Assembly (NCBI GenBank): GCA_945891505.1
Contig: CAMDDL010000004.1
Location: 62,001-126,000 of the forward strand
From: Maricaulis salignorans
GTDB lineage: Bacteria > Pseudomonadota > Alphaproteobacteria > Caulobacterales > Aquidulcibacteraceae
DNA length: 64,000 nt
Direction: 5' to 3'
Both the position numbers and the translations under genes were made by a program. The stretch's first letter is position 1; every line of letters begins with the position of its first letter. Below, one piece after another: positions 1-64,000 of the stretch. A model generated the notes under the pieces. That model ran no database searches. It worked only from the letters and a program-made list of their open reading frames with translations, and had not been told where the DNA came from.

Positions 1-1285
1 GCTGAGCAAAGCAGCGGATGCGGAAGTCACTCTTGCGCACTTCAATGCGCTTCCTGCCTGTTTCCGGCGCCGCGTCGGCTTGCGGACGACGGCGCAGCTT
101 TTGCCAAGGCGCTGCGGCGCGCAAGGTTTCGATGATGTTTAGCCGCTCACCGGGCTTTAAGGTACCGCTGCGAGAACGAATGGGCCGACCTCGAAGTGGT
201 GACTTCTGCATGCTCCCACCACCACTGCCGCTGGCGCGTCCTTGGCGATTGGGTTTTGCTTGGCTCCCCAGTGCTGCGATTAATTCAGCGGGCAAGGCAG
301 ATTTGACGGCATCCACCAGAATCTCACTGGGATTGGGTGGGCTTTTAGGCTCTGCATCCGCTTGAGAGTCCGGTGGGGTTTCAGCCGGCGGCTTCGCGTC
401 CGCCTCTGCCTCGGTTTGTTCTGCTTCGTCTTGAGTTTCAGGTTGTTGGTCTGAATCTTCGGGCTGAGGCTCTTCAGGCGGTGGCGGTAATTGCAGGGCT
501 TGGGGTGCCAGAACCAGCTGTGCAGCTAACGTGACATCACCCAAAGTGGCGACTTTTCTGCCGTCTAAGGCCGCGACCATGCGTGCGACCCGCAGACACA
601 AAAGCGCTGGCCGGGCTGAGTTCAAGCCAAAGGCTTGGGCGGCTTCACAAATGGCCTCGAGGAGCGACTCTGACGCAAGGCCAATTTCTGGCAGGGCACT
701 TTTGGCGCGCTCAATATCTTCAAGGCTTGCCCCGTCCCCTGCGAGATCCCCAAGGCCCAGACCATTACCATCGAGGCGGAAGCTGCAGCGTTCTAGAAGC
801 GCAAACGGCGGGGATTCCTCCGGGCCCATGCTTTCATCTAATAGGATCAAACCAAAGCGCGCGGGCAGAAGCGATGTCAGCCCATCGCGCTCCAACTGGA
901 ACTGGCCTTCATCCAATGCGGCTGCAATCCTTGCGGCGGTCGCCGAACTCAAGCGCTCGGCCATGGGCAAGACCAACACCCCGCCATCGACTTCGCTCAA
1001 CAGGCCGCGCTGGACGACGGGTTGACCCATGGCCAAACTGGTTGCGAGATCAAGGCCACCCAATAAGCGGTCGTCGCCCGTCTGCACCGGGCAACGGCGC
1101 AAGGGCGCGCCTTCCGGCAAAAGCTCCTTCAACAGATCGAGCCAAGCATCAAAAAATGGGCTGCCTCGACCCTTGATCGAGATACCGCCCAATCCATGGG
1201 GGTCCATCGCAAATAAGGTGGCGATCAACAGGGCTTCCGGCCAAGCGGCGCAGCGCACAGTTTCGGCTTGCGCCTCGGCGGTCAT
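1..1285 (-). CDS. bchD: Magnesium chelatase subunit D, BchD (C-terminus cut by window edge)
   Basis: Partial gene: 428 codons from the ATG are visible and the frame runs off position 1. BchD forms the AAA+ platform with BchI that drives Mg insertion into protoporphyrin IX by BchH. The visible part shows the AAA-like N-terminal domain, which lacks a good Walker A motif as is usual for D subunits (about residues 1-270), then a Pro/Glu/Asp/Gln-rich acidic linker (about 270-325) and the start of the basic region leading to the integrin I (VWA) domain, which is outside the window. The start overlaps the bchI stop (ATGA), so the two are translationally coupled. Identity is supported by order, the linker and synteny with bchI. 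Confidence 0.93.
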   Translation of the reverse strand, partial: MTAEAQAETVRCAAWPEALLIATLFAMDPHGLGGISIKGRGSPFFDAWLDLLKELLPEGAPLRRCPVQTGDDRLLGGLDLATSLAMGQPVVQRGLLSEVDGGVLVLPMAERLSSATAARIAAALDEGQFQLERDGLTSLLPARFGLILLDESMGPEESPPFALLERCSFRLDGNGLGLGDLAGDGASLEDIERAKSALPEIGLASESLLEAICEAAQAFGLNSARPALLCLRVARMVAALDGRKVATLGDVTLAAQLVLAPQALQLPPPPEEPQPEDSDQQPETQDEAEQTEAEADAKPPAETPPDSQADAEPKSPPNPSEILVDAVKSALPAELIAALGSQAKPNRQGRASGSGGGSMQKSPLRGRPIRSRSGTLKPGERLNIIETLRAAAPWQKLRRRPQADAAPETGRKRIEVRKSDFRIRCFAQ

Positions 1286-2310
1286 GATCCAAACAGGTCT
1301 GACATGGCGCGTTCAATCCGGGTGGACGAGCCGGTTTCATCGAGGGGGTTACGGCGCAGGCGGTGGCGCAAGGCCATGACAGCGATGCCGCGCAAATGAT
1401 GGTCCTCCACCCGTGCATCACCTTCAAGGGCGGCAACGGCGCGGGCTGCGCGGATCAAAGTCAGTTCGCCGCGCAACCCGTCGACACCGACAGCCATACA
1501 CAAGCGCGACGCCCATTCCAGAGCCGCATCAGGGGTTTCAATGTCACTGAGGCGAGCGCGTGCCGCGACAATCTTCTCCCGCACAGCTGCCTCGCCTTCG
1601 GCCTGACGGGCGGCAAAGCCCGCACTATCGCGGTCAAAGGAGTCCCGTCGGCGCACCACTTCGACGCGCACAGCCAGCTCATCCGGGGTCTTTACATCCA
1701 CCGACAAGCCAAACCGATCCAATAATTGAGGTCGCAACTCGCCTTCTTCCGGATTGCCGCTGCCAATCAAGACAAAGCGGGCTGGGTGGCGCACACTAAG
1801 GCCTTCTCGCTCGACAACATTTTCCCCTGAGGCGGCCACGTCCAAAAGCAGGTCGACCAGATGGTCATCGAGCAAATTGACTTCGTCAATATAAAGAAAG
1901 CCCCGATTGGCACGGGCCAAGAGGCCCGGCTCAAAATGCTTCTCGCCTTGGGTGAGTGCGCGTTCAAGGTCAAGCGCGCCGACGACGCGGTCTTCGGTTG
2001 CGCCCAAGGGGAAATCGACAACCGGTGTCGCCATTTCGCCAACATCAGGTATCTCGCCATCCAGACGATGGACACAACCTGTCGCGCAACTGGATTTGTC
2101 GGCGCGCGGGTCGCAATGATACTGACACGCCTTGACCATTTTAATCGGCGGCAAGAGGGCGGCTAGGCCCCGGACGGCGGTCGACTTGCCCGTACCGCGA
2201 TCGCCAAACACCATAACCCCACCAATGCCAGGATCTGTGGCTGCGATCAGCATGGCCAGCTTCATGTCATCTTGGCCGACAATGGCTGTGAAAGGGAAAG
2301 CAATACGCAT
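1282..2310 (-). CDS. bchI: Magnesium chelatase ATPase subunit I, BchI
   Basis: 342 aa, full length for the family. AAA+ ATPase of Mg chelatase, cytoplasmic, first committed step of bacteriochlorophyll synthesis. Walker A GDRGTGKS at residues 36-43, Walker B FLYIDE at 138-143, and a GSGNPEEGELRPQLLDRFG sensor/arginine segment near 190-205. The ATG at 2310 is preceded by GGAG at a good distance; a TTG one codon upstream is less likely. It follows bciB at 30 bp and overlaps bchD by 4 bp, so bciB-bchI-bchD look like one minus-strand operon. Confidence 0.97.
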   Translation of the reverse strand: MRIAFPFTAIVGQDDMKLAMLIAATDPGIGGVMVFGDRGTGKSTAVRGLAALLPPIKMVKACQYHCDPRADKSSCATGCVHRLDGEIPDVGEMATPVVDFPLGATEDRVVGALDLERALTQGEKHFEPGLLARANRGFLYIDEVNLLDDHLVDLLLDVAASGENVVEREGLSVRHPARFVLIGSGNPEEGELRPQLLDRFGLSVDVKTPDELAVRVEVVRRRDSFDRDSAGFAARQAEGEAAVREKIVAARARLSDIETPDAALEWASRLCMAVGVDGLRGELTLIRAARAVAALEGDARVEDHHLRGIAVMALRHRLRRNPLDETGSSTRIERAMSDLFGS

Positions 2311-2340
2311 CAAAAAGGCTCCGAAAGGAAATGTTTAGCT

Positions 2341-3684
2341 TTAGGCATCTGCCTCTGCCGCAGATTGAACCTTAGCAGCTGCCTCATCAACTCGCTTGCG
2401 CTCTTGGCTGTCAGAGGTGAGGCCATAGGGCGCGGTTAATTGCCAGACATGGTCGGGGATCATGTTTTTCATGCGCTGTGGCTCTTCGCGGCGCAGGTGT
2501 AGCACTGTTTCAATGGCCTTCATTTCCACGCGTGTCCGGGCAAATTCCAGCCCGCGCGGGCCAATTCTTGGCATGAGCCAGCCAACCAAAGGCCTGACCC
2601 AATCGGGCATGCCCCGTAAAGGCAAGCCGCCAGCTGCGCGCTCAACATTGGCCTTGAACCCCTTAACCGCATTGGCGCGTTTGCCGTGGCTGGTCGGGGC
2701 CGTCAGGGCAACTTCATCGTCCAAGAGGGAAAGCAATTCCTCACCGCGTTCGTTGCGAACCAACAACCACTGCTCGCCTTGGCCACCCATATATCCAATT
2801 GTGATGTCGGCCAGCGCATTGGTATAATCGACACAGGTCCGGCAGGTCAGCGGGAAAAAGTCCGGGGGCAGTTTTGAGATCGGCAGTTGCAAGAAAGGTA
2901 TGACCTGCTTGTGACCGTCATCAAACCGCAGTTCGACATGGTAATCGGCCCGGAACTCTAAATAGCTGATGGTTTTGGGCTGATCCGACAAGAGGTCCAG
3001 AAACTGGTGGAAGCTTTCGGTGGTCGTATTGTCAGAGCAGGGCGTGCCAATCACATAGAGACGCTCAAACCCAAGTTCGGCTTCCAAGGCGCGCAAGGCA
3101 TAGACTTGGCAGGGAATGCCAATCACCGCGAGGCGCTTGTAGCCCAGATCGCGCGCGGGCTCTAACAGCGCCAATAAAGGCGCATAGCCCATGCGCATAC
3201 CCCGGCAATGGGCAAGCTCTGATGCGTCTGTCACCAAAGTCGGCACAGGCCGCCAGCGATCTTCTGGATCAGGCTTCATGGTCAGCACCGCGTCGACCGC
3301 GCCGGTTTCTAGTAAGCGTTCGGCGAGGCGGGTGGTGATCCCGGTCCATTGCGCGCCAGCTAAAGGGGCGTTCAGCTTGGCTTGATACATCGCCTTCACA
3401 GGGCCAAAGAATAACTCATCGCCAGCGGCCGTATCGCGGGCGCGCCCATGCACTTGGGTTTCCAGCTCTGGATAGTTTGGGCTGATGAATTGGCAGGCCC
3501 GCCCGCAGCGTTTCGGGTCTGACGTACGCGAGATTCCACAATCGGTGCAGAGAGAGCGTGCGGGTGCCGGGGTATTCAGCGCTTGACCAATCCTTTGATC
3601 GTCTTGCCCAACGCCCGTTGCACGACTTGTCGAAGATTCCACCCTAACCTCATCTGCTACCCGCATCATTTTAGACTGTCTCAT
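2341..3684 (-). CDS. bciB: Ferredoxin-type 3,8-divinyl (proto)chlorophyllide 8-vinyl reductase, BciB
   Basis: FrhB/HCAR-family iron-sulfur flavoprotein. It has a cysteine cluster close to the N-terminus (CTDCG followed by CGRAC) and later cysteines (GIPCQVYALRALE, GTPCSDN, CRTCVDYTNALADITIGYMGG) as in BciB and 7-hydroxymethyl chlorophyll a reductase. BciB reduces the C8 vinyl group of divinyl (proto)chlorophyllide with reduced ferredoxin. Membership of the bchI-bchD operon points to BciB rather than an F420 enzyme. The start is uncertain: a TTG at 3702, ATG at 3684 and two ATGs at 3669/3666 are in frame, none with a clear ribosome site; about 440-447 aa is somewhat longer than cyanobacterial BciB. 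The C-terminal 30 residues are charged and Ala-rich. Confidence 0.85.
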   Translation of the reverse strand: MRQSKMMRVADEVRVESSTSRATGVGQDDQRIGQALNTPAPARSLCTDCGISRTSDPKRCGRACQFISPNYPELETQVHGRARDTAAGDELFFGPVKAMYQAKLNAPLAGAQWTGITTRLAERLLETGAVDAVLTMKPDPEDRWRPVPTLVTDASELAHCRGMRMGYAPLLALLEPARDLGYKRLAVIGIPCQVYALRALEAELGFERLYVIGTPCSDNTTTESFHQFLDLLSDQPKTISYLEFRADYHVELRFDDGHKQVIPFLQLPISKLPPDFFPLTCRTCVDYTNALADITIGYMGGQGEQWLLVRNERGEELLSLLDDEVALTAPTSHGKRANAVKGFKANVERAAGGLPLRGMPDWVRPLVGWLMPRIGPRGLEFARTRVEMKAIETVLHLRREEPQRMKNMIPDHVWQLTAPYGLTSDSQERKRVDEAAAKVQSAAEADA

Positions 3685-3722
3685 CACGGGAACAAATTGC
3701 AAGGGATTGTTCGTTTTATGAC

Positions 3723-3756
3723 TGTCAAAAGTTTTGGACGTCTATTTCTATTGACA
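3723..3756. promoter_or_regulatory. Two abutting PpsR/CrtJ-like operators between bciB and the bchN operon
   Basis: TGTCAAAAGTTTTGGACG (3723-3740) and CGTCTATTTCTATTGACA (3739-3756) each match the PpsR/CrtJ consensus TGTC-N10-GACA with one mismatch in the outer base, and they share two bases. They sit in the only divergent gap between the bciB-bchI-bchD and bchN operons. TTGACA at 3751-3756 could be a -35 element for the rightward operon, though no good -10 follows. A regulator gene is not in the window, so the role is inferred from motif and position. Confidence 0.5.
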
Positions 3757-3825
3757 AGACATAAGGGGGAAGCATACCTTGCGGGATGACCTTATCTGAG
3801 GTCCGTTTTCTGCTGGAGAATTCCG

Positions 3826-5318
<1,493 letters not shown>

Positions 5319-5322
5319 TCCC

Positions 5323-6871
5323 ATGCAGTTGACGGTTTGGACATATGAAGGACCACCTCATGTCGGGGCGATGCGCATCGCGACTGCCATGAAGGGTGTC
5401 CACTTTGTCTTGCACGCACCGCAAGGCGACACCTATGCCGACCTTCTGTTCACGATGATCGAGCGCCGGGGCGCGCGCCCGCCGGTGACTTACACGACCT
5501 TCCAAGCGCGTGACCTTGGTACCGATACCGCGGAAATCTTCAAAACAGCCGCGCGCGACGCCTTTGAGCGCTTCGATCCCGATCTTATGCTGGTGGGTGC
5601 CTCGTGCACCGCCGAATTGATCCAAGACGATCCAGGCGGCTTGGCGCGCGCGTTGAACTTGCCTGTGCCCACCATCACGCTCGAACTGCCTTCCTATCAA
5701 AAGAAGGAAAACTGGGGCGCTTCAGAGACTTTTTATCAAATCGTCCGTGGTCTGGCGACAGAAGCTCCGGCTCCAAAGCCTGAAGGCGCAAAGCCAAGCT
5801 GCAACATCTTGGGCGCGACGGCATTGGGCTTCCGGCACCGCGATGACGTGATTGAGATCACGCGCCTGCTTAATCAAATGGGAATTGACGTGAACGTCGC
5901 TGCCCCGATGGGTGCCACAGCAGATGATATCCGTCGCTTACCAGAAGCCGACTTTAACGTCGTCCTTTATCCTGAAATTGCCGACACAGCCGCGCGCTGG
6001 TTAGAGCGTCAATATGGTCAAAAGGCCGTCCGCACCATACCAATGGGCTTCCAAGCCACATGTGAATTTGTGCGTGAAGTGGCCGCTTTAGCCGGTGTCG
6101 ACCCAGAGCCAGTTCTGACTCAGCATGGTTCGCACATGCCGTGGTGGGCGCGTTCGGTCGATTCCAATTACCTCACCGGCAAGCGCGTCTTTGTGTTTGG
6201 CGATGCCACCCATGCCATGGCGGCAGCCCGCGTAGCGAAGGAAGAGCTTGGCTTCGAAGTGGTGGGCCTTGGCTGCTATAATCGCGAGTTCGCACGCGAT
6301 GTGCGTGCTTGCGCGGCAGAGCTCGGCGTTGAAGCGCTGATTACCGACGATTATTTGCTGGTCGAAGAAACCATTGCAGCCTTGCAGCCAGAATTGGTTC
6401 TGGGCACGCAGATGGAGCGCCATATCGCCAAACGCCTCGGCGTGCCTTGCGCGGTCATTTCAGCACCCGTCCATGTGCAGGACTTCCCCGCCCGCTATGC
6501 GCCCGTGATGGGCTTTGAAGGCGCGAATGTCTTGTTCGACACTTGGGTCCATCCATTGGTGATGGGCTTGGAAGAGCATTTGTTGACCATGTTCCGTGAG
6601 GACTTTGAGTTCAATGATGCAGCCGGGCCCTCCCACCTCGGCGGCCACGCCAAGGTCGAGGCTGCGGCTAAGCCAAAGCCAGAGCCTGAAGCCGCACCCG
6701 TAGCGGCGCAGGCTGCAACCCAAGAAACCATCAGCGTTCTCAATTGGAGCCCAGAAGCCACCAAAGAATTGTCGAAAATCCCCTTCTTCGTCCGGGGCAA
6801 AGCCAAGCGCAACACGGAACGTTACGCCGCCGAGCAGGGCCTAGAGACCATCTCCATTGAGGCGCTTTACG

Positions 6872-6897
<26 letters not shown>
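5323..6897 (+). CDS. bchB: Light-independent protochlorophyllide reductase subunit B, BchB
   Basis: 524 aa, NifK-like partner of BchN. D36 ([10 protein letters not shown]) is the unusual aspartate ligand of the shared 4Fe-4S cluster in this family. The NifK-like core is followed by an Ala/Pro/Glu-rich flexible linker (about residues 440-467) and then the conserved C-terminal proto-chlorophyllide reductase 57 kDa subunit domain ([26 protein letters not shown]). The start is 4 bp behind bchN with no ribosome site of its own, which suggests coupling; its 3' end overlaps the bchH start by 26 bp. Confidence 0.97.
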
Positions 6898-11606
<4,709 letters not shown>

Positions 11607-11621
11607 TCGGGAGCTTTGGAC

Positions 11622-12323
11622 ATGCTGACCACCACTTATGTTGAGCGCCGCCAACGTCTAGAGACCTATTTTGACCGCACGGCGTCAGATACTTGGGCGC
11701 AACTGACCTCGACAGCGCCAGTCAGCAAAATCCGTGCAACTGTGCGGGCTGGCCGCGACCAAATGCGCGAGATTTTGGTCTCTTGGTTGCCTGAATCCTT
11801 GACCGCCAAGCGCATCCTTGATGCAGGGTGTGGCACGGGTGCTTTGGCCGTGATTGCCGCCCATCGTGGCGCGGATGTGGTGGCGGTTGATGTCGCTGCT
11901 AGTCTAGTTTCGGTGGCCGGCGAACGGGCACCCATTGATCCCGCTCCAGGGACAATTGATTTCCGCGTCGGCGACATGCTGGACCCCGTCCATGGTTCCT
12001 ATGACCACATCGTATCGATGGATTCCTTGATCCATTATCCGCGCGATGAGATTATGACCGCTTTGGCATCCTTGGCATCTAGATGCACGGGCTCCATCGT
12101 TTTCACCTTCGCGCCAAAGACCCCGCTTTTGACCGTGATGCACGCCGTCGGGCTGTTGTTCCCGAGGTCCGACCGGGCTCCGGCGATTGAGCCTGTCAGC
12201 GAGGCCTTCTTGCGTAAGTCGGTGGCTTCTGACCCCCGCATGGCTGGCTGGAAAGTTGGCCGCAGTGCCCGCGTCGTCAGTGGCTTCTACACCTCGCAAG
12301 CGATGGAATTGGTGAGAGCATGA
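11622..12323 (+). CDS. bchM: Magnesium-protoporphyrin O-methyltransferase, BchM
   Basis: 233 aa SAM-dependent methyltransferase that esterifies the ring C propionate of Mg-protoporphyrin IX. SAM motif I ILDAGCGTG at residues 65-73, and the family stretch MDSLIHYPRDEIMTAL followed by FTFAPKTPLLTVMHAVGLLFPRSDRAPAI. ATG at 11622 has GGGAG upstream. It lies 15 bp behind bchL and overlaps the next gene by 4 bp (ATGA). In many alphaproteobacteria lhaA and puhABC follow bchM; here they do not. Confidence 0.97.
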   Translation: MLTTTYVERRQRLETYFDRTASDTWAQLTSTAPVSKIRATVRAGRDQMREILVSWLPESLTAKRILDAGCGTGALAVIAAHRGADVVAVDVAASLVSVAGERAPIDPAPGTIDFRVGDMLDPVHGSYDHIVSMDSLIHYPRDEIMTALASLASRCTGSIVFTFAPKTPLLTVMHAVGLLFPRSDRAPAIEPVSEAFLRKSVASDPRMAGWKVGRSARVVSGFYTSQAMELVRA

Positions 12324-12670
12324 CCAATTCGTATCTCCATCATCAGCAACCTGAGTTTTGGACCCTGCAGTGGCCAGAGGCGCTTAAGCGCGCCACGCAT
12401 GTGACAACATGTACCATTGAGATTCAGCATGATGAGACTAGTCTCCATGCGCATGTCTCACTGGACGATGATTCCATCCTCGGGCCGGGCGACAAGATGA
12501 TTGTCCAAGGGCCTCCGATCCGGCTGTCGTTTGGTGAATCCTGCACCCTGCACCGGGGCGTCCAGATAATCCGCGCGACCGCCCTTGAAAGACTTTGGAT
12601 CAAAGTCGCCTCTTATTTTGAGCTTTTTGAGCTCTATGAAGTCAGCTTCACACCGGGGAAACTGCCATGA
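12320..12670 (+). CDS. bciE: Candidate BciE, auxiliary subunit of the AcsF cyclase
   Basis: 116 aa, wedged between bchM and acsF with 4-bp overlaps at both ends, so all three are translationally coupled. In alphaproteobacteria a small protein, BciE, encoded beside acsF is required for the oxygen-dependent Mg-protoporphyrin monomethyl ester cyclase. This assignment rests on position, size and the alphaproteobacterial AcsF; I see no diagnostic motif. The sequence has a soluble N-terminal half and a beta-rich centre ([20 protein letters not shown]) and ends [10 protein letters not shown]. No membrane span, no cysteine cluster. Confidence 0.6.
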
Positions 12671-13731
12671 CCGCAGCCACTTTTGACGATTCCTATCTCG
12701 ACACGACCCAGCTGGCCAAAACCGACACGATGTTGAGCCCGCGGTTCTACACGACTGACTATGAGGCGATGGATAAGATTGATGTGTCCTCGGTTCGCGA
12801 AGAGTGGGACCATATGCTTTCAGGCATGGCAGCCGATCCGCGCCGCGGCCACTTTAAGCGCGATGCGGCGTTCGATAACCGGCTCGACGACTTGGACCCT
12901 GAATTGCGTCGTGAGTTTGTAGACTTTCTGGTTAGCTCGATCACGTCGGAATTCTCGGGCTGTGTTCTCTATGCTGAGATCGTCAAGCGCGTGACCAATC
13001 CAGACATCAAAGCCTTGTTCAAATATATGGCCCGCGATGAATCGCGCCATGCAGGTTTTATCAATGAAACGCTGAAGGATTTTGGCATTGGCGTCGATTT
13101 GGGCTTTTTGACCAAGACCAAGAAATACACTTTCTTCAAGCCGAAGTTCATCTATTATGCGGTCTATCTGTCTGAAAAGATTGGCTATGCGCGCTACATC
13201 ACCATCTTCCGGCAATTAGAGCGCAACCCGCAGCACAAATTCCATCCAATTTTCAATTGGTTCAAGGAATGGTGCAATGATGAGTTCAGCCATGGCGAAG
13301 CCTTCGCCTTGATTATGCGGGCAGACCCAACTTTGTTGCAAGGGGCCAACAAGCTCTGGATTCGGTTCTTCCTTCTTTCGGTCTATGCCACCATGTATGT
13401 GCGCGACCACGCCCGCCCCGCTTTCCACAAAGCCTTGGGCGTAAACCCAACAGACTATGATTATCAGGTCTTTTCACTGACCACCGAGATTTCCAAGCAA
13501 GTCTTCCCGGTTATGCTAGACACCGATAATCCGATTTTCCGCGCAGGGTTTGAGCGTCTTCGCATCCTGTCAGACAAGATCGATGCTGCCAAAGCCGAGG
13601 GCGGCTTTATGAACGGCCTAAAACGACTGGGATGGACTGCGCAAGTCGGCGCGACCTTCGTCAGTCTCTATCTACTACCAACACTTTCGAATGAGCTACC
13701 CAGCAACGTTCGGCTGCAACCCGTTTGGTAA
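12667..13731 (+). CDS. acsF: Aerobic Mg-protoporphyrin IX monomethyl ester (oxidative) cyclase, AcsF
   Basis: 354 aa di-iron monooxygenase that closes ring E with O2, giving divinyl protochlorophyllide. Di-iron motifs: E95/E104 in [20 protein letters not shown] at 124-131, and the second carboxylate/His motif [13 protein letters not shown] near residue 210. Start ATG at 12667 overlaps the bciE stop. Presence of AcsF and absence of bchE indicate an aerobic route. hemA follows after 74 bp, probably in the same transcript. Confidence 0.97.
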
Positions 13732-13805
13732 GTCGCTTGCCAAACAGATAACAAACGGCTTGGTGGTGGTGAAAGCACCGCTAGGCTGTCGGGAGGGGAA
13801 ATAAC

Positions 13806-15026
13806 ATGGACTACCAAGCCTATTTCAACAGCCAGCTGGACGCACTACGTGCCGAGGGTCGCTATCGTGTTTTTGCTGACCTAGAGCGTCATGCAGGCCA
13901 ATTCCCGCGCGCGACGCGTCATACTGATGACGGCGTCCATGAAGTGACGGTTTGGTGTTCGAACGATTATCTCGGCATGGGCCAACATCCCAAAGTACTC
14001 GCAGCGATGCATGAAGCCATCGATCGGTGTGGCGCAGGTGCAGGTGGCACGCGCAACATTTCAGGTACCAATCATTACCACATCTTGCTGGAGCAAGAGC
14101 TGGCTGACTTGCACGGCAAGGAAGCCGCCCTTTTGTTCACGTCGGGCTATGTGTCGAACTGGGCGGCGTTGAGCACCTTGGCCAGCAAAATCCCCAATTG
14201 CGTTGTTGTTTCGGACGAAGGCAATCACGCTTCGATGATTGAAGGCATTCGCCACAGCCGCGCCGAAGTCCGCATCTTCAAGCATAATGACACCGAAGAT
14301 CTTGAGCGCGTTCTGGCCAGCCTCCCGCCAGAGCAGCCTAAGTTGGTGGCGTTTGAGTCTGTTTATTCGATGGACGGCGATATCGCCCCAATTGCCGCTA
14401 TTTGCGATGTCGCGGAAAAATATGGCGCGATGACTTATCTCGATGAAGTCCATGGCGTTGGTCTATACGGCCCACGCGGCGGTGGTGTGGCAGAGCGTGA
14501 AGGCTTGATGGACCGCCTGACCGTTATTGAAGGCACGTTGGGCAAAGCCTTTGGCGTCTTTGGTGGCTATGTCGCGGCATCAACGGCTTTGTGCGACTTC
14601 ATTCGCAGCTTTGCCTCGGGCTTCATCTTCACAACCGCTCTGCCACCCTCAGTAGCAGCAGGTGCCTGCGCCAGCATTCGTCATCTAAAGGCCAGTTCTG
14701 CAGAGCGCGAGCGTCATCAGGACCGCGTCGCGCACGTGCGCCGTCGCCTAGAAGCCGTTGGCATTCCCTGCATGGCCAATGACAGCCACATCATTCCCGT
14801 GATGGTTGGCGACCCGGTCAAGTGCAAAATGATCAGCGATTGGCTGCTCGAGCGGTCCGGCATTTATATCCAACCGATCAATTATCCGACCGTCCCCCGC
14901 GGCACAGAGCGCCTACGGATTACGCCATCGCCCTTGCACAGCGATGCCGATATTGAGCGCTTGGTAACGGCCTTGTCTGACCTGTGGCAGCAATGTGCAC
15001 TGGGTCGGGTTTCGGCTGCGGCTTGA
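13806..15026 (+). CDS. hemA: 5-aminolevulinate synthase (Shemin pathway), HemA
   Basis: 406 aa PLP enzyme that condenses glycine and succinyl-CoA to 5-aminolevulinate, the tetrapyrrole precursor. PLP lysine K247 in [15 protein letters not shown]; cofactor and substrate residues in [17 protein letters not shown] (76-92), [16 protein letters not shown] (136-151) and [12 protein letters not shown] (211-222). Strong ribosome site GGGAGGGGAAATAAC just before the ATG. A photosynthesis-cluster copy after acsF is common in phototrophic alphaproteobacteria; a second housekeeping copy may exist elsewhere. Confidence 0.97.
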
Positions 15027-15193
15027 GTCAAGTGCATCCAGCTTTCCGGTTGGGTGGCCGTAATCGTTTGGGCGCGGCCGTTGGGCTTGGGAACTGAAAG
15101 GCCTAGGCGGACAGGTTTTCACCGGCTGCATCTGGAAATTGAGGCGGCAGGTGCTTTGCGCTACTCGGTAACGGCAGGAGAGGGGGAGCCAAG

Positions 15194-15955
15194 ATGATCG
15201 AGCAGATGCCGCTATGGCTTGTTTTCCCTATTCTGCTGGCCATGTTTCTGGTCGCCCTCGAACTTGGTTTTCGGATCCGGCAACGGCTCGAGAGGCGTCG
15301 CGAAGGCCAACCCGATCATGGAAAAGGCGGCCAAGAGTTCTTGTTTTCAGCTGTGCTTGGCCTGCTTGCGCTTCTGTTGGGCTTTACCTTCTCGGTCGGT
15401 ATGAGCCGTTATGAGGCGCGTCAGGCTCTTGTGGTGCAGGAGGCTAACGCGATCGGAACGGCCTGGCTGCGCGCCAACCTGCTCGAGGAGCCTGTTCGCA
15501 CCGCTCTCCGGAGCCACTTTAAGGCCTATGTCGAGGCGAGGCTTGAATGGTCCCGGACCGGTCAGACTGACATTGACCGAATGTTGCAGTTGCAGGACGA
15601 TATCTGGCGCGTGACCGGCGAAGCACTCCGGGAGGACCCCTCCAGCGCGCTGTCCAGAACGGTCATGGAGGCGGTGAACAGGAGTTTTGAATTGGCGTCC
15701 GCACGTGAGGCGGCGAGGGAGGCCCATATTCCCGATCGGGTCCTGGCGCTGCTGATCCTGTATGCATTCATTTCTGTCTTGATGCTAGGTTATGTATCTG
15801 GTGCCTCAGGTGTTTTGCGACGGGGCGCAATTCTGCTTTTGATGATCCAGCTTTCTTTGGCGATCGCCCTAATTCTAGATATCGACCGACCGGGCACCGG
15901 TGGTGTGCTGATGAGCCAGCAGCCCATAGAGATGTTGCTCCTGTCGTTGAAATGA
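15194..15955 (+). CDS. DUF4239-like (bestrophin-like) membrane protein
   Basis: 253 aa, four predicted transmembrane helices: residues about 7-26, 50-72, 182-204 and 208-230, with a charged helical middle (about 75-175). The arrangement and the segment GLLALLLGFTFSVGMSRYEARQALVVQEANAIGTAWLRANLL fit the DUF4239 bestrophin-like family, whose function is unknown. A good ribosome site (GGAGAGGGGGAGCC) precedes ATG 15194. No known link to photosynthesis. Codon use looks richer in CGG/GAG/GTC than the flanking bch genes, hinting at a separate origin, but this was judged by eye. Confidence 0.75.
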   Translation: MIEQMPLWLVFPILLAMFLVALELGFRIRQRLERRREGQPDHGKGGQEFLFSAVLGLLALLLGFTFSVGMSRYEARQALVVQEANAIGTAWLRANLLEEPVRTALRSHFKAYVEARLEWSRTGQTDIDRMLQLQDDIWRVTGEALREDPSSALSRTVMEAVNRSFELASAREAAREAHIPDRVLALLILYAFISVLMLGYVSGASGVLRRGAILLLMIQLSLAIALILDIDRPGTGGVLMSQQPIEMLLLSLK

Positions 15956-16387
15956 CAGGCTGCACACAACACCCTACACCCCCGACTATGTTGGCAATCT
16001 CAGCCGGCGATCCCAGCCCGCTAACGTGACTGAGGCCGGGAAACTCTAGCTCCCACTGGCCCGAACAATGGGTGCACCTCACCAGTGGAAACTGGCGTGC
16101 TCTGCTGCCCATCGTTGGTCCAATTTGGTGAACTGGGGCGTCAACAACTTCCATTCAATTGAACGGAAAAGCCCAACTTCCGCTTGCAGGAAAACTAAGG
16201 AGCCAGTCATTTCAATACACGACAAGATGAGAGCCGACCTGATGCAATCGAAGGCGCAAGCCAACAAGCCACTCAATCAGGTGATGAGACGCCTTGCGAG
16301 TTCAAGATCGCGCAAATGCATCTTTGTGCACAGTCCCATCTCCCTGCGGTTTCACCCTTTTCGCCCTGGGGGCAAGTAAAGCAGCCG
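15956..16387. other. 432-bp gap with no gene found
   Basis: Gap between two tail-to-tail genes (DUF4239-like and DUF3422). Short open frames occur but lack ribosome sites and family-like composition. No clear hairpin with a T-run, repeat or tRNA seen. It may be remnant sequence. Confidence 0.5.
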
Positions 16388-17668
16388 CTACTTCTGACCG
16401 GACATATCCTTGCGCAATTGCCGCAAGATGAACCACACGCCCAAGACAACGAAGGGGGCAGAGATCCCCGTGGCCGCCTTGGCATTGAAGTGGAAGATGG
16501 TTTCAGAAAGGCCTTCCATCATGAAAAGGATCAGTCCCAAGGAATAGTAAGAGATGGCAGCAACCGACAGGCCTTCAACGGTTTGTTGCAACCGCAATTG
16601 CTCTTGGCTACGTCGATCCATGGAGGCCAACAGGCCGACATTGATCGCCTCAGAGGCCACTTCGACCCGCGTGTTGAGCATCTGGGTGGTGCGGGCGATG
16701 CGTTCGATCACGTCGCGTTGGCGGTCGCCGACGGCGACACAGGTTCGCATGGCAGGGGCTAACCGACGTTCCATAAAGTCAGAAATCGTCGGGCGACCCT
16801 CAATCGCCAGTTCACGCAATTGCCCGATGCGCTCTTGCACCAGCCCTTCATAGGCACGCGCAGCGGCAAAGCGATAGGTCGTGGCCCCAACCATGGCTTC
16901 GGCCTCCCCCGCCAAGGCTGCCAAGCGCGACAAAAGATTGCGGTCTGCCTCGACGCCGCCTTCATCAGCAACTTGAATGGCCGAAGCCGCTGCCTCGGCT
17001 TCAAAGCGCGCCAAGGTTACAGAGGTGGAGTTTGCAAGCGGGAAAGCCAATAATGCCAGTAAACGATAGGTCTCAATCTCAAACAATTGCTGCAGCACCC
17101 GCCCGGCGGTTACAGGATTTGGGTCTGACTGCACCATGACGAAGCGTGTGAAGGAATCAGGACCCGGGCGAAAATCACTGAAAACATCAATCGAGCCATT
17201 TGCGACCCGTGCTGCAATAATGTCGCTATCGGCAAAGGGCAAATGGTCGGGTGCCAGTGTTGACAGCACGACATGGGCCGCGCCCAGAACCTCCCCGGGC
17301 AGGTCGGCCAGCCAGTCTTGTGGCAGAAGGTCTAAAGCTGTCACCTCAAACATAAAGTCAGGCGTCGTGGGGCTGTCGCGGAATACGGTCCAAGTTGAGA
17401 TTTCGGTATGTCGTTCCCACCGGAGCCGCCAAGTTCCTCCGTCCACCACGCACCAGCGTGCATCGGGCCCCGGTTCAGAAGTCCCAATTTTCCGACAAAG
17501 GGCCGCCATATGGGCGCGGTCGGCACCCACACCGCCTTCACCCGACATGGTGGCAATCCGGGAAGCCAAATGAGGGGCTTGCACAGGGGTCGAGGGCCGG
17601 GCATGCGCTTCGGCGAGAAGAAGGTCCCGCTGCGGGTGAAACTTCAATTGTAAACCTTGCCGTCTCAT
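16388..17668 (-). CDS. DUF3422 family membrane protein
   Basis: 426 aa from ATG 17668, which has GGGAG ten bases upstream; the frame extends to 17773 without homology. The N-terminus has the family hallmark HPQRDLLLAEAHARP, followed by a soluble domain, a helical segment (about 260-370) and two C-terminal membrane helices (about 370-392 and 398-417: GLLASM...ISYYSLGLILFMMEG and ISAPFVVLGVWFILRQL). DUF3422 proteins are common in alphaproteobacteria and of unknown function. Divergent from bchO. Confidence 0.8.
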   Translation of the reverse strand: MRRQGLQLKFHPQRDLLLAEAHARPSTPVQAPHLASRIATMSGEGGVGADRAHMAALCRKIGTSEPGPDARWCVVDGGTWRLRWERHTEISTWTVFRDSPTTPDFMFEVTALDLLPQDWLADLPGEVLGAAHVVLSTLAPDHLPFADSDIIAARVANGSIDVFSDFRPGPDSFTRFVMVQSDPNPVTAGRVLQQLFEIETYRLLALLAFPLANSTSVTLARFEAEAAASAIQVADEGGVEADRNLLSRLAALAGEAEAMVGATTYRFAAARAYEGLVQERIGQLRELAIEGRPTISDFMERRLAPAMRTCVAVGDRQRDVIERIARTTQMLNTRVEVASEAINVGLLASMDRRSQEQLRLQQTVEGLSVAAISYYSLGLILFMMEGLSETIFHFNAKAATGISAPFVVLGVWFILRQLRKDMSGQK

Positions 17669-17934
17669 GCTGTTCTTTCTCCCAGGACCCGCCTGAACGG
17701 TCATGCCTGCGTCCAGTAACAGGCTTGTCATGTCGTAGCTCTGGCGTGCTTGTCTCTGGCAGTATAGCGACAAGCCGGTGTTTTAGGTGGTCACGGGATG
17801 ATAGTAGTGGAACAATCGAGAATCGCGGTGGTGCGAATTGAACGTGACCACACTGTGGACATGGTCGAAACACTTACCAAGCATGCCCCTGAGGGCTGCT
17901 TTGATTTTGCCTTGAGCCATACGGATCTGACCTG

Positions 17935-18813
17935 ATGTACCAGAAGCCAAAATGGAACCGTGAAGGGGTGAATTGGCCAAACCGAGAAAGCAGTCGCTTC
18001 ATTCAAGTCGGCAATCAGAAATGGCATTTGCAGACAATCGGCCAAGGACCTCCGCTCTTGATGTTGCACGGCACAGGGTCGTCCTGTCATTCGTGGGCTG
18101 GCATCGTGCCTTTGCTGGCGCCGCAATATACGTTGATTATGCCAGACCTACCCGGCCATGGCTTTACGCAAACACCGCCTGAAATTGGCCAGTCCCTCCC
18201 CGGAATGGCCGCTCTACTGCGAGACTTATTATCGGCGTTGGACATTGAGCCCAAGGTCGTCATTGGCCATTCGGCAGGGGCAGCGATCGCCGCCGAAATG
18301 ACGTTAGCGGGCTATATCCATCCCCAAGCGATTATTGCCATTAATGGCGCGTTTCAGCCCTTTAAGGGCCTTGCCGCACTTCTTTTCCCAGTCGCTGCCC
18401 ATGTCTTGGGCCTCAATCCGATTACCATTTATGCGGTCGCAGAAGGGGCAAAAGATAGCCGACGGATTGAGAGGCTGATGCGGAGCACCGGTTCAGTCAT
18501 TCCCGACGACATGCTGGCACGCTATCGGGACTTGTTTACCGCACCTGGCCATGTCGCAGGCTTGCTCGGCATGATGGCCAATTGGAACCTAGGCCCCCTA
18601 GTCAAAAATATGGCTAACCTAAAGACGCCGCTTTACCTGTTTTCAGGTTCCAAGGACGCGGCCGTGACGCCGGCCAGCGCACAAGCCCTATGCCAAACAG
18701 TGCCGGAAGCCCGCTTTATCAATATGCCAGAACTGGGCCATCTAGCGCATGAAGAAAACCCACACGCTGTAGCCGCTGCGCTACTGGCTGTTCTCGCACC
18801 AGCTACGACCTAA
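17935..18813 (+). CDS. bchO: Alpha/beta hydrolase BchO, putative magnesium chelatase accessory protein
   Basis: 292 aa. Nucleophile elbow GHSAGAA (111-117), oxyanion segment LLMLHGTGSSCHSW (41-54) and a C-terminal catalytic histidine in MPELGHLAHEENP. This pattern and the N-terminal WPNRESSRFIQVGNQKWHLQTIGQGP match BchO, which usually follows bchD; the exact reaction is not established. Here it is separated from bchID by 15 kb and placed beside crtI. The ATG at 17935 has no clear ribosome site and an in-frame stop lies 33 bp upstream. crtI follows after 156 bp. Confidence 0.88.
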   Translation: MYQKPKWNREGVNWPNRESSRFIQVGNQKWHLQTIGQGPPLLMLHGTGSSCHSWAGIVPLLAPQYTLIMPDLPGHGFTQTPPEIGQSLPGMAALLRDLLSALDIEPKVVIGHSAGAAIAAEMTLAGYIHPQAIIAINGAFQPFKGLAALLFPVAAHVLGLNPITIYAVAEGAKDSRRIERLMRSTGSVIPDDMLARYRDLFTAPGHVAGLLGMMANWNLGPLVKNMANLKTPLYLFSGSKDAAVTPASAQALCQTVPEARFINMPELGHLAHEENPHAVAAALLAVLAPATT

Positions 18814-18969
18814 ATCTATCCTGCCTGAGGGCGAACGGGGTTAAGCTGTGGTTTGCTACACGGCTTATGGCATTCCGTTTGCACTAGGGTCTGTGCAGGC
18901 CCTTGAGTTTCCTCTTTTTCTGGAAGGTCTAGGTCTTGCGCCCACTCAGATTGCGGGTTTAATTGTCCA

Positions 18970-20520
18970 ATGAACTTTACAACAAAACCTTCCGATTTCG
19001 CCTCAGCCCGCGCTGACACCCGCCCACATGCTATCGTTATTGGCGCAGGCTTCGGAGGGCTGGCTGCCGCCATCCGCTTAGGGGCAAAAGGCTATCGCGT
19101 CAGCCTTTACGAAAAGCTCGATGGTCCGGGTGGGCGCGGTTATGTCTATCGCCAAGACGGCTTCACCTTTGATGCTGGCCCGACCATCATCACGGCCCCC
19201 TTCATCTTTGAAGAATTGTGGAACCTCTGCGGCAAGACCCTCTCTGACCACGTGCAACTGCGCAGCATCGACCCGTTTTACAAGATCCGCTTTGATGATG
19301 GGTCTGTCTTTGAGGCCACAGCCGATCTCGATGCGATGCGCAAGCAGATTGCCCGCTTTGAGCCGAACGACCTTGCGGGCTTTGATCGCTATATGGTGGC
19401 GAGTGAAGCGATTTATGATGAAGCCTTCACCAAACTGGTCGACCAGCCGTTTCATGAGCTCTCGACCCTGTTCAAATCCGCGCCCGATTTGATCCGGCTG
19501 GGCGGGTTTAGAACTGTCTATGGCAAGGTCTCGGAATTCTTCAAGAATGAAAAGCTACGGGTGGCGTTCAGTTTCCATCCGCTGCTCATCGGCGGCAATC
19601 CATTTGCCACAACCTCTTATTATTGCCTGATCGCCCACTTAGAGCGCACCTATGGCGTTCATTACGCCTTGGGCGGAACCGGAGCCTTGGTAAAGGGCAT
19701 GGTCGATCTGATTGAAGATCACGGCAATCAGTTGATTTATGATACTGAAATCGACGAAATTCTGACCGACAATGGCCGGGCGGCGGGCGTTCGTTTGGCG
19801 TCGGGGGAGATCGTTCACGCGGATCTTGTGGTTTCCAACGCGGATTTGGGCTGGACCTATTCAAAGCTCCTTCGCAATCAGCCGCGCAAGGTTTGGTCCG
19901 ATGAGAAGATCGCGCGCGCCGATTATTCGATGAGTTTGTTTGTCTGGTATTTCGGGACCAATCGGAAGTTTGACGATTGTTATCAGCACACCATGGTTTT
20001 GGGGCCCCGTTATCAGGAGCTGTTGGCGGATATCTTCACCAAAAAGAAGCTGGCCGAAGATTTCAGCCTCTATCTGCATCGCCCAACGGCAAATGATCCA
20101 AGCCTCGCCCCAGAAGGCTGTGATGCGTTTTATGTCTTGGCCCCGGTTCCTCATTTGGGCAGCGGCGTTGATTGGGCAAGTATGGCAGAGCCTTACCGCA
20201 AAAAGATCGAACAACGTTTGGCAGAAACCGTACTACCGGGCCTGTCTGATGCGATCATCTCGTCGCATATGCTGACGCCACAAGACTTTCAGGATCGCCT
20301 GTTATCGACCAATGGCGCGGCTTTTGGCATGGAACCTAAATTGTTTCAAAGTGCTTGGTTCCGGCCGCATAACATCAGCTCAGACGTGCCGGGGCTCTAT
20401 TTTGTTGGGGCTGGAACACATCCGGGCGCTGGGCTGCCTGGGGTGGTCTCATCGGCCAAGGTGATTGATCGCCTGATCCCGCCAGCAGCTGCTTGGGCTT
20501 CGAAAGTCAAAACGGCTTAA
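18970..20520 (+). CDS. crtI: Phytoene desaturase, CrtI
   Basis: 516 aa FAD-dependent CrtI-type desaturase. Dinucleotide motif IVIGAGFGGLAAAIRLGAKGYRVSLYEKLDGPGGR at residues 22-56 and C-terminal FAD motif GLYFVGAGTHPGAGLPGVVSSAKV. Converts phytoene to neurosporene or lycopene; the number of steps cannot be read from sequence. No ribosome site stands out before ATG 18970. The stop overlaps the convergent crtD stop (shared TTAA, 20517-20520), so there is no room for a terminator between them. Confidence 0.96.
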   Translation: MNFTTKPSDFASARADTRPHAIVIGAGFGGLAAAIRLGAKGYRVSLYEKLDGPGGRGYVYRQDGFTFDAGPTIITAPFIFEELWNLCGKTLSDHVQLRSIDPFYKIRFDDGSVFEATADLDAMRKQIARFEPNDLAGFDRYMVASEAIYDEAFTKLVDQPFHELSTLFKSAPDLIRLGGFRTVYGKVSEFFKNEKLRVAFSFHPLLIGGNPFATTSYYCLIAHLERTYGVHYALGGTGALVKGMVDLIEDHGNQLIYDTEIDEILTDNGRAAGVRLASGEIVHADLVVSNADLGWTYSKLLRNQPRKVWSDEKIARADYSMSLFVWYFGTNRKFDDCYQHTMVLGPRYQELLADIFTKKKLAEDFSLYLHRPTANDPSLAPEGCDAFYVLAPVPHLGSGVDWASMAEPYRKKIEQRLAETVLPGLSDAIISSHMLTPQDFQDRLLSTNGAAFGMEPKLFQSAWFRPHNISSDVPGLYFVGAGTHPGAGLPGVVSSAKVIDRLIPPAAAWASKVKTA

Positions 20521-22004
20521 TCGGTCAGAAAATCCGCTTGGAGGCGGGCAGCGGCAAGCCGCCCGGAAAGAGCTGCCATGGGGATGCCGGGGCCCGGATG
20601 AGCGGAGCCTCCGGCGAGGTAAAGGCCTTTTACGCCGCTGCGGGCACCAGGTCGTTGGAAACTGGCCATCGGTCCATGATTGGCCCGGCCATAAAGCGCA
20701 CCCCCACTTGCTGGGAACAGCGCGTTAAACCCTTGTGGCGTGGTGACTTGTTCGTGGTCGACAGATAGACGCAGGCCACAGCTGGCCATCATGGCCCAAG
20801 CGCTTTGCTTGGCTTTCGCTTCAGCTTCTGGGCCATAAGTTTGGCTGTCGCCATTGGCGGGGGCATTCATTAGGATCAACAGGCGTTCTGGTCGATCGGG
20901 TGGGGTGCAGGCATCGTCACGGTCTTGTGCGCAGATATAGATCGTCGGGGCTTGCGGCGGTCGCTGCCTAGCGAAAACGTCTTGAAACTCCGCCTTGTAA
21001 TCATCGGAAAACAGGACTGTATGGTGCGCTAAATCCAAACCGCTGGTGGTGGCGGTGGCGCACCAGGTGATGGCAGACTGGGATCGTTGGGGCAGGACGA
21101 CGGGCTTCGCTGCTGGCACGGCATCGGGTCCTAAAAGACCTCGGCCAAGGGCAGAGATGTCACCATTGAACACAATGGCATCGGCCTGCATAGCTAGACC
21201 GCTCTTCAGTGCAATTCCGCAAACGCGCCCGTTGCGAGTCTCAATCCGCTCAACATCGGCTTGGAAATGGAACGCGACCCCTTGGCTGATTGCTAAGGAT
21301 TTGAGGGCTTCGGCGACCTTGGCCATGCCGCCATCAACCCGCCACACGCCCTCTTGCTCCACATGGCTGACCAGCATCAAAGTCGCCGGAGCCGCAAAGG
21401 GCGATGAGCCGCAATAGGTGGCATAGCGGCCAAACAATTGCTTGAGGCGGGGATCGCGGAAATAGGCCCCAAGTGCCCCCCAAAGGGTCTGATGTGGCGC
21501 AGTCTGCCACATCGCGCCCAATTTGTTGAAGCCAACGCGGGCAACCAATTCAATGGGGTTCGGACGTTGGCTTGCGATAAAGGGGCCACGCAACGTCTCA
21601 TAGATTGAGGCGCTGCGCTTACAGAAGGCCAGATAGCCTGTCGCATCCTCCGCGCCTGAGAAATCACGAATGGCTTCCGCAGAGGCGTCGCGATCGGCAA
21701 ATAGGTCCAGATTGCCGCCTTGGCACCACGCATGACGGGCCAGAATTGTCGCGGGCAACAAGGTCAGGTGATCGTCGAGGGCGAGGCCCGCATCCTCAAA
21801 CAGGCCATCAAAAACCCACTTCATCGTAAAGACAGTCGGCCCACCATCGATGGCTGTTTCCCCGACCGGCACTTGGCGCATCTTACCACCAATAGTGGCG
21901 GCCCGTTCGACCACGTGAACCTGATGGCCTAGCCGGGCAAGGTCGATCGCGGCGGAAAGGCCGCCCATTCCAGCACCAATGACGACAACCTTCTTGGCCT
22001 TCAC
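20517..22004 (-). CDS. crtD: 1-hydroxycarotenoid 3,4-desaturase (methoxyneurosporene dehydrogenase), CrtD
   Basis: 495 aa from GTG 22004; the GTG overlaps the stop of the upstream gene, which favours it over a further upstream frame extension that would lie inside that gene. FAD motif VVVIGAGMGGLSAAIDLARLGHQV near the N-terminus and the CrtD signature GGPTVFTMKWVFDGLFEDAG (residues about 58-77), plus C-terminal GLYLAGGSAHPGPGIPMAALSG. CrtD introduces the C3,4 double bond in the spheroidene/spirilloxanthin route after CrtC hydration. Convergent with crtI. Confidence 0.93.
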   Translation of the reverse strand: MKAKKVVVIGAGMGGLSAAIDLARLGHQVHVVERAATIGGKMRQVPVGETAIDGGPTVFTMKWVFDGLFEDAGLALDDHLTLLPATILARHAWCQGGNLDLFADRDASAEAIRDFSGAEDATGYLAFCKRSASIYETLRGPFIASQRPNPIELVARVGFNKLGAMWQTAPHQTLWGALGAYFRDPRLKQLFGRYATYCGSSPFAAPATLMLVSHVEQEGVWRVDGGMAKVAEALKSLAISQGVAFHFQADVERIETRNGRVCGIALKSGLAMQADAIVFNGDISALGRGLLGPDAVPAAKPVVLPQRSQSAITWCATATTSGLDLAHHTVLFSDDYKAEFQDVFARQRPPQAPTIYICAQDRDDACTPPDRPERLLILMNAPANGDSQTYGPEAEAKAKQSAWAMMASCGLRLSVDHEQVTTPQGFNALFPASGGALYGRANHGPMASFQRPGARSGVKGLYLAGGSAHPGPGIPMAALSGRLAAARLQADFLTD

Positions 22005-22735
22005 GGAGCCGCGCCTGTGGCCTGTGGCGTGCGGGGGCGCAGGCTCAATCGGATTTGCCGATGGTGGTAGAGGATGATGGCGAGCCCAGTCACCAAAGGA
22101 ATGGCCCATAGGCCTGGGTGCAAAGCGATGGAGGGCATTATCCGAACCGCGCCAAAAGCTGCAAAAGCCGTATAGACCGAAATGCCAGCCCCAACGATGG
22201 CTTTAACATGCTCCATCAAATAGATTTTCGGACCGGGTGAAGGGTTCAGCATAAAGAACAAATTGGTGCCCGCCGTCGCAAAGCCAATGATGGACATGCC
22301 CACCATCAGATATTGGCCAATCAAAACACCCTCAATGGCGCAGGCAAAGGCTGCCACGACCAACATGGGTTGCAGCGCGAGGTTAAGACCACGACGATTG
22401 GCGGCATGATTGGCCTTATTCTTGATCGTCTGAAGACCATACCAAGCGAGATTGATGGTCAAGATCGCCAAATAAAGCATCATCACACCAAAAATTCCCC
22501 GCACAAAAAAGGGGTCCTTCAGGTGTGGGTGGGTCCCCAAGGGGTCAATTAAAGTGCAAATGCTCAATAACAGGGCCACAGAGCCTGCAGCCAAAATCGA
22601 CCATGCAAAAATTTTACCCCACAGCCGGTGATTGCGGTTACCCTTCTTGCCCAGAACCGGGATCCAAAAGCTGACCAGTCCGACCGCTCCAAACACAATG
22701 TGGATGGCAACCAACGTGTGAAACAAGGTAAGCAT
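22001..22735 (-). CDS. DUF2306-like multi-pass membrane protein in an operon with crtD
   Basis: 244 aa, about seven hydrophobic helices. The N-terminus TLFHTLVAIHIVFGAVGLVSFWIPVLGKKGNRNHRLWGKIFAWSI has the conserved histidines, W-x-P and KKG...HR..G pattern of DUF2306-like membrane proteins. The function is unknown; the histidines could bind haem or metal. It starts at ATG 22735 (a GTG precedes) and its stop overlaps the crtD GTG, so crtD translation depends on it. It may act on carotenoid or electron supply to the desaturase or the nearby P450, which is inference from position only. Confidence 0.65.
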   Translation of the reverse strand: MLTLFHTLVAIHIVFGAVGLVSFWIPVLGKKGNRNHRLWGKIFAWSILAAGSVALLLSICTLIDPLGTHPHLKDPFFVRGIFGVMMLYLAILTINLAWYGLQTIKNKANHAANRRGLNLALQPMLVVAAFACAIEGVLIGQYLMVGMSIIGFATAGTNLFFMLNPSPGPKIYLMEHVKAIVGAGISVYTAFAAFGAVRIMPSIALHPGLWAIPLVTGLAIILYHHRQIRLSLRPRTPQATGAAP

Positions 22736-22777
22736 CACTGTCTATCCAGTCGAAAGCGTCTAGTGGGCTGGACATAG

Positions 22778-22787
22778 TGACGCGTCA
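22778..22787. promoter_or_regulatory. Palindrome TGACGCGTCA in a divergent promoter region
   Basis: A perfect 10-bp palindrome lies in the 123-bp gap between the divergent DUF2306-crtD and P450-ATP-grasp units. It is not a PpsR-type site. Ten-base perfect palindromes do occur by chance in 64 kb, so only its position makes it worth listing. Confidence 0.25.
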
Positions 22788-22858
22788 AGCGTTAGGCTTC
22801 AAGGGGTTGAGCGCGGCTTTTTGCGGAGCGATCAAAATGAGTGGGCTGAGGTAGACGG

Positions 22859-24253
22859 GTGTTGGTGGACGAACTTGACGCTCAAGGCGCGGTTTATACC
22901 CCGCCTCGGCCCGCGCCTATGGGGCCATTGGCCAGCTTGATCCGGGTGATCCGACAAGGCGATGGTGATCTGTTGAGCCTGATGCCAGCTGACGCTTACT
23001 TACTGCCGATGGGGCCACTGGGCTATTCGCGTCGCTCCATCCAGATTGTGAATGACCCGGCTTTGACCAAGCCCATTCTGGCCGACGCCGAGGATATCTT
23101 TCCCAAGAATGATTTGATGGTTGGCGCGCTAACGCCCTTGGTGGGCGACAGCATGTTTGTGTCCAGCGGGTCGCTATGGCGTCAACAAAGGCGGATGATT
23201 GATCCGGCCTTCTCCCATATCCGACTGGCGAAAGCCTTTCCGTCTATGGTCGGCGCTTTGGATGATTTTGAGGCGCGTCTGCAGGCCGCCGCTACATCGG
23301 GGCAGGAGATGTCACTCGACCTCGCCATGGGCCAACTGACTGCTGATATCATTTGCCGCACCGTTTTTTCGGCTTCCCTTGCCAATGATACAGCGCGAGA
23401 CGTGTTTGAGTCTTTTGCCTTCTTCGAGCGCAGTGTCGCCCATGTTGAGTTGGTGCGCCTCATCTTTGGTAAGCCCTTTGATGACATACCCCAGCGGGCC
23501 GATGTGTTGGAAGCTTGCGCCCGGATTCGGGGGCATATCGGTCGCCTACTCGACACCCATTTAGAGGCGGGGGCGACATTTGATGATATCGCCGCAGCCG
23601 TGATTGCCGCGCGCGATCTGGAGACCGATACCCGCTTCACCCGCGAAGAATTAATCGACCAATTGGGCGTGTTCTTCCTAGCGGGGCATGAAACAACGGC
23701 CAGCGCTTTGACTTGGGCTTTCTTCATTGCCGCAATGCAGCCCACTGTCGCCGATAAGGTTCAAGCTGAAGCCATGGCAGTTGCCGGTTCTGGCCCGATT
23801 GAGTTCGATCATGTGAAGCGGCTGACCTATGCCCGCAACGTGTTCAAAGAGGCGTTGCGGCTTTATCCACCCATCACTTTCATTCCCCGCGTGGCAGCCC
23901 GCGCAACCACGATCGGAACAAAACACATCAAGCGCGGGACCATGGTGATGATTGCGCCGTGGGCGGTGCATCGTCATCAGGCATTATGGCCAAATCCTGA
24001 TGTGTTCGATCCAGACCGCTTTTTACCAGAGCGAGAGCACGAAATTGTTGCGGGCTCTTACATCCCATTTGGAGCGGGCCCGCGTGTTTGTGTGGGCGCG
24101 GCCTTTGCCACCACGGAGGCAACGCTCATCCTCGCGCGCATTTTGCGGACCTATCGCATTGACGTGCAACAGCCAGAACTTGTGCGCCCTGTTGCCCGGC
24201 TAACAACACGTCCGGCCCAAGAAGTCATGATTAAAGTCTCGGTGCGGGCATGA
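22859..24253 (+). CDS. Cytochrome P450 in the carotenoid cluster
   Basis: 464 aa, complete P450: C-helix WRQQRR (107-112), I-helix oxygen-binding AGHETT (275-280), K-helix EALR (331-334), DPDRF (384-388) and haem loop FGAGPRVCVG with Cys411. The FGAGPRxC loop and length fit the CYP4/CYP102-like group that hydroxylates long hydrocarbon chains. No signal peptide or membrane anchor is evident. Start GTG 22859 follows GAGG; an ATG just upstream is closed by a stop. It overlaps the following ATP-grasp gene (ATGA). A redox partner is not encoded nearby. Substrate unknown; position among crt genes suggests a carotenoid or other isoprenoid/lipid, which is inference. Confidence 0.93.
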   Translation: MLVDELDAQGAVYTPPRPAPMGPLASLIRVIRQGDGDLLSLMPADAYLLPMGPLGYSRRSIQIVNDPALTKPILADAEDIFPKNDLMVGALTPLVGDSMFVSSGSLWRQQRRMIDPAFSHIRLAKAFPSMVGALDDFEARLQAAATSGQEMSLDLAMGQLTADIICRTVFSASLANDTARDVFESFAFFERSVAHVELVRLIFGKPFDDIPQRADVLEACARIRGHIGRLLDTHLEAGATFDDIAAAVIAARDLETDTRFTREELIDQLGVFFLAGHETTASALTWAFFIAAMQPTVADKVQAEAMAVAGSGPIEFDHVKRLTYARNVFKEALRLYPPITFIPRVAARATTIGTKHIKRGTMVMIAPWAVHRHQALWPNPDVFDPDRFLPEREHEIVAGSYIPFGAGPRVCVGAAFATTEATLILARILRTYRIDVQQPELVRPVARLTTRPAQEVMIKVSVRA

Positions 24254-25404
24254 GTAAAACCGTCTTGCTCACCATTGGCCGCTTGCCCAAAGCCTTGGAC
24301 TTTGCGCGATCCTTTAAGGCCGCCGGCTGGCGCGTTTTGGTGGCAGAGCCCTTCAAGTCGCACCTAACCGGGGCGTCGAATTGCGTCGATCAGTGCTTTC
24401 AGGTGCCGCCGCCATCGAAGGGTAAAGAAGCCTATCTGACGGCACTTCTGCGCGTAATCGAGGAGGAAGCGGTTGATCTGGTTTTGCCCTTGTCTGAGGA
24501 GACCATGCATGTGGCCCATTTAGCGGGGCGACTACCCGCGCAAACCCGCCTCTATGCCCCGCCGGTCGACCGCCTTTTGGCGCTTCACGATAAGGCGCGC
24601 TTTCCCGCGCGTGCGCGAGATTTTGGCTTAGATGTCCCGGAAACAGCCTTGATCGAAAGCCCTGAAGCACAGGGGATCGCCGACGGCCATGATTTTGTCG
24701 TCAAGCCGATCTTCTCCTGCTCTGGCCGAGCGGTCAGCTTGCACGCGGCGCGCACTTCCTTGATCAGCATTGCTGCTACCCTGTCCGAGCCTGCGGTCGC
24801 GCAAGTCCAGCTCAAGGGCAAGCAATATAGCACTTTTGCCATTGCTCAGGCTGGTGAGGTCTTGATCAATGTCATCTATCAAGGGGCGGTTATGACCGGC
24901 AGCGTGGCTGTTGCTTTTGAGCGTGTCGAACTTCCCGCGATCCAAGAATGGGTCGCAACCTTTGTGCAATTTGAACATCATACGGGCTTTATTTCGTTCG
25001 ACTTCTTCGTTGATGAGGAGGGTAAAGCTTGGGCCATTGAGTGTAATCCCCGTGTGACCAGCGGGGTCCATTTCATTGAGACCGAAGATTTGGCCCCAGC
25101 CATCTTAGATCCGGGCTCCAAGCCGATCCGGTACAAGAAGACTAGATTGATGCAGCAATTCTACCCGACACTAACAGAAGTGCAGGCTGCGATGTTTAAA
25201 GGCCCGCACTTTTGGGAGCGCTTAAAAGTGCTGCGCACGGCCCAAGATGTGACGTGGGGTGCAGGTGACCCCATGCCCTTTATCACCATGCCGATCACGG
25301 CTTTCTCGATCATCGCCATGTCGATCCGGCAACAACAAACGTTCGGCCAAGTCTCCACCCAGGACATTTCGTGGTTCGACGGCGCATATTTGAAGGCGGG
25401 CTGA
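24250..25404 (+). CDS. ATP-grasp ligase of unknown substrate, coupled to the P450
   Basis: 384 aa. The N-terminal pre-ATP-grasp Rossmann-like domain (VLLTIGRLPKALDFARSFKAAGWRVLVAEP) and central ATP-grasp fold with DFVVKPIFSCSGRAV (148-162) and the Mg/ATP carboxylate motif ECNPRVTSGVHF (264-275) resemble carbamoyl-phosphate-synthase-like carboxylate-amine ligases. Such enzymes activate a carboxylate with ATP and join it to an amine or other nucleophile. The C-terminal 110 residues, beyond the ATP-grasp core, are unique to its subgroup and contain GPHFWERLKVL. Start ATG overlaps the P450 stop by 4 bp, so the two form one translational unit. Confidence 0.85.
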   Translation: MSKTVLLTIGRLPKALDFARSFKAAGWRVLVAEPFKSHLTGASNCVDQCFQVPPPSKGKEAYLTALLRVIEEEAVDLVLPLSEETMHVAHLAGRLPAQTRLYAPPVDRLLALHDKARFPARARDFGLDVPETALIESPEAQGIADGHDFVVKPIFSCSGRAVSLHAARTSLISIAATLSEPAVAQVQLKGKQYSTFAIAQAGEVLINVIYQGAVMTGSVAVAFERVELPAIQEWVATFVQFEHHTGFISFDFFVDEEGKAWAIECNPRVTSGVHFIETEDLAPAILDPGSKPIRYKKTRLMQQFYPTLTEVQAAMFKGPHFWERLKVLRTAQDVTWGAGDPMPFITMPITAFSIIAMSIRQQQTFGQVSTQDISWFDGAYLKAG

Positions 25405-25478
25405 TGGCGTGCTTGCCTAGATATTAAGTCCATGATTAGCTGCAAGGGGCGGACTTTGAACTTTAAACAACAGATCGG

Positions 25479-26579
25479 ATGGGCATGCTGAGTTTCGCAG
25501 CCGAAAGTCTAGATAGGACCGAGCCCATGGCTGGGGCCCCTACCTATGCCACCCCGTCAGATCGCGCGGCGTGCCGGGACCTGATTAAAACAGGGTCACA
25601 CTCCTTTTATTCCGCATCCTTGCTGCTGCCCGAGGCGCTGCGTGAAGCAGCCTATGCGCTTTATGGCTTCTGTCGTTTGTCTGATGATGCTGTTGATGTG
25701 GAGAATGGCCAAGGTGACGCGATTGCGCGCCTGCGCGAGCGCCTCGATGGCGTTTATTCGGGCCGCCCCCAGACCGAAGCCGCCGACCGCTGCCTTGCCG
25801 ATGTCGTGCGTGCCTATGGTATTCCTCGCGCAGTGTTTGATGCGTTGTTGGAGGGCTTTGAATGGGATGTCGCAGAGCGCACCTATGAAACCTTAGCTGA
25901 TGTCGAAGACTATGGAGAGCGGGTGGCAGGATCGGTCGGTGCCATGATGGCTGCCTTAATGGACGTGCGTAGTGCTGCCATGGTTGAGCGCGCCTGTGAT
26001 CTCGGCGTCGCCATGCAATTGACCAATATTGCGCGCGACATCGGTGAAGATGCCCGGCAAGGCAGGCTCTATATCCCGCGTGCTTGGTTGCGAGAAGCGG
26101 GAATTGATCCTGAAACCTGGCTCGCCCAGCCTGATTTTTCGCCAGCGATTGCTGTTTTAACGGAGCGCTTGTTGGCGCGCGCAGAAGTACTCTACCGCCG
26201 CGCGGACCAAGCCATCGCGCGCCTGCCTGCAACCGTTCGCCCTGCTATTTATGCTGCCCGCTTGCTATATGCTGAAATCGGCAAAGTCATTCGCGCACAG
26301 GGCTATGATTCAGTCTCCAAGCGCGCCAGTACCACGGCCGCCCGCAAGGCGTGGCTGGTTGGTGCATCGATGCAGCGGGCGGTACGTCCGGCACCTAAGG
26401 GAGAGTTGTCGATTGCCCGTGGCGTCGGCAGGCCTTTGGTGGCGGCGATTGTTCAGTCTCCACCGGGCTTTGGGCCTGCCAACAAGCGCAAGCAAAGTGT
26501 TAAAGACGACCTCAATTGGGTTATTGATCTTTTCTCGGACCTCGAAGTGCGCGATCGCACAGGGAGCCGAAGCCGATGA
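25479..26579 (+). CDS. crtB: Phytoene synthase, CrtB
   Basis: 366 aa prenyl synthase joining two geranylgeranyl diphosphates into phytoene. Aspartate-rich motifs DDAVD (69-73) and RDIGED (186-191) with the NIARDIGEDARQGRLYIP signature. The ATG at 25479 has no obvious ribosome site; an in-frame ATG at 25527 preceded by AGGA would give 350 aa and starts nearer the conserved region, so either is possible. The stop overlaps the ATG of a small membrane protein gene. The C-terminal 80 residues are basic, as in other proteobacterial CrtB. Confidence 0.95.
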   Translation: MGMLSFAAESLDRTEPMAGAPTYATPSDRAACRDLIKTGSHSFYSASLLLPEALREAAYALYGFCRLSDDAVDVENGQGDAIARLRERLDGVYSGRPQTEAADRCLADVVRAYGIPRAVFDALLEGFEWDVAERTYETLADVEDYGERVAGSVGAMMAALMDVRSAAMVERACDLGVAMQLTNIARDIGEDARQGRLYIPRAWLREAGIDPETWLAQPDFSPAIAVLTERLLARAEVLYRRADQAIARLPATVRPAIYAARLLYAEIGKVIRAQGYDSVSKRASTTAARKAWLVGASMQRAVRPAPKGELSIARGVGRPLVAAIVQSPPGFGPANKRKQSVKDDLNWVIDLFSDLEVRDRTGSRSR

Positions 26580-26755
26580 GCCCCAATCTTATGTTCTTCC
26601 TTGAGTTTCTGTTGTTCAGCGGCGTGTTTCTCGTCTTTGCGATTTGGCAGGTGATTTCGCTATCGCCAAAAAGGATCGCAGCTGAGGAGGCAAAAAAGCA
26701 GGCTGAACGAGAAAAAGCCGCTTTAGAAGAATCTTCTGGGCATCCGGAAGGGTAG
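26576..26755 (+). CDS. 59-aa single-span membrane protein downstream of crtB
   Basis: ATG overlaps the crtB stop (ATGA). The product has one hydrophobic helix (about residues 6-29, FFLEFLLFSGVFLVFAIWQV) followed by a charged, heptad-like Ala/Glu/Lys tail (AAEEAKKQAEREKAALEE) that should form a helix on the cytoplasmic side. No family recognised. Its last 33 bases overlap the end of crtC on the other strand. Coupling to crtB suggests it could tether CrtB or partner enzymes to the membrane, where phytoene is made; this is inference. Confidence 0.6.
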   Translation: MSPNLMFFLEFLLFSGVFLVFAIWQVISLSPKRIAAEEAKKQAEREKAALEESSGHPEG

Positions 26756-27742
26756 CATGGCCCGGACGAGTGGCATTTTAAGCCGATCAAGGTTCAAGGT
26801 CTCATGCATCATCAGCACGCTTTCGCCCTCAAGGCGGCTTTCTAAGGCAGAGCGGGCATAAAATGGCGTATCCTCCAGCGTCTTAATTACGCGAGCGGGC
26901 GCTGGCCCATCAGACCAAGCTTCGCGATCAATGCCCCAGAAAGTTCTGGCCAATCCTTGCTGCTTGGTTGGTGCCGATTCCGAAACCTTCCCGTCGTGGC
27001 TTATGTTGAGGAATGTTGCGCGCCGTGGCCCAGATCGATTGGTGACGTCATAGAACAGCCGCAAGTCGTCCGCCCGGTGGGCTCGCCCCCAGTGCCAATG
27101 CGCAAAGGCCCGCTCCAGCGGTTCTTGCCCAGCATTAGTGTCAAAATAGCCGTCGCCCGACCAAGACAGGTTTGGGCTGTCAAAGCTGAGTTCGACGCGG
27201 GCTTTGGGGGCGAGGGGGCGCCACGAATGCCGACCGTTAAGGTCCAGATCAAAACTGGCTTGCGTTTCTACTTCAGGAATCAGCCGTATACGACCCTTGA
27301 GGCGCGACGGAATAGGCACGCAAACTTCAAAGATATCCACCACCAATTCGCTTCCTGTATACTGAAGAGAACTTGGGCCAACGGCAAAATGGTGCGCGCT
27401 GCGATCTAATTGATTTGCCCGCCTTTCGGTCATGGCCCAACGGCCTCCTGCTCCGTCCAATCGGTAGAGGGCCACATTGATCGCACAATGGTCGAACGGA
27501 TTTTTCCAGCCAGACCAAGCATAATAAGGGGAAAACACACTGCCGATGAAGGCAATCAAAGTTACGCCATACTTGCCATCGTCGCTTACTGCATCCAGAT
27601 ACCACCAAATATAACCACCATCGCCGCCCACGGGGGCAGTGAAATTAGGGCCTCTTAGGCTTTGATCAGGAGAGAGCTGCACCATTGAGACGTTAGTTCC
27701 ATGCAAAACCGGTAAAAAGTCAATTGACCTAGACGCTAACAT
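26723..27742 (-). CDS. crtC: Carotenoid 1,2-hydratase (hydroxyneurosporene synthase), CrtC
   Basis: 339 aa. Adds water across the C1,2 double bond of neurosporene/lycopene ends. Family segments: GGYIWWYLDAVSDDGKYGVTLIAFIGSVFSPYYAW near the N-terminus and GDGYFDTNAGQEPLERAFAHWHWGRAHRADDLRLFYDV in the centre. The ATG at 27742 gives a slightly long N-terminus; a later start at VSMVQL (about residue 18) is possible. Divergent from crtE across 41 bp, and convergent with the crtB operon, overlapping the small downstream gene. Confidence 0.95.
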   Translation of the reverse strand: MLASRSIDFLPVLHGTNVSMVQLSPDQSLRGPNFTAPVGGDGGYIWWYLDAVSDDGKYGVTLIAFIGSVFSPYYAWSGWKNPFDHCAINVALYRLDGAGGRWAMTERRANQLDRSAHHFAVGPSSLQYTGSELVVDIFEVCVPIPSRLKGRIRLIPEVETQASFDLDLNGRHSWRPLAPKARVELSFDSPNLSWSGDGYFDTNAGQEPLERAFAHWHWGRAHRADDLRLFYDVTNRSGPRRATFLNISHDGKVSESAPTKQQGLARTFWGIDREAWSDGPAPARVIKTLEDTPFYARSALESRLEGESVLMMHETLNLDRLKMPLVRAMLPFRMPRRFF

Positions 27743-27743
27743 G

Positions 27744-27761
27744 TGTCCAAATCATATGACA
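27744..27761. promoter_or_regulatory. PpsR/CrtJ operator between crtC and crtE
   Basis: TGTCCAAATCATATGACA is a perfect TGTC-N10-GACA match in the 41-bp gap between the divergent crtC and crtE start codons. Only about one perfect 8-base match is expected by chance in 64 kb, and this one falls between two genes that are PpsR targets in Rhodobacter. It is one base from the assigned crtC start. Confidence 0.7.
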
Positions 27762-27783
27762 AATTGAGGTTGGAGAGCGAAAT

Positions 27784-28653
27784 ATGTCGCATACAGCACG
27801 GATTGAGCGGGCTTTGGAAGCCGCTGTGGCCATGGGTCAGGCGGATGATGCAGCGCCTGGATTGGCAGCTGCCCTGCGTTATGCCGTTTTCCCGGGTGGC
27901 GCACGGGTGCGCCCGCAGCTTAGCTTAGCTGTCTCTGCAGCTTGTGGCGGCTCAAATCCTGATCTGGCCGATGCCGCTGCTGCCTCGATTGAGCTTCTCC
28001 ATTGTGCGTCTTTAGTCCACGACGATTTACCCTGCTTTGATGATGCTGACCTTCGGCGCGGCAAACCAACGGTGCATGCGAAGTTTGGTGTGCCCTTGGC
28101 GCTTCTGACTGGTGACGCCTTGATCGTGATGGCCTTTGAGGTGCTGGCGCGCGCTGGCGCGCAAGACCCAGCAAGACTGCCGGGCTTGATTTCCTGCATC
28201 GCACGCGGTGTTGGCGCGCCTTATGGGATTGTAGCAGGCCAAGCTTGGGAGTGTGAGACTTCTGCTCCCGTTGATGCTTATCATCAGGCCAAGACCGGTG
28301 CTTTGTTTGTCGCGGCAACCACTGCCGGCGCTTTGGCTGCCGGTGCTGACCCCACGCCTTGGCGGGCCTTGGGTGAAGGCTTAGGGGCCGCGTATCAGGT
28401 CGCCGATGATCTGCTGGACGCGCTGGGCGACTGCGAAGAATCTGGCAAGACAAGTGGCCGCGATCATGCGCTGCAACGGCCAAGTGCTGTGACCTCGCTC
28501 GGTGTACATGGCGCCGTGGCCTTGTTGGAATCGCATTTGGACCGTGCGGCGCAGTCCATTCCAGATTGTGCCGGGGCCAAAGCTCTGCGCGAGACGGTTC
28601 GGGTTCAGGCCACACGCCTTGTGCCAAAGCAACTTGCCCGCAGCGCTGCCTAG
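27784..28653 (+). CDS. crtE: Geranylgeranyl diphosphate synthase, CrtE
   Basis: 289 aa trans-prenyltransferase that makes C20 diphosphate for carotenoids and for the bacteriochlorophyll tail. First aspartate-rich motif DDLPCFDD at residues 80-87, second DDLLD in AYQVADDLLDALGDCEESGK. Ribosome site GGAG 8 bp before ATG 27784. crtF follows 6 bp downstream in the same operon. Confidence 0.95.
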   Translation: MSHTARIERALEAAVAMGQADDAAPGLAAALRYAVFPGGARVRPQLSLAVSAACGGSNPDLADAAAASIELLHCASLVHDDLPCFDDADLRRGKPTVHAKFGVPLALLTGDALIVMAFEVLARAGAQDPARLPGLISCIARGVGAPYGIVAGQAWECETSAPVDAYHQAKTGALFVAATTAGALAAGADPTPWRALGEGLGAAYQVADDLLDALGDCEESGKTSGRDHALQRPSAVTSLGVHGAVALLESHLDRAAQSIPDCAGAKALRETVRVQATRLVPKQLARSAA

Positions 28654-28659
28654 ACACCC

Positions 28660-29778
28660 ATGATACCGCGCTCCTGGCTTGATGCTTGGACAGCATGGCG
28701 CAATCGCTTGGTCTCTAGTCCAAGCTTTCAGCGCTGGGCTGCTGGCTTTTTCCTGACCCGTCCTATCGCGCACCAAAGCGCGGATCGCCTGTTTGGACTG
28801 GTCGCAGGCTTTGTTTATTCCCAAGTTCTGCTTGCCTGCGTGCAATTGCACTTACCTGAAACGCTCGCCGAAGGCCCAAAGACGACCCAAGCTTTGGCAG
28901 ACGCGATGGATCTGCCTCTCGACTCTGCTGCGCGGCTTTTGTCGGCTGCTCAATCCCTTGATTTGGTGGAATTGGCGGGCCCAGATCGTTACGCGCTTGG
29001 CATGCAGGGGGCAGCACTTCTTGGCAATGCCGGTCTCGGCGATATGATCCGCCATCATGCGCTGTTCTATGCTGACCTTGCCGACCCCGTTGCCCTGTTA
29101 AAGCACGGCGGCGGGCAGGGGCAATTGGCCTCCTTCTGGCCGTATGCCGCTTATGATCGACCTGACCAGACGAAAGCGGATGCGATCTCGCCCTATTCGG
29201 CCTTGATGGGCGCGACCCAGCCCATGATCGCGAGCGACATTTTGGCTGCCTATCCATTGAGCCAACATCAGGTCCTTATGGATGTCGGTGGGGGTGAAGG
29301 GGCTTTTGCATTGGCGGCCGCGCATCACGCGCCGCATATGCAGGTGCGTGTCTTCGACTTGCCTGCTGTGGCGGACCGGGCACACGCGGCATTTGGGGCA
29401 CGCCAATTGGGGGACCGGGCGCAGGCGATTGGCGGTAACTTTCTCGATGGCGTTCTGCCAAAGGGCGCTGACATTATCTCCCTTGTCCGCATTCTGCACG
29501 ACCACGATGATGCGACGGTGATGAAGCTCCTGCGCGCTGCCCATGCCGCCCTGCCGCCAAAAGGTGTCTTGATGATTGCGGAGCCGATGTCCGCTTTTCC
29601 AACGCGGGACCCCATGGCTGAGGCCTATTTTGGCTTCTATTTGATGGCAATGGGTCGGGGTCGTGCCCGCACGCCAGTCGAAATCAGTGCCATGGCACGC
29701 GCAGCCGGCTTTAGCCGCATCGTGAACAAACCGACAAGAACCCCAATGCTGGTCCGCGTCTTAATCGCCTATCCCTGA
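28660..29778 (+). CDS. crtF: Hydroxyneurosporene/demethylspheroidene O-methyltransferase, CrtF
   Basis: 372 aa class I methyltransferase with an N-terminal winged-helix dimerisation domain and SAM motif DVGGGEGAF at 208-216. Methylates the 1-hydroxyl made by CrtC to give methoxy carotenoids. Position right behind crtE is the standard purple-bacterial arrangement. The N-terminal 35 residues are basic and aromatic. After the stop there is a short A/T-rich stem and T-run near 29790-29830 that could weakly terminate before the bchC promoter. Confidence 0.95.
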   Translation: MIPRSWLDAWTAWRNRLVSSPSFQRWAAGFFLTRPIAHQSADRLFGLVAGFVYSQVLLACVQLHLPETLAEGPKTTQALADAMDLPLDSAARLLSAAQSLDLVELAGPDRYALGMQGAALLGNAGLGDMIRHHALFYADLADPVALLKHGGGQGQLASFWPYAAYDRPDQTKADAISPYSALMGATQPMIASDILAAYPLSQHQVLMDVGGGEGAFALAAAHHAPHMQVRVFDLPAVADRAHAAFGARQLGDRAQAIGGNFLDGVLPKGADIISLVRILHDHDDATVMKLLRAAHAALPPKGVLMIAEPMSAFPTRDPMAEAYFGFYLMAMGRGRARTPVEISAMARAAGFSRIVNKPTRTPMLVRVLIAYP

Positions 29779-29853
29779 TCGATTCACGATGAAAACCGCG
29801 TTTTTTTAGCTTTTTCGCCTAAAAATATTCCCTCAGTGATCGCTACGATTTTG

Positions 29854-29897
29854 CGTCAGTTTGAATTGACATATCTATTCGTCCAATTAGAGTGACA
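29854..29897 (+). promoter_or_regulatory. bchC promoter with two PpsR/CrtJ operators 8 bp apart
   Basis: CGTCAGTTTGAATTGACA (29854-29871) and CGTCCAATTAGAGTGACA (29880-29897) each match TGTC-N10-GACA with one mismatch, and are separated by exactly 8 bp. CrtJ/PpsR is known to bind cooperatively to two palindromes 8 bp apart at the Rhodobacter bchC promoter. TTGACA (29866-29871) and TAGAGT 16 bp later can serve as -35 and -10, so both operators would cover the promoter. Confidence 0.75.
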
Positions 29898-29945
29898 CTC
29901 TCGAAGAATGGATGTGGATACTGCATTCACAAGGGAAGATTTGGC

Positions 29946-30884
29946 ATGGAAACTTTGGCCGTTGTCTTGGAAGCACCTAAGAAGCTCTCGCTGAAAACGC
30001 TTGAGCTCAGGGATGTTGGCCGTGACGACGTCATTGTGGATGTCGACTATAGCGGGATCAGCACTGGTACGGAGCGCTTGTTGTGGAGTGGGCGGATGCC
30101 GCCATTCCCCGGCATGGGCTATCCCCTTGTGCCAGGCTATGAATCAGTTGGCCGCGTGGTGGATGCTGGTGCGGACGCAAAAGACCGTATCGGTCAAACC
30201 GTCTTTATTCCGGGCTCGACTGGCTTCATCGGCGCGCGCGGTCTGTTCGGTGGTGCTGCCCAGCGCCTGATTGCACCGAGCGCGCGCGTCATCCCCATTC
30301 AAGAGTCATTAGCCAGCCGAGGTGTTCTCATTGCGCTGGCCGCGACAGCCCGTCACGCGATTGCTGACGGGGCGCTGCCGCCCGAGCTCATCATCGGCCA
30401 CGGTGTTTTAGGTCGGCTCTTGGCACGCATCGTTGTGGCTGAAGGCTATCCAGCACCTGTGGTCTGGGAAATCAATCCCGACCGACATGGCGGTGCCGTG
30501 GGCTATGGCGTTTGTGATCCTTCCGACGATGATCGTCGCGATTACCGGGTAATTCTTGACGCCAGTGGCGCAGGTACCTTGCTCGACAGCTGGATCGGGC
30601 GTCTCGCCCGCGGCGGCGAGATTGTTTTGGCGGGCTTTTATGATCAGCCGATCAGCTTTGCCTTCCCCCCTGCTTTCATGCGCGAGGCACGTATTCGCAT
30701 CGCCGCAGAATGGACCCCGGCCGACTTGGCCGCGACGCTAGAGCTTGTTTCCGATGGTCGTCTGTCGCTCGACGGACTCATCACCCATGAAGCCGAAGCC
30801 GAAGGTGCCGCCGGCGCCTACAGGACAGCATTTTCCGATGCTGCTTGTCTCAAAATGATTTTGGACTGGAGAGGTTGCGCATGA
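29946..30884 (+). CDS. bchC: 3-hydroxyethyl bacteriochlorophyllide a dehydrogenase, BchC
   Basis: 312 aa, MDR-fold dehydrogenase oxidising the C3 hydroxyethyl group to acetyl. Starts [21 protein letters not shown], the family N-terminus; ATG 29946 has GGGAAG upstream, while the open frame extends to 29892 through the operator region. [31 protein letters not shown] is characteristic. Its stop overlaps the bchX ATG. The required hydratase BchF was not found in the window. Confidence 0.96.
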
Positions 30885-31870
30885 CCGTTACGCTGTTGGA
30901 TAGACGTGCTCTGGTAGAAGAGGCTTCTCAAGAGCCTGATCCCGTTCACACGGGCGAAGTTACCAAAGAAACCCAAGTTATCGCGATTTATGGCAAAGGT
31001 GGTAGCGGCAAGAGCTTTGCCCTTTCCAACCTCAGCTATATGATGGCGCAACAGGGAAAGCGCGTCCTTCTGATCGGATGTGATCCTAAATCTGACACCA
31101 CTTCGCTTTTGTTTGGCGGCAAGTCTTGCCCCACCATCATCGAAACCTCGGCCAAGAAAAAACTTGCCGGTGAAGAGGTGAAAATCGAAGATGTTTGCTT
31201 TGTTCGTGATGGCGTGTTCGCCATGGAATTGGGCGGACCCGAAGTTGGGCGCGGCTGTGGCGGCCGCGGCATTATCCACGGGTTTGAGTTGCTTGAAAAG
31301 CTCGGCTTCCATGATTGGGGCTTTGACTATGTTCTCCTAGACTTCTTGGGTGACGTGGTCTGCGGTGGCTTTGGCCTGCCGATCGCCCGCGATATGTGTC
31401 AGAAAGTAATCGTGGTCGGCTCCAACGACCTGCAATCGCTTTATGTCGCCAACAACGTCTGCTCGGCCGTGGAATATTTCCGCAAACTGGGTGGCAATGT
31501 CGGCGTGGCTGGCATGCTGATCAATAAGGATGATGGCACCGGTGAGGCGCAGGCCTTCGCAAAGGCTGTCGGCATTCCTGTCCTTTCAGCTATTCCAGCT
31601 GATGAAGATATTCGCCGGAAATCGGCTAATTATCAGATCATTGGCACGCCAGGCGACACTTGGGGTCCCTTGTTTGAAGAATTGGCCATGAATGTGGCCA
31701 CGGCACCGCCAGTCCGCCCAACACCCCTAACCCAAGACGGCCTGTTAGGCTTGTTCTCGCCTGATCAAACTGGCGGCGACTTCGTGCTGCGCCCGGCTAC
31801 CCAAGCCGATATGCGCGGTGGTGTGTTTGCTGAAAAGCCAACACTGGAGGTGGTTTATGACACGGTGTAA
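30881..31870 (+). CDS. bchX: Chlorophyllide a reductase iron protein subunit X, BchX
   Basis: 329 aa NifH-like ATPase that feeds electrons to BchYZ. P-loop YGKGGSGKS (37-45), cluster ligands C126 (GRGCGGRG) and C161 (VVCGG). ATG 30881 overlaps the bchC stop. The BchX-type C-terminal tail after the NifH core (about 265-329) is present. bchY starts 6 bp later. Confidence 0.97.
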
Positions 31871-31876
31871 CCAGCG

Positions 31877-33412
31877 ATGACCGACTACCACGCTTCCTTC
31901 CAACCGCCGCCGGATGATGTGCCTGCTTCCTCAGATCAAGCAGGGCAAGGATGTCATGCAGGGGCAGAAACCATGGCCGCGGCTGCTAAGGCAGCGGGTA
32001 AGTCTGAGATTCTGGACCTTTATGCCGTTGATTATCCGAAGGGTCCGCACGATCAGCCACAAAGCATGTGCCCGGCATTCGGGTCCTTGCGCGTTGGTCT
32101 TCGGATGCGGCGCACCGCGACCGTTCTGTCAGGCTCAGCTTGTTGCGTTTATGGCCTGACCTTTACCTCGCACTTTTATGGCGCGCGCCGCAGTGTCGGT
32201 TATGTGCCGTTTAACTCGGAGACTTTGGTCACAGGTAAGCTGTTTGAGGACATTCGCGACGCGGTGTTTGAGCTTGCAGACCCTGCGCTCTACGACACCA
32301 TTGTTGTGACCAATTTGTGCGTGCCGACCGCTTCGGGCGTGCCGCTTCAATTGTTGCCAAAAGAGATCAATGGTGTGCGCATCATTGGCATTGATGTGCC
32401 AGGCTTTGGCATTCCAACCCATGCTGAAGCCAAGGATGTGCTGGCAGGGGCCATGTTGCGCTATGCCCGTACCGAGGCCGAAGCTGGCCCTGTCCAAGCG
32501 CCTCAGAATCTGTCGAAGGATCGGCCAACCATCACGCTCTTGGGTGAGATGTTCCCCGCAGACCCAGTCGGCATTGGCATGATGCTTGAGCCTCTGGGCT
32601 TGGCAGCAGGCCCGGTTGTACCGACGCGTGAGTGGCGGGAGCTCTATGCCGCCCTTGATTGCGCTGCTGTTGCCGCCATTCACCCCTTCTACACCGCAAG
32701 TGTCAGAGAGTTTCAGACAGCAGGTCGCAAGATCGTCGGCTCTGCCCCGGTTGGTCGCGACGGCACGGCCGCGTGGTTAGACGCCATTGGCGAGGCTTGC
32801 GGCATAGCCCAAGCCAAGGTCGACTTTGCTAAAAACCGCTTTTTGCCCGCAATCAAGGCCGCATTATCGAATGCACCCATCAAAGGCCGCTTGACCGTGT
32901 CGGGCTATGAGGGGTCGGAACTTTTGGTCGCGCGCCTCTTGATCGAGAGCGGAGCCGAGGTTGCTTATGTCGGCACCGCATGTCCGCGCACGCCTTGGTC
33001 GGAGCCTGATCGTGAGTGGCTCGAAAGCAAAGGCGTTCTGGTCCAGTATCGCGCGTCGCTAGAGCAAGACATTGCAGCGGTTGACGCCATTCGCCCAGAT
33101 CTCGCGATTGGCACGACGCCTGTGGTGCAACATGCCAAGCAATTGTCGATCCCGGCGCTCTACTTTACCAATCTGATCTCCGCGCGGCCCCTCATGGGAC
33201 CAGCAGGTGCCGGCTCGCTGGCGACCGTGATCAACGCCGCTTTGGCCAATCGTGCTCGGTTTGAAAAGATGACTGCCTTCTTTGACGGCGTCGGTTCACA
33301 TGACACGGCCGGTGTCTGGGAAGATACCCCCGTGGAGCGCCCTGAGTTCAAAGCCAAATATGCCAAAGCCTTAGCCGCGACGCGCGCAGCAGAGGAGGCG
33401 GTGGGAACATGA
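31877..33412 (+). CDS. bchY: Chlorophyllide reductase subunit Y, BchY
   Basis: 511 aa NifD-like subunit of chlorophyllide a oxidoreductase, which reduces ring B to the bacteriochlorin. Cysteine motifs [25 protein letters not shown] and [13 protein letters not shown] are visible in the N-terminal third and should bind the 4Fe-4S cluster with BchZ. The first 40 residues are variable and Ala-rich. Overlaps bchZ by 4 bp. Confidence 0.97.
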
Positions 33413-34848
33413 CCTTGGTACTCGATCACGACCGCGCCGGTGGCTATTGGGGCGCTGTTTATGCCTTCACAGCCATCAAAGGCCTGCAGGTAATTATCGA
33501 TGGGCCGGTCGGGTGTGAAAACCTGCCTGTGACATCCGTCCTGCATTACACCGACGCATTGCCACCACATGAATTGCCGATTGTCGTCACAGGCCTCGGT
33601 GAAGAAGAGCTGGGTCAAACCGGCACCGAAGCCGCGATGAAGCGGGCTTGGAAAGCGCTTGACCCGCATTTGCCGGCAGTGGTTGTAACCGGCTCCATCG
33701 CGGAAATGATCGGTGGCGGGGTGACGCCCGAGGGCACAAACATTCAGCGCTTCCTGCCGCGTACGATCGATGAAGATCAGTGGCAAAGCGCGGACCGTGC
33801 GCTCACGTGGCTCTGGACCAATTTTGGCACCAAGAAAGTCCCAAAGCTTAAGCCTCGCAAAGAAGGTGCTAAGCCCAAGGTCAATATCATTGGCCCGGCT
33901 TACGGCATGTTCAATCTACCTTCCGACTTGGCCGAAATTCGGCGCTTGATCGAGGGCATTGGTGCAGAGGTCGGCATGGTGTTCCCGCTGGGCTCGCACC
34001 TCGCAGATGTGAAGCGACTGGCAGAAGCCGAAGTTAATGTGTGTATGTATCGTGAGTTCGGACGCAATCTCTGCGAAACGCTCGAACGGCCGTACTTACA
34101 GGCCCCGATTGGCCTTGAATCGACGACGCTATTCTTACGTAAACTGGGCGAAATGACGGGTCTGGATCCAGAACCGTTCATCGCCAAGGAAAAGCACACC
34201 ACAATCAAGCCGATTTGGGATTTGTGGCGCTCGGTCACACAGGACTTCTTTGGCACGGCTAGCTTCGCCATTGTCGCCAACGAGACTTATGCGCGCGGGG
34301 TTCGCAACTTCCTCGAGACCGATATGGGTCTTCCATGCACCTTCTCCTTCGGCAGACGCGCAGGCGTTAAGCCAGACAATCAAGCCGTTCTGGAAGCTTT
34401 AAAGACCAGTCCGCCTTTGATCCTGTTCGGCAGCGTGAATGAGCGGATGTATATGGCCGAGCTTGGCTCAAGGGCTTGCTTCATTCCGGCGAGCTTCCCG
34501 GGTGCTATCATTCGCCGCCATACCGGAACCCCCTTCATGGGCTATTCCGGGGCGACTTATCTTATCCAAGAAGTGTGCAATGCGCTGTTCGACGCTTTGT
34601 TTCATATTCTGCCGCTCGCCGGGCAAATGGACAAAGTTGAGGCCACGCCAGCGCGGCGCCATGTCGAACTATCATGGGATGACGATGCCAAGGCCGCGCT
34701 TGATGCCATTGTCGACAGACAACCGGTTTTGGTCCGTATCTCAGCGGCCAAGCGCCTACGGGACAGCGCAGAACGGGCCGCCCGCCTTGCTGGCGAAACA
34801 AATGTTGCTCTGGACCGCGTGACGCGCACCCAGCAAGAGATGGCGTGA
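33409..34848 (+). CDS. bchZ: Chlorophyllide reductase subunit Z, BchZ
   Basis: 479 aa NifK-like partner of BchY. Signature N-terminus [64 protein letters not shown] includes a cluster cysteine (GPVGCENL). The ATG overlaps the bchY stop. The C-terminus (about 425-479) contains the proto-chlorophyllide-reductase-like helical tail also present in BchB. Followed 9 bp later by a small ORF and then pufB, so bch and puf genes share read-through. Confidence 0.97.
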
Positions 34849-34857
34849 GGTCGGATC

Positions 34858-35037
34858 ATGTTTGCATTCCTCTCCCTCACCCACACAGATTCTTCCCGGG
34901 CATCAGTCCCCGGAACGACCCCTTTGGCCCGCCTCGCGCGCGCCTCCAATGCCGCCGCGACGGGCTTCGCCGCGAACGGTCCAGCTGTGGGGATTACCGC
35001 AGCAATAGCCGTCCCAATCAAAATGGAGGGTAATTAA
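34858..35037 (+). CDS. 59-aa ORF in the pufQ position, coupled to pufB
   Basis: ATG 34858 follows GAGGT at a good distance behind the bchZ stop, and the TAA overlaps the pufB ATG (TAATG). The predicted product begins [16 protein letters not shown] and is Ser/Thr/Pro/Ala-rich, with a mildly hydrophobic C-terminal half (residues about 34-54). In Rhodobacter this place holds pufQ, a 74-aa protein with a clear membrane helix; this one does not resemble it. It may be a PufQ analogue, a leader peptide for pufB, or chance; the strong start site and exact overlap favour translation. Confidence 0.5.
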
Positions 35038-35264
35038 TGGCTAGAGACCCAAGTACAGACACATTGACCGGTCTGACAGCACAAGAAGCGAAGGAATTCC
35101 ATCGCTTGTTTATGCTGGGCTTCATCGGTTTCACTGTGATCGCAATCGTCGCTCACTTCCTAGTTTGGTCGTGGCGTCCATGGTTCCCCGGGGTAGGCGG
35201 ATACGCTGAACTTCAAGGTGCCGTGGACCATGCAGCCCAACTGGCACAGACCTTTTTCGGTTAA
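35037..35264 (+). CDS. pufB: Light-harvesting 1 beta chain, PufB
   Basis: 75 aa antenna polypeptide. Motif SLTGL-like region [16 protein letters not shown] (10-25), membrane helix about 26-46, BChl-ligating H40 in [14 protein letters not shown], and PG turn. The chain continues about 19 residues past the usual GY end ([19 protein letters not shown]), an extension absent from Rhodobacter LH1 beta. Ribosome site GGAGG lies inside the upstream small ORF. pufA follows 12 bp on. Confidence 0.95.
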
Positions 35265-35276
35265 GGGAGATAACTC

Positions 35277-35462
35277 ATGTATCGGATTTGGCTTCTGTTT
35301 GATCCCCGTCGCGTTCTGGTGGCCCTCACGGTCTTCCTGTTCACGCTGGCGATCTTCATCCACTTCATCTTGCTTAGCACTGACCGGTTCAACTGGATCG
35401 AAGGCCCAAAGGCCCCAGCTCCAGCCGCAGCATTGCAGCATGATGGCTCGGCAAACGCCTGA
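35277..35462 (+). CDS. pufA: Light-harvesting 1 alpha chain, PufA
   Basis: 61 aa. Typical N-terminus [17 protein letters not shown], membrane helix about 13-34, BChl ligand H29 in [14 protein letters not shown] and W40 near the periplasmic face, then a short Ala/Pro tail. Together with PufB it forms the LH1 ring around the reaction centre. Ribosome site GGGAGA upstream. Confidence 0.96.
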
Positions 35463-35477
35463 GCATAACCAACAGCG

Positions 35478-35503
35478 CGTGTCTGAAAATCCTTTCGGAC
35501 ACG
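35478..35503 (+). promoter_or_regulatory. pufA-pufL intercistronic stem-loop 1
   Basis: CGTGTCTGAAA pairs with TTTCGGACACG (11 bp, one G-U) around an ATCC loop, 15 bp after the pufA stop. In Rhodobacter, hairpins here stop 3' exonucleases and give LH1 mRNA in excess over reaction-centre mRNA; the same role is inferred. No T-run follows, so it is not a simple terminator. Confidence 0.7.
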
Positions 35504-35511
35504 TCCGTGGT

Positions 35512-35548
35512 GGCAGACGTGCAAGGCTCCCTGCTTTGTTCGTCTGCC
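35512..35548 (+). promoter_or_regulatory. pufA-pufL intercistronic stem-loop 2
   Basis: Perfect 8-bp stem GGCAGACG / CGTCTGCC with a 21-nt loop, directly after the first hairpin. It probably adds to mRNA protection of the pufBA segment. Confidence 0.5.
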
Positions 35549-35615
35549 CCGCATTTCATTCATCTCACGAATTCTTTGAAGCAGGCGCTTCTCAGAGCCA
35601 AGGAGGACGCGGATC

Positions 35616-36440
35616 ATGGCCTTGCTGAGTTTTGAACGCAAATACCGTGTTCGGGGTGGGACGCTGATTGGCGGCGACCTCTTCGACTTTTGGGTGGGGC
35701 CCTTTTACGTGGGCTTCTTTGGAGTAACTGCAATCTTTTTCGCTGTGCTTGGCACGGCACTGATTGCTTATGGCGCGTCTTTGGGCCCGACATGGAACCC
35801 GTGGCTGATTGATATTCAGCCGCCTGCAGAATCGTATGGCCTTAGTTTGGCACCCTTGAAAGAGGGTGGCATCTGGCAAGTGGTCACCATGTGCGCCATC
35901 GGCGCTTTCTCATCTTGGGCCCTGCGCGAAGTGGAGATTTCCCGCAAGCTGGGTATGGGTCTACATGTGCCGTTTGCCTTTAGTGTCGCTATCTTTGCCT
36001 ATGTGACTTTGGTCGTCATTCGCCCCGTTCTGATGGGCGCATGGCATCACGGCTTCCCCTATGGGATTTTCACGCATTTGGACTGGGTTTCCAACACCGG
36101 CTACAAATACATCAACTTCCATTACAATCCGGCGCATATGGTGGCGGTCACCTTCTTCTTTGTGAACACGTTCGCATTGGCGTTGCATGGCTCTCTCATT
36201 CTGTCCGCGACCAACCCCGGCAGGGGCGAGGTGGTTAAAACCCCGGAACATGAAGACACATTCTTCCGCGATATTCTTGGCTACTCCATTGGTACTCTTG
36301 GGATCCACCGTCTAGGCCTATTCTTGGCACTTTCGGCTGGCTTCTGGAGTGCAGTGTGTATCGTCATCAGCGGCCCAATCTGGTCACTTGGTTGGCCCGA
36401 GTGGTGGGATATGTGGCTTAAACTCCCAATTTGGGGCTAA
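35616..36440 (+). CDS. pufL: Photosynthetic reaction centre L subunit, PufL
   Basis: 274 aa, five membrane helices. Conserved [17 protein letters not shown] (BChl-ligand region), [30 protein letters not shown] (special-pair and iron ligands) and [23 protein letters not shown] near the quinone site. Ribosome site AAGGAGGACGC before ATG 35616. Holds the active-branch pigments of the type II reaction centre. Confidence 0.98.
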
Positions 36441-36458
36441 TAGGCAGGAGCACGCAAA

Positions 36459-37391
36459 ATGGCTGGCTATCAAAATATCTTTACTCAAGTCCAAGTTCGC
36501 GGCCCCGTTGAATTAGGGGTGCCGCTCCCGAAAGGCAGCTTGGAACGAGATGGGGAAGGCTTTATTGGCATCTCCCGTCTGTTGGGAAAAATCGGTAATG
36601 CTCAAATTGGCCCAATCTATTTGGGCTGGACCGGCATCGCCTCCCTCTTCTTCGGCTTACTCGCCTTTGAAATCATTGGGCTCAATATGGCAGCCTCGGT
36701 GAACTGGGACCCGATTGAATTCATCCGGCGTCTGCCTTGGTTGACGTTGGATCCCCCGCCACCCGAACAGGGCTTCAACCTTTTCCCCCCACTAGACCAA
36801 GGCGGTTGGTGGGTCATGGCCGGGTTCTTTCTGACCACGTCCTTAATCCTTTGGTGGGTCCGCACTTATAACCGGGCCAAGGCTTTGGGTTTGGGTACGC
36901 ATGTTGCCTGGGCTTTTGCTTCTGCGATTTGGTTGTTCCTCGTGCTTGGCTTTATTCGTCCTGCTTTGATGGGCAGCTGGAGTGAAGCAGTTCCATATGG
37001 GATTTTCTCCCACTTGGATTGGACCGGGGCTTTTTCCATCACCTATGGCAATCTGTTCTATAATCCGTTCCACTGCCTCTCGATCGTCTTCCTCTATGGG
37101 TCGGCTCTTTTGTTCGCGATGCATGGTGCGACCATTCTTGCAGTTAGCCGCTATGGCGGTGAGCGTGAAATTGAGCAGATTACCGATCGCGGTACGGCTT
37201 CTGAACGGGCTGCATTGTTCTGGCGCTGGACCATGGGCTTCAATGCCTCAATGGAATCCATCCATCGCTGGGCTTGGTGGTTCGCCGTTCTGACCACTCT
37301 TACCGGCGGCATTGGCATCTTGTTGACCGGGACCGTTGTCACCGACTGGTATGGCTGGGCTGAAGTCCACAATTACGCCCCACCTCGCTAA
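36459..37391 (+). CDS. pufM: Photosynthetic reaction centre M subunit, PufM
   Basis: 310 aa. Conserved [64 protein letters not shown] and [21 protein letters not shown] contain the special-pair, iron and quinone-site residues. Follows pufL by 18 bp. No pufC (tetrahaem cytochrome) or pufX follows; a soluble cytochrome c or HiPIP presumably reduces the reaction centre directly. Confidence 0.98.
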
Positions 37392-37404
37392 CTGAACACT
37401 TTTG

Positions 37405-37436
37405 ATTGGGGTCAATGCTGGTGCATTGGCCCCAAT
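37405..37436. terminator. Strong hairpin after pufM
   Basis: ATTGGGGTCAATGC pairs with GCATTGGCCCCAAT (14 bp, one G-U) around TGGT, 13 bp past the pufM stop. No T-run follows, so it may act as an mRNA 3' stabiliser and partial terminator before dxs rather than a full stop. Confidence 0.65.
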
Positions 37437-37538
37437 TGCCCCCTACCTCTAGGCTGAGCCCAGATGTTGGCCCCAAAACAAGCGGGTTGCCCTCGCCCCA
37501 CCCAAAAACGCAACACACGCCTTAGAAGGAAGCAGGCC

Positions 37539-39464
37539 ATGCGCGAAACACCGCTCTTGGATACGATCCACACCCCGGCAGACATGCGGTTTCTTGAGCG
37601 AGAGCAGCTCACGCAATTGGCTGGCGAAGTTCGCGACACCATGATTGATGCTGTGTCCGTCACCGGTGGTCACCTTGGCGCTGGCTTGGGCGTGGTTGAG
37701 CTGACCGTTGCTTTACACCATGTGTTTGATACCCCGGACGATATTGTGATCTGGGATGTGGGCCATCAGGCCTATCCGCATAAAATCCTCACAGGCCGTC
37801 GCGACCGCATTCGTACCTTGCGGCAAGCCAATGGCTTATCTGGTTTTACCAAGCGCTCTGAAAGTGTGTATGACCCGTTTGGCGCAGCCCATGCCGCGAC
37901 ATCGATCTCTGCAGCGCTTGGATTCTGTGTCGCGCGCGATTTGAAGGGCGACGCCAACCATGTCATCGCCGTGATCGGCGATGGCTCCATGACGGCTGGT
38001 ATGGCTTATGAGGCGATGAATATCGCCGCGTCTTCGACCAAGCGGTTGATCGTCATCTTGAACGACAATGACATGTCGATTGCGCCGCCCGTTGGGGCAA
38101 TGAGCAATTATTTTGCGCGCCTACTATCTGGACGGTCGTTCTTATCGCTGCGCAAAGCAGCAAAAAAAATGATTGAAGTCTGGCCCTTGCCGCTCGCAGA
38201 TGCAGCTCGCAAAGCAGATGAATATGCTCGTGGGATGGTCCAAGGTGGCACTTTCTTTGAGGAGCTCGGCTTCCACTATATTGGGGTGGTTGATGGTCAC
38301 GACCTCGACACGTTAGTGCCGATCCTGCGCAATGCGAGCGAGATCGACCATAAACCCGTGTTGGTTCACGTCCGCACCCAAAAGGGCAAGGGCTATGCCC
38401 CGGCTGAAAGTGCGGCTGATAAGTACCACGGCGTTTCGAAATTCAACGTCATCACCGGCGAACAACAAAAGGCCCCAGCGGGTCCACCAACCTATACCAA
38501 GGTGTTTGGCGATTCCTTGGTGCATGAAGCGCGCAAAGATTCTCGCGTCGTGGCCATCACGGCTGCCATGCCCACGGGCACGGGCCTAGACGTGTTTGAA
38601 GCCGCATTCCCAGATCGCATGTTCGACGTTGGGATTGCCGAACAGCACGCCGTTACCTTTGCGGCAGGGCTTGCGGCCGATGGTATGAAGCCTTTTGCCG
38701 CAATCTATTCTACATTCCTGCAACGCGGTTATGATCAAGTCGTTCATGATGTGGCGATTCAGAAACTTCCCGTGCGCTTTGCTATCGACCGCGCCGGCCT
38801 TGTCGGGGCAGATGGGGCAACCCACGCTGGTTCGTTTGACATTGGCTTTCTCGGTGCGCTTCCAGGCTTTGTTCTGATGGGAGCCGCGGATGAAGTTGAG
38901 CTGGCGCGCATGGTTGCAACTTGCGCTGCCTATGACGAAGGGCCCAGTGGGGTACGCTATCCCCGGGGTGAGGCATTGGGCCTGGCTATGCCGGCAGACC
39001 CTGCGCCTTTGGAAATCGGCAAAGGTCGCATCTTGCGCGAGGGCACGAAGATCGCGCTTCTATCCTTCGGGGCCAGGCTTGGTGACACGTTGCGGGCGGC
39101 AGATCGCCTCAACGCGATGGGCCTGTCGACCACCGTCGCAGATGCACGTTTTGCTAAGCCGATTGATGAAGACTTGGTTCGTCGTCTCGCGCGCGACCAT
39201 GAGGTTCTGTTGACGATCGAAGAAGGTGCTGTGGGTGGCTTCGGCGCGTTCGTGCTTCACTTCTTGGCCAAAGAAGGGGCTTTGGACAAAGGCTTGCGCA
39301 TTCGCACGTTGACGCTGCCTGACCGGTTCCAAGATCAGGCCAGCCCGAATGCCATGATTGCAGAAGCTGGGCTTGATAGTTTGGGCATTCTGACCGCAGC
39401 CCTTTCGGCGCTCGGCTTGGATGAGGCGGCTCTTCACACGGCGTCAGACTTGGTGCGTGCTTAG
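37539..39464 (+). CDS. dxs: 1-deoxy-D-xylulose-5-phosphate synthase, Dxs
   Basis: 641 aa TPP enzyme condensing pyruvate and glyceraldehyde 3-phosphate, first step of the MEP isoprenoid pathway. [13 protein letters not shown] (75-87), TPP/Mg site [16 protein letters not shown]...LNDNDMS (146-180), and [18 protein letters not shown] in the transketolase half. ATG 37539 with GAAGGA upstream; the open frame continues to 37464 without homology. A dxs copy behind puf is also found in Rhodobacter (ORF641) and ties isoprenoid supply to pigment synthesis. A second housekeeping dxs is likely elsewhere. Confidence 0.97.
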
Positions 39465-39547
39465 ACCTTGAGTGACTTGCTCAGCTTTTTATACAAGCAG
39501 CGGCTTAAACTTGGGGACTGTCGGTGCCGGACCTCTCCCTATCCTAG

Positions 39548-39868
39548 AAGCGAGAGGACAACGCCAAAACACGGCTATTTCCCGACGCGTTTACGACCAA
39601 GGGATTTGATGTTTGGTGGGGTACCACGCTGTGCGCTGGCGAGGGTCATAACGAAGTAACCGAGAAGGCTTTGCGAACATTCTTGTCGGATGAGCATCAG
39701 CATCTGGAAACATTATTTGGTTTAAGAATCCAAGCCGAGCCAAAGCTGTCGCACCTTGATTGGTGGCGTTGCCGCTGGCACCAGCCTCGTCCGAACTGGA
39801 CTAATCGGGTGGTTAAACTGCCAGGGCCAACAGAGCAGGACGCTGGGTCGTTCGGGTGCGCTCGATAG
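39548..39868 (+). pseudogene. Remnant of a TIR-domain protein gene
   Basis: From 39548 an open frame without its own start reads KREDNAKTRLFPDAF followed by TKGFDVWWGTTLCAGEGHN, then EVTEKALRTFL. This matches the TIR pattern (RED..A..L...L...GF.VWWD..L..GE....I..AL), including the WW-x-x-x-L and GE positions. An in-frame stop sits immediately upstream (39545), where the typical SY-S start of the domain should be, and the frame closes after 106 codons. It therefore looks like a truncated, frame-broken relic. Downstream residues (DEHQHLETLFGLRIQ) are not recognised. The region between dxs and here (39465-39547) holds only a weak hairpin with a short T-run near 39480. Confidence 0.4.
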
Positions 39869-40156
39869 AGGTCATTGTGAGCGAGATAGAGAATTGTCAG
39901 ATAGTCTTGGTTGAAAATTATATCGCGGAGTCGGTTTGGATATTCATTGGAAATGTCTTGTTGAAATGAATATTTTTCAACGTAGTATAAAATTGTGATT
40001 TCTCATTTTCATGTAGTTAGGAACTCAATTAGATAAATTCTGAATAAATGATTTTACCTAATTTTTATTCCTATGTTGTATTGATAACCAATGCATAGAA
40101 AGGCAACTCGCTTAGTAGATGTCATCTTGTGCGCGCATGTCAGAAGGAAGAGACCG
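39869..40156. other. AT-rich gap upstream of the Flp pilin
   Basis: About 290 bp with no gene found. From roughly 39900 to 40090 it is much richer in A/T than the rest of the window, which fits a promoter/leader region for the pilin or foreign DNA linked to the broken TIR gene. No clear sigma-54 or repeat element seen. Confidence 0.5.
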
Positions 40157-40327
40157 TTGAAAAAGTTTTTGCAAAAGTTTCGTAAGGGCGAATCTGGGGC
40201 GACTGCCATTGAATATGGCTTGATCGCAGCTTTGATCGCTGTTGTGCTGATCTCCTCGTTGACCCGTCTTGGCAACAATATGAGCACTCGCTTCAACTCG
40301 GTCGGTAGCTCGGTCGGCAGCCGCTAA
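40157..40327 (+). CDS. flp: Flp/Fap-type pilin subunit (Tad pilus)
   Basis: 56 aa. After a short basic leader, KGESG^ATAIEY gives a prepilin peptidase site: cleavage after Gly14 with Glu at +5 and Tyr at +6, followed by the hydrophobic helix GLIAALIAVVLIS. This is the Flp major pilin pattern of type IVc pili. The start is TTG 40157, with AGGAAG upstream; a longer frame from 40091 adds an unlike N-terminus. It stands alone, without tad/cpa genes nearby, and ends before a strong terminator. Confidence 0.88.
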   Translation: MKKFLQKFRKGESGATAIEYGLIAALIAVVLISSLTRLGNNMSTRFNSVGSSVGSR

Positions 40328-40365
40328 ATCGACCTTGAGCCTTCGGGCAGCCGACCCACCAATAA

Positions 40366-40391
40366 AAAACGGGGCCTTTGGGCCCCGTTTT
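40366..40391. terminator. Bidirectional rho-independent terminator
   Basis: AAAACGGGGCC / GGCCCCGTTTT, an 11-bp perfect stem with a TTTG loop, flanked by A-run and T-run. It separates the convergent Flp pilin and TonB receptor genes and can work in both directions. Confidence 0.92.
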
Positions 40392-40417
40392 CGTTTGTGA
40401 AATGATCCAATTTGGAT

Positions 40418-43399
40418 TTAGAATTCGTACTCCAAGTTCAGGGTGAAGGCCCGGCCACGAGGATCAGCCAAGCGCGGCTCCCACGAACTGCCGCTCCCTA
40501 GGTCAGAATCATATCCCAAAGTAAAGGGTGGATCTGTGTTGAGAAGGTTTTTGATCCCGCCGGTGATCACCATGTTCTTGATGCCGCGATAGGTCACCGT
40601 CGTATTGTAGGTGGTGTAGCTTTCAACCCGCTGTTGATAATCGGATGGAATAACGACGCCAGAGGCAATGCCTAGATAACTCGCATTATCGAGGTAGCTG
40701 GGTCGATAGGCTTGCGACAGGGTCGCACTCCAGTCGCCGCGGGTCAGTGTCAGATAAGCATTGTGCCGCCAAGACAGAGTTAGATCTTGAAAGCGCGTCC
40801 ATTTATCCACTTCGTTTGGCCCATAGTCGGCCGAGGGCAGCAGTTTGGACTGGCGGTTCAAAATGTGCGTTCCGTCCAGGCCGGCACTCCACTTGGTGCC
40901 CATGAATTCACCATTGTTGCGAAGCCCGATTTCAAGGCCTTCCATCAAATTGCCGCCAGCATTGAGAATCCGGCGGTCAATCGCAACAATCCGACCCGAG
41001 ACTGGATCGCGCTGGAACTTGTCCTCAAAGTCGACGTAATTTTGCATCAGCTGCGTGCGGCTAAGCGAGGCGATGGTGCCGGTCCGCTCGATGCGCCACC
41101 AGTCAACCGAGACGGTTGCATTCTGGGCTAGCTTCAACACAAATCCAAAGGTCGCGTTCTCGGCTTCTTCGGGTCCCAATTGCAAATTGCCGCCGGTAAG
41201 TTCCCGCACCGGGCCAAGATCAAGAATGTTACCACACCCCGCGAGGGTTGAAACAACCAAGGTCGGGCAGGTCTTTGGATCAACCACAGCCGCCCCCAGC
41301 GCCAAATCAACTGCTGTCACGCCGTTATAGATTTGGTTGAATGAAGGCACGCGGAAACCGGTGCTGTATGAGCCACGGAATAATAGCATGTCCATTGGCT
41401 GATATTTGAGGGAGTATTTTGGATTGGTGGTGCTGCCAAACCCGTCATACTCGTCGACACGACCGGCGATGGTGAATTCCAAATTGTCCAAAACCGGGAA
41501 AACCATTTCGGCAAAAAAGGCCTTCACATCACGGCTTACGCCGCTCAGTACGTTGGCTTGATCAAACGGGGCACCGAGAATGTTTGAGCGCTCTGCCGCG
41601 ACGCGTTGGTCGCCATTAAACGCATACTCCTCCGTGCGGAAATCAACGCCGATTGCCGCATAGGCCTTACCGCCCGGCAGATCAAAGAGCGGACCCGACA
41701 TAGAGCCGTCAAACTGGGTGACAGTGAACTTACCGCCAAATAAAGTCACGCCACGGGCAGAAGCGGTTTCAAGCGCGGCCAAAGCGGCTGCCGATTGCTC
41801 TTGGCCGGGCAATAAGAATGGATTGATGACGCCGCTGTTAAACACCTGCACGATGCCATTGTTGCGCTGGACGCCATTCACGGAAAACGCGTTGCGATAA
41901 TAATAGCCCGTGCCAAGTGTGGATTCGGCTTCGCTGGTCGCTTGGGAAGCACCAAAACGATAATTCCAATCGCCGAATGGCAATGGGCCGTCCGCACCAA
42001 AGAAGAAGCGGCTGGTTTTGGTGTTGGTGCTGATTTCGCGGCGTCCGCATTCGATGCAGCGCCAGCGCATGGCAATCGGCAGGTTCAGAGCGCGCCGCCC
42101 AGCCAACGCCGTGTCTGTTGGAAATGCGGCCACCAGCGCATTGGCAATTCGATCATAAACTGCTTCGTTGACGCCCGGGACCCGGAAGTAAGCAAAATTC
42201 AATGACGTTGAATCGGCTCCCGAAATGGCGGCAGCATTGGGGATCAACTGGATGTGGGAGAAGCGGTTATCAGCGGTCGCGTCCGAGGCGGTGAATTCAC
42301 CAACAAATTCATGCTTGCCGAGCCGGAATACACCACGTACGAGGGCGTTGGTGGTTTCTTGTTCCTGCTGGATACTTGCCTGATTGCCGGTATCCCAAGC
42401 ACACGCCAAACTCGCCGTCGCCGATGTGCTGGTAGAAAACCATAATTGCTCGGCATAATCTTCCATGTCTTTGATGGCCGAACAGCCAAGCCCGCCCGGC
42501 AGAGCCAGCGGGTTAACGCCGCCAGTTAAGCGCAAGGTCGTCGAACCAGGCACAAAAGGTGCGTTGGTTGTTGTACCAAACAGGGTGCCTTTTGGTGTAA
42601 AGGGCGCGGTTGCCGTTGTGTTCAGCGGGAAGATGGTACCGAATGGCGTGCCGCGCGTATCATTTGAAAGGCCGCGATTGATTTGGAACCCATCGACAAA
42701 ATCTCGTTGCGTTGCCAACAATTCTTCATTCTTGCGGAAGCTTACGGTCGCCATGATGTTGAAATTTTGGCTTGCCAAATCACCATAGCCGCCCAGCAAG
42801 GAGGCTTGATAGATGTTGCCACCACCTTGTTCGGTCACATCAGTGAAGACGCGGGCGTTCATGCCTTGATAGTCTGTCCGGGTGATGAAATTGATCACGC
42901 CACCGATGGCATCGGTACCGTAAATTGCCGACGCCCCATCTTTCAAGACGTCGATGCGCTGCATCGCGGTAATCGGCAATTGGTTGATATCAACCGCGCC
43001 ACCATTGATCCCGTGGGCTGCTACACGGCGGCCATTGAGCAAGATCAAGGTGCCGGCAGAGCCCTGGCCCCGCAAGTTGGCAAAGGAACCACCGCGCGCA
43101 CCCCGGTTTTCTGTCACGTCGGCGTTTGAGGCAAGGTTGTCGATCCCTGCCACGTTTGCTGTCAAATAGGCAATCAATTGTTCAGGGCTGGAAATGCCTT
43201 CGCGCTTTAAGTCTTCGCGACTGACAATTTGCAACGGCAGGGCGCTAGTCTCTACCTGGCGGCGGATGCTCGACCCGGTCACGATAATGGTTTCGACCGG
43301 TTTGGCCTCTGCTGCCGGCGTGGTTGCAGCGGTCTGTGCGAAGGCTGGACCTGCCAAGCAGGTCATCAAACCCACTTGTGCCCAATTGCGAAGTTTCAT
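40418..43399 (-). CDS. TonB-dependent outer membrane receptor
   Basis: 993 aa. Sec signal peptide MKLRNWAQVGLMTCLAGPAFAQ, a short linker with a TonB-box-like VETIIVTGSSIRR, plug domain (SALPLQIVSREDLKREGISSPEQLIAYL ... NLRGQGSAGTLILLNGRRVA ... RIDVLKDGASAIYGTDAIGGVINFITR) and a large beta-barrel ending in FTLNLEYEF with terminal Phe. Plug wording is typical of the large Caulobacterales/Sphingomonad receptor groups that import sugars, siderophores or other substrates; the substrate cannot be read from sequence. Monocistronic. Confidence 0.95.
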   Translation of the reverse strand: MKLRNWAQVGLMTCLAGPAFAQTAATTPAAEAKPVETIIVTGSSIRRQVETSALPLQIVSREDLKREGISSPEQLIAYLTANVAGIDNLASNADVTENRGARGGSFANLRGQGSAGTLILLNGRRVAAHGINGGAVDINQLPITAMQRIDVLKDGASAIYGTDAIGGVINFITRTDYQGMNARVFTDVTEQGGGNIYQASLLGGYGDLASQNFNIMATVSFRKNEELLATQRDFVDGFQINRGLSNDTRGTPFGTIFPLNTTATAPFTPKGTLFGTTTNAPFVPGSTTLRLTGGVNPLALPGGLGCSAIKDMEDYAEQLWFSTSTSATASLACAWDTGNQASIQQEQETTNALVRGVFRLGKHEFVGEFTASDATADNRFSHIQLIPNAAAISGADSTSLNFAYFRVPGVNEAVYDRIANALVAAFPTDTALAGRRALNLPIAMRWRCIECGRREISTNTKTSRFFFGADGPLPFGDWNYRFGASQATSEAESTLGTGYYYRNAFSVNGVQRNNGIVQVFNSGVINPFLLPGQEQSAAALAALETASARGVTLFGGKFTVTQFDGSMSGPLFDLPGGKAYAAIGVDFRTEEYAFNGDQRVAAERSNILGAPFDQANVLSGVSRDVKAFFAEMVFPVLDNLEFTIAGRVDEYDGFGSTTNPKYSLKYQPMDMLLFRGSYSTGFRVPSFNQIYNGVTAVDLALGAAVVDPKTCPTLVVSTLAGCGNILDLGPVRELTGGNLQLGPEEAENATFGFVLKLAQNATVSVDWWRIERTGTIASLSRTQLMQNYVDFEDKFQRDPVSGRIVAIDRRILNAGGNLMEGLEIGLRNNGEFMGTKWSAGLDGTHILNRQSKLLPSADYGPNEVDKWTRFQDLTLSWRHNAYLTLTRGDWSATLSQAYRPSYLDNASYLGIASGVVIPSDYQQRVESYTTYNTTVTYRGIKNMVITGGIKNLLNTDPPFTLGYDSDLGSGSSWEPRLADPRGRAFTLNLEYEF

Positions 43400-43711
43400 G
43401 GCGTACTCTCCTAAAGCTCAACGCGAGAACATCAAAACGTGAGGGTGTCGCGGCTAAGGCTGATGCACCAAACCTGCCGATGCCCCCATCAGAAAGAATA
43501 TACTAATCTCGTGTTGCGCAACCGCGCAAGCACTTGAACCGCGACTACGGGCCTTGGGCTGTCTGCGGGAGGTCAATCTGTGGTATTGTGACCCCAGTGC
43601 ATGCGCGTTTCTTCGCTACCATTGCTAAAATGACACACATAATGACACACATGATGCGCACTAATTTTTAGAAGGCATCCTGTTGAAGTCTTTGAGAAGT
43701 CGTTCGAGGCT
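43400..43711. promoter_or_regulatory. TonB receptor upstream region with tandem repeat
   Basis: 312-bp gap between the TonB receptor start and the end of the VIT1-type gene. It contains two copies of TGACACACAT (43631-43640 and 43643-43652), 12 bp apart, and the palindrome GTTGCGCAAC near 43520. These could be operator sequences for the receptor gene. No ORF of note. Confidence 0.35.
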
Positions 43712-44413
43712 CTAAATCGCAGCACCGATCAAATGGCCAATGCCCGCTGTTAAGCCCATCGCGAAAGCGCCCCAGAAAGTCACGCGTAAGACCGCCGGTA
43801 ACGGCTTCGCTCCCCCGGTTGTGGCACCCAGCCCGCCTAGCACGCCGAGGAACAGCAATGCGCCTATCGATACAGTTGGAATGATAATCGACGATGGAAC
43901 GAGGAATACGGTCACCAAAGGCAGGGCCGCCCCGATGCTGAATGTGGCGGCAGAGGTCAGGGCGGCCTGAATAGGCTTGGCGGTGGTATGCTCGCTAATG
44001 CCCAATTCGTCCCGCGTATGAGCGGCCAACGCATCATGGGCTGTCATTTGGACGGCGACTTGATGGGCAAGTTCCTTTTCCAAGCCGCGGGCGACATAGA
44101 TCGCGGTCAGCTCCGCAAGTTCATGGTCGGGCGTATCAATCAATTCCTGCCGCTCTTTAGAGATGTCGGCGGCCTCGCTATCGGCTTGCGAGCTAACGGA
44201 GACATATTCGCCTGCCGCCATCGACATGGCACCGGCCACCAGACCTGCCACGCCGGTTAGTAGGATCGTGTCCCTGGTTGCTGCCGCCGCCGCGACGCCT
44301 ACAATCAAGCTAGCGGTGGAGACAATACCGTCGTTCGCACCCAGCACGGCGGCACGAAGCCAGCCAATCCGCGCAATGGCGTGGCGTTCGGTATGTCCAT
44401 GCAAGCGTGCCAT
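43712..44413 (-). CDS. VIT1/CCC1-family iron/manganese transporter
   Basis: 233 aa integral membrane protein. N-terminal HTERHAIARIGWLRAAVLGANDGIVSTASLIVGVAAA and GLVAGAMSMAAGEYVSVSSQADSE are the CCC1/VIT1 signatures; a cytoplasmic helical loop with DISKERQEL...EKELAHQVAVQMTAHDAL follows, then three C-terminal helices. Moves Fe2+ or Mn2+ out of the cytosol. ATG 44413 has AAGGA upstream; a TTG at 44434 is less likely. Confidence 0.9.
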   Translation of the reverse strand: MARLHGHTERHAIARIGWLRAAVLGANDGIVSTASLIVGVAAAAATRDTILLTGVAGLVAGAMSMAAGEYVSVSSQADSEAADISKERQELIDTPDHELAELTAIYVARGLEKELAHQVAVQMTAHDALAAHTRDELGISEHTTAKPIQAALTSAATFSIGAALPLVTVFLVPSSIIIPTVSIGALLFLGVLGGLGATTGGAKPLPAVLRVTFWGAFAMGLTAGIGHLIGAAI

Positions 44414-44596
44414 CGGGTCTCGATCCTTGTTCAAGAAATTGTGAAAGCTCAGTTTGCTCTAATTTTTGGGCCTCGTCGAGCAATCGCAGCCGTAACTGGC
44501 GCGACATAAGGTCCTAATGAAAGAGCGAAAGTCCTTTGGGGTTCATTCTCAACGCAAAGCCGCCTAAATGGTGCTGTAAAAGATGCAGGTGGCGGT

Positions 44597-45172
44597 ATGA
44601 TTCCTATACATTTAGACCCAGCGCAAACCCGGATCGGCCTAGTCGGACGGGGCACGCTGACCCTTCGTCGCCTTGGCTGGTTGCAGGGTTTAGGGGCTAC
44701 ACCCGTGATTTTTTCCGACAGACCAGAGCCAGAACTTGAAGCGGCGGCGGGCGCTGAGCTGATTGGACGCCTGCCCAATCTAGATGATCTAGTCGGCTTG
44801 CAAGTAATTTGGGTCGCGGATCTAGAGCCCGCTGAAGCAGAGCATTTGGGCGCGGCGGCACGGGCTGCCAAAGTCCTCCTTAACACAGAAGATGTTCTCC
44901 CCCTTTGTGACTTCCATACCCCTGCCATTGTTCGCCGGGGACGACTGGTCTTGAGTGCGGGAACGGGCGGCGGCAGCCCAGCGGCGGCCTCTTATGTCCG
45001 CGAACGCTTGACCGCAACTTTCCCAGAGGCTTGGGCAGAGATGCTGGAAACCCTCACTGCTGAACGTCTTGCGCAAAAGCAGGCTGGGGCCAGCATGGCC
45101 GAGATGCGTCAAGCGGCCTTTGCCAAATTGGTGACAGCCTTTGGACCGCCTGAACGTACCGAGCCTTTTTAA
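44597..45172 (+). CDS. Precorrin-2 dehydrogenase/sirohydrochlorin ferrochelatase-like protein (CysG N-terminal type)
   Basis: 191 aa. N-terminal Rossmann segment RIGLVGRGTLTLRRLGWLQGLGATPVIF and the family stretch LLNTEDVLPLCDFHTPAIVRRGRLVLSAGTGGGSPAAASYVRERL match the CysG/Met8p dehydrogenase-chelatase domain. The Asp of NTED fits the catalytic position. The nucleotide loop reads GRG rather than the usual GGG. It would oxidise precorrin-2 and insert iron to make sirohaem for sulfite/nitrite reduction. No uroporphyrinogen methyltransferase domain or cys genes lie beside it. Its stop overlaps that of the convergent VOC gene. Confidence 0.8.
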   Translation: MIPIHLDPAQTRIGLVGRGTLTLRRLGWLQGLGATPVIFSDRPEPELEAAAGAELIGRLPNLDDLVGLQVIWVADLEPAEAEHLGAAARAAKVLLNTEDVLPLCDFHTPAIVRRGRLVLSAGTGGGSPAAASYVRERLTATFPEAWAEMLETLTAERLAQKQAGASMAEMRQAAFAKLVTAFGPPERTEPF

Positions 45173-46206
45173 GGCAAAACCTCAAAGGCTTCGACAATCC
45201 CGCCGTTGGGGGATTGCACCCACGCCAATTTTACACGCCCGTAAGGGGCGAGCTGCGCGGGCCCCTCAGCTTGATTGACCAGAATATTCTTAGATTTCAC
45301 GTTGCTGACCCAAGCATCCAGGTTGGCTACAGGCAGTCTAAGGGACACGATGCCGCGATTGGTAAAGCTGGCCCGCGGGGCGTGGTCAACGCCCTCGAGG
45401 CCAACGAAGCGCATCAGTTCAACCCGGCCATCTTCACTCTGGCTCTCCCATAAAATCCCAGACCGACGTGGGATTTGGGTCGACAAATTGACAGGCAGCC
45501 CGAAGTTCGTGGCAACCGGCTTTGCGTCTTCATAATTACCGATGAACCAAGCGCCAAAGCCTAGGCCCTCTTGGAAGAAGGCGCGTTCGGCTTCGAAATC
45601 CTTGACCATGGTCATAACATTGAACACCCGGCTAATGCCCTTGGTGGTCTCCCAGCCTTCAAGCTTTGGCACCAAACGCTCATAGATTGACACATTGACG
45701 CCGTCAGGTCCTCGGATCACGACATTGCGCAATTGAACGCCACCAAAGCTAAATTCCTGAGGGCTGTTATAGGCAGTCCAACCCCGCGCGATGGCCTTAG
45801 TATAAACCTTGGTAGCATCGCGCGAACGCGTCATCAGTGAGAACCAGCCACCAGGATCCCAAGCCTGTGCCGCTGGACGGATCGGTTCAGAGGCAATTCC
45901 CTTTAGGGTTACGAGGCGGATCCAGCCTTTGGCGTCGCCTTCATTGAGCAATAGAATTTCGTTGCCTGTAACGGTTGGCGCGAGATTCCAAGACTTCAGG
46001 ATTATGGGATCAATGCGGCCGCGAGACGCCACTTTCCATCCAGCATCTTCGGTGAAAAACGCCACCCAAGGCGCAGGATCGGCCACATGGACGACGACTT
46101 CCTGCCACCCTTTGCCTATTTCGGGCTGAGCAGGCTTGGCGACAACGGAAAGAGGGGCGACCAGCAAGGTCGCAAACGACAAAAGGGCAAAGAGGAGCGT
46201 ACGCAT
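45169..46206 (-). CDS. Exported VOC (glyoxalase/dioxygenase superfamily) protein
   Basis: 345 aa with a signal peptide (MRTLLFALLSFATLLVAPLSVVAKP). Two or more paired beta-alpha-beta modules: WQEVVVHVADPAPWVAFFTEDAGWKV, WFSLMTRSRDATKVYTKAIARGW, SRVFNVMTMVKDFEAERAFFQEGLGFGAWFIG and GIVSLRLPVANLDAWVSNVKSKN. The fold is that of vicinal oxygen chelate proteins. Substrate unknown; export to the periplasm is unusual for the superfamily. Convergent overlap with the siroheme gene. Confidence 0.78.
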   Translation of the reverse strand: MRTLLFALLSFATLLVAPLSVVAKPAQPEIGKGWQEVVVHVADPAPWVAFFTEDAGWKVASRGRIDPIILKSWNLAPTVTGNEILLLNEGDAKGWIRLVTLKGIASEPIRPAAQAWDPGGWFSLMTRSRDATKVYTKAIARGWTAYNSPQEFSFGGVQLRNVVIRGPDGVNVSIYERLVPKLEGWETTKGISRVFNVMTMVKDFEAERAFFQEGLGFGAWFIGNYEDAKPVATNFGLPVNLSTQIPRRSGILWESQSEDGRVELMRFVGLEGVDHAPRASFTNRGIVSLRLPVANLDAWVSNVKSKNILVNQAEGPAQLAPYGRVKLAWVQSPNGGIVEAFEVLP

Positions 46207-46271
46207 CCGATTACTCTAGCGAGGCTTTTTGCTATGTCGAGCAGGTATTTTGCCGCGCTGGGTTTGGGCTC

Positions 46272-47324
46272 TTAGAGCGGGCGGTTAATCAACAAAGTGG
46301 CCCGCGCCAAGGCGACAAAGTGGGAGACCCCTTTTGGTGCAGCCAGATAAACGTCTTCCCATTCTGGGTGGAATTTGTTCTTAAACCGCCGCACGCCTTG
46401 GAAATTATACAGTTTTTCGCCGTGCTCATACATCAGCTTGGCTAGATTGGTGACGAAGGGCGAGCGGCTGCAGGGCTCAACGCCAGCTAGCGGGGATGTG
46501 TTCAGGTCAAAGGCTTGGTAATTTTGTGCCTTCGCCCACAAGAACAATTCCGCAAACAAATAATCCATCACACCATTTGGCGCGTCTTCGCCATAGCGCA
46601 TCAAATCGATCCCAATGCGAGATCTGTCGGCGGTAGGCCATAGACAGGCAAAAGCAGCAATATGGCCATCTGCCGCGCGGACAGTCGCCAGCGGCAGGCG
46701 ATCTACATAATGCACATCAAACCGTCCGAGACCAAAGCCCTTTTCGCCCCCGGCTTGATGCGCCAGCCATTGGTCTGAGATCGTCTGCAGGCGGGACAAA
46801 TTAGCCCGCACGGCACCAGGTCCTTCAATGCGGACGCTAAACTGGTTCTTGATATGGCGATTGCGATGGGTGCGAATGACTTGGCGCTGTTTGCCGTCTA
46901 ACGAGAAGGTTGAGAGATCTAAGATGGCACGCTCGCCCGTTTTGACCTTTTGTAAGTCCAGTGCCTCTGCAATCGGTTCAAAGCTAGGGCCTACGCCATA
47001 AAAAGCAGGCTTTGCGCCGCGATTATCAGCCATCGCGATAAAGCGCTGTGCCAAACTTACTGCTTCCTCCGCTTGACCTACCGGTGCACCAAAGGCCAGC
47101 CACGTGCGGCCTTTCGGCGCATAGCTCAAAAAGCTGCGGCCTGACGGCGAAAACAGCAGGCGCTTGTCACCGAGCAGAGCTGCATTGGATTGAGGGTCAC
47201 AATGGGTCGCGCGCGAAAGGATCAGATCAGCGCGCGCCAAATCGCCTTCATGCACCTCCAACTTAGGTCTATTCAACCCTAATCGGCGCGGAAGCAGTCT
47301 TGGCGTGGCAAGTTCAGCTGTCAT
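46272..47324 (-). CDS. DUF2156 / MprF C-terminal-like aminoacyl-lipid transferase
   Basis: 350 aa soluble protein with the GNAT-like double fold of MprF/LPG synthase catalytic domains: KGRTWLAFGAPVG, AFYGVGPSFEPIAEALDLQKVKTGERAILDL, KGFGLGRFD and the C-terminal NLAKLMYEHGEKLYNFQGVRRFKNKFHPEWEDVYLA, the most telling segment. MprF transfers Lys or Ala from tRNA to phosphatidylglycerol; here the flippase membrane half is absent, so the acceptor is uncertain. ATG 47324 has AGGA upstream; another ATG lies two codons earlier. Confidence 0.82.
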   Translation of the reverse strand: MTAELATPRLLPRRLGLNRPKLEVHEGDLARADLILSRATHCDPQSNAALLGDKRLLFSPSGRSFLSYAPKGRTWLAFGAPVGQAEEAVSLAQRFIAMADNRGAKPAFYGVGPSFEPIAEALDLQKVKTGERAILDLSTFSLDGKQRQVIRTHRNRHIKNQFSVRIEGPGAVRANLSRLQTISDQWLAHQAGGEKGFGLGRFDVHYVDRLPLATVRAADGHIAAFACLWPTADRSRIGIDLMRYGEDAPNGVMDYLFAELFLWAKAQNYQAFDLNTSPLAGVEPCSRSPFVTNLAKLMYEHGEKLYNFQGVRRFKNKFHPEWEDVYLAAPKGVSHFVALARATLLINRPL

Positions 47325-47444
47325 ACTCATCCTAGTAGGCGTGGCAGAATGTGATTAATTAAAGACTGACGCGAAACCCGTAAGACGCATCTGGCGTAAA
47401 CAATCTTGAGACCTATATCTAGGAAAGCTCCGGAGCACCCCACT

Positions 47445-48101
47445 ATGCTATTTTCCAAACAGAAGAAATTACAAATCCCAGCGGCTCACGAAGCTTTGAA
47501 GGGCCGGTCTACACCAGTAAATGTGCCTGCCCGTCACTTTGTCAACGGTCGCCCTCTGAAGGGGCCTTGGCCGGACAATTTAAAAACCATCACATTTGGC
47601 CTGGGTTGCTTCTGGGGTGCAGAGCGTAAGTTTTGGCAAACGCCGGGCGTTTACGCCTCTGCGGTCGGCTATAGCGCTGGCCTCACGCCCAATCCGACCT
47701 ATGAAGAAGTCTGCAGTGGCATGACCGGCCATAATGAAGTTGTTTTGGTGGTCTATGACCCGGATGAGATTACCTTGGAGGGCTTGCTGAAGGTCTTTTT
47801 CGAAAATCACGATCCAACGCAGGGCATGCGGCAAGGCGGCGATATTGGCACCCAATATCGTTCTGGCATTTACGTGAACGATGAACATGAGTTGCAGGTT
47901 GCCGAAGCCGCGCGCGCCCAGTATGCAACCGCCTTGGCTAAATCGGGCTATGGGCCGATTACAACCGAAGTGATGCAGGCACCGGAATTCTATTATGCTG
48001 AGGACTATCACCAACAATATCTGGCCAAGAACCCCGGCGGTTATTGCGGGATTGGCGGAACAGGTGTGGCTTGTTCAATCGGTACGGGTATTAGCGCCTA
48101 A
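47445..48101 (+). CDS. msrA: Peptide methionine (S)-sulfoxide reductase, MsrA
   Basis: 218 aa. Catalytic [53 protein letters not shown] and the resolving region [18 protein letters not shown] near the C-terminus. Repairs oxidised methionine, useful in a bacterium exposed to light and oxygen. ATG 47445 preceded by GGAG; open frame extends to 47406. The next gene starts 15 bp downstream. Confidence 0.95.
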
Positions 48102-48116
48102 AAGGAAAGCTGCACC

Positions 48117-49217
48117 GTGACTGACACAGATGTTATTGTCGTCGGTGCCGGTGCAGTTGGTCTTGCAACGGGGCGTGCCCTAGCCAGCCGTGGCCAAAGC
48201 GTCATCGTGCTAGAGAAGAATAGTCGCTTTGGTGAAGAAACCTCATCACGTAATTCCGAGGTTATTCATGCAGGCATGTATTACCCCACTGGGTCATTGA
48301 AGGCCCGTCTCTGTGTCGCAGGCAAGCACGCCATGTATGCCTTTTGTGCGGAGCGGGGGATTTCGGCTCGCGCGCTCGGCAAGCTGATCGTTGCGCCCTC
48401 TGCCACAGATGTGCCCGCCTTGCAGGTCATAAATGATCGCGGCCACGCCAATGATATCCCAGATCTTGAGATCATTGGCCCCGACCGAATCAAGCAGATG
48501 GAGCCAGAGATTGTTGCCGAGGCAGCCATTTGGTCGCCCTCGAGTGGTATTGTCGATAGCCATTCTTACATGCTGGCACTCTTAGGTGTAATCGAAGATC
48601 ATGGCGGGGCACTAGCACGCAACGCGCCCTTTTTAGGGGCAACACCGATTGTCGGCGGATTTCAGGTCCGGGTTGGCGGCGAAGAGCCGATGACTTTGAC
48701 CACGCGCCAGCTCATTTTGTCCGCCGGGCTTTGGTCTACCCAGGCTGGACACGCAGTTGAAGGCCTCGACCCCGCTTTGGTGCCAGAAACCAAGTTCGCG
48801 AAGGGCAATTATTTCACCTATGGCGGGAAGGCCCCCTTTACGCATTTGATTTACCCAATGCCGTCCGCTGGCGGCCTTGGCATCCATGTAACGCCCGATA
48901 TGAGCGGTCATGCCCGTTTTGGCCCAGATGTTCAGCCAGTCGAAACCCTAGATTATCGTGTGGATGAAAGCCGTAAGGCGATCTTTGCAGAATCCATCCG
49001 GGCTTACTGGCCGGGCTTAGACGAGAGCCTTATGCAGGCGGATTATACGGGCATTCGGCCGAAAGTAGGCAATGCGCTCACCCAGTTTGAGGATTTCCGC
49101 ATCCTCGATCAGTCCAGCCATGGCTTAGAGGGTTTGGTTTGTCTGTTCGGGATTGATTCCCCGGGCCTTACCTCTTCCTTCGCGATTGGCGAAGAGGTCG
49201 CTAGTCGTTTGGCTTAG
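48117..49217 (+). CDS. FAD-dependent oxidoreductase (L-2-hydroxyglutarate oxidase-like, DAO family)
   Basis: 366 aa. FAD motif DVIVVGAGAVGLATGRALASRGQSVIVLEKN at the N-terminus, then TSSRNSEVIHAGMYYPTGSLKARLCVAGKHAMYAFC, the LhgO-like signature, and a C-terminal GIDSPGLTSSFAIGEEVASRL. Likely oxidises a 2-hydroxy acid; exact substrate not certain. GTG start with AAGGAAAG upstream. Probably an operon with msrA. Confidence 0.85.
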   Translation: MTDTDVIVVGAGAVGLATGRALASRGQSVIVLEKNSRFGEETSSRNSEVIHAGMYYPTGSLKARLCVAGKHAMYAFCAERGISARALGKLIVAPSATDVPALQVINDRGHANDIPDLEIIGPDRIKQMEPEIVAEAAIWSPSSGIVDSHSYMLALLGVIEDHGGALARNAPFLGATPIVGGFQVRVGGEEPMTLTTRQLILSAGLWSTQAGHAVEGLDPALVPETKFAKGNYFTYGGKAPFTHLIYPMPSAGGLGIHVTPDMSGHARFGPDVQPVETLDYRVDESRKAIFAESIRAYWPGLDESLMQADYTGIRPKVGNALTQFEDFRILDQSSHGLEGLVCLFGIDSPGLTSSFAIGEEVASRLA

Positions 49218-49267
49218 ACCATGCGACGCGGGAGAGCCAGCCTGACCCTCCCGCTCACTTGAATGGA

Positions 49268-50353
<1,086 letters not shown>

Positions 50354-50466
50354 GTTTGTCTCCTGTGATGCTCGACCCTAACACGCTTTGCATGGCGGTT
50401 CCGCGCAAACTTGCCCAAGCTTTTGAGGTTTGTTAGTGGAAAGCATGAAGAAAAGGATATTCTTTG

Positions 50467-50937
50467 ATGGAAATCCCTACACTTGATGACAAGGACCGTG
50501 CTTTGCTTCGCTTGTTGCAGCGAGACGGGCGCGCCAGTATTGCCACATTAGCCGATAAAATCGCCTTGTCTGAAAGCGCTTGCCGCCGCCGTCTCGATAT
50601 TTTGGAGAAGTCAGGCGTACTGGAAGGCTACCGGGCTGAGCTAAATGCGGCACGCTTGGGCTTTAGTTTAACGGTGTTTGTGTCGATCGCTTTAGGTGCA
50701 CAGACGGATCGCGATCTAGCAGCTTTCGAGAGCGCGGTACGCGCCGCACCTGAAGTGTTGGAATGCTGGTTGATGACCGGGGATTCCGATTACCTCCTCC
50801 GGGTCGCAGCCCGTGATGTGGCAGACCTCGAGCGTATTCACCGCGAAGTGCTGACTCGGCTGCCCAGTGTGGTAAGGGTCAATACAGCCATCGCCATGCG
50901 CGCGGTGTCTCCGCCACGAGGGCTCCCGATCCGATGA
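50467..50937 (+). CDS. Lrp/AsnC family transcriptional regulator, probable ald regulator
   Basis: 156 aa. N-terminal winged helix (LDDKDRALLRLLQRDGRASIATLADKIALSESACRRRLDILEKSGVLEGYRAELN) and C-terminal RAM ligand domain (LECWLMTGDSDYLLRVAARDVADLERIHREVLTRLPSVVRVNTAIAMRAV). ATG 50467 with AAGGA upstream. Divergent from ald, so probably controls it in response to alanine or another amino acid. Overlaps the next gene by 4 bp. Confidence 0.93.
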   Translation: MEIPTLDDKDRALLRLLQRDGRASIATLADKIALSESACRRRLDILEKSGVLEGYRAELNAARLGFSLTVFVSIALGAQTDRDLAAFESAVRAAPEVLECWLMTGDSDYLLRVAARDVADLERIHREVLTRLPSVVRVNTAIAMRAVSPPRGLPIR

Positions 50938-51815
50938 AACAGATGCCGCGTTACTTTCCACTTTTTGCTTTCATCGCTATGTCGGCCTGCGCTAGCGGCG
51001 CGCCGCTCTCATCGGGAAAGCCGTTTGATCTAGCTCCGCCAAAGAACATGGTGGCCAAGGGCATTTCGTACAGCCAAAGAGCATGGCCCGGCGCTGTGCC
51101 GATGCAGGTGGCGATTGTTGAAATCGACTTGAAAACCCATGGCCTGTCCATTGCTGTATCGGGAGGTAGCCCATCGGATACCTCTGAGTATCGTTCTAAG
51201 ACGACGTCCACGTTTCTGCGCGAATCCAGCGCGATTGTTGCGATGAATGGAGGCTATTTTAGCCCGGTTGTCACTGCAGAAGGCTTAGGTCAAGACGCTG
51301 TCGGATTTGCAAAGTCAAATGGCCGAGTGGTGTCACCCGCTTCCACACGCGAAACCGCCGGCGCGGCCAAAGCAGTTGTTTGCTTTGACCGCAGGCAAGT
51401 TCAGATCTTGGCCGCTTTGGCCTGTCCAGAGCGGTTCGCAAATGGCCTAGCGGCAGGTCCGCTGTTGGTTCAAGACGGTACGATGAAGGTTGATCCGAAG
51501 AATGCAACCCGTCACCCACGCTCGATCCTTGGCATCAATGCAGCAGGTGACCGCCTTTGGCTGGTGACCATTGATGGCCGCCAAAAAGGCTATAGCGAAG
51601 GGGCAAGCTTTGCTGAATCCGCCTTGATCTTGCAGGCCTTAGGGGCGGCCCATGCGATCAATCTCGATGGCGGTGGGTCAACCGCGCTGGTGTACCGCGA
51701 TCCGGTTCGGGGGCCACAGGTGCTGAATCGGCCAATCCAGTCGGGCATTCCGGGCACAGAAAGACCTGTAGCCACCCACATTGGCGTGTTCACAAAGGCT
51801 AAGCCAAAGACTTGA
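50934..51815 (+). CDS. Phosphodiester glycosidase (NAGPA/DUF2233) family lipoprotein
   Basis: 293 aa with a lipobox MSAC ending at Cys19, so probably a lipoprotein. The domain shows IVAMNGGYFSP, FANGLAAGPLLVQDG, RHPRSILGINAAGDRLWLVTIDGRQKGYSEGASFAESALILQALGAAHAINLDGGGSTALVY, the signature of the N-acetylglucosamine-1-phosphodiester alpha-N-acetylglucosaminidase-like family. Likely acts on a periplasmic glycan phosphodiester. ATG overlaps the regulator stop. Confidence 0.88.
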   Translation: MKQMPRYFPLFAFIAMSACASGAPLSSGKPFDLAPPKNMVAKGISYSQRAWPGAVPMQVAIVEIDLKTHGLSIAVSGGSPSDTSEYRSKTTSTFLRESSAIVAMNGGYFSPVVTAEGLGQDAVGFAKSNGRVVSPASTRETAGAAKAVVCFDRRQVQILAALACPERFANGLAAGPLLVQDGTMKVDPKNATRHPRSILGINAAGDRLWLVTIDGRQKGYSEGASFAESALILQALGAAHAINLDGGGSTALVYRDPVRGPQVLNRPIQSGIPGTERPVATHIGVFTKAKPKT

Positions 51816-51823
51816 TGGCCGGT

Positions 51824-52927
51824 TTAGTCACCGACCTTCAGGCCACGTTGGGTCACCAAATAAGTGGCAAACGTCCCTAGCCAATGCCCGCCCTCATAGT
51901 GCTCACCTGTCACCGCAGGCAGAGCAATGTCCCGATGGGCTTTTGCTGCCGCAAGGAGGGCCAGCCTTCGTTTATCGGCTGTCGGCAAACCCGCGGCCAT
52001 GCCTTCCAGCATCCATGCCCGAGATAGATTGAGCCCGTCGATATGGGCCAGTTTGCCATCGGTGCGATCCGTGACGATGCCTACGGGCAACCAGTCTGCA
52101 CTGGCAGTCTTGGGGATGGTGGGTAAAGCGATGCTCAGCCACTTGGCGTAGGCCTCAGGAGCCAAAACGCGACGCATAAGGTCGGCCTCACCCAAACAGG
52201 CCGACACAAAATCTTCCCCGCCAGGTTCAAACCGCAAAGGACAATCGCGATCCTTGCCATAATAAGTCATGGCACGCTCGTCGATCAGGGCTAGAAAGGC
52301 GGTGTCTTGTACCTCCACTGCCCAATCGCGGGCGAGCCCTAAAGCAAATGCGGTTTGTGAATGCTCCCCAACCCGCATCGGCGTGCGAAGCTTTGGCAAC
52401 CAGCTTTTGAGTTGACCCGCTGCGCGCTGCTCTAGCGGCGCGAAATCGACCGCCCAGCTCGCCACGCTTTGATCCTGTTTAGCCCATTGGCGCAGTTCCG
52501 CGCCCAATTGTAGCATCCAAGCCAAGCCATAAGGGCGCTCAAAACCAGCGCGCCCCGCTCCATTCATATAGGCAAGTTCGGCCTCTAAATTAGCTTTGGT
52601 CAGGCCCTTAGCCAAAGCTTGCCGGGCGGCAGGGGTATAAGAAGCTTGCGGATAAAGCCGTGCAAGCCGTGCCAAGAGCCAGTGGCCGTGCACCGACGAA
52701 TGATGGTCAAAACAGCCGTAAAATGCGGGTGTCAACTGGCTGGGCGTGCGTGCATCATCGGCTGAATTCAGCACATGGGCGATCTTGTTAGGATATTCGG
52801 TGTGGATGCACGACAGAGCAAGGTTCGCGAACCGCCCTGTTGCGTCTTCAAAGCCAGATGCTTGGGCGGCAGGCGAAGTTATGATAGCAAAGCACACGGC
52901 TAGGATCGATAAATGGGAACGGCGCAT
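51824..52927 (-). CDS. DUF2891 family exported protein
   Basis: 367 aa with signal peptide (MRRSHLSILAVCFAIITSPAAQA). Helical-repeat-like protein with ELALSC-type start FANLALSCIHTEYPNKIAHVL, FYGCFDHHSSVHGHWLLARL, GEHSQTAFALGLARDWA, PGGEDFVSACLGEADLMRRVL and EGGHWLGTFATYLVTQRGL, matching DUF2891 in outline. The HH..HGHW and E.GHW motifs suggest a glycan-active or metal site. Function unknown. A TTG at 52942 is an alternative start. Confidence 0.8.
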   Translation of the reverse strand: MRRSHLSILAVCFAIITSPAAQASGFEDATGRFANLALSCIHTEYPNKIAHVLNSADDARTPSQLTPAFYGCFDHHSSVHGHWLLARLARLYPQASYTPAARQALAKGLTKANLEAELAYMNGAGRAGFERPYGLAWMLQLGAELRQWAKQDQSVASWAVDFAPLEQRAAGQLKSWLPKLRTPMRVGEHSQTAFALGLARDWAVEVQDTAFLALIDERAMTYYGKDRDCPLRFEPGGEDFVSACLGEADLMRRVLAPEAYAKWLSIALPTIPKTASADWLPVGIVTDRTDGKLAHIDGLNLSRAWMLEGMAAGLPTADKRRLALLAAAKAHRDIALPAVTGEHYEGGHWLGTFATYLVTQRGLKVGD

Positions 52928-52966
52928 GCGTTTTTTGTGCAACAGCCCGCTAGGTGAGGCAAGGCT

Positions 52967-54022
52967 TTATTTTTTAGGCGCGCTCATGGCGGGCAGGGTC
53001 TTGGCAACTTGGAAGTTTGCTGCCCGTTCATCAGGGTGCAAGGGCACCATGCCTCTGCCGCGCAAATAGCCGCGAAGGCCGGCGGCATGATCGGACAAAA
53101 GCTCCATCGCAAATTCTTGTAGCCCCGGCACAACGCCTACATTGGCTTTCTTCACATAGAAATAGAGCGAGCGTGAAGCCGCATATTTTCCGTCGACTAT
53201 GGCTTCAGCCGATGGCTCCACACCATTGAGCGGGGCTGCCTGCAGGCGGTCCATGTTTTCTTCGAACGATGAAAAACCAAACACACCAAATTGTTCGGGT
53301 GAGCGCGATAATGCTTGCACGATCAGGCTGTCGTTTTCACCAGAATCTTTCCAAGCGCCATCTTCGCGCAAGGTCAGAGCACGTCTTTGAAATTCCTTGT
53401 CGTCTTTTTCCTTGAGTGCCTTCATTTCAGGTACTTGTTCTGCACCCTTTGCCATCACCAATTCGGCAAAGGCGTCACGCGTACCAGAGGTCGGAGGCGG
53501 CCCCATTACATCGATCTTGATCGCCGGCAAATTCGGGTTGATCTCGTTCCACTTTGTATAAGGATTGGGGACGAAGGCCTGTTTTGAGGGATCATAGATC
53601 TCTTTTGCTAGGGCCTGATAGACTTCTTGCTTGGTCAATGTGACGGGCGTCGCAGCCTTTGAATTGGCGATGACAATCCCGTCATAGCCGATTTTAATCT
53701 CAACGATTTCGGTCACGCCATTTTTCTGACATGTCTCGAACTCACCTTTTTTGATCTGCCGGGATGCGTTTGAGATATCCGGGAACCCGGGGCCCAAGCC
53801 ACGGCAAAAAATTGCAAACCCGCCACCGGTACCCGTCGATTCCACGCGTGGCGTTTTGAAACGGCCACGGGCGGAAAACTGCTCTGCCGCAGCGGCTGAG
53901 AAGGGGAATAGGGTGGAGGACCCCACAACCGCCACCCGGTCGCGACCATCGTTTGGGTTGCAGCCTGCCAAGACAAAGACGCCAGATGCCAGAAAAGCCA
54001 GGCTAAGGTGCTTGAAAGTCAT
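52967..54022 (-). CDS. PstS-like phosphate-binding lipoprotein
   Basis: 351 aa. Lipoprotein signal MTFKHLSLAFLASGVFVLAGC, then the PBP fold: VAVVGSSTLFPFSAAAAEQF, ESTGTGGGFAIFCRGLGPGFPDISNASRQIKKGEFETC, KIGYDGIVIANSK, PTSGTRDAFAELV. SST, GTGGG and SGTRD segments match phosphate contacts of PstS. ATG 54022 begins the signal peptide; the open frame upstream to 54100 is not homologous. No pstCAB genes in the window. Confidence 0.88.
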   Translation of the reverse strand: MTFKHLSLAFLASGVFVLAGCNPNDGRDRVAVVGSSTLFPFSAAAAEQFSARGRFKTPRVESTGTGGGFAIFCRGLGPGFPDISNASRQIKKGEFETCQKNGVTEIVEIKIGYDGIVIANSKAATPVTLTKQEVYQALAKEIYDPSKQAFVPNPYTKWNEINPNLPAIKIDVMGPPPTSGTRDAFAELVMAKGAEQVPEMKALKEKDDKEFQRRALTLREDGAWKDSGENDSLIVQALSRSPEQFGVFGFSSFEENMDRLQAAPLNGVEPSAEAIVDGKYAASRSLYFYVKKANVGVVPGLQEFAMELLSDHAAGLRGYLRGRGMVPLHPDERAANFQVAKTLPAMSAPKK

Positions 54023-54091
54023 GTAATCAATCCAAATTAAGTGTCTGCGCTGCACGGCGCCGGGCGATTTTAGAGGTGCGTTAGTCTGACG

Positions 54092-54121
54092 ATATGACAC
54101 CCACGCTTCAATAATATGACA
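54092..54121 (-). promoter_or_regulatory. Pho-box-like repeats upstream of the PstS-like gene
   Basis: Read on the minus strand, TGTCATAT occurs twice, 22 bp apart (54114-54121 and 54092-54099), with a degenerate TGAAGCGT half-site midway, so three half-sites in 11-bp phase. PhoB boxes are direct CTGTCAT repeats in 11-bp phase. Location 70-100 bp before a phosphate-binding protein start supports PhoB control. Confidence 0.45.
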
Positions 54122-54149
54122 AAATCACAACAATGACGCTATGGCGCGG

Positions 54150-56798
54150 TTACAGCATCTTTTTCAGGGCATAGACAAAGTCCAAAGCTTCGCGCGGCGT
54201 CAGTTGATCAGGGTCAAGGTCCAGCAAGGCCTGCTCGAGCGTGGATGGCGTGGTTACGGCCTCTGGGGCAGGGTTTGTAGCGGCAAATAGCGGCAAGTCA
54301 TCCAAAGCACCGGGGCGGCCATTGTTCTGGGTTTTTTCAAGCCTACTCAAAACAGACTTCGCCCGCGCCACCGCACTTGGTGGCAGACCAGCAAGTTTTG
54401 CTACTTGCACGCCATAAGACCGGTCAGCGGCCCCTTCGACGACTTCATGCAAAAAGACGAGGTCGCCTTTCCACTCCTTCGCGCGTAGGCTGGCGTTGCC
54501 GCAGGCAGGCAAACGTTCAGCCAAAGCTGTGAGCTCATGATAATGCGTGGCGAACAAAGCGCGACATTGATTGGAATCGTGGAGATGTTCCGCCACTGCC
54601 CACGCAATCGCCAAGCCGTCGTAGGTGGAAGTGCCGCGTCCGATTTCATCGAGAATAACAAAGGCCCGTGGCCCGGCGCGGTTCAAGATCGTGGCCGTCT
54701 CAACCATTTCCACCATAAAGGTCGACCGACCCTTAGATAGATCATCGGAGGCACCGACGCGCGAAAATATCCGATCCACCAGCCCCATGTGGAGCGATTC
54801 TGCTGGCACATAAGAGCCCGCTTGGGCTAAGATCGCCAAGAGCGCGTTTTGTCGCAAAAAAGTCGATTTACCCGCCATATTAGGCCCGGTAATCAAGGTG
54901 AGGCGTGGTGCAGATGTTCCGGCACCATCTAAATGGCAGGCGTTAGAGGTAAAGACTTCCCCGGATTTTCGAAGTGCAGCTTCTACAACCGGGTGACGAC
55001 CGCCACGTACGTCAAACCCGCGACCCTCGTCCAATACAGGTCGGACCGCATCAATTTCCACCGCCCATTCTGCCAGCCCAGCCGCGACATCGAGGGTAGC
55101 AAGTGCATCGCCGACTGCCCGTATCCCGCTGCTCTGACGCACGACCTCAGCCAAGGCCTCGTTCCACAATTCAAGTTCGCGGGCGAGTGCCCGTTCTGAC
55201 GCCCGCGCGATTTGGCCGTCTAGCTCCATGAGGCGCTGGTTCGTAAAGCGAATTGCACTCGCCGTAGTTTGACGGTGAATGAAGAGCGCATTGAGCGGCG
55301 GGCTCATAAGGGCTTCGGCTTGTTTGGGGGTGGCCTCGATGAAGAAGCCCAAAACCGCATTATTGCGGATTCTGAGTGGCAGGCCCGCTTGCTCCGAGAC
55401 TTCCGCCTGAAGATTGGCCACCACTTGGCGTGCATTGGTCGAAAGCAGACGGATCTCATCTAGGACAGGATCAAACCCTGTCGAAACAAAGCCGCCATCG
55501 CGCGTCAGAAGCCCGGGCTCTGGAATAATCATCGCGATCAAGCGATGCGCAAGCAAGGCCAGAGTTGGCTGATGGATGAGGCTGAGATCTCGCTGAGCCA
55601 AGGCCAGCTCATCAGGCAGGTCAAGCGGCAGGCGCGCACTGATCTGATCGCCTTCCATCAAAGCAATGGCCAGCGCCCGCAAGTCTCGTGGGCCACCACG
55701 GCCTAATTCCAGACGAGAAAGGGCGCGGCTGACATCGGGTATTTGGCTAAGTGTCTCACGCACCTCACGACGGTGGTCGCTCGCCCCGATCAGGTGTTCG
55801 ATGGCGTTCAGTCGGTCCTTGATCACACCTAGATCAAGAGAGGGACGCCCAATCCGTTCCGCTAGCATCCGTCCACCGGCTGCGGTCCGGGTGCGGTCTA
55901 TGGCAGCCAGCAAAGAGCCTTCGCGCGTACCGCGCTGTGAGCGATCAAGCTCCAAACTCAGGCGGGTGGTCGCGTCGATTGCCATGATGCCGGAAGTCTC
56001 CACCCGTTTTGGTGGCGTCAAACGAGGGGCAAACCCGGCTTGGGTTAGGCTGATGTAATCATAAACGAGACCCAGAGCCGTCAATTCGGCCTTTCCAAAC
56101 GCCCCAAATCCGTCGAGCGTCTGCACACCAAAGCCAAGTTCCAGCGTGCGCGCAGCGGCCTTTGCATCTGCTGATTTTGCAGGCCTTGGGGTTACAGAGC
56201 CCGAGACTGCCGCGATTGCCTTTGCGCCGGCTTTCTCCAAATCGCTATCAACGATCACCAATTCCCCAATCGACAGTGCAGAAGCTTCATCGATTAGGCG
56301 TTGGATCGGTGCCTCCATCACAGCAAATTCACCTGTGGAAACATCTGCCCAAGCAAGGGCGGCTCCCAAGCCGCCTGCAGTAAATGCCAGAGCCGCCAAC
56401 CGATTGGCATGGCGGGGGTCCAAGAGCGTGTCTTCAGTCAAGGTGCCTGGCGTGATGATACGGACGACATCTCGACGCACAACCGACTTAGAGCCGCGCT
56501 TGCGGGCTTCTGCCGCATCTTCTGTCTGGTCGCAAATTGCGATCTTGAAGCCCTTTCGGACCAATTTCGCAATATAAGCGTCAGCCGAATGGGCTGGGAC
56601 ACCTGCCATTGCGATATCTTCGCCCAGATGCTGGCCCCGTTTCGTTAGGGCAATATCAAGCGCGCCAGCCGCCGTTTTGGCGTCTTCAAAGAAGAGCTCA
56701 TAAAAGTCACCCATGCGGAAAAACAGCAAAGCATCGCTATGCTCCTCTTTCGCGGCCAGATACTGGGCCATTACGGGTGTGGTGCCGGGGGCTGTCAT
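54150..56798 (-). CDS. mutS: DNA mismatch repair protein MutS
   Basis: 882 aa. N-terminal mismatch-binding motif ALLFFRMGDFYELFFEDA, core and clamp domains, Walker A TGPNMAGKSTFLRQNALLAILAQ in the last third, Walker B/D-loop FVILDEIGRGTSTYDGLAIAWAV and FATHYHEL. Recognises base mismatches with MutL. Full length. Divergent from maeB. Confidence 0.98.
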   Translation of the reverse strand: MTAPGTTPVMAQYLAAKEEHSDALLFFRMGDFYELFFEDAKTAAGALDIALTKRGQHLGEDIAMAGVPAHSADAYIAKLVRKGFKIAICDQTEDAAEARKRGSKSVVRRDVVRIITPGTLTEDTLLDPRHANRLAALAFTAGGLGAALAWADVSTGEFAVMEAPIQRLIDEASALSIGELVIVDSDLEKAGAKAIAAVSGSVTPRPAKSADAKAAARTLELGFGVQTLDGFGAFGKAELTALGLVYDYISLTQAGFAPRLTPPKRVETSGIMAIDATTRLSLELDRSQRGTREGSLLAAIDRTRTAAGGRMLAERIGRPSLDLGVIKDRLNAIEHLIGASDHRREVRETLSQIPDVSRALSRLELGRGGPRDLRALAIALMEGDQISARLPLDLPDELALAQRDLSLIHQPTLALLAHRLIAMIIPEPGLLTRDGGFVSTGFDPVLDEIRLLSTNARQVVANLQAEVSEQAGLPLRIRNNAVLGFFIEATPKQAEALMSPPLNALFIHRQTTASAIRFTNQRLMELDGQIARASERALARELELWNEALAEVVRQSSGIRAVGDALATLDVAAGLAEWAVEIDAVRPVLDEGRGFDVRGGRHPVVEAALRKSGEVFTSNACHLDGAGTSAPRLTLITGPNMAGKSTFLRQNALLAILAQAGSYVPAESLHMGLVDRIFSRVGASDDLSKGRSTFMVEMVETATILNRAGPRAFVILDEIGRGTSTYDGLAIAWAVAEHLHDSNQCRALFATHYHELTALAERLPACGNASLRAKEWKGDLVFLHEVVEGAADRSYGVQVAKLAGLPPSAVARAKSVLSRLEKTQNNGRPGALDDLPLFAATNPAPEAVTTPSTLEQALLDLDPDQLTPREALDFVYALKKML

Positions 56799-56931
56799 CA
56801 GACGGGTTTAGCTGCGGATTCTTCCGCTGGCAAAGTGTCAAACACGGTTTTAAAAGTAGACACACGTTGATCGAACGCTCGGCCCGGTCTAGCAAGGGTG
56901 AAATAGAATAGCGTAGGACGAAGAATATCTG

Positions 56932-59217
56932 ATGAGCAGCGAGCGCAAGACTTTCACAGACCAAGAAGCCCTCGATTTTCACAGTCTGCCTACGCCGGGG
57001 AAGATATCGGTTGTGGCCTCCAAACCGATGGCGACCCAGCGCGATCTGTCGCTTGCCTATTCTCCCGGTGTCGCGGTTCCAGTTCTCGCCATCTCAAAAG
57101 ATCCCGACACGGCGTATGACTATACGTCGAAAGGCAATTTGGTAGCCGTGATTTCAAACGGTACTGCCATTTTGGGTCTGGGTAATCTGGGTGCCTTGGC
57201 TTCAAAGCCTGTGATGGAAGGCAAGTCGGTTCTGTTTAAGCGCTTTGCGGATATCGACTCGATCGACATTGAGCTTGATTCAATGGACTCAGAAGAGATC
57301 ATCCGCACCGTTCGCAATATCTCCTGCACCTTCGGCGGTATCAATCTGGAAGATATCAAAAGCCCAGAATGCTTTATCATTGAAAGCAGGCTTAAAGAAT
57401 TATGCGACATTCCAGTTTTTCATGACGACCAACATGGAACCGCCATCATCGCGGCCGCAGGCTTGATCAATGCTTGCGAAATTACAGGTCGCGATTTTAA
57501 GGACCTTAAAGTCGTGGTGTCAGGTGCCGGTGCCGCTGGTCTGTCTTGTATCTCCTTGATCAAGACGCTGGGCGTGCCGCACCAAAACGTCATTGTGTGT
57601 GACCGCGACGGGGTGGTCTATCGTGGCCGTGAAAAGGGCATGGATCAATTCAAGTCCGCCCATGCTGTTGATACGCCCCTGCGAACTTTAGAAGAGGCAA
57701 TGAAGGGCGCAGATTGTTTCTTGGGCCTGTCCGCCAAAGGAGCGGTTAATCAAGCCATGGTGGCCAGCATGGCCCCAAACCCCATCATCTTTGCGATGGC
57801 TAATCCGGATCCAGAGATTCGCCCAGAAGAAATTTTGGAAGTGCGGACCGATGCGATTATCGCCACCGGCAGGTCGGACTATGCGAACCAAGTCAACAAT
57901 GTTTTGGGCTTCCCCTATATCTTCCGGGGTGCGTTGGACGTCCGCGCCCGCACGATCAATGAAGAGATGAAGCTGGCGGCAGCCCGCGCCCTCGCAGAAC
58001 TTGCGCGTGAAGATGTACCCGATGAAGTGATGGCCGCCTATCATGGTCGCCAACTTAAATTTGGTCCGGGATACATCATCCCGACGCCGTTTGATCCACG
58101 CTTGATTGCCGCCATCCCGCCAGCCGTGGCACAAGCTGCAATGGACACAGGGGTCGCCCGCAAGCCGATCGATGATATGGGCGCTTATCGTGATCGTCTG
58201 GCCCAGCGCCTCGACCCAACAGCGTCCCTTCTGCAAAGCTTGCAGGAATGGGTGCGTTCCAATCCAAAGACAATCGTGTTTGCTGAAGGTGAGGATCCCG
58301 CCGTTATCCGCGCCGCCTATCAATTCGAGCAATTGGAAATGGGCAAGGCCATTTTGATCGGGCGCGAAGAGCAAGTACGCCGTAACAAGTCGCTGGTAGG
58401 CGTCCCGGAGGATTCTGGTCTCCAGATATTCAATGCACGTCTATCTGACCGCAATGTCGACTATACAGACTATCTGTATCGCCGCCTGCAGCGTCGTGGC
58501 TATTTGCTGCGCGATTGCCAGCGCATGATCAATCAAGATCGTAACGTCTTTGCCGCAACCATGGTTGCCATGGGCGACGCCGACGGGATGGTTACAGGCA
58601 CAACACGTACAACTGACCAAGCATTGAATGAAGTCATGTTGGCGATTGATGCGGCGGCCAAGAGCAAGCCGATCGGCCTTTCGGTGCTGATTTCGAAGGG
58701 GCGAACCATTTTTGTCGCCGATACCAACGTCACTGAAATGCCAAATGCCGAGGATTTGGCCCGCATTGCCATTCAGGCGGCTGGCGCTGCCAAGCGTCTC
58801 GGCTTTGTACCGCGCGTTGCCTTTGTGGCTTACTCCACCTTTGGACGGCCAATGGGCGAGCGGTCAGAAAAGTGCCGTGAGGCGACGGCGATCCTAGATC
58901 GCATGGAAGAAATCGACTTCGAATATGAGGGTGAAATGTCGGTGGGGGTCGCTCTCAGCGCGGATTCGCATCGTCTTTACCCCTTCTCGCGACTGACCGG
59001 ACCAGCCAATGTGTTAGTGATGCCTGCCATCCACTCCGCACGCATTTCGACCGATCTGGTTGAGTTTTTGGGTGGCGCCACCGTTTTGGGGCCTATGATG
59101 GTCGGCTTGCGCCATCCGGTCCAAATATGTTCGCTCTCCGCACCGGTTTCTGAGATTGTGACCTTGGCTACTTTGGCAGCCTATGACGTCAATGCCGTCA
59201 GTCCAAGTAAGCGCTAG
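56932..59217 (+). CDS. maeB: NADP-type malic enzyme with C-terminal phosphotransacetylase-like domain, MaeB
   Basis: 761 aa. N-terminal malic enzyme domain (about 1-430; AYSPGVAVP, GNLVAVISNGTAILGLGNLGALASKPVMEGK, HDDQHGTA, VSGAGAAGLSCI) and a phosphotransacetylase-like regulatory domain (about 440-761; VFAEGEDPAVIRAA, GRTIFVADTNVTEMP). Oxidatively decarboxylates malate to pyruvate, giving NADPH. Convergent with the next gene at 9 bp. Confidence 0.95.
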   Translation: MSSERKTFTDQEALDFHSLPTPGKISVVASKPMATQRDLSLAYSPGVAVPVLAISKDPDTAYDYTSKGNLVAVISNGTAILGLGNLGALASKPVMEGKSVLFKRFADIDSIDIELDSMDSEEIIRTVRNISCTFGGINLEDIKSPECFIIESRLKELCDIPVFHDDQHGTAIIAAAGLINACEITGRDFKDLKVVVSGAGAAGLSCISLIKTLGVPHQNVIVCDRDGVVYRGREKGMDQFKSAHAVDTPLRTLEEAMKGADCFLGLSAKGAVNQAMVASMAPNPIIFAMANPDPEIRPEEILEVRTDAIIATGRSDYANQVNNVLGFPYIFRGALDVRARTINEEMKLAAARALAELAREDVPDEVMAAYHGRQLKFGPGYIIPTPFDPRLIAAIPPAVAQAAMDTGVARKPIDDMGAYRDRLAQRLDPTASLLQSLQEWVRSNPKTIVFAEGEDPAVIRAAYQFEQLEMGKAILIGREEQVRRNKSLVGVPEDSGLQIFNARLSDRNVDYTDYLYRRLQRRGYLLRDCQRMINQDRNVFAATMVAMGDADGMVTGTTRTTDQALNEVMLAIDAAAKSKPIGLSVLISKGRTIFVADTNVTEMPNAEDLARIAIQAAGAAKRLGFVPRVAFVAYSTFGRPMGERSEKCREATAILDRMEEIDFEYEGEMSVGVALSADSHRLYPFSRLTGPANVLVMPAIHSARISTDLVEFLGGATVLGPMMVGLRHPVQICSLSAPVSEIVTLATLAAYDVNAVSPSKR

Positions 59218-59226
59218 GCTGTGCCT

Positions 59227-60345
59227 CTACCAAGGCTGAGAATAGGGTTGGCGGGGCGTAAGCCCGGTCTCGAACTCGATTAGGATCTCGAGAAACTCGT
59301 CAGATGTCGGCAGGTTTGCGGAACCGCCCTTAAACCGGTAGCCCCAGAATGAAGAAATGTGCGAGATCACGCCCATTGAATAACCAAGGTCTAGGAAGAA
59401 AACAGGAGCCTCCAACAAGAACCTGCGAAAGGCTGCCGTGTTGCCACGATGGACCAGGTCGGCAAATGCATCATCGTAGACCGCCAGAACCTTGCTACAA
59501 TTGCGGGCCGCTTCGCGGATCCGTTTGCGGATCGAGATTTTGAGGTCACGGATTTCCTCGCGCGTGGCGGCATCATTTCGTCCCGACGGCTTAATCTGAT
59601 CCATCTCCTGCGTGACGCGGATTAAGCTTTGCATCATCTCCGAGAATTGCCATTTGTAATAGATGAAGCCCTTCCAGCTGAAGATCCCTTGGTTGAATTG
59701 ATCACCCTGTAAGCCTAGCGTCGTACGCAACGGGTCGAGGCGCGCGTCGGCATTTGTGGACAAAAGCGCGTCGGCCAGTTTAGCAACCATGCCAGCGCCA
59801 CCGCTAGCACTCGTGGTTTCAAAGGCCATACGGATTAGAGGGGCCATCTCAGCACTGGTGAAGCTCTGCATGCGACTGGAGTCAGCGGGCGATATTGAGA
59901 AGTAACATTCCGCTGGCTGGTGTTGGTTACGGCGCAATTGTTCGCGAACCAAAAACGGGTCGAGCGAGGGCAACTCATTCAACATGCCGAGGACCAGAAA
60001 GTCCCTTTCAAGCTCTAATTCACGATAGCCAACCAAATCGCAAATAGCTTGACGAAATCCTTTCTGGTTCACAAAAATCGAACGTCCACCCAATTCTAGA
60101 TTGTCAAAGTCGAGTGGAAAAATAATCTTCGTCGCGACACTTTTAGAATTGGGCAGAAGATAAGCTTCGTCTCGACGAAGTCGATGCTTCACCAGAATGG
60201 ATCGGTTTAGGAGATCATCGGTAAAAAGCGGAGCATTTCTGCGCAGGGGATCTTGAGCATAGCGCTTTGCGACCAGATTCAAATTCAGCACCCGACTGGA
60301 TGACGCAGAGTTCGCGAGGGCAGCTAAGTTACGTATCCCTGACAT
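59227..60345 (-). CDS. Conserved-looking protein of unknown function
   Basis: 372 aa, not recognised. Predicted soluble, mixed alpha/beta, with a long charged helix near 255-300 (TREEIRDLKISIRKRIREAARNCSKVLAVYDDAFADLVHRGN) that could be coiled-coil, and a final segment with aromatic residues (SSFWGYRFKGGSANLPTSDEFLEILIEFETGL). No signal peptide or obvious catalytic motif. Alone between maeB and a 400-bp gap. Codon use resembles its neighbours and the frame is long, so it is a real gene. Confidence 0.75.
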   Translation of the reverse strand: MSGIRNLAALANSASSSRVLNLNLVAKRYAQDPLRRNAPLFTDDLLNRSILVKHRLRRDEAYLLPNSKSVATKIIFPLDFDNLELGGRSIFVNQKGFRQAICDLVGYRELELERDFLVLGMLNELPSLDPFLVREQLRRNQHQPAECYFSISPADSSRMQSFTSAEMAPLIRMAFETTSASGGAGMVAKLADALLSTNADARLDPLRTTLGLQGDQFNQGIFSWKGFIYYKWQFSEMMQSLIRVTQEMDQIKPSGRNDAATREEIRDLKISIRKRIREAARNCSKVLAVYDDAFADLVHRGNTAAFRRFLLEAPVFFLDLGYSMGVISHISSFWGYRFKGGSANLPTSDEFLEILIEFETGLTPRQPYSQPW

Positions 60346-60752
60346 GAGTGGGCCTGTTTAAAATTCACTCTGACGCGATTAATCAGGCATTCTCACTAGT
60401 AACAGCGGGTGAAAGACAGGATAAGCAACTCGATAAAACTTTCACAAAATCGACGCTCTATTAGAAAAATTGGGTATTTGTGCAGCGTGAGACAACTGAA
60501 GAAAAATAACTTGGCTAATTATTGGGTCAGGGGGGACCTATCTATCAGGGGTTCTTGGGCAGCTTTCCTAGCGGTGAACGTATCTTCAAACAGCCTTGAG
60601 AATGCACATTGAGACTTAATGCCGGAAGCAACGCCCGCGTAGGTTCAACCAGTAAGATTAGGTAAGCTATTGCTCAATTTCGATTTGGAGCGCAATTACG
60701 ATCCGGATTGATTAAACCGCGCTCTAACTTCAGCCAAAGCTAGGCATCAGGC
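60346..60752. other. 407-bp gap with no gene found
   Basis: Upstream region of the unknown 372-aa gene and downstream of the TadG-like gene. Short frames without ribosome sites; somewhat A/T-rich near 60410-60520. No repeat, tRNA or terminator recognised. Confidence 0.5.
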
Positions 60753-62015
60753 TTATTGCCGGAGCCGGGCACCCGATTTCGCGTTGCCCGCTTTGTCGCC
60801 CACGCCCAAGGGAACCGGCACGCCAGACCCTGCATAATCGGTGTTGATTACGAGCTTGGCATTCTTGTCTAGAATAATGTCTTTGGCGACCACCACACTC
60901 CATTTTGAGTCCTCGGCAACAGTACCGGGAGCGTTAATCAAGAGTTCGGCGTTGGGTAAATAGATCGTGCCCAGCAAGCTATCGACGAAAATAGAGGAAA
61001 TCTCCATCGGCTGTACATTTTTGCGCGTCGTTACAATAACAAAACCAGCCCACTCACCTGAGGTTCGACCCGTCAATGAGATTTTTGAGCTTTCAGCTGC
61101 AGTAAAAGTCTTGTCGTCATGGAAGATCATGACCACGTCTGTTCCCTGCAAGGTGCCACTACCCTCAACAGTCACCGCATCACAGAAGTAATGGTCTCCC
61201 GGGCCAAGGGTAACAGTAGCCTTTCCGCTTATCTTGATCGCTTCCCAGTGCGCCCCTGCGCCGATATTGGCAGTGCTGCTGCCATTGACAACACGCGGAC
61301 TAACTGGGGTCTTGGGACATACACCCGTACGCTTAATGGCTCTCTCCCTAAACGGATCCTTGACCTTCAAGGCTCCATTATTTGCGGCTGGCGAGTAGCC
61401 CGCCCCTATTGCGGTGCGGCTCGCTTGAATTGCACCAGCGGTTATGGTGGCTTTTTTCTCAGTGGTTATTGAGCCATTGGAATGCACCAAGCAGTAATTC
61501 GCTTGGACACTACTTCTACTTATTGCACTCAAGCCGGACCGTTCCTCTTCGTCCTCTTCATTTTCTGGCAAAGCGAGCACACAAAGAGGCTGCTGATTGA
61601 GAGCTTCGGCAATTGCGTTGACTTCTATCTTAAACCCGCCAGGCGGCACCATATTGCCAAAGAAGGACCCCCGCAAACCGATGCCGGAAACCTGAAAGCC
61701 GCCGTCTATACTCTGACTGGCAGTAAAGTTCATCGTGACGCGGGGCGCTAAGTCTGTAACCTGATTGAGAGCGAATGCCTCCGCAAAGCCGCTTGCATTC
61801 CGGGCTACACCTCCGGCAACCGCCAATTCGCGGGCACCCGCCAGGGCAGCGGCGTCCACCGCTGCTTGCATCCGTGCCCTTTCGTTCGACAAAGATACCA
61901 TCTCCAGCGTCATCACGACGATCATAGATAAAGGGATCGCCATCAAGCCGCTGATCACGACGAGATTGCCGCGCTCGCCGCGTCGCTTAGTCTTTCCTAC
62001 CGACGACCAGAGCAT
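60753..62015 (-). CDS. TadG-like pilus/surface protein with repetitive beta domain
   Basis: 420 aa. N-terminal region RRGERGNLVVISGLMAIPLSMIVVMTLEMVSLSNERARMQAAVDAAALAGARELA is the TadE/TadG-type start (basic patch, one membrane helix, DAAALA motif). From about 170 on, alternating short hydrophobic strands and Gly/Ser/Thr turns (ISGKATVTLGPGDHYFCDAVTVEGSGTLQGTDVVMIFHD) suggest a right-handed beta-helix exposed outside. An acidic EENEEDEEERSG loop separates them. Probably a Tad pilus-linked minor component; no other tad genes nearby. Confidence 0.75.
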   Translation of the reverse strand: MLWSSVGKTKRRGERGNLVVISGLMAIPLSMIVVMTLEMVSLSNERARMQAAVDAAALAGARELAVAGGVARNASGFAEAFALNQVTDLAPRVTMNFTASQSIDGGFQVSGIGLRGSFFGNMVPPGGFKIEVNAIAEALNQQPLCVLALPENEEDEEERSGLSAISRSSVQANYCLVHSNGSITTEKKATITAGAIQASRTAIGAGYSPAANNGALKVKDPFRERAIKRTGVCPKTPVSPRVVNGSSTANIGAGAHWEAIKISGKATVTLGPGDHYFCDAVTVEGSGTLQGTDVVMIFHDDKTFTAAESSKISLTGRTSGEWAGFVIVTTRKNVQPMEISSIFVDSLLGTIYLPNAELLINAPGTVAEDSKWSVVVAKDIILDKNAKLVINTDYAGSGVPVPLGVGDKAGNAKSGARLRQ

Positions 62016-62366
62016 AACTAGTTACCAACTTGCTAAAGCACTATTCACATAATCACAAACTCGTGAACCAATCGTCTACACTGTAAACAAGCGCAATAAA
62101 AATCGCCTATTTCGGCCACCAGAGACCTGTTTTTGCAGATCAATAGCTCCCTAAGATTTTATCTCGACCCTAATGCCCCGCCCTTTATAAATACGCTCAA
62201 CCTAAATCCATATTCTGGCAAACGCGCGGCACTTTCTCGAGAAGGTGACAACGGGATAGTTTTTCGCATCCTAGGTGATGCGTTCGCTTGTGACGAAAAA
62301 ACACTTTTAACGCTAAACTTGAACCTAGCTTGGCAAAGGGCCTAGGCCAATCCCAGAGATATCAAC
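62016..62366. other. 351-bp divergent intergenic region
   Basis: Lies between the TadG-like gene (minus) and the alpha-glucosidase operon (plus) and must carry both promoters. Contains the palindrome TTCTCGAGAA at 62234-62243, a possible operator for the sugar gene. A 70-codon frame at 62133-62345 has no ribosome site and is not called. Confidence 0.35.
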
Positions 62367-62372
62367 TTGACG

Positions 62373-63995
62373 ATGCAATTTTCTGATCCTCTTTGGTGGC
62401 GCGGGGCGACCCTCTATCAAATTTACCCGCGCAGCTTTGCTGATTCCAATGGCGATGGGATTGGTGACTTGCGGGGTGTGACCGCCAAGCTTGAGTACGT
62501 CGTGCGGCTGGGCGTTGACGGCATATGGCTCTCGCCTTTTTTTCCCTCACCCCAGCGTGATTTTGGGTATGACGTCAGTGACCACCACGCCATTGATCCC
62601 ATGTTTGGCACCATGGCGGACTTCGACGCGCTGATTTCACGCGCGCATGCGCTGGGCCTCAAAGTCATTATCGATCAGGTTTGGTCCCATACCGCGCTTG
62701 AGCATGCCTGGTTCCAAGAAAGCCGACAAAGTCGCACAAACCCGAAGGCGGATTGGTTTGTCTGGGCTGACCCTTTGCCCGATGGTTCCTGCCCAACCAA
62801 TTGGCAAAGCTGGATGGGCGGCGGGACCTGGACTTGGGAGCCAAGGCGGGGGCAATATTACCTCCACAACTTCCTGCCTCAGATGCCAGACCTCAATTTC
62901 CATTGCTCTGAAGTTCAAGAGGCAATTTTAGGTGTCGGGCGCTTTTGGTTGGACCGTGGCGTCGATGGTTTCCGGCTTGATACCGTCAATTATTACTTCC
63001 ACGACAAAGCGTTACGAAACAACCCGCCAAAGTTAGGCGATAGTCCCGCGACAATGCAGCGTCATATCTACAACGTCTGCCAGCCTGAAAATCTGCCCTT
63101 CCTGAAGCAGATTCGGGCGCTTCTGGACCTTTATCCGGGGACCTTTGTCGTCGGTGAAATCGGCTCGGACGATAATCTCACCCGGATGATTGAATACACG
63201 GCTGGCCCAAATCATCTGCATACGGCTTATTCATTTCAATTATTGAGTGACCGGGCGGACCCACAACATTTTCACGACGCGATGCAGCCTTGGACAACAG
63301 GGGCCGGGGCTTCAGCTTGGCCATCTTGGGCGCTTAGTAATCATGACTGTGCCCGCGTTGCCAGCCGGTGGAAACTTGATGCACCTACTCACCAAGTCGC
63401 TCAATTTGCTCTGGCGTTGTTGGTTTCCCTGCGCGGCACAATTTTTGTTTACCAAGGCGAGGAACTAGGTCTCACCCAAGCTGACTTAGCCTATGATGAT
63501 GTGCGCGATCCGTTGGGCCTAGCAAATTGGCCCGCAAACAAGGGTCGTGATGGATGCCGTACTGTACTGCCTTGGTCGCATGATGAGGAAATCTTGGGCT
63601 TTTCCACAGTTAAACCCTGGCTCCCGATTATTGAGACGCACAGAGATCAAAGCGTGGATATCCAATCAAAGGATCCAGCTTCGGTTTTAGCTTTTGCCCA
63701 AAGCGCAATTTCGTTTCGCCAGTCGAGCCCAGCTTTGCGTCTTGGTGGCTTTAGCGTGCTTTATGAGGATGAGGCTTGCCTCATTTTTTCGCGCTCTTTG
63801 GGCGAAGCTTTGTGCATTGCAGGCTTCAATTTCTCTGGCGAGACCCGCACGGTTTCCGGCTTGTTCCAGAGCCGAAGACAGCCGGATTTGGCCGTCGGTG
63901 CTATTCAATTTGCCGAGGATGAGGTCACCCTCGGACCGGTTTCCGCCTTTCTGACCTCCATAAATCCGCTTGAAAACCAAGGATTCCAATCATGA
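62373..63995 (+). CDS. Alpha-glucosidase, glycoside hydrolase family 13
   Basis: 540 aa, no signal peptide, so cytoplasmic. GH13 regions: YQIYPRSFADSNGDGIGDLRGV, DQVWSHT (101-107), nucleophile D203 in GFRLDTVN, acid/base E262 in VVGEIGSD, and D325 in SNHDCAR. It resembles the oligo-1,6-glucosidase/alpha-glucosidase subgroups that hydrolyse imported maltose or maltooligosaccharides. Its stop overlaps the start of the next gene (ATGA), so it is the first visible gene of an operon, perhaps a maltose utilisation operon. A TTG two codons earlier is possible. Confidence 0.93.
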   Translation: MQFSDPLWWRGATLYQIYPRSFADSNGDGIGDLRGVTAKLEYVVRLGVDGIWLSPFFPSPQRDFGYDVSDHHAIDPMFGTMADFDALISRAHALGLKVIIDQVWSHTALEHAWFQESRQSRTNPKADWFVWADPLPDGSCPTNWQSWMGGGTWTWEPRRGQYYLHNFLPQMPDLNFHCSEVQEAILGVGRFWLDRGVDGFRLDTVNYYFHDKALRNNPPKLGDSPATMQRHIYNVCQPENLPFLKQIRALLDLYPGTFVVGEIGSDDNLTRMIEYTAGPNHLHTAYSFQLLSDRADPQHFHDAMQPWTTGAGASAWPSWALSNHDCARVASRWKLDAPTHQVAQFALALLVSLRGTIFVYQGEELGLTQADLAYDDVRDPLGLANWPANKGRDGCRTVLPWSHDEEILGFSTVKPWLPIIETHRDQSVDIQSKDPASVLAFAQSAISFRQSSPALRLGGFSVLYEDEACLIFSRSLGEALCIAGFNFSGETRTVSGLFQSRRQPDLAVGAIQFAEDEVTLGPVSAFLTSINPLENQGFQS

Positions 63996-64000
63996 CCCTT
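63992..64000 (+). CDS. Start of next ORF (cut by window edge)
   Basis: ATG overlapping the alpha-glucosidase stop by 4 bp, followed by ACC CTT before the window ends. Only three codons are visible, so nothing can be said of the product; the overlap suggests the same operon. Confidence 0.4.

Follow-up and report, generated by a model that had tools for sequence, protein, structure and literature searches.

Gene organization of the locus

The window, that is the whole stretch of 64,000 nucleotides analysed, carries a divergent unit of four genes among genes for carotenoid synthesis. The features are as follows.

18970..20520, + strand: crtI (context); TIGR02734, 605.5 bits
20517..22004, − strand: crtD of the cassette lineage (1-hydroxycarotenoid 3,4-desaturase family); NF045637, 679.3 bits, cut-off 580
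22001..22738, − strand: gene for a DUF2306-like membrane protein, 245 aa; PF10067, 25.3 bits, under the cut-off of 31.6
22739..22858, no strand: divergent promoter region, 120 bp, between the DUF2306-like gene and the P450 gene
22859..24253, + strand: P450 gene; PF00067, E = 1.3e-73; haem-ligand Cys411, codon 24089-24091
24250..25404, + strand: ATP-grasp ligase-like gene; PF02655, 27.1 bits, cut-off 23.2
25479..26579, + strand: crtB, phytoene synthase-like (context); PF00494; best NCBIfam NF045921, 372.8 bits, under the cut-off of 500
26723..27742, − strand: crtC-like carotenoid 1,2-hydratase gene (context); NF045922, 279.9 bits, under the cut-off of 400
27784-28653, + strand: crtE-like polyprenyl synthase gene (context); PF00348, E = 1.2e-44
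28660-29778, + strand: crtF-like O-methyltransferase gene (context); PF00891, E = 1.4e-39
35703..37370 (contig 97703-99370), + strand: reaction-centre genes pufL and pufM (context); two PF00124 genes

The DUF2306-like gene and crtD are encoded on one strand, and the P450 and ATP-grasp genes on the opposite one. The first-pass annotation had placed both P450 and ATP-grasp reading frames correctly, including a complete P450 with the haem loop FGAGPRVCVG and Cys411. It had described the two as fused; the 4-bp overlap was confirmed, with the ATP-grasp start codon and the P450 stop codon sharing the letters ATGA, but these are two overlapping genes. The same overlap was found in 22 of 35 co-directional loci, with starts picked by script. 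The pair had also been placed between crtD and crtB. While crtB does lie downstream, crtD does not flank the P450 gene directly, since the DUF2306-like gene, unmentioned earlier, lies between them.

The mechanical reading frame of crtD extends to 22109. Conservation of this long frame begins only at about residue 41, so the GTG ending at 22004 is probably the start; from there, crtD would overlap the DUF2306-like gene by 4 bp. The crtC-like gene is not adjacent to crtD. The names crtE and crtF were assigned from protein family and position, and the crtF-like gene matched none of the NCBIfam crtF models at E ≤ 1e-40. The pufL and pufM genes belong to the same photosynthesis cluster as the cassette. 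Comparison with locus L035 gave dN/dS values of 0.04–0.06 for the P450, ATP-grasp and DUF2306-like genes, which are rough given dS of 1.2–1.5. These values argue against gene decay, and indicate that the trio is under purifying selection.

Properties of the encoded proteins

The P450 protein (464 aa) carries the features of its superfamily: the haem-loop cysteine, in FGAGPRVCVG beginning at residue 404, the AGxxT motif (AGHET at 275) and the ExxR motif (EALR at 331). Among 50 P450 sequences, four (L010, L011, L012, L072) have the haem loop GPHTCVG, with the cysteine retained, and one (L042) has ESMR in place of ExLR. The best sequence match of known structure was LUT5, a plant carotenoid hydroxylase (159 bits, E = 1.6e-45, residues 54–437), followed by a molecule at 135 bits. 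LUT5 belongs to CYP97 and is a distant match; P450 families are named at about 40% identity. CYP97 enzymes hydroxylate ring carotenoids, whereas the window carries crt genes for an acyclic pathway. The 26 distinct sequences in the match list at E ≤ 1e-30 did not include the bacterial CYP175A1.

The ATP-grasp protein scored above the Pfam domain cut-off and has the metal/ATP motif and fold of the superfamily. Residues E264, N266, P267 and R268 were invariant across 30 aligned proteins, and ECNPR was present in 49 of 52 sequences, the other three being truncated. Its AlphaFold2 model (pLDDT 91) has an ATP-grasp fold, with structural matches to 2pn1 (Z 24.2) and 3vot (Z 22.5). The fold and E-N motif are shared with known ATP-grasp ligases (BL00235/3VOT, PylC, PurK, GAR synthetase), but identity was at most 20% among the 50 structural matches listed, and the fold does not reveal the substrate. 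The nearest named family, NCBIfam NF005315 (PRK06849), is uncharacterised and was matched at 273.5 bits, below its cut-off of 406. A profile search of the alignment against solved structures gave two weak matches only. Distant relatives (30–36% identity) at loci L152 and L153 lie near epimerase/3β-HSD-family proteins and, at L153, also near a protein whose C-terminal part is of FabH type; this lipid-like setting is suggestive only.

The third protein fell below the PF10067 cut-off (E = 1.8e-5), and is therefore named DUF2306-like only. Its AlphaFold2 model (pLDDT 88.3) is mostly helical, with about seven long helices. Foldseek found no match to solved structures at E ≤ 0.001, and a profile search of the alignment gave none; the best match on a second look had Z 8.6 over 118 residues, a level common for helical models.

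Conservation and genomic setting of the gene set

P450 and ATP-grasp genes occurred together in 40 loci, several of them near-identical relatives, which rules out the pair as chance neighbours. The DUF2306-like gene lay beside them in 39 of these, the fortieth (L059) being cut by a contig end, and crtD adjoined the DUF2306-like gene in 35. A crt gene was found in the examined flank of 36 loci, the nearest 17–1019 bp away as measured from alignment ends. The four others were L042 (Bosea), L059 (on a short contig), L072 (Halieaceae) and L144. Thus the core is a trio of DUF2306-like, P450 and ATP-grasp genes, mostly with a crtD lineage of its own. Clustering of the neighbours, few of which were annotated, identified no further gene constant over all lineages, shadow ORFs aside.

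The position of the trio varied. It lies within the photosynthesis cluster or at its edge in the window, L142 and L143, about 27 kb from it in L144, and away from it in sphingomonads. In all 11 sphingomonad genomes with pufLM, linked crtD and pufLM were on different contigs, with a crtF-like gene on the pufLM contig in eight. Of 14 sphingomonad loci, eight had crtI and crtB in the flank; a lycopene cyclase gene was identified in loci L044 and L055. In sphingomonads, the gene set travels with carotenoid genes rather than bch/puf genes.

Association with phototrophy

Carrier genomes were searched for 34 of 39 loci, omitting near-copies or pieces (L034, L036, L039, L045, L060). pufLM was encoded in 30 of the 34, a crtD-like gene (E ≤ 1e-40) in all, and a crtF-like methyltransferase gene (E ≤ 1e-30) in 28. 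The four genomes with no pufLM (L059, L061, L062, L070) are all labelled MAG. The first-pass annotation had proposed co-occurrence with phototrophy and crt genes as a check, and these counts, with the crt genes in the flanks, are favourable to it; the converse, that the pair occurs mostly in non-phototrophs, is ruled out by the pufLM counts.

In a sample of 81 genomes of the same order, P450 and ATP-grasp genes occurred in the identical 12 genomes, all among the 26 with pufLM (Fisher 1.4e-7, with nine of the 12 carriers from one genus). Counted by genus, the association was 4/13 vs 0/14 (p 0.04). In genus g15, the sole pufLM-positive genome of five was the sole carrier. The DUF2306-like gene was found without the other two in four further phototrophs of the order. 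In a class-wide sample, of 26 pufLM-positive genomes only the window's own carried the cassette at ≥40% identity. This indicates that phototrophy does not require the cassette.

A distinct lineage of linked crtD

All trees were built by a quick method. By its NF045637 score, the CrtD of the window would have the activity of its family. In the crtD tree, the 32 linked sequences, from Caulobacterales, Sphingomonadales and Acetobacteraceae, formed one clade (SH-aLRT 99, quick search), to which neither the second crtD copies of those Acetobacteraceae genomes nor the crtD of trio-less relatives belonged. The tree was built without six duplicates (L102, L106, L110, L113, L164, L166), near-copies L039 and L045, half-length L043, two pieces of L168, and L041, whose crtD piece was too short; an enlarged tree, also without L064, added 25 class-wide sequences. 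In the enlarged tree, one unlinked sequence joined the clade. One member of the lineage, L172 (G325), has no trio beside it. Common ancestry of the linked crtD genes is thus shown, as judged from the tree. They might have been ordinary cluster crtD genes, given 54–57% identity to some trio-less relatives, but the tree separates them. This lineage had been missed in the first-pass annotation.

Four carriers (L042/G466, L072/G494, G017, G075) have an unlinked crtD that does not belong to the cassette lineage. As these use another crtD, that of the cassette lineage is not indispensable. In the crtI tree, where one locus was present twice (L120, L145), the crtI of the window grouped with crtI lying next to the trio elsewhere. 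The P450 tree covered the loci other than L001–L009, L039 and L045.

The divergent promoter

The palindrome TGTN12ACA is given as the CrtJ/PpsR motif in the available text of PMC5362033. Exact copies were present in 16 of 34 divergent promoters, many of them related sequences, against 0.62 expected by base shuffling. The window's own promoter has no exact copy; a putative site, CGTCTAGTGGGCTGGACA at 22757-22774, is one mismatch away. A one-mismatch site was kept at this place in all seven Aquidulcibacter/Phycosocius loci, although such sites are common by chance. Exact copies were absent from all three Brevundimonas promoters, from eight of ten in Acetobacteraceae, and from the four loci of other arrangement examined (L072, L142, L143, L144).

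Discussion

The co-occurrence of the trio with pufLM and crt genes makes a carotenoid-related role well supported. We consider it probable that the cassette is a horizontally mobile carotenoid-tailoring set of aerobic anoxygenic phototrophs; most likely, several groups of aerobic phototrophs have come to share the gene set through its spread, and it makes a modified carotenoid. The enzyme families suggest oxygenation followed by ligation. The divergent promoter, with a CrtJ/PpsR-type palindrome in several lineages, would drive both arms. CrtD would supply a 3,4-desaturated acyclic carotenoid, which, or a near relative of which, the P450 would oxygenate with O2. The ATP-grasp protein would then convert a carboxylate to an acyl phosphate and join it to an amine or hydroxyl, giving a more polar, conjugated carotenoid. 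The DUF2306-like protein may be a membrane partner, acting in redox, substrate presentation or a further step.

The chemistry can be proposed less firmly. It is possible, as a tentative reading, that after P450 oxidation the ATP-grasp protein joins the carotenoid, by an amide or ester bond, to a small polar molecule such as an amino acid, the product serving light harvesting or photoprotection with oxygen in the aerobic anoxygenic phototrophs among which gene transfer has spread the cassette. The route proposed in the first-pass annotation, oxidation of a terminal methyl to a carboxylate by the P450 and then amide or ester formation, is a guess; an equal candidate is that the P450 introduces a hydroxyl, onto which a different carboxylate is ligated. 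We know of no described enzymes for nitrogen- or acyl-conjugated photosynthetic carotenoids.

The setting resembles the spirilloxanthin pathway of purple bacteria (CrtI, CrtC, CrtD, CrtF) in the crtB, crtI, crtC, crtD and crtE-/crtF-like genes of the window and in the linked CrtD of most carriers. To our knowledge, however, none of the steps of that pathway involves a P450, an ATP-grasp or a DUF2306 protein. In the text available from the literature searched, mostly without subscription journals and preprints, no crt or photosynthesis cluster is described as holding a P450/ATP-grasp pair. The passages seen of PMC10604819 mention P450 in general terms and say that CrtA is not one; in those of PMC3338782, a figure legend in a section on phototrophy-gene loss in Citromicrobium names a cytochrome P450 and could be relevant. 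According to the available text of PMC12654162, aerobic anoxygenic phototrophs make carotenoids in excess and great variety, and one of them, Roseococcus thiosulfatophilus, makes a carboxylated carotenoid, a C30 carotenedioate, to which that text assigns no genes; the window, by contrast, has a phytoene-synthase-like crtB and CrtD. Spirilloxanthin-like peaks are described for a carrier, Ca. P. spiralis, in the part of PMC10008586 seen, which suggests that the cassette product is minor or spectrally similar.

It is unlikely, though the strongest of the alternatives, that the trio's substrate is not a carotenoid but another lipid of the photosynthetic membrane (a quinone, hopanoid, fatty acid or bacteriochlorophyll tail), with crt genes nearby through residence in photosynthesis clusters. 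Phototroph loci in which the trio lacks crt neighbours (L042, L072, L144) would fit this, as would the setting of L152 and L153; the sphingomonad sets, away from pufLM and with crtI and crtB in eight loci, and the single lineage of linked crtD argue against it. Cleavage or oxidation of a carotenoid by the P450 to an apocarotenoid acid, conjugated by the ATP-grasp protein into a molecule for signalling or defence and not into a bulk pigment, is improbable: a P450 and a carboxylate ligase are a plausible acid-then-conjugate pair, and the peaks in PMC10008586 fit a bulk pigment that may stay unchanged, but a desaturase such as CrtD would be superfluous and no further neighbour, among the few annotated, is constant over all lineages. 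Photosynthesis clusters move as blocks, and the DUF2306-like gene occurs alone in four phototrophs, yet standing cluster genes of unrelated function kept together by co-transfer are a very remote prospect, given a trio intact at differing positions and P450 and ATP-grasp genes whose occurrence coincides in 12 of the 81 genomes.

The mobile tailoring set favoured here points to carotenoid modification outside the standard models of the purple-bacterial pathway. If this is true, carotenoid tailoring would be mobile as a cassette whose movement does not depend on the photosynthesis gene cluster, and a function could be assigned to the DUF2306-like membrane protein. The gene set is compact and occurs in strain-named records (Novosphingobium fuchskuhlense FNE08-7, Falsiroseomonas stagni DSM 19981, Aquidulcibacter paucihalophilus TH1-2, and Ca. 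Phycosocius BOTRYCO-1 and BOTRYCO-2), so that its product should be findable.

Gene organisation in the window

The two open reading frames proposed in the first-pass annotation, a P450 and an ATP-grasp gene, were both confirmed, and are listed here with neighbouring features.

22859-24253, plus strand: P450 open reading frame (PF00067, E = 1.3e-73)
24250-25404, plus strand: ATP-grasp open reading frame (ATP-grasp_3, 27.1 bits, passing the cut-off of 23.2)
22001-22738, minus strand: DUF2306-like membrane protein, 245 aa (25.3 bits, under the Pfam cut-off of 31.6)
GTG ending at 22004, minus strand: likely start of crtD, overlapping the stop of the DUF2306-like gene
35703-37370: two reaction-centre genes

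The P450 protein carries AGHET at residue 275, EALR at 331 and FGAGPRVCVG at 404; from the position of the last motif, the haem ligand is Cys411, as had been proposed. The pair had been described as fused, but these are two genes overlapping by ATGA. It had also been placed between crtD and crtB; both crt genes are indeed nearby, but the DUF2306-like gene, absent from that description, separates crtD from the P450. P450 and ATP-grasp motifs are retained in full-length relatives, and dN/dS between the window and locus L035 was 0.04-0.06 for the P450, ATP-grasp and DUF2306 genes, with dS saturated. The ATP-grasp comparison with L038 yielded no value.

The window's genome comprises 3.07 Mb in 88 contigs, and its nearest named relatives in the contig scan were Aquidulcibacter, a Hyphomonadaceae bacterium and Candidatus Phycosocius. 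The pair is surrounded by bchO, crtI, crtD, crtB and crtC, assigned by family; crtE- and crtF-like genes, assigned by family and position, are also near, as are bchC, bchX, bchY and bchZ, all above their cut-offs. A DUF3422 protein (PF11902, E = 7.8e-138) is encoded beside bchO at 16388-17773, minus strand, and its relatives lie near photosynthesis or DUF2306 genes in L143, L146, L148 and L171.

A conserved trio of genes

When genome contigs were scanned with the ATP-grasp protein as query, 39 loci were obtained, and three further loci from genomes of the order brought the total to 42. P450 and ATP-grasp genes were both present in 40; on their contigs, the other two (L060, L064) start at or near the ATP-grasp gene. 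DUF2306 adjoins the pair in 39 of the 40, the remaining locus, L059, starting at the P450. Next to DUF2306 lies crtD in 35/40 loci, the exceptions being L042 (Bosea), L072 (Halieaceae), L143 and L144 (genomes G017 and G075) and the cut L059. These neighbour counts indicate that the conserved core is the trio of DUF2306, P450 and ATP-grasp genes, with crtD added in most carriers. Most commonly, crtD-DUF2306 occupies one strand and P450-ATP-grasp the opposite strand; P450 and ATP-grasp are convergent in L072 and L010-L012. Among the 35 co-directional loci, the two genes overlap by 4 bp in 22, are spaced by -1 to 10 bp in twelve, and by 65 bp in one. The P450/ATP-grasp observation is real, and wider than the first-pass annotation saw.

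In three trio-less genomes of the same order (L146, L147, L151), the cluster reads bchO-crtI-crtB-crtC-crtD-crtE-crtF-bchC-bchX-bchY-bchZ, in this order or reversed. The trio itself varies in position: crtB and crtD lie on either side of it in L142, in L143 it is found past crtI, and in G075 about 27 kb separate it from bchO.

Association with phototrophy and carotenoid genes

Co-occurrence of the pair with phototrophy and crt genes, raised earlier as a check, was found: pufLM, the reaction-centre genes, occurred in 30/34 carrier genomes tested, as compared with 26/385 genomes sampled from the class, and a crt gene flanked 36/40 loci, the nearest 17-1019 bp away as measured by alignment ends. 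The carriers without reaction-centre genes (L059, L061, L062, L070) are all titled MAGs. Among 81 genomes sampled around that of the window, 12 carried the P450 at no less than 56% identity (next best listed, 34%), and the same 12 carried the ATP-grasp gene at no less than 40%. All 12 fall among the 26 pufLM-positive genomes (Fisher, 1.4e-7); one genus supplies nine of the 12 carriers, and counted by genus the comparison was 4/13 versus 0/14 (p = 0.04). In genus g15, the sole pufLM-positive genome of five is the sole carrier. Against a general role in phototrophy, the set is carried by just one of the 26 genomes with pufLM in the class sample, that of the window itself.

The cassette, that is, the trio, mostly with its own crtD lineage, travels with carotenoid genes. 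All 34 carrier genomes hold a crtD-like gene (E ≤ 1e-40), and 28 a crtF-like methyltransferase (E ≤ 1e-30), the other six being titled MAGs. Among sphingomonads, crtI and crtB flank 8/14 loci, a lycopene cyclase could be recognised in both L044 and L055, and the crtD adjoining the trio is the single crtD match in 13/14 genomes. In all 11 pufLM-positive sphingomonad genomes this linked crtD and pufLM are on separate contigs, though in drafts this does not prove distance; in eight, a crtF-like gene is on the pufLM contig. Sphingomonas sp. 37zxx (G479) has, next to its crtF-like gene, a remaining crtD in one 433-aa frame that aligns to query residues 33-243 and 342-527 only, and so lacks about 100 residues; the gap is internal (L168, G479:C103:143421-144617). 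The cassette crtD of this genome has its full length, an apparent replacement. Acetobacteraceae genomes G470, G474, G481 and G487-G492 each hold four to six CrtD/CrtI-family matches, including neighbouring pairs (e.g. G470 C19:156122-159442), which may be a C30 carotenoid set.

Ancestry of the cassette

In a CrtD tree of 61 sequences, built by a quick method, 32 trio-linked CrtD from Caulobacterales, Sphingomonadales and Acetobacteraceae formed one clade (SH-aLRT 99), separate both from the second crtD that these Acetobacteraceae genomes hold and from the crtD of window relatives lacking the trio. The crtD of four carriers without a linked copy (G017, G075, G466, G494) fell outside. Adding 25 class-wide crtD brought the clade one member, L172, with no trio beside it; this cassette-lineage crtD (L197:3187-4674), in phototroph G325, has neither trio nor other window-type crt genes in the 20 kb covered. 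The crtI tree gave a similar picture, grouping 17 trio-adjoining rows and one other, L170 (support 97). In the P450 tree, Bosea grouped with Caulobacterales (98) and Halieaceae lay outside the main groups. The simplest interpretation is gene transfer of the cassette.

DUF2306 occurred alone, at 47-53% identity, in four further pufLM-positive genomes of the order (G010, G011, G013, G021; three are fragmented assemblies), where the module P450 and ATP-grasp genes were not found. DUF2306 may therefore be older than the pair, and its product may have its own role in photosynthesis clusters. In G021, the gene (L141:1608-2273) lies between bchO and crtI.

The divergent promoter

The palindrome bound by CrtJ is TGTN12ACA (PMC5362033). 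It occurs in the DUF2306/P450 gap of 16/34 loci, many of them related sequences, against 0.62 expected from base shuffling, or 0.88 per same length over 39 whole loci. By group, it was found in 13/13 sphingomonads, Bosea and 2/10 Acetobacteraceae, and was absent from the gap in Brevundimonas (0/3), Aquidulcibacter/Phycosocius (0/7) and four loci of other arrangement. In the window's group, 7/7 loci retain a version with one mismatch, such forms being common by chance. Across the whole window the palindrome was not enriched (11 versus 8.9).

Likely chemistry

Excerpts of PMC10008586 credit the CaP clade cluster with the full spirilloxanthin set but no crtA, ascribe absorption peaks of Ca. P. 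spiralis to spirilloxanthin, and do not mention a P450; nor do those of PMC12700997, a survey of phototrophy across Caulobacterales. No description of the P450/ATP-grasp/DUF2306 set was found in the literature searched, as available in part.

Distant ATP-grasp relatives (30-36%) lie near epimerase/3beta-HSD-family proteins (L153:4661-12238, L152:2024-6209), L153 also encoding a metallo-beta-lactamase-fold protein and another whose C-terminal part is of FabH type; these neighbourhoods appear lipid-like.

The best solved relative of the P450 is LUT5, a similarity that offers only a hint of its role. The ATP-grasp model (pLDDT 91) shares its fold with L-amino acid ligase, PylC, PurK, biotin carboxylase and GAR synthetase, and as these superfamily members match with similar scores, the fold does not reveal the enzyme's substrates. 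P450 enzymes catalyse oxygenation, and ATP-grasp enzymes ATP-dependent ligation. From gene linkage we infer a carotenoid substrate, which the P450 would oxygenate and the ATP-grasp enzyme would ligate using ATP. We rate it as a set of carotenoid genes whose tailoring steps are as yet undescribed.
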